Shown here in pieces: positions 1 to 33,643 of a stretch of 33,643 nt of DNA. A program made the position numbers and the translations under genes. Numbering within the stretch: the first letter of the stretch is position 1; every line of letters begins with the position of its first letter. The notes under the pieces were generated by a model. The model saw only the letters and a list, made by a program, of their open reading frames with translations. It was not told the DNA's origin and made no database searches. Origin of the DNA: Chromera velia (taxonomy: Eukaryota; Sar; Chromeraceae); NCBI GenBank assembly GCA_018398765.1, contig JAHBMJ010001238.1:1-33643 (forward strand), written 5' to 3'.

Positions 1-890
1 TTCAACATACACACCACAAACCCATTAAACCTTATCTTTAAAAGTTGTTCATACTTTCATGCAGGTAAGAAACAATAAATAGAATCATTCTAAGTGCTTT
101 AAAGACTTAGTTTTTTATATAAAATTTAGTGTGATATATAGAAAATTAAAAGTCACTTTCTGGTATAAAAGTTTCAATTGTCAGTACAGTCAGTTAGTCT
201 CCCTTTCATGATCTCTCAATAGATTTTATTACTGGTCTTCCGCCTGTTTAGTTCAAGGGAGAGGTAGTTGACTTGATCATGGACGTGGTGTGTAAGTTGA
301 GCAAGTGTACTGCACTGGAAGACAAATCTGTCCCAAACGGTCTCCAACATTAAAACGGTCTCCAAAACAACCATAGTTCTCCAGCTTTTCTAGTATTTTT
401 TATGTATTAAACAATGCTTAAAAGCTTAAAATAAAGAGTTTTAAGCAATGTGAAAGTGTGATTTTGTGTTTTTAAATTGGGGTTATAGTGAAAAAAAAAA
501 TTATATAGCGGTGTGCGTAACTGTAACGCGGCGGTGTGCTGCATGCACGCCCGTTACCACAACACGGCTAGCGGTGGGGCGCGGTGGGGCCTGCGCACAT
601 CATGGGATCAATGTGCCTCAGCCTTAAATTAAATATCCAAGAAGCCGATTTTGACGTATGCAGATATAACTAACACGTGATCAAGGCACACTGCATATTT
701 ATCTCTGGACATTGTGGGACTGCGGATCTGCTCTAAAGCTGTTAATTTACTGTTGATGTTTTCAGATCAGGTTGCATGCACTACATTGCAGGCATAACAG
801 CTCAGAGTCTATACTTTGCATGGGAGACTTCAACTCTGAGCAGACTTTGGAAGGAACCTCAGTCGTCTCTCTTCTTCAGACATAGGTTTA
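1..890. other. AT-rich non-coding stretch
   Basis: I see no gene here. The stretch is AT-rich with stops in all frames. A GC-richer patch at about 505-600 is rich in GCGGTG and GCGGTGGGG motifs but encodes nothing I recognise. Confidence 0.6.
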
Positions 891-1019
891 TTTGCCCGTC
901 TCGTTTTGTCAGCAAGCGTGGTGGGTAAAATTGGAGAGGGCCGTCTTGTTTTCACTCTTTGATCGACGTCCTTTTCCCCTTGTGTGCTTCTATGCAAGCG
1001 CTCGAGCTCTTGCTTTCTT

Positions 1020-1465
1020 CGTTAGGGGAACTGGGGCTGTTTTCGTCTTCCTTCTAGTGAGTTTGAGGTTCCGTCTCCTTTCAAACGTGAACTATAGCTA
1101 GCCATGACACTCGTTGCATCATATCAGGCACAGGCCCATCTTTGTCCAAGCTCTTAGACTTCCTTACTTTCTTGGTATGTACCTGCAGACAGGATTTGGG
1201 ATTCCCACTGGGCTGTTTTGGAGATCCAGAGGGACTTTCGCATGCTCTCCAGTAAGTTCATCAGTTTGTTTGTCTCACTGCTTACAAGCCGTTCCATCAG
1301 GTTAAAGCATGATGCACCTCAGGCCCTCTCATAAAACTTCATCCTTTTCTTGTTCGATGGTTGCACGCAGGATCTGGGACTACTTTTTGCCTTTGCTGAG
1401 GAGCTGGGGTTGCTTTTGCCATTCTTCTGGTGAGTATGCGGTTCCGTCTCTCTGTGTAGGTCAGT
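1020..1465 (+). repeat. Degenerate tandem repeat, three partial units
   Basis: Related blocks recur near 1030, 1205 and 1395. Each has a variant of CTGGGGCTGTTTT, then a short T/C-rich run and a GTGAGT or GTAAGT-like string. The first and third then carry GGTTCCGTCTC, and all three end near a GCATGAT-like string. Spacing is irregular and divergence high. It could be an old tandem repeat or the wreck of a spliced repeat gene; I cannot tell which. Confidence 0.35.
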
Positions 1466-1689
1466 GCATGATATAATTCTTTTGTGCGTTCTATGAATGG
1501 CTCCAGAAATCCTCCCTAGTTATCCTTTAGTAATCCTACATAGCTGATCGAATGCCTTTCGGTTGTTCGTTCTACTCTGCCTTGATGGACAGACTATTTC
1601 ATGAAGTAGTTCCACTATCATGGAGATCTAGCTCTGCATTCCATTTGACCATCATTTGGTCATTCTCTTTTAAATCCTGGAGAAATAGT

Positions 1690-1795
1690 CCGGCAGAATT
1701 CTGGGCAAAATCCGCCTAAATCCGCTAAAATCCTTGCCAAAATCCCGTAAAATCCGCTAAAATCCTGGGCTAAAATCCCGTAAAATCCTAGCTAT
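1690..1795 (+). repeat. Short array of TAAAATCC-type units
   Basis: Variants of CCGCTAAAATCC, CCCGTAAAATCC and CTGGGCTAAAATCC follow each other about seven times with small spacers. This is a local degenerate minisatellite with no coding potential. Confidence 0.6.
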
Positions 1796-1896
1796 ACCTG
1801 CAGGGTAGAGTAGCCCATAACAAAGTGTCAAAAACGTTAAAACAAATGTTAAGAACTGTAGAATGGGGTTTGTGCTGCAGGCGATTTTTTTTTTTT

Positions 1897-2436
1897 AAGC
1901 TTAATTTTTTCCTTATTTTTTTCCGGTAAAGCTTATAAGTATTAAATCGGAGTTCATTACCAGTAATCCGGTAATTACCGGTAAAGAGGGGTCGTTATCA
2001 GATGAAAAAGCAACCCTGTTTGCTTTAGTTTTGAAATTTGTTTATATAAGTTTTAAGACTATATAATTTTCTGGTTAATTTTCTTTATATAAGGATAGAG
2101 ACTGGGATAGATTTAAGAAGAAACCCTTATATAGAGCTATAGGTATCGATCTATGGTTAGATATGCATATCAAAAAACATAATTTGACAACCAATATATT
2201 TTTTTAAGTCGTAAATCAATTGTCGCCGATCAGCTACTACCTAGGCTACTACATTGTTGAACCTCTCTGAACCTAAGTATCACTTAAAAAAACATAATCA
2301 AGATAGTCTCTATCTGCGGCAGTGTTTTTCAAGAAACCGTCCACGCCTGCGGCGCAGACGGTCAAAACATGGTCCAGATATGCGGCTTTGGCTTTCATGA
2401 CACCATAAACGATCTGCGCCTGCGGCACGGACTTTC
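1897..2436 (+). repeat. Tandem repeat, unit 1 (about 540 bp)
   Basis: The unit starts at AAGCTTAATTTTTTCC and runs to the next AAGCTT at 2437. It matches the following unit over its whole length with small indels. It holds a perfect 14-bp palindrome CCGGTAATTACCGG at 1968-1981, a middle AT-rich part, and a GC-richer end with CCGTCCACGCCTGCGG and GATCTGCGCCTGCGGCA. No reading frame is conserved between units, so it is probably a satellite or a non-coding transposon fragment. Confidence 0.8.
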
Positions 2437-3012
2437 AAGCTTATCTTAATTTTTTTCTTATTTTTTTCTGGTAAAGCTTATAAGTATTAAATCGGAGTTC
2501 ATAATATGTACTGTTCATTTCCGGTAATCCGGTAATTACCGGTAAAGAGCGGTCATTACCAGATGAAAAAGCAACCCTGTTTGCTTTAGTTTTGAAATTT
2601 GTTTATGATATATAAGTTTTAAGACTATATAATTTTCTGGTTAATTTTCTTTATATAAGGATAGAGACTGGGATAGATTTAAGAAGAAACCCTTATATAG
2701 AGCTATAAGTATCGATCTATAGTTAGATATGCATATCAAAAAACATAATTTGACAACCAATATATTTTTTTAAGTCGTAAATCAATTGTCGCCGATCAGC
2801 TACTACCTAGGCTACTACATTGTTAAACCTCCCTGAACCTAAGTGTCACTTAAAAAAATATAATCAAGATAGTCTCTATCTGCGGCAGTGTTTTTCAAGA
2901 AACCGTCCACGCCTGCAGTGCAGATGGTCAAAACACGGTCCAGATATGCGGCTTTGGCTTTCATTGCCTTTTAAGACACCGTAAACGATCTGCGCCTGCG
3001 GCACGAACTTTT
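2437..3012 (+). repeat. Tandem repeat, unit 2 (about 576 bp)
   Basis: This is the second copy of the preceding unit. Extra bases relative to unit 1 include AATATGTACTGTTCATTT near 2500 and TGCCTTTTAA near 2965. The palindrome CCGGTAATTACCGG is kept at 2529-2542. The partial start of a third unit may be the AAGCTTATCC at 3013, after which similarity stops. Confidence 0.8.
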
Positions 3013-3229
3013 AAGCTTATCCAAAAATGCGGCTTAAACTTTTAAATAGTAGTTAGGTTCAAGGAGGTCCATTGTTAGGCAGTATCGCTATCCTATTAAC
3101 CACAGCTAGAGCCGTAGTGATTTCAAAAAGTGATGGTGTAAAAGTCTAGGCCTAGGTCTAGGCTAGAGTCTAGGTAAGAAATTACTACTAATTAAGAAGT
3201 GAGAGTCAGAAAACTAGAGTTAAAACAGA

Positions 3230-3770
3230 GCTTTCAAAGAGAAAGGAAAGGATAGGAAAGGGAGCGAAAAGGAAAGAGGGGAACCAGGGGGGAAGGAAAG
3301 CAAGGCAATGGAAGGGAGAGGAAAGGGAAGGGAAAGGGACTCGAAAGGAAAGGAGGGAAAAGAAAGAGAGGAAAGCAAATGGAGGAAGGGGAGTAAAGGA
3401 AGGAAAGGGAAGGAACGGAAAAAGGAAAGGAAGGGAAGGAAAAAGGAAAGGAAAGGAAGGGAAGGAAAGGAAAGAGAGGGAAGCAAAGAGGGGAAAGAGA
3501 TAAAAAGAAGGAAAGTGAAGGAAAGCGAAGCGAGGGGCAGTGAAGGGAGGGAAGCAAAGAAGGCGCAGGCAAGGAAGCAGACCAAGAAGAAATGGGGAAG
3601 GAAGGGGTGAAAGGGGTGCATGAGGAAGTAGAGGAAAAAAGGAAGGAAAACTAGTCAAGGAACGAGGGAAGGACAGAAGGAGGGAGACGAGACTGGGCGA
3701 GGAAGGGAGGGGCGAGGAAGGAAGAAGAGGAAGCAAGGGAGGAAGGGGGAAGAAACGGAGCAACTAAGGA
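3230..3770 (+). repeat. Polypurine tract, GGAAAG/GGGAAGG type
   Basis: The plus strand is almost entirely A and G for over 500 bases, built from irregular GGAAAG, GGAAGG and GGGAAGG units. The long open frames here (Pro/Ser/Phe-rich on minus, Gly/Lys/Glu-rich on plus) are composition artefacts. Such tracts can form triplex DNA. Confidence 0.8.
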
Positions 3771-4440
3771 AAAAATCACTCAATGGAGGAAGTGAAGCAA
3801 AAATCACCCGAGAGCAGGCGCAACAAAGGGTTTGCGAAGGGAGAGAAACGTTTTACAACAAGACGAAAGAAAGGGAAAGGAAGAAGCCGACTCAGAAAGA
3901 CGGAAGAACAAGACGGCAAGAGAAAAAAAACTTTAAAAACAGGGTCGGACAAATGCGGGGAAGCCACGAAAAGCAACCAAGAAAGTGTAGAACAAATAGC
4001 GGAGCGCAAGGAAAACACAGGGCAGATTGATGAGAGACTACGGACAGACAAACAGAAGGAGGGGAGGGAGGAAGCATTCAAATAAAGAAAACAAGAGGAA
4101 AGAAGTCTGAGTCCAATGAAGGAGAGAAGAAAAGGAAAAGAGTCAACGGGGGAAGATTTGCGGCAGCAAGAAACAAGAAAGGCGGAGACTGGAAAACACC
4201 GCAGAATGCATATCTCTCGAAAGCGGAAAGCAAGAGGGCCTGCGAGAGTGGGGCGTCAGAATCGGAAAGCATTACTGCAAATACGGGAAAGCAAGAGAAC
4301 ACGCAACGGATGCCAGTCAGGCAGGCAAGAGGGCAGCAGGTCAAGAAGGGAAACAGGATCAGGCAGCAGAAAAAAGAGATCGAGAGAATAAAAAAGCTCA
4401 ATTTACAAGTTTCAATTCAGTGTCCCAACAGCCTCAGCGC
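3771..4440 (+). other. Purine-rich flank without a recognisable gene
   Basis: Purine bias continues but fades. Two Lys/Arg/Glu-rich open frames (about 3783-4085 and 4116-4391) have no domain, no start context and no codon pattern separating them from their purine-rich background, so I do not call them genes. Confidence 0.5.
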
Positions 4441-4884
4441 ACATGAGACATCCACCATACAGCAACTTTTACATAATAACTGAGGGACGCGCAGTGGCCC
4501 CAACACGGTTAGCGAAAGCGCCTGTCTGTCCAAAGCAGACGGTTGAAGATTGCGCTGCCCCTTCTCACACGCTGGCTGGCTGGCTTGCCCGCACACTTAA
4601 TGAATTTGTCTATGTGCCTCTTCTTCTGGTGCAGCCGTCTCCCCTCACGCAAGGCTCTCTCTTGCCGTCTCCCTCCTTTCTGCGCACTCAGGGAGCCGAC
4701 TTCGTGCCCCCCCTACGCCACCCCCTCCTCTTCGTCTTTTGCCTCGCAGACAGGGGAAAAGCGGCTGAAACGCTTTGCACACATGACCCCCCAGCGCAAA
4801 CACCACCAACGTCACCAACAGACCATTTTTCACAGAACCACACCCAAGCACATCATGAGCGAGCACCTGAACATCGCTTTGCGC

Positions 4885-5232
4885 TTAGTTGAAGAAATAA
4901 CTGGAGAAAAGGACACCCAGAACAAGCATCAGGAGCATTCCCCAGAAAAGGGATGTGCGGTTGAAGTCAAGAGCCATGATGGAAGGGCGCTCGGAGACCT
5001 CGCTCCTGACTTCCATATCGTCGACGTTCATGTTCATGACTTCTGCATAAAGCTTCTCGAAGTCGCTGGGCTGCTGAGCGAAGAGCTGGGCAGCGACGGG
5101 GGCCTCCGTGCTTGAGCTGCTGGACTTGCTCAGCAGAGACTGCTTCAATCTGGGCATGGAGGGGGCGGAGGGAACGAAAGCGTTCGCGCCGAGCGCGAAG
5201 GCAGCGACAGTTGCCAGGAGAGCCTTGAACAT
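4885..5232 (-). CDS. psbL: Photosystem II protein L, nuclear-encoded with bipartite plastid leader
   Basis: Single exon, 115 residues, ATG at 5232-5230 and TAA at 4887-4885. The C-terminal 27 residues carry the PsbL signature: NRTSLFWG, one membrane helix (about residues 95-113) and the invariant ending YFFN. PsbL is a subunit of about 38 residues at the PSII dimer interface, normally encoded in the plastid. Here it follows about 88 extra residues. Residues 1-18 form a signal peptide (basic start, then Ala/Leu-rich core, ending ANA), followed by FVPSAP and a Ser/Ala-rich, Lys/Arg-containing transit-like stretch. This is the Phe-headed leader of red-lineage complex plastids. An acidic linker (about residues 57-85) separates the leader from the PsbL part. 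The TTG codon three codons upstream is rejected as start. Identity is near certain; targeting is inferred. Confidence 0.93.
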   Translation of the reverse strand: MFKALLATVAAFALGANAFVPSAPSMPRLKQSLLSKSSSSSTEAPVAAQLFAQQPSDFEKLYAEVMNMNVDDMEVRSEVSERPSIMALDFNRTSLFWGMLLMLVLGVLFSSYFFN

Positions 5233-7335
5233 TGTGCTCAAAAAACGGAACGCAGCGAATTGCTCAGGTCTCCTTCAAAAGCGGGGAAAGATGCTTTGCA
5301 ACCAAAAGCTTTTGGTCAGAACAGCAGTCCCTTTGAGCACCTTCAAACTCCACGTACCCTTTTTTGGCCACAAACTCAAATGTCGTCTCGAGAGACGCGG
5401 GCCCACACGAAGAAGATGGCCCCGAAAAGCCTGCAAGGGGAGGAATTTATTCGCTTTCCGGGGCCATCCGCGGGATAGGCGAGCGATCCCCCCCCCCCCG
5501 CGGGCAAAAAGTCCCCGTCGTGACAGGATATACTTTCGGCTATATAGGATCGAGGGGCGCCCCCTAGCGCCCCCCTACCCGGCCCCCCATCCAGGCTTTC
5601 TAGAGCGGCCATTTTTAGCATCTGACGCAAGCAAGCTTGCGAACGGCCCCGGAAAGCAAGAAAAATGAGAACTGCACGATTGACGCACGCCGGCCAGCCT
5701 CGCGCCGACCCCCCCCCCCCNGGGAAAAAAGCATGCGCGGAGCCCCCCCCTCCCCCAGAAAAAAAGCCCGGGGGTAAGTGGAGATCTGAAACCCATCTAA
5801 CGCACAGATGGGACGAACCGGAACCTTTTGACAGACTAGGCTAGATCCGCCCCTCATACACGGGGACGCGGCATGCATAACAAAAACCTCAATCAATCTA
5901 ACGCACGCATCTCGCAAATTCAGCCTTTTGGGGCTGGGTTTTTAGCGAAAGACACTATGTGCACGCATGGGCTGGGGTATTTCTGTTTTGTAAATGCCCC
6001 CCGCTTCGCTTTCCAGGGCGACTGCAGTTGTGCTGCGGTTCCTTCCAGGCCGCTCCGTAGTGCCCCCCCCCCCCTATTTGGGACATAGCCCCATATACCA
6101 TAAAAACGATTTTTTTTGAGCACCGCAGGCGCCAATTTTTTTTTTTTAAGTGTTCCAATAATAAATTTGATGAATTGCTGATTAATTTGGTTCAACTTAG
6201 TAATCTCAGAAAAAGTAAAGACCAGAACAATTGTTCCTTTTCTGTTTTGGGTTATATTTTATAGGCCGGATTAGGCTGGATCCTTATTTTATTTTATTTT
6301 TGGATTATCTTAGCCATATTTTACCTTTTCCTACTTTCTATTTCTGTTATGTTCTTTATTGTTTCTTTTTATTTCTCTTTTTTCCTTTATTTTTGTTTTT
6401 CTTTTGCCTCCGGGCTGTAGGTCCTCGTTCCTGGGTCTTTGGACTGATGAGGGTGTGTTTCTTTAGGAATTCCTCTTTCCCTTGCTGAGTCAACCTGGAG
6501 GGGTTCAGATCGGTCTCTAGAACAGTTTGTCTTGACTTTTCCTGGTCTTTGGGTTTTGTCATTCTTTTGCTCCAATTGATTGATTCCTGGGTGAAGTGCG
6601 ATAGGTCTTTTTAAACGTAGCTAGATTGGCTTTGTGATGTTTGTACACCAACATTACAGCTAGCATTATAGGGCTTCGGCCCGGGCTCCTAGCTTGTAGC
6701 ATGCTGGCACTTACCGGTATCAGGTAGGACCCCCATAGAACAATCATGCCGCGGTTTCCCCCTTTCTTCAAGGTTTTATAACCGCGGCGTGCTACGGTGC
6801 GCCTTTTGGGCGCTCCACAGTGCTAGCCGCGGCGCTTGGTGCCGCTCCTGTCGCTCCGTGGCACCGCAGCGTTTGACCGTAAACGCCGCAGTGTCTAGAA
6901 AGCCTGCCCTCATCCCTTTTTTTTTTGTTTTGTCTGTTCTGAGACTGTTCATATTAGAAAAAAATATGTTTTTCTTTTTGAATCCCGTCTTAAGTCGCCT
7001 TATTTGTTTTTTAGTATTCTTGAGCAGAAGCACAATAGGATGACAGAGGAGGTTAGAGAGCATCTAAATTAGCGTCCAACGAGCATTCACCCTTTTTAGC
7101 GCTTTTTTTGAACGCTTGTTGCATGTCGAACGCTTGACATTTCGTGGTATCAATTAGCATTGAGTAGCATTCATTAGCAATAGACTATAAGGTGCCAGTG
7201 GCCACTGGTAGTTACTGGTATAAGACAAATTCTCCAGATTGACATGAATTAATCTTATTTCATCTTATATCATCCTATTATGGTATGAACACATACAATT
7301 CTTCAACTAGTTCTCTAATCAGAGTCTCCTTAAAT
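5233..7335. other. Intergenic region upstream of psbL, with one assembly gap
   Basis: No gene seen in about 2.1 kb. The first part presumably holds the psbL promoter and 5' UTR, but no motif is clear. From 5440 to 6075 it is GC-rich with several poly-C runs; one at 5710-5720 ends in a single N at 5721, a likely assembly break at the homopolymer. From 6100 to 6420 it is T-rich, and 6780-6890 has GC-rich inverted segments. The short open frames have no recognisable content. Confidence 0.5.
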
Positions 7336-7343
7336 TTTGCATG
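7336..7343. repeat. Target-site duplication, left, hAT copy 1
   Basis: TTTGCATG here is repeated exactly at 10047-10054, directly outside the two terminal inverted repeats. Eight-base duplications are the hAT hallmark. Confidence 0.9.
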
Positions 7344-7365
7344 TAGTGACCATGTTTGATTTGAT
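7344..7365 (+). repeat. Left terminal inverted repeat, hAT copy 1
   Basis: The first 22 bases match the complement of the last 22 bases of the element (10025-10046). Beyond that the two ends stay similar through TTTGA repeats. Confidence 0.9.
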
Positions 7366-7744
7366 TATATTTGATTTGATTTGATTTGAGCTTCAACCTC
7401 AAATATTTGATATTTGAAGTAAGATTTGAGGTTAACCTCTTAAGGTTCCTTACTGAGTCACTGACTTACTGTCACTCTGACCATTTTTCTCATGACAATA
7501 GTTATCAGAACATTTCTGATGTGTGTTTCAAAAATTTAAAAAAATAGATATAAAATTATAACTTATCAGTTCCGTAAAAAAAATATGCCTGTATAGCAGT
7601 GTATATACACTAGTCACTAAGACTCACTCTAGTACTAATAGAGATTAAGAACGTAAAATTGATAGATTTAAAATTGCATATAACTTTTTATTGATACGAT
7701 AAAGTTAGAGCATGTACCAAAATTGAGGTGACAATCACTCAGCT

Positions 7745-9205
7745 TTATGGCACTTCCTTTCCCTCTTCTTCATAATCACTTTCTTTAATGTGAATCGAAT
7801 CAATCGGTGGTGGGAGCTGCTCAGAGCTTTTTCTCTAGCTTTTCGGCTTTCCAGGAGTGGGTGCTCCTGGGCTTCTATTCGGTTGCGGAAAGATGACAAC
7901 GGGATGAGACGGAGAACTGTGCACACGTTTGCTATTGCTGTTGGTGTTGGAACCGTCCTATTTTTGGGCAGCTAAGCATCCAGAGTTGGTAAGTTCGGCT
8001 ACCCTCTATGCTGCGCTAGGGCCGACAATAAGCCTTTTATGTTGGAGGTGAATATAGAGAGGTCGGTAGCTTTCCTCACCCGGAGTGATGACTTTCTCAG
8101 GAGGGGGAAGTTTCCCCCCAGCCTTCTCAGCATTTGCGTCTGCGGCCGCCTCCTTTGGTTTCAAATTGGTCCTCCCACCGGGCCCTGCAGGAGCGGCCCC
8201 CCCTCCAGCACTGTCAGCAGCCCCCCCATTGCCTTTTCCCTTGCCTTTCTGGAACTGCTCCACACCGACAGGGAATGTGGTCGCAGCCTTTCGACGCTCA
8301 GGGTCAGGGGTATGCTGCAATCTCTTGTGGTTCACATCCAAAATGTCCCAGTCATACAGCATGTCTCCGGTGGCGAATTAGTCAAAAGCGGGGTACCTCA
8401 TCCGTGAATCCGTCTCGTAGGCGACAATCTGCTTTTCATGCACCTTCACCAACTTATCAGCCCAGTTCCGTTGAGCCAACGGGAGGAGGCACGTCAGATT
8501 GTTCTGAAACCCTAACTACCGGATAGTTATATACGTCTGCAACACACACATATACACACACACACACACAGACACACACACATGCACACACACACACACA
8601 TATACACACACATATACACATACACACAGAAAACCCCTCCCTGTGCCTCCACCAACCCTCGCAAATAAAACTGTTTAAACATGCTTCGTACCTCTCTCTC
8701 ACCTCGCGCAGCCTGTTCGGGGGAGAAAAATGTAAGAAGGTTTGAACGAGGATCCAGAAAGGCTGCAACATAAAGGGCTTGCTGCAATACCACACAACTG
8801 CGCATGGGCTCGAACAGTTATGTCAAATACCCTTTCATCCTCCAGCAGACTGAAGCCATCGATGGGTCACTCGCATCTGTCCACTTGGACAGAAGGGCGT
8901 TGACAAAACGCAGATAGAGACCTGCGGTTAGCTCCTTTTCCTTCTTCACAGTGTTCATCGCCTGAGCAAGCCGCTCAAGCACCTGCATCACAGATCGACA
9001 AGCAGGAACAGACTGGAATCCGTAGCAAAAGAGACGCTCACCGTTCAATAAAAAAGAAAAGGGACGCGCAGAAGGAAAACTGAAGTCAATAGACCATATA
9101 TGCAGAAGGAAAAGGGGCGCACGCATATGGCTGACTCAGCCTGACTGACCTTGATGAACTGTTCGATAAATACCCAGTCTCTCTGTGAGATGAGGCCAGC
9201 CAGCA
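7745..9205 (-). pseudogene. Remnant of hAT transposase, C-terminal half
   Basis: Minus-strand exon-like pieces fit a hAT transposase in order. A piece ending at 9150 contains QRDWVFIEQFIK before a GTCAGT donor. A piece starting at 8982 after a TGCAG acceptor begins VLERLAQAMNTVKKEKEL, with a plausible end near 8831. A piece near 8650-8790 contains ALYVAAFLDPRSNLLTFF, matching the hAT LDPR block. Near 8400-8470 there is NWADKLVKVHEK, like the end of the C-terminal dimerisation region. A Pro-rich then acidic tail (PPPIDSIHIKES followed by a Glu run) ends at TAA 7747-7745. An in-frame stop near 8378 and a dinucleotide repeat in a presumed intron suggest inactivity. Exon borders are approximate. 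Confidence 0.65.
8540..8630 (+). repeat. (CA)n microsatellite inside hAT copy 1
   Basis: About 90 bases of ACAC repeats are broken by ATAT and GAC interruptions. It lies within the transposase remnant, most likely in an intron. Confidence 0.9.
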
Positions 9206-10024
9206 CTGGCCAGAAAGTCAGTGGTCAGCATATTGCACTTGATTCTCTTCTCATGCGTCTCTGGATATGGTGCGACCATGGCTTCTGCTTCATCTTTGGT
9301 GGGGAAAAACGTTTGCACGTCAGGCTGCTTCGTCCCCCCCGCCCCCTCCGACCGCTTCTCCTGTCTTTCTTAGAGCAGCTACACATGTTTGTTAGACATG
9401 ATCGTCAAGCCATGCTGATTGATGAGGTGGATTTGAAAAGAACTGGTTGCCGCTGCTGCATACTCATAGCCACAAATAGTTTCTCCTTCCCCCTTGGCTC
9501 CTTATATTTTCACCTGACACTGAATCACATTTGCCCCCTTTTGCACGGACCATATTTTTTTTGCGTACCCGGCTCTAAAAACAAATGCCTCTTTCTTCCC
9601 GTTTGACCCTGTTGGATTGTGTCACATGTCTTTACGGGGTGTAAAATGTTTGCAGACGCTCAAAAAGGGGGCCTTAAAAGATGTTCCAGCACTAGAAAAG
9701 TCAACACAGCTGTTCGGGAAAACGTTCAGCTGATCGGTTTACCTCTGCATGAAGTAAAAAGGGGTGAAACGTCAATTTCAGTGCAGCGCAAAACGTTTTT
9801 TTTTTTAGAGCAAACCATCAAGATTTAGGTTTTTTCATTTGAATCAGCATGCGTGATGGATTGGTTCTTGCAAAAGTTTTTTCGGGACCTTCATACTTGA
9901 GGTTGAAAGTCATATTGATTAAATATTTCATCGTATTTGATAGGTCTTTAAACACTAGGTCCTCTCTGACTGGATATTTGATTTGAGCTTAAGCCCTACC
10001 TCAAATCAAATCAAATCACATCAA

Positions 10025-10046
10025 ATCAAATCAAACATGGTCACTA
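10025..10046 (-). repeat. Right terminal inverted repeat, hAT copy 1
   Basis: Inverse complement of 7344-7365. It is followed directly by the second TTTGCATG target duplication. Confidence 0.9.
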
Positions 10047-10263
10047 TTTGCATGACCTCGTTTCTAGGTTTAGCTTCTGTATATAGTCTGGCTAAGCCAC
10101 TAAGTTTGCTCTTCGTACTGATGACGCGGGAGTCGCGGCGGGACTGCGAGATTGACAAAGTTCAGACTCTTTTCTTACACGTACTAACACGTACTGATGA
10201 CGTTGGAGCTAGCGTTGGAGTGGTGACATCGATTTTTCGTCATAAAGAGAAACAAAAGACCAA

Positions 10264-13200
10264 TCATGCACGGAAGAAGCAGAGCAACACGGTAAAAACG
10301 AGTAAAAAAAAGAGCATTACCGCCGCAAGGGAGCCCCCAACCACATACACTGCATTTTCATCATGTTCGACCCCCCCCAGGCTCACATTCATTCCCAGGA
10401 ACCCAGTCACAAGACCGGCGACACCAAACACGATACCCACAAGGGCAGCACCAAGTTCAAAGAATACCAGACGGTTACGAGCAACAGCCAGACGGAGCTG
10501 CATTCCCGTCTCCACATTCCCGACTGTCCGCGCAACCCTTCGAACTTTCAGTCGATTCTGACTCAGTTCCCCGTCTGCAAATTCAAGCACATGAGCCAGA
10601 CTCATGGGAGCAGACTCGATACCCGCCTCCCTCATCCACCTCCGTGCCTTCTTTGTGATCAGACCGTCCGAGTCTAGCATCTGGGGATTGGCCCTCTTCA
10701 GAGTCAGCTGCATGCTCCAGAGCTCCTTTCTGTCAGAGAGGACCTCAGAGACTGCACGAGAGGAGGCCTCAAGACGGGCTTCAAGACAAGCGAGAGGTTC
10801 CCTCAGAGTGCCTAGGGCCTCGCAGTCAACCGCACTCACCTGCAGGTCGACGCAGGGGCAGAGAGAGCATGTGTGTCAAAAGAGGGTGTCAACACGGGAC
10901 CAGGAGAAAAGGTCACGAAGTCACTAGCAGGGGGAGCAAAGGGGGGGTTAGACAGACTGTATGGTTTCTTTCCCAGACTGTCACAGCAGGGTGGAGAGAA
11001 GGAAAAAAGGATGAGACAAACGTAAGAAGGAGAGACCGAGAGAAGGAGAAAAGGAAAGGGCCAGATGGAGTGAAAACGTGGAGAGAAAGAAAGGGCTCCA
11101 TGCAGAACAATGAAACAAGGCAGGCAGATGAGACTGACAGAGTGCGAACGCCTCGCAAGTCTATACGCAAGTTTCTCGTGTCGGTCTCTCAAACTCGCCA
11201 TTTCCCCCGCTACATCCCCCAGCATCGCAAGGACCAAAATTTCAAGAATGGCTGTCTCTAAAGGAACCACCCTCGGCCGCCTGTGTCTACTCCCCCCCTC
11301 ACTTCCACATGAGGATACAGAGTGATTCATGGCTGGGGGTGGGGGAGAAGGAGATGCAGCTTTGTTCGAATCTTCCACCCCCCCTTGGTGTGTCTCCTCT
11401 TCGTGCTCTTGCACGTCCTTTTCTGGTGAATCTCCCTGGCCCTCTGAAGGACGAGGGGGGGAGAAAGAGGAAGCGAGATTTGCCGATAGAGCGGGAGGAG
11501 CTTCCTTCTCAATGAAGGCACTCACAGGCTGCTCTTCTTGAAGTTCTCTCCCCTCCCCCGACTGCTCTTCTCCTTCTCCCGTCTCCTCCTTTACCGTTTC
11601 TTGAGATGCCACTCTGCTTTCAATTTGCACCCCAGAAGACGCAGCCAGATCTTCAGCTAGCCCCCTGACTTCTCTGTGAGACTCCTCTATGGAGGGAAGA
11701 GTCAGAAAGGGACTCGATCGATGCTCGGGGAGACGCGGACGCGTGCTGTGAGCAGCAGCAGAAGAAGAAGAAGAGACACCCACTCCACCCTCCTCGACGA
11801 GTCCTGCCACGCTCTTCCCTCTGCTCAGATGCAGAGCTCGACTCCAACCTCCTCTCAAAGCCAAGCTCGCAGAACTAATACTTCTCTCACCGCCTCCCCC
11901 CTCCCATTCCCCTTCTTCCCCCACTTCCACTCTTTCAGTCCTCCTTCTCCGGAGAGAGCTCTTGACTGAACGCTTGATGCGGGAGGCTAGGTTGGGTGCC
12001 TGGCGCTTTCCTCCCCCCAGAACGAGTCCATCGGAAGATTTGGACTTCGGAAGGGGGGGGCACTCGTCCTCTAGGGCAGAGGTGGAGCGTCGCGTTCTTT
12101 GGGCGGGGTCGGTTTGTGAGTGCTTTGGTTGGGTATTCAGAGAATCTTGATGGTGCAGGGAGGAGCCGCGGGCGGTGAAGAAGGAAGTCTTTCTTCGATC
12201 TGGTGTGCCGAGGGAGGCGGAGGAATCACGGGGAATGTTGGCGAGGGCCGTAACGGGCATGCGGGCTGCTTCGATTCTGCTCAACTGTCTGGAAGCTGCC
12301 ATCAGTTGCCATGATTTCGCTAGCTTCTTGGCAATCTTCTCACGCATTTTCAGTGCCTTTGCATCTAAAGACAAAAAGTCCGGAATCCCCCCTGACTTCG
12401 CGTCTGATAAACCTGAGCTTGAAGATTCGTACGTCTGATCAGAGTCACTGCTGGACTCTGTGTCCGCTCCCGTGACAGGCGGAACCTTTTCCAGAGGGGC
12501 TGCTGAGTCAGTCAACTCTAGTCCGTCTGCGGTTGTCGCTGCAGATTGAAGAGGTTTGAAGGAGGGCCTCTGGCTTTCTGAGCCTGAGGAGGGGGGGGGA
12601 ATCTTCGGAGGGGGGGCTGCAGTCTTGGCTGCAAGTTTCTGTAGGAGGTCGTCGGACTTGTTGCAAAGATCCGAATTGAAAAGGAAAACGCGGTCATGGA
12701 GAATGATGGCATAGACAGGGTAGATGCACATGATCACACACCCACTCCGACGGACGAGGAGGGCCTGCATATATGCAGCAAGAGGGAGAGAGGACAGTGA
12801 GAGGGAGAAAGAGCACAAAGAGGAACGAGGACCAAGGCAGGACCGCTTGGGGGCACAGGAAAACGAAGTGCTGGCACTTGGTAGGATTATGAGGGGCAGT
12901 GGGACACTGCAAGGGAAGGAAGAGAGCCGAAATCCGCAAAGCAACGGAAGGCGCAGGGCCCAGACAACTAGGCGTAGCTCCTGGGACCTCGCGGGTGCCC
13001 AACTGACGCGTTCAGGCTCAGGCGTCCAGATTCCTCTGATATCTCTGTAGCTGATCCTCTTATCGTCCCCATCACCCCTTGAATGGAGATGCCGTAGGTC
13101 CTCCCCTCGACTGTCGCTTCTGTGCCCTCCTTCGTTGTGATTATGGTGATGGTGGTGTTTGACAAAGCTGTGATGGAGGACCTCCTGCATTCAAAAGGGC

Positions 13201-13456
13201 AAGGGGGGGCAGAGAAGCAGATCAAGTGAGAGGAGACGGCGACAAATTAGGGAGCATTAATTGTGATCCCACTCAGTCTTCCGACCTGAATGACTCGATG
13301 GGGTGCCCAGTCATGCTTCAAAATCGTCCCCTCATGCACCTCATATAGTTTCATTCGCTTGGCATGGACATGTTCTCCATCTGTCGCACACACAAAGAAG
13401 TCATGCATGGCAAAGGAGGAGTGCCCTCCTTCAGATGTGACACTGCCCTCCTTCAT
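10264..13456 (-). CDS. CorA/MRS2-type magnesium channel with long inserted low-complexity region
   Basis: Proposed exons on minus: 13456-13286, 13184-13008, 12764-11167, 10834-10264 (TGA at 10266-10264), giving 838 residues in consistent phase. The N-terminal part has RDIRGIWTPEPER joined to ALLVRRSG and IYPVYAIILHDRVFLFN, the order seen in MRS2 (RDLR, then a beta-rich segment ending xVxxFD). Residues about 615-760 are helical. Two membrane helices (about 771-795 and 810-836) flank the diagnostic GMN at 796-798. Known members are pentameric Mg2+ channels of mitochondria, plastids or plasma membrane; the membrane is unknown here. About 450 Ser/Pro/Glu/Arg-rich residues are inserted between the two halves, with a His run (HHHHHNHN) near residue 67. 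The last intron uses a weak GTGAG acceptor so that phase fits; the stronger TGCAG five bases earlier does not. The start ATG is uncertain, as an upstream exon may exist. Confidence 0.8.
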
Positions 13457-14006
13457 CTTGGTGGAAAGCGTGCTCGACGAGACAAAGCAGTCGCTGAAAA
13501 GACTTCGCAGCCAGGAGTCAATTGCCAAAGCAGTGCGCTACAGTATCATCGGGCAGTCAGACCAGATGAATCATTCAGGTCATCCGAGAACCTTCAAGAA
13601 TTGGAGACGGACAGTGCATCTCCAAGTGCATGGGCCCGGCCGGGGGCCCCGGCCGCGGCCGATGCATGCGTGCATGCCATGGGAATGCCGGGGCACTGAG
13701 CCGCTCGATCGATCGATCGAGACGCGCGCGTCCGTTTTGGGGGAGCAGATGGCAAAACCCCTTTGAGAAGCCTGATGTCAGAAGCCTGTCAGAGATCAGT
13801 TGTGTGTAACAGGATTCTCTCTGTCACTCTCCTTCGACTCAGTGCTGTGCAACAACCCATTTCCACTCTCAGCCGAACCGGTACGGACGAATTAAAGCTT
13901 CGCTGATATCTGGAGTTCAGTCAACCAACTTTCCGTAGCAGTCTGACGGACAGTTTGTACTTCTAGTAGCAGTAATCAGCAATCAGCGTTCTTTCACATC
14001 GTCGAA
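13457..14006. promoter_or_regulatory. Divergent intergenic region between Mg2+ channel and deaminase genes
   Basis: The two start codons face away from each other across about 550 bases, so both promoters and 5' UTRs must fit here if the starts are right. The stretch 13625-13735 is a striking GC-rich block with nested palindromes (GGGGCCCCGG, GCATGC, CGATCGATCGATCG) and a CG-dinucleotide run. No TATA box is obvious. Shared regulation is inferred only from the arrangement. Confidence 0.45.
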
Positions 14007-14717
14007 ATGGCCACAGTCGACAATTCCCTTGCCGCAACTGCTGTTGCTCCTACTCCTGAGGCTGTGGAGATTATGAAGAGGCCCTCTTCTCTGGAGCAAG
14101 AGAATTACAATCCCTTCATGCACGCAGCGTGCAGTAGTGCTATGGCAGGGATCACGTTGAAACACGGAGGCCCTTTCGGTGCCTGCATTGTCAAGAATGG
14201 AGTCATGGTGGCGGTAAGTTGGTTCCCTCTGGCTCGTTTCCTCGCTCTGTTTAAGCGCATCAAATGCATACGCGAAAAACTTTATGCTTCTTTCAGGTTG
14301 CCCACAACATGGTCCTGTGCAACTTGGACCCCTCCTGCCATGCTGAGATGACCTGCATCCGGGCTGCCTGTAAGGCTCTGGGCACTCACGACCTCTCCTG
14401 CTGTGAACTCTACACAACCTGTAAGTCCAAAAAGGGAGCCAATAAGTTTCGCTTTGGGCGTCACCTTGCGCCCGGTCCGTTTGGTGGCTGACAAGGAAAA
14501 TTCACCTTCCCACTCCGCTCTGTGTCCTGCAGGCGAGCCTTGTCCCATGTGCTGGGGTGCTGCGAACTGGTCAGTGCCTTTTCCGTCATTCTTGCTGTCT
14601 CGATCACGGGGTCTGCACGCTGCGGTCTTGGGGACTGCATGGGCAGTGTGGGGGAAACAGTTTGGCTTGCCGTGGGTTGGGGGTGACTTCAAAGCACAAT
14701 TTAGCGATTTGTCGTGT

Positions 14718-14749
<32 letters not shown>

Positions 14750-14750
14750 T

Positions 14751-14782
<32 letters not shown>

Positions 14783-14965
14783 TTCTTTCTTTTCTTCTTT
14801 TCTTTCTTTTCTTTCTTTTCTTTCTTTCTTTCTTTCTTTCTCCCTTTCTTCCTTTCTTCCTTTCTCCCTTTCTTCCTTTCTTCCTTTCTTCCTTCCTTTC
14901 TTCCTTTCTTCCTTCCTTCCTTTCTTTCTTTCTTTTCTTTTCTTTCTTTTCTTTCTTTCTTTCTT

Positions 14966-15009
<44 letters not shown>

Positions 15010-15484
15010 TTCTTTCTTTCTTTCTTTCTTTTCTTTCTTTCTTTCTTTCTTTCTTTCTTTTTTTCTTTCTTTTCTTTCTTTTCTTTCTTTTCTTTCTTTT
15101 CTTTCTTTTCTTTCTTTTCTTCCTTTTCTTCCTTTTCTTCCTTTTCTTCCTTCCTTCCTTTCTTCCTTTCTTCCTTTCTTTCTTTCTTCCTTCCTTCCTT
15201 CCCTTCCTTCCTTCCTTCCTTCCTTTCTTCCTTTCTTCCTTTCTTCCTTCCTTCCTTTCTTTCTTTCTTTCTTTCCTTCCTTCCTTCCTTCCTTCCTTTC
15301 TTCCTTCCTTCCTTTCTTCCTTCCTTCCTTTCTTCCTTCCTTTCTTCCTTTCTTCCTTCCTTTCTTCCTTTCTTCCTTCCTTCCTTTCTTCCTTTCTTCC
15401 TTTCTTCCTTTCTTCCTTTCTTCCTTTCTTCCTTTCTTTCTTTTTTTCTTTTCTTTCTTTTCTTTCTTTCTTTCTTTCTTTCTT

Positions 15485-15521
<37 letters not shown>

Positions 15522-17189
15522 CTTTTCTTTCTTTCTTTCTTTCTTTCTTTCTTTTTTTCTTTCTTTTCTTTCTTTTCTTTCTTTTCTTTCTTTTCTTTCT
15601 TTTCTTTCTTTTCTTTCTTTTCTTTCTTTTCTTTCTTTTCTTTCTTTTCTTCCTTTTCTTCCTTCCTTCCTTTCTTCCTTTCTTTCTTTCTTCCTTCCTT
15701 CCTTCCTTCCTTCCCTTCCTTCCTTCCTTCCTTCCTTTCTTCCTTTCTTCCTTTCTTCCTTTCTTCCTTCCTTCCTTTCTTTCTTTCTTTCTTTCTTTCC
15801 TTCCTTCCTTCCTTCCTTCCTTTCTTCCTTCCTTCCTTCCTTCCTTTCTTCCTTCCTTTCTTTCTTCCTTCCTTCCTTTCTTTCTTTCTTTCTTTTCTTT
15901 CTCTCCCTCTCTCTCTCTCTCTCTTTCTCTGTCTCTCCTCCCTCCGAAGAAATGTTCCCATTGATCTTCAATCCTTCGTATTCTGATCATTTTTCTGTTT
16001 GATCCAGGGCCCGACTGAAGAAGATCCACATCGGTGCCACGAGAACCACAGCAGCCAAGTACGGGTTTGACGACGAATTCTTCTACCAGCAGATTGACCT
16101 GCCCCACCACGAAAGGGCAATCAAGCACATGATGAGTGTGAACAAGGAGGACTGCAAGAAGGTAGGCAAGTTTGGGGGGGCTGTGCGATTCGGAAAGAAA
16201 GGGACGTTGAAAATACTTGGTGGTGGAAGCGAGGGGGGAAAATTTCTTTCAATGTCCTTTGGTCAGTACTTCTTGAAGTGAACCACTTGCGCGAACAGGA
16301 ATTGTCATTACTGCAGTGCCTGTCAGAAGAGTTTCAAGCAAAACTGCTTATTTACAGTTCATCTAATACTGAATTCAGTCGAAGACGCACAAAATTGAAG
16401 TGCATGATGGCACGCGCTGCCTGCCTGCAGGTGTTCGAGGAGAGCAACACGTACAAGCGCCGTATGAAGAGTGGCCGAGGGCTGATGGCCAAGATCTATG
16501 AATCCCTTTTTGAAGAGGACGAGGCGAAGGTGGAAGTGAAGGACGCAAAGAACGAAGACGGCACTGACCACCTGCACGAACTTGCACACGGGGATTTCAT
16601 GAAGGTCAGTCAGGCGTCGGGGGAGAGCAAGAGGAGTTGTTTGTCTGCATGTACGCGTGTTGTGTGACGTACCCTTACCGTGCTTGCCTTTCGTACCCCC
16701 GCGACCATCTTTCTCTTTCCTTGTTTGCTGGTTCCTTTCTTCTTCCGTATCTGCTCTCTCTCCATGTGTTTCTCATGCCCCCCCCGCGGATGTGCAGGCC
16801 GCCGTCGAGGCAGCCGAGGAGGGGCAGAGACTCGGGGAGTCAAAGGAGAGGGAGCCGTTCGGGGCCGTGGTCGTCAAGGATGGGAAGGTTCTCGCTGTCA
16901 GTAGATCCAAGAGGGAGAGGAAGAGAGGGAGAGATAACCAGAAAGATCAGAAAGAGAGTGATGCAGGGAGAGATACAGACACAGCGCGAGGGGGGAGGGG
17001 TCGTTTTTTTCGCCAATTTTGCTTATCCGATGCGTCTTCAGCTCCTTGTTGTGTTCGTTTGGGGGACCACAGTAGCTGCTCGAAGGGTCGACTTCCGCCT
17101 CGTAGTCGCTGAGTGTCAGCCCGAATGCTGCGGAGTCAATGAGGTCTTGTTTCTGCCACAGCCCGTTCCCCCCCCCCCCCCNNNNNNCT

Positions 17190-17220
<31 letters not shown>

Positions 17221-18053
17221 CTTGCGTGCAGTCTGCGTACAACACCGTTCTGAAGGATGGAGACCCGACTGCAACTGCTGAGGTGAGTTTTTTATGTGAT
17301 CGGGGGGGCGTTCTTTTCTTCTGTCTGACTGCTCTCCCTCCATCTCTGTTCTCTCTGTTTTGTGGGCCATTCCCGAGCGCTCATAGGCTCTTGCTCTTTC
17401 ACATGCACTCACTCACACAAAGACGGCGCACGCATGATTTGACGAGCCAGAAAACAAAAGCGCGCGCACATGTTGCAGGTCAACGCCATCCGGAAGGCCT
17501 GCAAGGCTCTGGGAACGTACAAACTCGACGGGTGCGCCCTGTACACGACCACGGAGCCTGACCCGATGTCCCTCGGGTGCATCTACTGGGCGAGAATCTC
17601 GGAGCTGCACATCGGGGTCTCCCAGAAACTGGCAGCCGCTTTCGGATTTGAGGATGGCCTCCTTCACTATAAGGTCGGTCGGTCTGGGGAAGAGTTCTGT
17701 TTTCACACAGATGCTTGGAGTCGATATTTTGATTGTCCTCCTGTTCCTTCTATCCCACCTGCCTTTGCTGCTGTTCTCCATTATTCTCTCCTCTTTCCCC
17801 TTCTCCCGCGATACATCTTTCTCTCATCCCTCACCCACTCACCAATACCAGTTTACGGAGCCCCTCTTTCCTTTGGCCGAACCCTCACGCCCCTTGGGGC
17901 CCTCCCCCTTCCTGTCCTCGTCTACATGCTTCCTTGCAGGAGTTGGAGTGCAATCCTGAGGAGCGCTGCATCGAGACGGCATATGATGTGATGCACGATG
18001 AGTGCGAGCGGGTGTTCCAGCAGTGGCAGGCAGGGCAGGGAACCATCTACTAA
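14007..18053 (+). CDS. Two-domain guanine/guanosine deaminase-like protein, second domain zinc-dead
   Basis: Nine exons: 14007-14213, 14297-14420, 14533-14569, 16008-16161, 16431-16604, 16798-16896, 17232-17282, 17479-17673 and 17940-18053 (TAA). All have GT-AG borders and sum to 384 residues. Domain 1 has GGPFGA, then HAE (His84, Glu86) and CEPCPMC (Cys114, Cys117), the full zinc and proton-shuttle set of the cytidine-deaminase fold. The later FDDEFFYQQID resembles bacterial guanine deaminase GuaD. Domain 2 (from about residue 233) repeats EPFGAVVVKDG, DPTATAE and EPDPMSLGCIYWAR, so His is Thr280 and both Cys are Asp310 and Ser313, while Glu282 remains. A charged linker (about 175-232) joins the domains. 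Domain 1 likely hydrolyses guanine or a guanine nucleoside; domain 2 is probably structural or regulatory, as in deaminases with an inactive partner. Confidence 0.9.
14719..15945 (+). repeat. Pure polypyrimidine microsatellite (TTTC/TTCC/CT) in intron 3
   Basis: About 1.2 kb of only C and T on the plus strand, made of blocks of TTTC, TTTTC, TTCC and CT. It lies wholly within intron 3 (14570-16007) of the deaminase gene. Block order repeats at a larger scale: the CT block at about 14967 recurs at about 15486, and the CCCTTCC irregularity near 15200 recurs near 15713, a period of about 515 bp. The long Phe/Ser/Leu and Lys/Arg/Glu open frames on both strands are artefacts. Confidence 0.95.
17171..17221 (+). 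repeat. Poly-C run, six-base gap and (TG)n repeat in intron 6
   Basis: A C homopolymer is followed by six Ns (17182-17187) and a TG dinucleotide run close to the intron 6 acceptor. The Ns mark an assembly gap of unknown true size and do not touch an exon. Confidence 0.9.
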
Positions 18054-18593
18054 TCAGCCGACTGGTCGGCCTTTGGACTCTCTGAGCGGTTCTTGGCATG
18101 GTGCGTGACTGTCATACCAGATGGTTCAGAAAAGCAAGGAGAAAGACTTGAAGACGCGTGTGCAGGTTCATGTTGCTTGAATGGTTTTTTGAGCAGGGCG
18201 GTCGTTTCTTCCATCCATTGGAAGGTAATGGAACCTAGAGGAGAGCGGGAGATGGCAGAATTGGGAAGGAAAGCTCTCTTCTCTGCGAGACGATCAAGGG
18301 AAAAATAAAGCAAAAAGAGAGTCAAGCAGACCGCAAAAAGCAGAAAGGGAATTCCCTCTCCATCCGTTGCCTCTTCCTCAGACTGAGCCCCAAAACGAAA
18401 CGAAAGGTGTGGGGTCAGCAGTTGTCATCAGCCTGTTTTTGTTACGTGTTCTGTCTGTCCTGTGTCAGTCTCGTTTGTCCGCTGCTGCATCTGCATAGCA
18501 ATGAGAGAAGGCAGTACATGCTCTGTCTGTCTGTCTGTCTTTTTGTCTGTGGTGTTCATGAAGAAAAAGAGGGAGAAGAAGAAGAAACATATA

Positions 18594-18628
<35 letters not shown>

Positions 18629-20145
18629 ATTTTTCTTCTCTTCTTACTGGAGGGAGGGATCTGTTCCTCCCTTGTAAAGTGGGACGTGCTGGCTGAAAGC
18701 CAGTACTGGACGAAAAGGCCTGCATGGGTCCACCCATCCATGTTGATTGGAAGAAGGTGCATGACCTCATGAAGAAAGGAAGGGTATCGCTATCTGGACA
18801 GATCCTCTTTTTTCCTTCTTAATTTTCTCCTCCGTCTTTCGCGTGCCGATGGAACAGGAGGAAGAGGAGCCTGTCTGCATGCATGGCGCGACTGACCGGG
18901 TAGGGCGGGCAGATGCTGTGGGTGGGTGGTTCACCTCATGATGATGGGCGGCATGGCGTGGCTCACAGGGTTGAGGCTGGCAGCGCACAGTGGTTTTTCT
19001 CTTCTACCACATTTTCCTTCACTTCGCTGAATGTATCTCTTCTCTCAGAGTTCTTTTCTCAATACCAATCAAGACAAAAGATGAACAAGGAAAGAACGAT
19101 GGATGATGAATGAGATCAATCTATGGCAGCCGCCTATCAATTGCATTCGCCAACCAACAGTCTAGAGTGGAACGCAGGATCAATTCTGAGTCATGCGTTC
19201 TTCAGGTGTAGAGCGGGAAGCAAGAAAGATGACAGATGCTTTCTTGGCTTTTGGCTGGAGTCCGGTGAACAAACCAGCCGGTGGGCATAGACAGGGGGGT
19301 GCACAGAATGTCATTGTGTCAATTTGGCATGCCCTTTCGTTCTCCTTTACTCGATACTGAGAAGCCTTTTGCTGGTTGGGTGAATTCCTTCTCCTTTGTG
19401 CTGCTGGTGGGAGGAGAATGGATTTCTCCGTCAGTCTGATAGTAGATACAAGAAAGGGAGACGGGATTTCATGTGTCCAATCTGTAAGTCTCTCTGCCTG
19501 CTGCCGCGGCTGCCTGATTTTCCTGTCTCTTCTCCCTTTTTCTTCTTTTTGCCTGCTTGCGTACAGCAGCTGTATGAGTAGTTGAGCATCTAGTAGAGCG
19601 TGTACATGCATAGAAAATCCTTCAGGCAGTCACGCAGTGACATTCTTGTTGCATCATTCTTGTGTCAAAGCATGTACACAAATAATGCACACCTGTTTGT
19701 ATGTACGTTTTCCAATTTTGAATCTTGGGAGCGCGTGTGGGATAACCTTACCGCAAGCCTGACCGTCAACTTTGCTTTTCAACCTTTTCAACTTTGACTT
19801 ACACAGATCGATGGGTCGAAAGTCTTGATCATCCAGAAAAGTTATTCCTTTTGAAATCGGACCTGAAGGTTGCAAAATTAAAGCAAATTTCGAGTCGGAC
19901 ACAAGCTTGAACTTCTTGATCATTGAGATCTTAGATTTTGTAGGATCTCATTTAGGATATTATAATGATCATACTAATGCATGATCATACTGCATGGGAA
20001 GTTAATTGTAATTACTATCGTAGTAATTGAATACGGCTATACACATACGGCCATTTTAGGTGAGCAATCGCTTAATTAGCGTGCTCCTAGCTTTGCAATG
20101 TGACCTGAATGTCCACTATCCACAGACTGTCCTTTTGCTATTATG
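18054..20145. other. Intergenic region after the deaminase gene, with TCTG repeats
   Basis: No gene recognised in about 2.1 kb. It starts with the deaminase 3' UTR. Two TCTG/TGTC microsatellites lie at about 18521-18541 and 18594-18628. From about 19800 the DNA turns strongly AT-rich, with repeated TGATCAT strings near 19960-19995. Small open frames lack support. Confidence 0.5.
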
Positions 20146-21005
20146 TACACCAATACTGTCGGGTTACACAATCATTTTTTTCAAAATGTTTTGTTACACA
20201 TTGTTTGGTTACACATTTTGATATAGAATTTTGATGAATGACAGGTGCGAAAGTTCAGTAACGTGACAATCTGCCAGCAGTGACTGAATCTGCTGTATTT
20301 ATGGTAGCTTTAGAAGTAAATTAGAACAGCTTTAATTAAGTGATACTAAGCATACTAAGCAACCATTTTTGATGTTTTAAACTTAGGTTTTATGTATCAG
20401 CGGGTTAACTCGTTTTTCATTATTCTTATGTAATCAAAAACCATTATATTTTCCGATAGTGACTATTGATTTGAATGATTTCCGATAATCATTATTGACT
20501 TTAATATTATGATAAGAACCTAGAGAAGTATGTGCTCTTCAGACAGCTGAGCGCTTTAAGTTCTTCTACGGTGCACCGTTTGTTAAGAGAGGATATGGTT
20601 TCCATCGGGTTAATCAGTCATACCCTCTTCCATGGATCGATCAATGTGATACATGCAAGTGAAAAAGACAAACATGTAAAGCACAAAAAATAAAAAATGC
20701 ACGCAGAAAAAAGAAAAATCCACAGAGCAAAAAAGATAAATGCATGTAGCTCGCTCACATCGTGCACACAATATATTCGTCCGGTACAGCACATCATCAC
20801 AGTGCCATATAGTCACGCGATCCCAGGATCAACAAACCACCTGCGCTAGAGAATGCACGCCCCCCCCTCCGTTTTGCCACTAACTTTTCTCTATCACTGT
20901 AGGCTTTGTGTGCAAAGAAAAGCCGCAGGTAATGCAGGGCATCTAGAACAAATCAGTCGAAGAGTTCAGAAGTTATGCCTACAAGTTGGAATACCATGTA
21001 TTCAA

Positions 21006-22073
21006 TTAAGTCAGAAGAACACAGAGTCTACGTAACAATCCTTGCACACGCATCCATTCACGAATTAGGAGAGGAGAAGCAGTGTGTACCACTCCACGTA
21101 AAAACGATCTATGCAAGAAAGAAAAAGACCATTGACACACCAGCAGCTCAGCAAACAAACACATCAGCGAATGCACTACAACCGACGCAGGGGCATTCGT
21201 CAAGAGTAACGTACGAGTGACATGCCCTGAAATTAAACCGCAACGCCCACCCCCACTTGTGATGTAAGAGAAGCCGTGAGCAAACCTACTCCTCTCTAGG
21301 GATAAGGATGACTTACGAGAAATCGTGTTATCCCTTATACCTGAGAGACATTGAGCTATTGGTCCACGATTTGGGTTAGCAGACTCAAAAAGTACGATCT
21401 CAGGTGCACACGGCAGGCAGAACAATGACAAACCGAGCACTGTGCACCCTTCTTGTCTCTCCAGCACACAGCTAGAATGATAGAAGTCCTGGCTCTGCAA
21501 GGATGCCATGAAAGAGTCATCATTCAAGAAAGAAGAGGACCAAGACCGGGCCAAAATCGACCTGTCATCCATGTACCGAGCCATAAACCATTTGTCACCG
21601 TTCCATCCAGAAATGCCAGCATCCACAGCCCTCCCTCTCTCTAAGACTTTCCATGCAGCATAAAAATGAGCCCCTCCAGGAGAACAGGGGCTCCCTTGAG
21701 GGAAGCCTTCCCGCTGCCCAACCCGTTTTCCCAACATAATAATTATATTGGAGGCAAAGTCTACCGAGATAATCTGGGGCAGCAAGTCGAGTGGACATAC
21801 AAGAGAAGAAGGGTGGTTCGAATGTGACGACAAGAAAGCAACAGGACATCTCCATTTCAAGCGCGATAACCATGACTCCCCCCTCGCCAGACCCGCAAGC
21901 CACAAACAAACAGGCCTTTCCTTTCTCAAAATAACAAAACGATTCCTCCCCTGACTCTTCATAAGCGAAATGAATTCAAACAAAGAAGACAGAAAGTCAG
22001 ACCAAGGGAGAAAAGGGAAATACGCTTTAATATCATCCACTATAATAGATGCTCTTCCTGCAGGCCAGCGGGG
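21006..22073 (-). pseudogene. Reverse transcriptase core of the retroelement
   Basis: Open from just after a TGA, with RT motifs in order: VDDIKAYFP (motif A) near 22040, GFPQGSPCSP (motif B) near 21700, and ARYMDDRSIL (motif C, YMDD at 21575-21564). TAA at 21008-21006 ends a thumb-like C-terminal region. Upstream fragments in other frames (22277-22080 and 22815-22426) likely belong to the same protein but are separated by shifts. The PQGSPxSP and RYxDD forms fit Penelope-like or related RTs better than the LINE at the right end of the window, which has KQGDPLS and YADD. Confidence 0.7.
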
Positions 22074-22850
22074 AGAAAGTCAAACGACCGACGCCCGGTC
22101 TGCACTCCTGCCAAAAGACCTATTGAATTCACTTACCAACTCTTGAAAAGCAAAAACTGACGGAAGGTCAGCGTGCGGTGAGAAAACATGCAACAATCTA
22201 TTCAAGGCCTTACACAGAAAAGAAAAAGGACCCCACCATGAATGCTTTACATAAGAGACCAACGCATGGAACTTCAAGGAGGCCCAAGATGCAGGGACCT
22301 CACCACCCTTTCCCCATAACTTCCTGTTCGGCTATAAGATACCTGTACCGAATGAATGACCCTCCTCCGAGATACCCATAAACTGCTCAAGAAACAGGTT
22401 CATCTCTGGAGATCGACTGGATTCATCAAACAGCAACGCCTCCCTCAACTTCACGTCTCGAGGTGATAGATGAATATATGTAGAATTGGAGAAGAATGTT
22501 AGTGATAGTCGTCTTCAGCAACTTCATCCATTCATCAGACAACGACATCCATTCAAATGGAAGCACACAAACGCCAGAGACCCTTCTCCCCCCCGTCACC
22601 CCCGACCCGCATCCTCTACCCAACACTCGAGACAAAAAAGACAAGATAGAGCTCATTCCCTTATGAGCAACCGACCAGGCCGCAAGCGAGGGCCAAAGCT
22701 TCGATCGCGAAGAGAAATTTGAGAGGAGAAAGAACTGACGCTGCAACCTGGGAGACAGAGACAGTAGGCAGCAGACATGACCTTGCACAGTAGCGAGGTC
22801 CATAGAAGAAGACAAATGCTCACACGGGCAGGGCCCATCGTATCTGATAC

Positions 22851-24217
22851 TCAGGTCCCCCGTTTCCTCACTCCCCCCTTCCTCAACCCCTTCATTCCCA
22901 CAGACATATCATATGCATTATCCAGCACCTGCTGTAAACTCAGCAACTTCGAGGGCAGCAAACGGAAGCGCACCGTGCCCTTCAAACCAGACGCGCGGAC
23001 CCATCTCGAAAAAACAGAGGAGTAGAAAGAAGTGAAAAGATGAAAATCAACAAGAGGCAAACGAACAGAAAAAAGCAAACTCTTTCCGAAGTCCTTCACT
23101 GACCAACCATAAAGCTCACACAATCTACGTACATTGAAGTTGAAAGTCGCCCTGCTGCCCTGTCTCACTCCAGACCTTGGAAAAAGACGGTAGCACGCAT
23201 GCAGATAATCTTTCTCAATCATCATTCTCCTCAACTCACCATCAGTGCGCCGTTTCTTTGAGAGGAATACCAGCAGCAGAGACCGGTATACGTATGAGCT
23301 TAAGCTCCCCCTCCCCCCTTTCCCCCTCTCTATCTCCTTACCCCTCTTTTCCCCAGACCAACTCACCTGCCCACAAGAATCTGAAACATCAGCAACCACA
23401 CAACACCTACTCAGATAGGGGGGAAGATTCGTATTTCGAACACCTCCTCCGTTTCCCTGCACTGAGTTTCTCACTGACATGAAAGCTTTCAACTGGTCAG
23501 CACATACAGTGACTCCCCCACCCCGCCTTCCCGCAATCCGACCAGACCTTCGCCTGCCCTGACCCTCACTCGCCTCCCCCCCTTTGTTTCTAGGGCGAAG
23601 CACCAGCGACGTTTCCCCTTTCATCTTCCTATTCACCCCTGCAGTGTTCCAGGCAGGCATAAAAGATCGTATACACGCCATCTCTACATCCCTCAAATCC
23701 TTGTGCGTTCCACTTACCACTGCAAGAGGAGTAATCATAAACAACGCATGCCGAGTCATATCAGACGATAAAACAGAGTAAATTTAAAGTGATGAGCATA
23801 CTCCCTGCCAAAAGTATTAGACCCCCCTCTTCCACTGGTAAAGTAACGAGATGCCGCATACAGATGCTGCTTGAACCTGCCAACCACATCGTCCACCGTA
23901 CTACCAAGATAAAATCCTCTCTTCCACGACGACCATATCATATATATAATATGCTTACTCCATAGGTCGGCCCGACCACCAAAAGATTCATAACCCCGTC
24001 TGACTTCCCTCAAAAACTTCGAGAAACTTGACTCAGACAACTCTAAAAAACTCCCAGCAACCATGCTATACAGGTTTGTCACCCTCTCTAACATCCATGT
24101 GCTGCACCTCCTCCCCAGCACAGACCGAGCACGAGAATGAGAACATTCACTCACATCTGGAGATGCAGGAGAGAACTGAAGTGAGTAAGAAGGGGGCTGC
24201 GATGAGTGTATGTGCAA
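22851..24217 (-). pseudogene. GIY-YIG endonuclease part of the retroelement, one frameshift
   Basis: Two overlapping frames (24217-23756, then 23759-22851) join into one domain. The first has IIYMIW (the GIY position), GFYLGST (YIG) and VVGRFKQHL with the conserved Arg, at about 23860-23950. The second has DVEMACIRSFMPAWN, the conserved Glu and the P-x-x-N end of the fold. The switch at about 23757 is a one-base shift in otherwise continuous homology. After the nuclease comes a basic, Gly-rich segment and then a region I cannot assign, perhaps the RT fingers. GIY-YIG nucleases of this type nick the target to prime reverse transcription. Confidence 0.65.
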
Positions 24218-24897
24218 CGTAGTCGAAACATTAAAAATATGTAAAATAAGCTTTTCATACCATAATCAAAGTTGTTTTTTGACTTGTTTAAAACCTTAGT
24301 CTATCATTTGTTTGAAAAAAATTGACAATTCTAAGAGCAATCTCTGTATAAAAATTATGAAATGAATAATGATTATTATCATTAATGAAAAAATGACTAA
24401 TGATTATCAAAAGTTCATAATCATTATTGAAATTTATAATCATTACTTGCTTTAACATTGAATTAACCCATTGATGTGTTCATAAATTTTTTAAAAGCTT
24501 TATTTTATATCTTAGAAAGGCTGTCTGCCGCTGTCAGGCTCTAAAGTTTTTTGTGTAGAATTAGTACACACTTTGGACTTAAAAAATTTGTCTAAAATTA
24601 TTGCACACTAATTATTACACACTTTTATGTGTAACAAGGGGGGGGTCACGGGTAATTGTTACACATTTAACTTTGTATACTAGTTTGTGTAACACTACAG
24701 GATTGGTGTATAGGGCCCGTTGGAAGAATTAGTAGAATAAATTCAATAGTATGTATATATCATGTATTCTGAAAGCGGGACTGTACATCACATTCAAATT
24801 ATAATTTAATACTATTGAACAGTGTTTTAAATTAATCATGCATGAAAGCAAGTTTCAGAAATTTAGACTAATTCAGACTTAGAATGATCAATTAACA

Positions 24898-24905
24898 CTC
24901 GGATC
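24898..24905. repeat. Target-site duplication, left, hAT copy 2
   Basis: CTCGGATC here pairs with CTTGGATC at 26578-26585: eight bases with one mismatch, just outside the terminal repeats. Confidence 0.8.
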
Positions 24906-25063
24906 TAGTGACCATGTTTGATTTGATTATATTTGATTTGATTTGATTTGATTTGATTTGAGCTTCAACCTCAAATATTTGATATTTGAAGTAAGATTTG
25001 AGGTTAACCTCTTAGGGTTCCTCACTGAGTTACTGACTTACTGTCACTCTGATCATTTTTCTC

Positions 25064-25225
25064 ATGACAATAGTTATCAGAACATTTCTGATGTGTGTTT
25101 CAAAAATTTAAAAAAATAGATATAAAATTACAACTTATCAGTTTATGATAATAGTTATCAGAACATTTCTGATGTGTGTTTCAAAAATTTAAAAAAATAC
25201 ATATAAAATTATAACTTATCAGTTC
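25064..25225 (+). repeat. 81-bp direct duplication inside hAT copy 2
   Basis: ATGACAATAGTTATCAGAAC at 25064 recurs as ATGATAATAGTTATCAGAAC at 25145, and the following bases through CAACTTATCAGTTT recur with few changes. Copy 1 has a single unit from about 7491. Confidence 0.9.
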
Positions 25226-25397
25226 CGTAAAAAAAATGTGCCTGTATGGCAGTGTATATACACTAGTCACTGAGACTCACTCTAGTACTAATAGAGATTA
25301 AGAACATAAAATTGATAGATTTAAAATTACATATAACTTTTTGTTGATACGATAAAGTTAGAGCATATACCAAAATTGAGGTAACAATCACTCAGCT

Positions 25398-25873
25398 TTA
25401 TGGCACTTCCTTTTCCTCTTCTTCATGATCACTTTCTTTAATATGAATAGAATCGATCGGTGGTGGGAGCTGCTGAGAGCTTTTTCTCTGGCTTTTCGGC
25501 TTTCCAGGAGTGGGTGCTCCTGGGCTTCTATTCGGTTGCGAAAAGATGACAACGGGGTGAAACGGAGAACCGTGCATACGTTTGCTATTGCTGTTGGTGT
25601 TGGAACCATCTTATTTCTGGGCAGCTAAGCATCCAGAGTTGGTAAGTTCGGCTACCCTCTATGCCACACCAGGGCCAACAACAAGCCTCTTGTATTGGAG
25701 GTGAATATAGAGAGGTCGGTAGCCTTTCTCACCCGGAGTGATGACTTTCTCAGGAGGGGGAAGTTTCCCCCCAGCCTTCTCAGCATTTACGTCTGCGGCC
25801 GCCTCCTTTGGTTTCAAATTGGTCTTCCTGCCAGGCCCTGCAGGAGCGGCCCCCCCTCTAGCACTCTCAGCAG
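25398..25873 (-). pseudogene. Retained C-terminal tail of hAT transposase in copy 2
   Basis: The minus strand keeps a run rich in Asn/Ser, then PGAPTPGKPKSQRKSS, PPPIDSIHIKES and a Glu-rich end at TAA 25400-25398. This parallels the tail in copy 1. Upstream it also keeps the Lys/Ala-rich PPPEKVITPGE piece. The core domain is absent because of the internal deletion. Confidence 0.5.
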
Positions 25874-26585
25874 CTTCGACTCCCCCGCCCCTTCTAACCG
25901 CTTCTCCTGTCTTTCTTGGAGCAGCTGCACATGTTTGTCAGACGTGATTGTCAAGCCATCCTGATTAATGAGGTGGGTTTGAAAAGAACTGGTTGCCACT
26001 GCTGCATACTCATAGCTACAAATAGTTTCTCCTTCCCCCTCGGCTTCTTATATTTTCACCTGACACTGAATCACATTTGCCCCCTTTTGCACGGACCATA
26101 TTTTTTTGCGTACCCGGCTCTAAAAACAAATGCCTCCTTCTTCCCGTTCGACCCTGTTGGATTGTGTAACATGTTTTTACGGGGTGTAAAATGTTTGCAG
26201 ACGCTCAAAAAGGGGGCCGTAAAAGATGTTCCAGCACCAGAAAAGTCAACACAGCTGTTCGGGAAAACGTTCAGCTGATCGGTTTACCTCTATATGAAGT
26301 AAAAAGGAGTGAAACGTCAATTTCAGTACAGCTCAAAATGTTTTTTTTTTGAGAGCAAACCATCAAGATTTAGGTTTTTTCATTTGAATCAGCATGCGTG
26401 ACGGATTGGTACTTGCAAAAAGTTTTTTCGGGACCTTCATATTTGAGGTTGAAAGTCATATTGATCAAATATTTAATCGTATTTGATAGGTCTTTAAACA
26501 CTAGGTCCTCCCTGACTGGATATTTGATTTGAGCTTAAGCCCTACCTCAAATCAAATCAAATCAAACATGGTCACTACTTGGATC

Positions 26586-27415
26586 GAGCATCGAGCCTGA
26601 GATTAAGAATCGAGATCGATGATATTTAGGTTTAATTAAAAGCTCTGAAACCAGAGTTTAGAATCTAAGTCCATTAGACGATTTGGAATTATTTGGAGTG
26701 GGACTAAGAGTGAGACTTTGTTATTCCCATAGGGTCATTCACTTGTCTCTATATGTCTAGCTATAGGTAAAGATTTATCTAGAGATTTATGCATAATATC
26801 TAGAAATTAAATTCAAACAATGCAATTTCCTATAGGCCTATAGCTATAGGCAATTCTACCTAGAATTTTACAATTAATTTTTATTGTACGTGTATGTAAA
26901 TGGTTATTCAACGACTAGTTCAACGATCGACGACGACGCCACGACGTACGTCGCTATAGGTACATCGCCGTTGCGGTATGTTACGACTATATAGTTAAGA
27001 CGTTCATGAACAAACATGGTTCTAGACATGGTTCAGCGTGCGTTTCACGAGAAGTTGAGAACTATGATCAAAACCCATGTGAGACTGTTTGTACTCAGCA
27101 TAACCAGAAGCAACTTGAAAGACGGCTAGGCCTCCAGAATGAGCGCTCTTTCACAACTGAAGTGACTCTTCAATGTCCATATAATTCAGAATCCTTCACG
27201 TTTTACCAGTCCGTCAACACCTGCGCACGTTACACGGAAAGACTTGTGAACAACACATAAAATGACTGTTGCCGCTAAGCAATCCTGTCACGCTACCGCC
27301 TACTTGCTTTGTACTACTGCGTGAGAGCTTGATCGAGTTGGATCATACCTTGTTCATTTGATTGTTGCAGTCTGGACCGAAATGGTGCCTCACTTGGAAA
27401 GATGCTTCATGGGGA
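26586..27415. other. AT-rich spacer between hAT copy 2 and the phosphatase gene
   Basis: No gene supported. CTATAGG and TCTAGA-type strings are frequent at 26740-26870. A CG-rich stretch with ACGACG repeats lies at about 26925-26985. An 84-codon open frame at 27006-27260 has no recognisable domain and may be chance. Confidence 0.45.
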
Positions 27416-28232
27416 CTATGTCTGAGCCAAAACACCAAGGAGACAAGGAAGGATCGCTGGAAAAGAGACAAAGAAAATCGACAGAAATGACAGCGAGTAA
27501 GTCGAACCTTTAAGGATGCACTCGAACACACGATCATGCCCGCCCTCGTAGTACCTGCAGAAGCACGGTTCAGAAGGGGGGCAACACAGTGTGTGTCAGT
27601 GTCCCTCTCAAATCAGAGACACTAAAAAGGCATCCTCCTGGAGCTTTGAAGGAACACCTCTGTAAAGCGCTGACTCACGGGTCAGGGGTATCCTTTAGTC
27701 CCAGTTCTGGGGCGTAGTCGCGAAGAAGCAGCCGCAGTTTTCCATGGTACTCCGGTGGGCACATTGCCAGCAGGTCTCTCAGGTTGTTCTCATCCATGGC
27801 AATTATCAGATCGAATTTGCTGAAGTCTGCAAGCGGGCAGAAAGAAACCGATTTTGTGCGACCAACGATGGTCAATACGCCAGTAACCATGCAGCCATAT
27901 ATAGAGCTCGGCCACAAAGTGGGGGTTGCTCACCTTCTCCCTCTACTTTCCTGGCTCGGTGTGGGGTGATATCGATGCCGCGATGCCTGCAAGCTCTGAC
28001 CATTTCGGACATGGCAGGATCGCCCGCAAAATGTCCCCCCGTCCCTGCAGACAGTGGAAAGTGGGTGTGAGAGACAGCCACCGCAAAAACTTCAATTCCT
28101 CAGATACCATGTAGCATGCTGACCTGCAGAACCAGACCGCAACTGAGGACAGCGAGCCTTCAGCACGTACTCTGCTGTGCACGAACGATTCACGTTGCCG
28201 AGACAGACGAATAAGACGCTGGTGATGGACAT
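27416..28232 (-). CDS. Low-molecular-weight protein tyrosine phosphatase
   Basis: Five exons on minus: 28232-28124, 28044-27934, 27826-27679, 27554-27508 and 27456-27416 (TAG). All have GT-AG borders and matching phases, giving 151 residues, close to the family's usual 155 or so. Residues 6-17 are the P-loop VLFVCLGNVNRS, with nucleophile Cys10 and Arg16. Then come a SAGTGGH segment, GIDITPHRAR, FDLIIAMDENN, and DPYYEGG with general-acid Asp122 and Tyr124/125. The enzyme removes phosphate from phosphotyrosine through a Cys-phosphate intermediate, normally in the cytosol. The usual second Cys of the loop (CLGNICRS) is Asn15, and the next residue after RS is Cys18, not the usual Pro. The last three introns use donors GTGAGT, GTTCGA and short spacers; the final intron is only about 51 bases. 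No targeting leader is seen. Confidence 0.9.
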
Positions 28233-29090
28233 CTTCGGTGCAAGGAGGAAGGAGAGACAAAACGGCTCGATGCAAAGTGGGTTTGACTGCGCACAATGCC
28301 GACCTTTTCTATCAATGCGTGCAGCTCTACAGACCCTTGATTTGATCTTCTGTCACAGGGTGTAACTTTGAGGGTTTGTGCTTGCGGAGATCGAATACAA
28401 ATCGAGTCCGATCTCAGACTCGTCCGACGGAGACGATGAGAAAGTTCAAGCTAATAATCGTTGCGTAGACGGATCGCGCGCGGTCTTCATGCAATCAGCA
28501 GTGTTGCAATGTGTTGCACATGCATGCAAGGCATGCATGTTGCACACGCAGTTCATTGAATGCCTAGCTCGGCAAGATGCATATATACTGGTCCGACAAA
28601 GGTCCAGAGAGACACTAAAGAAGTTCATTGAATGCACATGCTACCTTAATTCGAGCATGATTGAGCTGTTGTGTCATTATATCGCGACATCGATAATTCA
28701 TTGATTCGTTGCCCCCCTCGATCGATCCCGGGCCCTCGTCACGAAGGTCATTGAAGGGTCAGCGATCTCAGTGAGATCGTCGCCATGAAAAGAGCTTGTC
28801 ATTGGAAAAGCAGTCCTCTAACTGCACAAGGACCCTTAGATTGCCAAACCTTGAATTGAGCTGTCGAGCCTGCAGAAAATACCGATCGGGTGACGAGCCC
28901 AGTCAGAAGCTTTTGCCCGGTTGGGCACGGAGCCAAAACTCGTCTTCAGCGGCTGGAGAGTCAAAGCAGTTCAGGTGGGTGAGCGTCTGCTCAGACATAT
29001 TGGTGAAGACTGTCAGATCGGCGCCAATCCTCAGAGGCGTGTGCGTGGCCTCTTGGTTTTGATGAATCAGATTTGACAGCAGATCGAACG
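28233..29090. other. Intergenic region between phosphatase and orphan gene
   Basis: No gene supported. It must contain the phosphatase promoter on one side and that of the plus-strand orphan on the other, since these genes diverge. GCATGCATG strings recur at 28518-28540. An open frame on the minus strand ending at 28903 looks mildly protein-like but has no domain. Confidence 0.45.
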
Positions 29091-29733
29091 ATGAGGGCGC
29101 TTCTTCTTGGACTATTACTGTTTGCGGTGCTGAATCAGCCACAAGCACAGGGATTCCCCTCTTTTTTGAAAAGGTTACCGATCGGGGACAAAGCATCGAA
29201 AGAGCAGGAGCCTCCAAATGCGGAGGCTGCTCCCGCCGAAAACAAGACGGTTGTACCTTTCGAAGGCTTTCAGCCCTTCAAGACAGACCTGGATAATGAA
29301 TATTCTGGAGTTCTTGCCGGACCGATCGGGGACAGCCTGTTTCTGTTTCCTGGTGCTGAGGTCAGGCGTTCATTCGGTATCTTTCTTTGGGGGGCCGAGA
29401 CCATGCGCCTAAGATCCTGCAGACTTTGTTGAGCCAAGGGACTTTGTTGATTTCCCTGCAGGGAAACAGCGGACAGGATAATGAACACCTCTGCGCAAAA
29501 AAATATGGCTTCGACGTCGGTTGAAGGCGGGGCCATCCAGCACTTCGTGGGCGAGTGCTCCACAAAGAAACAATTTTGTGGTGTTTTGTTAAATGTGCCT
29601 GCAGTTCATCTGGGATGCCAAAGCGTTGAAGTGTGTCTTGAATCCAAACGAAGATCAGAGAAAAGCCGCGATCGATGAGAAGGCGTTCAAAGCGAAGTGG
29701 CTGCCTTTTGATGTTTCCTCAACGGAAAAGTAA
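29091..29733 (+). CDS. Unrecognised small protein with signal peptide
   Basis: Proposed exons 29091-29360, 29462-29515 and 29605-29733 (TAA), 150 residues, all phase 0. The ATG at 29091 starts MRALLLGLLLFAVLNQPQAQ, a clear signal peptide, followed by GFPSFLKRLP. Phe near the cleavage site and the basic run would also suit a plastid leader like the one on psbL. A Glu/Ala/Pro-rich stretch follows, then a part with KYGFD and FIWDAKALKC and a Lys-rich end KWLPFDVSSTEK. I recognise no family. The second intron donor (GTCGGT) is weak, and the skipped segment 29516-29604 could be partly exonic, so the middle of the model is uncertain. Confidence 0.5.
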
Positions 29734-30783
29734 AAGCTATATCTAGAGTGCATCAATTGAGCTCCGGCAGCATTTTAAGTTTGACTGGCACAACTTGGAG
29801 GCTGATGGCCCAGTGATGGGGCGAAGACAACGCTTTTTCAACTTGAAGCCATTAAGGGTCACTTCTTCTGCCCTAGATCATACGTTTTCCTTTGTTTTTC
29901 CCTTTGAAGAAGGGTTGCCATCATGCACAGAGCTTTTAGCGGCGAATCTAGCCAAGTTTCTCTATCACTGACTATAGGCTAGACTATATAGGTCGCCAAG
30001 CGATTAAAACTATCTAGATTTAAACTTTTATAGACTATAGGCTAGAGCAGACTTGGCCGGGCTGGACAGTTTAACTGTTTCAAAATAATCCATAAACAGG
30101 AATTCTAGCAGGAATTCTTAGTACTAGTTTTGAACTAGGTTTTGAAACTCTATATGAATATAATTTGATTCAGTTTTTTAGTTAATTATCTAAGTTTACT
30201 TTGCGGACTATTGCTAAGTTAAGTTGCGGACCTCTTGATATTGATCGATGGAATTCAAATTATACATTGGAATATAATTTTTATCATCATTATCATCATT
30301 ATTATTATTAATCGGTCTATAAGCCATCATGTAGTATATGAGTCTAGGATAATGCTTTATTGCCCCTTTGCCAGACCTGTATCATACAACGGGAAGGGGT
30401 TTCATTCTTGCAACTCTAAACACCCTGCATCTAGAAGATGCTTTCTAAATCGCTGATGTCGTTTCCCTTCTGTGGGAGGAGTGCAACAATTGCAACAGAG
30501 ACTCTCAGGCAGTAGAGGCAAGCAGGAAGACCGGTGGAGAGGGGGGATGGGAGATATACTTGGGAGATGGAAAAAAAACATTCAAAAGGTGAGACGGGAA
30601 GAGAGGTAAGTAACCATCACATGCATCGAATCGCAGGTCTTACGATGGGGGGTGCAGACAGATGTTTCGTAAGAGTCGCAGGGCCGGTATGGGTGTGTGT
30701 CTGAGTGCCAGGGTGACCTTCATTTGTGCCAACAATTCGCTTTACGTGGCGTGTTTTAGAGGGGTGGAGTCTTTCAATAGCAA
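29734..30783. other. AT-rich spacer before the LINE
   Basis: No gene seen. GACTATAGGCTAGA-type strings repeat at about 29965-30050. A short ATC/ATT trinucleotide microsatellite lies at 30281-30310. The part nearest the LINE (about 30520-30783) may be its 3' untranslated region, but no A-tail or target duplication is visible. Confidence 0.5.
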
Positions 30784-33643
30784 CTACTTTCTCTCTCTTT
30801 CTTGGGCTCTGTCTAATTTGGCTTCAATTTCGGTTACAATTGCATTCAGAGCCTCTCGATCTGCTCTTGTTTCTGTGCATTCAGTCAGTCGGTGCAGTAG
30901 ATCATCTGCTTTGCCCCTGTATGTAGGGCAAACCGCGTCTTCCAGCCCTCTGTACGGTGCATGAGGGCAACCACCAAGCAACATATTATACAGCAAGGCT
31001 GAAAAAGGGCCTGAGGACCAGATCGCAGCGCGAGGGAGGGAAACAAAACGGGGGGACGAAGGGAATGAAAGAAAAGTAGAGGAAAGGAAGAGGAGAGACG
31101 AACGTTGGGCAATAGGATAAGATGTGTGGAACACATTCGGTCGGACGCCTCTGCCAAACTGCAAAACCGCCCCCCGTGAAGCGGCCCTTTCTAGACAACC
31201 ATCAATCCATTCATTAACTTCCCGGTTGATCACTGCTCTTAAAAGAAGAAGACGGCCAACCTTGGTGGCTTTCTTTCTTCTTCTGATGGTTGGATTGACA
31301 GTCATAAATTCTTTCAATCCGGTCGACCCAATCAATTTTTGTGCGTGCATCATAGAGGAAGGACAATCACCATTTATTAAAGCCGACCAGGCACCCGCGG
31401 GCATCTTGAAGTCAATATGTTTTAAGTTAGCCAAATACCCAGCAAGTCTCATCAACACATGCACATGTGCAGGAAGTAGACTAACAGCACACAGAGTAGG
31501 TATACGGAAAGAGGAGAGAGACAGATTCAAAGCCTAATGGACAAAGCGCAATTGAAAGACATCTAATGCATCCATGTGTGACTTGCGGACAGGCAGACAG
31601 TCAAACGCGTATAGAGCAACAGGCAATCAGAAAGCGCATAAACATAAAATCTTTGCTGCGGGGGGCAGGCGACCCAAAGAGAGTGCCACGCTCTTTGCAT
31701 GACCCATCCATCTACTCGCTATGCTAAGCTTCTCTTCTATTACCTCCCTCAAGTCTCCCCTTTCGAACAAAAGAACACCCAGATACTTATACGACCCCAC
31801 TCTCTCGACTTCTTTTCCTCCAAAGTTTTAACATAAACCTGCCTTCAATTGCAGGGTAAGAGTCGGACAGACGCATGATTTTTATCTTTTTTAAATTAAC
31901 AGTGAGCCCTCTCTCTTCACAGAAAGAATTCAATTCATTCAAGCTGACCTGCAGGTCATGCACACCCTCAGCAACGAGGACAAGGTCATCGGCATAACCA
32001 AGGCTATCGCACTCAACCCTACCGAGCAGAACCTCTACACGACCGGAAGCCTTTACTCTTTCATGCAGATCATTGATAAAAATCAAGAAGAAAAAAAGGG
32101 AGAGAGGATCCCCTTGTTTCACCCCTTTCTCTTCCTTGAACATAAAAGGGCTGCCAGTGATGCTTCCGTTCATATTTGTATACATTGCCCGAATCATTTT
32201 AACATCGACTGCACTCACCCCTTGCTTCAGCAAAACTTCAAACAAAACATCCCTGGGCAGGGAGTCAAAGGCTTTGCTGAAGTCTACAAAGTATGCTAAC
32301 AAGGGCTTCTTTCGTTTCTTTGCCTTTTGCATCAGCGCAGTAAGTGCTCCAATGGCTTCTCTTGTTCCTACCCCTTGCTGAAAACCCAACTGCCTATGGT
32401 TAATCTTCAGTTATGATGTAAGACGGGCAGAGAGGAGTGAAGAAAAGAGTTTTGGTAAGAGTGAGACAATATGAATCGGACGACATTCACCAGGGTCGGG
32501 GGAAAGAGGCCCCTTTGGAACCGGACAGATTTTAATTACATTCTATTCATCTTGCCAAGCGGATGTCAAGTGAATTAAGTTTAAATGGATAAATAACAAA
32601 GCACGAGAAAGAGGCGAATATTGAAAGCAGAGGGAGAGGTGGTTAGAGGCAAGTCCGGACAACCCTGCAGCCTTTTCTTCCTTTGTGGACTGGAGGACTT
32701 TCCTTATTTCTTCTATGCAAAAATAAGGGTGAGACAGAGAGATTGGTGGGGGCAAAGGGGGAGAGTGAATGCCAAAGGAAACCTGATGAGAGTAGGTATG
32801 CAGTTGCGAAAAAACGCCAGGGTGCAAAGAAGAGTTAAAAACGGGCGGGGCTGGCTGCGAAGGAGGGAAAGGGGGAGCACTTTCTTGTGCAGATTCCCTG
32901 CCAGAGGGAGAGTCAGCGAAGATAGAAGCCCAGTGACAGGAAAAGTCCTTTACTGAAGGCTGGGAACCAGGAGGGGCTTTCTCTCTATTGCTTCTTTGCA
33001 GCTTTCTTCTCAATGACCAGACCTTTGAAGGGTTAGAGAACAATTCGAGTGCAACTTTTTCTGCACAGAGCTTTTCGTACGCCTTTCTTTTCCTGTTGTG
33101 CAATCGCTAATATCTGCGGGCCTGCCTCTCAACCGTCTGTCTTAAGGCAACCACGTTTGCTCTGCTGCTCCCACTTCTCCCCTCATTCTCACATGATTGC
33201 ACAAGTTTGTTCAACGCCTTCCTTGCTTCCCTCCAAAGTGTTACTGCTTCCTTGCATTCATTATCAAACCATTCGGCCTTTTTCTTTTGTCTCACTTTTT
33301 TTCTGCCCTGTTGACCATCTAAATCCTTCTGCTTGATTTCTTTTGTCAGGCCGGCCAACGTGGTTTCCCATTCCTTCAGCAGTAACTTTTCCCATTCACA
33401 GAAAGACAAGGGCACCGGTTGCTCACATGAGTTGGGAGCAGACAGTGGGGGGGAGGGAACGGATGGAAAAGAAGAGAGATTAATGTTTTCAGCTTCACAA
33501 GCCATTTTCACAAGTCCAGGCCATAACTGTTCAGCCAATTGACTAGCTGCTGCAGCTGAGGGGAGAAGCTCTTCGTCTGAGACAGGAGTGGATCTGATGG
33601 AGCGATGAAGGGGGGGGATAGGTAAAAGGGAGTTCTCTTTGCT
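30784..33643 (-). mobile_element. LINE-type non-LTR retrotransposon, decayed ORF2, open at window end
   Basis: The minus strand carries one reading frame from the window edge to about 31800, then one shift, then a frame to TAG at 30786-30784. In order: KKAEWFDNECKEAV (common just before LINE RTs), CPVPKG, LKINHRQLGFQQGVGT, FVDFSKAFD (motif A, near 32270), GVKQGDPLS (motif B), LGYADDLVLVAE (motif C, near 31990), SYKYLGVLL, and a C-terminal CPTYRGK..LLHRLTEC, a degraded CCHC knuckle with the second Cys replaced by Tyr. In-frame stops lie at 33107, 32543, 32411, 31627 and 31534. The endonuclease and ORF1 would be beyond the window. It is inactive as read. Confidence 0.88.

Follow-up and report, generated by a model that had tools for sequence, protein, structure and literature searches.

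A fused pair of GuaD-type deaminase domains with one zinc site in Chromera velia: a candidate composite purine-deaminase active site

Locus and gene structure

The window (the whole stretch of Chromera velia DNA that was analysed, 33,643 nucleotides) contains a deaminase gene, the features of which are listed in Table 1. The predicted gene has nine exons, every border of which is GT-AG, and encodes 384 residues in a single frame; the exons were picked by homology and splice signals. The tail region of domain 1 and the beginning of domain 2 are both encoded by exon 5; the fusion point thus falls inside one exon, and the fusion is independent of bridging two gene models across an intron. A locus made up of two separate genes is disfavoured for the same reason. 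The linker joining the domains comprises about 50 residues. The gene bounds in the first-pass annotation, and its view of the product as a fused pair of one catalytic-type and one zinc-less domain, agree with this model.

Table 1. Features of the deaminase gene, in positions of the window
Feature	Position	Strand	Content
Gene	14007..18053	+	ATG at 14007, TAA ending at 18053
Exon 1	14007..14213	+	aa 1-69; N-terminal extension, start of domain 1; ends ...GVMVA, phase 0
Exon 2	14297..14420	+	aa 70-110 and base 1 of codon 111; zinc ligand His84 (14339-14341), Glu86
Exon 3	14533..14569	+	remainder of codon 111 to aa 122; CEPCPMC
Zinc ligands, exon 3	14541-14543, 14550-14552	+	Cys114, Cys117
Intron 3	14570..16007	+	1438 bases; TTCT-type simple repeat for the most part
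Exon 4	16008..16161	+	remaining core of domain 1, with FDD (equivalent of GuaD Asp114)
Exon 5	16431..16604	+	aa 175-232; domain 1 tail region (VFEESN...), now linker, and first helix of domain 2 (HGDFMK)
Exon 6	16798..16896	+	aa 233-265; domain 2; ends ...GKVLA, phase 0
N gap	17182..17187		6 bases, within intron 6
Exon 7	17232..17282	+	aa 266-282; TAE; Thr280 (17274-17276) in place of the zinc His; Glu282 retained
Exon 8	17479..17673	+	aa 283-347; IRKACKALGTYKLD block; TEPDPMS
Ligand replacements, exon 8	17560-17562, 17569-17571	+	Asp310, Ser313, at the zinc-cysteine positions
Exon 9	17940..18053	+	aa 348-384 and stop; domain 2 tail RVFQQWQAGQGTIY; includes the family Trp
End of exon 9	18048-18050, 18051-18053	+	C-terminal Tyr384, stop

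Classification of the two domains

Both domains match PF00383 (E-values of 3.5e-20 for domain 1 and 8.7e-20 for domain 2), and the best solved structure for both is the guanine deaminase 1wkq (3.6e-39 and 8.3e-36, respectively); with matches of this strength the deaminase resemblance is not due to chance. Each domain thus combines the PF00383 fold with a best match to GuaD/GSDA, and the predicted gene product is confirmed as two GuaD-type domains of the cytidine-deaminase fold fused in one chain. The identity between the two domains is 63/161. Domain 2 is closer to Bacillus subtilis GuaD than domain 1 is (73/148 versus 67/148 identical residues). Over the common core, domain 1 is equally close to Arabidopsis AtGSDA (56/111) and to GuaD (57/111), which makes guanosine as plausible a substrate as guanine. 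An assignment of domain 1 as a guanosine deaminase from its nearness to AtGSDA (51% over 112 columns) was rejected on account of that equal closeness. Among the NCBIfam models only TadA and RibD yielded matches, all under their cut-offs; the best, TadA, scored 51.4 and 65.6 bits, well under the cut-off of 150 bits. A chain labelled as deoxycytidine deaminase (5jfy) scored just behind GSDA for both domains.

Relatives sampled

Bacterial relatives were taken as the best 80 of 579 confirmed stretches from a scan of genome contigs, and viral-contig relatives as 41 loci with repeats included, 35 of them distinct. The patterns by which relatives were fetched permitted Thr at the His position, and both Cys positions lay outside them. 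Each of the 121 relatives (best 80 of 579 bacterial, 41 viral-contig) consists of one matching open reading frame with one domain; neither a two-domain frame nor a zinc-less GuaD domain was found among them. When the viral contigs were scanned with only domain 2 as query, two loci were obtained, both on contigs found before. No fused GuaD pair was found in 296 and 299 bacterial genomes searched whole, where at the cut-offs used matches occurred in 80 and 18 genomes (85 and 18 places, respectively), no two of which share a frame. A literature search, mostly outside subscription journals and covering titles and opening lines of abstracts among the papers listed, likewise retrieved no description of such a pair, in keeping with the earlier remark that no guanine deaminase of this layout was known.

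Zinc site and conservation

The whole chain contains one zinc site of the type His-x-Glu / Pro-Cys-x-x-Cys. Domain 1 has it complete, with all three ligands in HAE (residues 84-86) and CEPCPMC (111-117), whereas domain 2 reads TAE (280-282) and TEPDPMS (307-313), with Thr, Asp and Ser at the ligand positions and the Glu retained. The equivalents of the ligands (His53, Cys83 and Cys86 in GuaD numbering) are invariant in 80/80 bacterial relatives (best 80 of 579) and 41/41 viral-contig relatives. The ligand codons are CAT, TGT and TGC in domain 1 versus ACT, GAC and TCC in domain 2, which by hand count amounts to five differences at first and second codon positions. Changes of several bases at three places are too large for a stray sequencing error, and such an error was rejected as the cause of the zinc loss.

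Of the columns on which 90% or more of the bacterial relatives (best 80 of 579) agree, domain 2 keeps 36/45, or 36/42 when the ligands are left out, and domain 1 keeps 38/45; outside the zinc site the two domains are thus conserved to about the same degree. Columns conserved in less than 50% of the same relatives are kept at 14/44 in domain 2 and 7/44 in domain 1, so that conservation falls from 86% to 32% in domain 2 and from 84% to 16% in domain 1. Besides the ligands, the changes in domain 2 are at columns 23, 24, 48, 80, 89 and 106. Domain 1 is altered at 8 of 46 conserved columns (48, 51, 52, 58, 90, 106, 147 and the Tyr column), six of which lie outside the tail. The equivalents of Asn42, Glu55 and Asp114 survive in domain 2, and those of Glu55 and Asp114 are present in domain 1; Glu55 and Asp114 are described as the proton-transfer residues of GuaD in the available text of PMC6582222. 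The motif readings of the first-pass annotation, including the loss of all three ligands with retention of the Glu, and its statement that domain 2 is otherwise well conserved, were thus reproduced.

C-terminal tail

A Tyr stands directly before the stop codon in 109 of the 121 relatives, i.e., in 79/80 bacterial (best 80 of 579) and 30/41 viral-contig sequences (25/35 when only distinct ones are counted). In the lone bacterial exception (L047) the tail sequence contains Ns. The 11 viral-contig relatives without the terminal Tyr score 94.9 bits or lower, and two with equally low scores (L128 and L129) nevertheless have it. Another 40 bacterial homologues, each of which differs from all of the first 80 within the last 100 residues, gave a terminal Tyr in 39/40 (L178 terminates in Lys) and zinc motifs in 40/40 by a loose pattern test. 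The aromatic residue upstream in the tail is Trp in 74, Tyr in 5 and Phe in 1 of the best 80 of 579 bacterial relatives.

Domain 2 ends in RVFQQWQAGQGTIY followed by the stop codon and retains both the family Trp and the terminal Tyr384, whereas in domain 1 the Trp and Tyr columns are both occupied by Ser and the chain runs on as linker. The retention of this Tyr in domain 2 and its absence from domain 1 go beyond the earlier reading of the locus. The spacer between Trp and Tyr comprises seven residues in domain 2 and eight in 79/79 bacterial tails (from the best 80 of 579). Owing to this difference of one residue, Tyr384 is aligned beside the Tyr column and not within it. Spacers of seven residues occur in 12 of the 29 viral-contig tails which fit the pattern. 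In the predicted chain the losses are complementary: the tail is gone from the half with the zinc site, and the zinc ligands are gone from the half with the tail.

The function of this tail is described for GSDA, where in the available text of two reports the tail of one subunit enters the active site of the other (PMC12133300), Tyr185 touches N7 of the substrate and its free carboxylate is needed (PMC9739398). Mutants of Tyr185 and tail truncations are described as losing the N7 contact, and some crystals as having one tail in and the other out (PMC9739398). In the same source Y185F is termed partially active, with ligand binding approximately as in the wild type in one assay, and the Tyr is accordingly not absolutely required in GSDA.

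Proposed composite active site and alternatives

The complementary losses of zinc ligands and of the Trp and Tyr suggest a single composite site. We regard it as probable that the chain is a fused purine deaminase of the GuaD/GSDA type in which the zinc pocket of domain 1 is completed by the tail of domain 2 as a lid. With somewhat less assurance, we favour as its history a tail-swapped dimer whose subunits became joined in a single chain and then specialised, one as the zinc half and the other as the tail or lid half, each without what the other keeps. Domains 1 and 2 would associate in the manner of the two subunits of a GuaD/GSDA dimer, either in the same chain or across two chains. The C-terminal tail of domain 2, being free, would reach into the domain 1 zinc pocket, and Tyr384 would there hold the purine and seal the site while guanosine or guanine is deaminated. 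Because fusion leaves just one free C-terminus per chain, a terminal Tyr could close no more than one of its zinc pockets; should the tail work in trans, as it does in GSDA, the pocket closed would be the one of domain 1, which kept its zinc site. With the tail of domain 1 turned into a linker, no free terminal Tyr would be left for the site of domain 2, whose zinc ligands would then be free to go, so that the reciprocal site would have been given up from both sides and domain 2 would have become a dedicated scaffold and lid. The in/out asymmetry of the tails in some GSDA crystals would be genetically fixed in such a chain. The non-catalytic role earlier suggested for domain 2 is thus supported by its conservation and refined, in that the reciprocal losses point to a tail which completes the site of domain 1.

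Several points count against the composite site. The tail of domain 2 has one residue fewer than the bacterial tails, and domain 1 has its own changes at conserved columns. The equivalents of Asn42, Glu55 and Asp114 need not survive in an abandoned pocket. The partial activity of GSDA Y185F would, by analogy, also weigh against it.

The survival of these three residues makes a ligand-sensing role possible, in which domain 2 would bind guanine, guanosine or a nucleotide in a zinc-free purine pocket and control domain 1 allosterically. We consider such a regulatory sensor unlikely, since the partner-tail Tyr needed to complete the pocket of domain 2 is missing from domain 1, and in exon 6 the GG of the GGPFGA loop is aligned with RE and preceded by an insert of three residues. 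Slightly less likely still is a purely structural dimer partner which would stabilise domain 1 with a tail of no relevance. The overall conservation of domain 2, the helical interface described for the GSDA dimer (PMC9739398, available text) and the tail one residue off the bacterial spacing are consistent with such a partner, but it would leave unexplained why Tyr and Trp are retained in precisely the zinc-less domain, in a family whose tail acts in trans. About as improbable, if not slightly more so, is that domain 2 is a functionless, decaying copy caught ahead of the loss of its frame: three of three zinc ligands are lost, but the domain 2 exons are without stop or frameshift in the gene model, the strong non-ligand columns are largely kept (36/42) with a gradient resembling that of domain 1, and the ligands alone have taken five base changes. 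That the locus yields two distinct proteins, through a retained intron or through initiation at an internal Met, is highly improbable. Retention of intron 4 would give domain 1 with a short open frame before a stop, and in-frame Met codons occur in exon 5; but the fusion point is internal to that exon, every splice border is GT-AG and keeps the frame, and the retained-intron product would finish in ...GQYFLK with no terminal Tyr.

Comparison with known systems

In GuaD, Tyr156 of one subunit recognises the substrate in the other. The title of the GuaD structure paper describes the enzyme as domain-swapped. B. subtilis GuaD (1wkq, 1tiy) shares with domain 1 the zinc site and the equivalents of Glu55 and Asp114; it is a single domain with two identical sites per dimer, whereas here the domains are fused and one is without zinc ligands. 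AtGSDA (7dbf and others) is as near to domain 1 as GuaD and, in the available text of PMC9739398 and PMC12133300, terminates in Tyr185 with a free carboxylate and uses its tail in trans. It differs in being a single domain with a zinc site in every monomer, the tails being 'in' and 'out' in different monomers.

The chain of E. coli cytidine deaminase is a duplicated core, the C-terminal copy of which is without zinc. The layout found here, a duplicated and fused core in which one site has zinc ligands and the other is broken, is the one that we take as defining the E. coli type. The E. coli type is a pyrimidine enzyme of another family, whereas the fused chain best matches GuaD/GSDA, and none of the solved sequences in the two match lists (46 and 27 entries) carries the label of E. 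coli cytidine deaminase. The fused chain may therefore work like E. coli-type cytidine deaminase without belonging to that family. In the available text of PMC6686228 the 'broken active site' of that type supplies residues to the site of the other monomer, and a broken deaminase site that aids an intact one is to this extent already known. The terminal tail in trans, together with the reciprocal loss in two halves, would be the new element.

The first-pass annotation had likened the chain to Tad2/Tad3 (ADAT2/ADAT3), a catalytic and pseudo-catalytic pair which PMC7713142, in the part available, attributes to duplication. The likeness holds as to the pairing; yeast Tad3 keeps its zinc, however, and a double mutant of its zinc ligands is described as insoluble (PMC7713142), so that E. 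coli-type cytidine deaminase is the closer comparison. From the V218E mutant named in the same source, ScADAT3 appears to have Val at the position of the catalytic Glu. An ADAT2/ADAT3-type pseudo-site, with zinc kept and Glu lost, is thus the reverse of domain 2. ADAT2 and ADAT3 are moreover two genes with a tRNA substrate, whereas a single gene is present here.

If the composite-site reading is correct, the gene would be a natural experiment on why these deaminases seal each other's sites by C-terminal tails, with the zinc half and the lid half separated by complementary loss and each function testable singly. It would represent a further route, besides that of E. coli-type cytidine deaminase, from a deaminase pair to one asymmetric chain, and a domain of the deaminase fold managing without the zinc which yeast Tad3 could not spare.

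Origin and genomic context

One tree united domains 1 and 2 (SH-aLRT 87, with long branches) and a second tree separated them; the AU test rejected neither a clade of the two domains (p = 0.41) nor the grouping of domain 1 with AtGSDA (p = 0.23). Exons 1 and 6 end at one and the same alignment column, and each is followed by a phase-0 intron. This shared position favours an internal duplication, although a chance coincidence has a probability of a few per cent or more by a rough estimate (4 x 4 introns, about 450 positions).

Elsewhere in the same assembly, a nucleoside-deaminase-like gene, apparently with a single exon (C808), exons of a urate oxidase and one exon matching PF20256, a molybdenum domain of xanthine dehydrogenase/aldehyde oxidase, were found. 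The fused gene need not be the sole guanine deaminase of this genome, as contig C65 carries a sub-threshold exon, PGFIDLHIHAPQYSYTG, which we take to resemble guanine deaminase of the amidohydrolase type.

Related sequences and neighboring features

The source assembly also holds an apparently single-exon, canonical deaminase paralogue (L016, on contig C808), to which domain 2 of the fused deaminase was 38% identical along a single stretch. An exon close to one end of contig C65 (L200), which reads PGFIDLHIHAPQYSYTG, showed sub-threshold similarity to the amidohydrolase guanine deaminase model. Among the 40 additional bacterial GuaD-like frames, a single one (L178) was without the terminal Tyr, its last residue being Lys as assembled.

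Coordinates of deaminase-like sequences in the assembly and of further features in the window
Feature	Location	Strand	Match or motif
Exon L200	contig C65, 276-389	-	TIGR02967, 28 bits (sub-threshold)
Canonical deaminase paralogue	L016, 3736-4248	+	HAE, PCLMC
784-aa open frame, upstream of deaminase gene	window, 10836-13190	-	
GIY-YIG, weak match	window, 23756-24265	-	PF01541, E 6.8e-5
Reverse transcriptase domain	window, 31787-32410	-	PF00078, E 2.8e-25

The 784-aa frame yielded no Pfam match at E 0.01. The reverse transcriptase and GIY-YIG matches lie on a common strand, 7.5 kb apart, and are possibly pieces of a Penelope-like element, a type associated with this pairing. Within the deaminase gene, intron 3, directly 3' of the CPMC exon, is filled from 14717 to 15902 by a TTCT-type simple repeat (about 1.2 kb).
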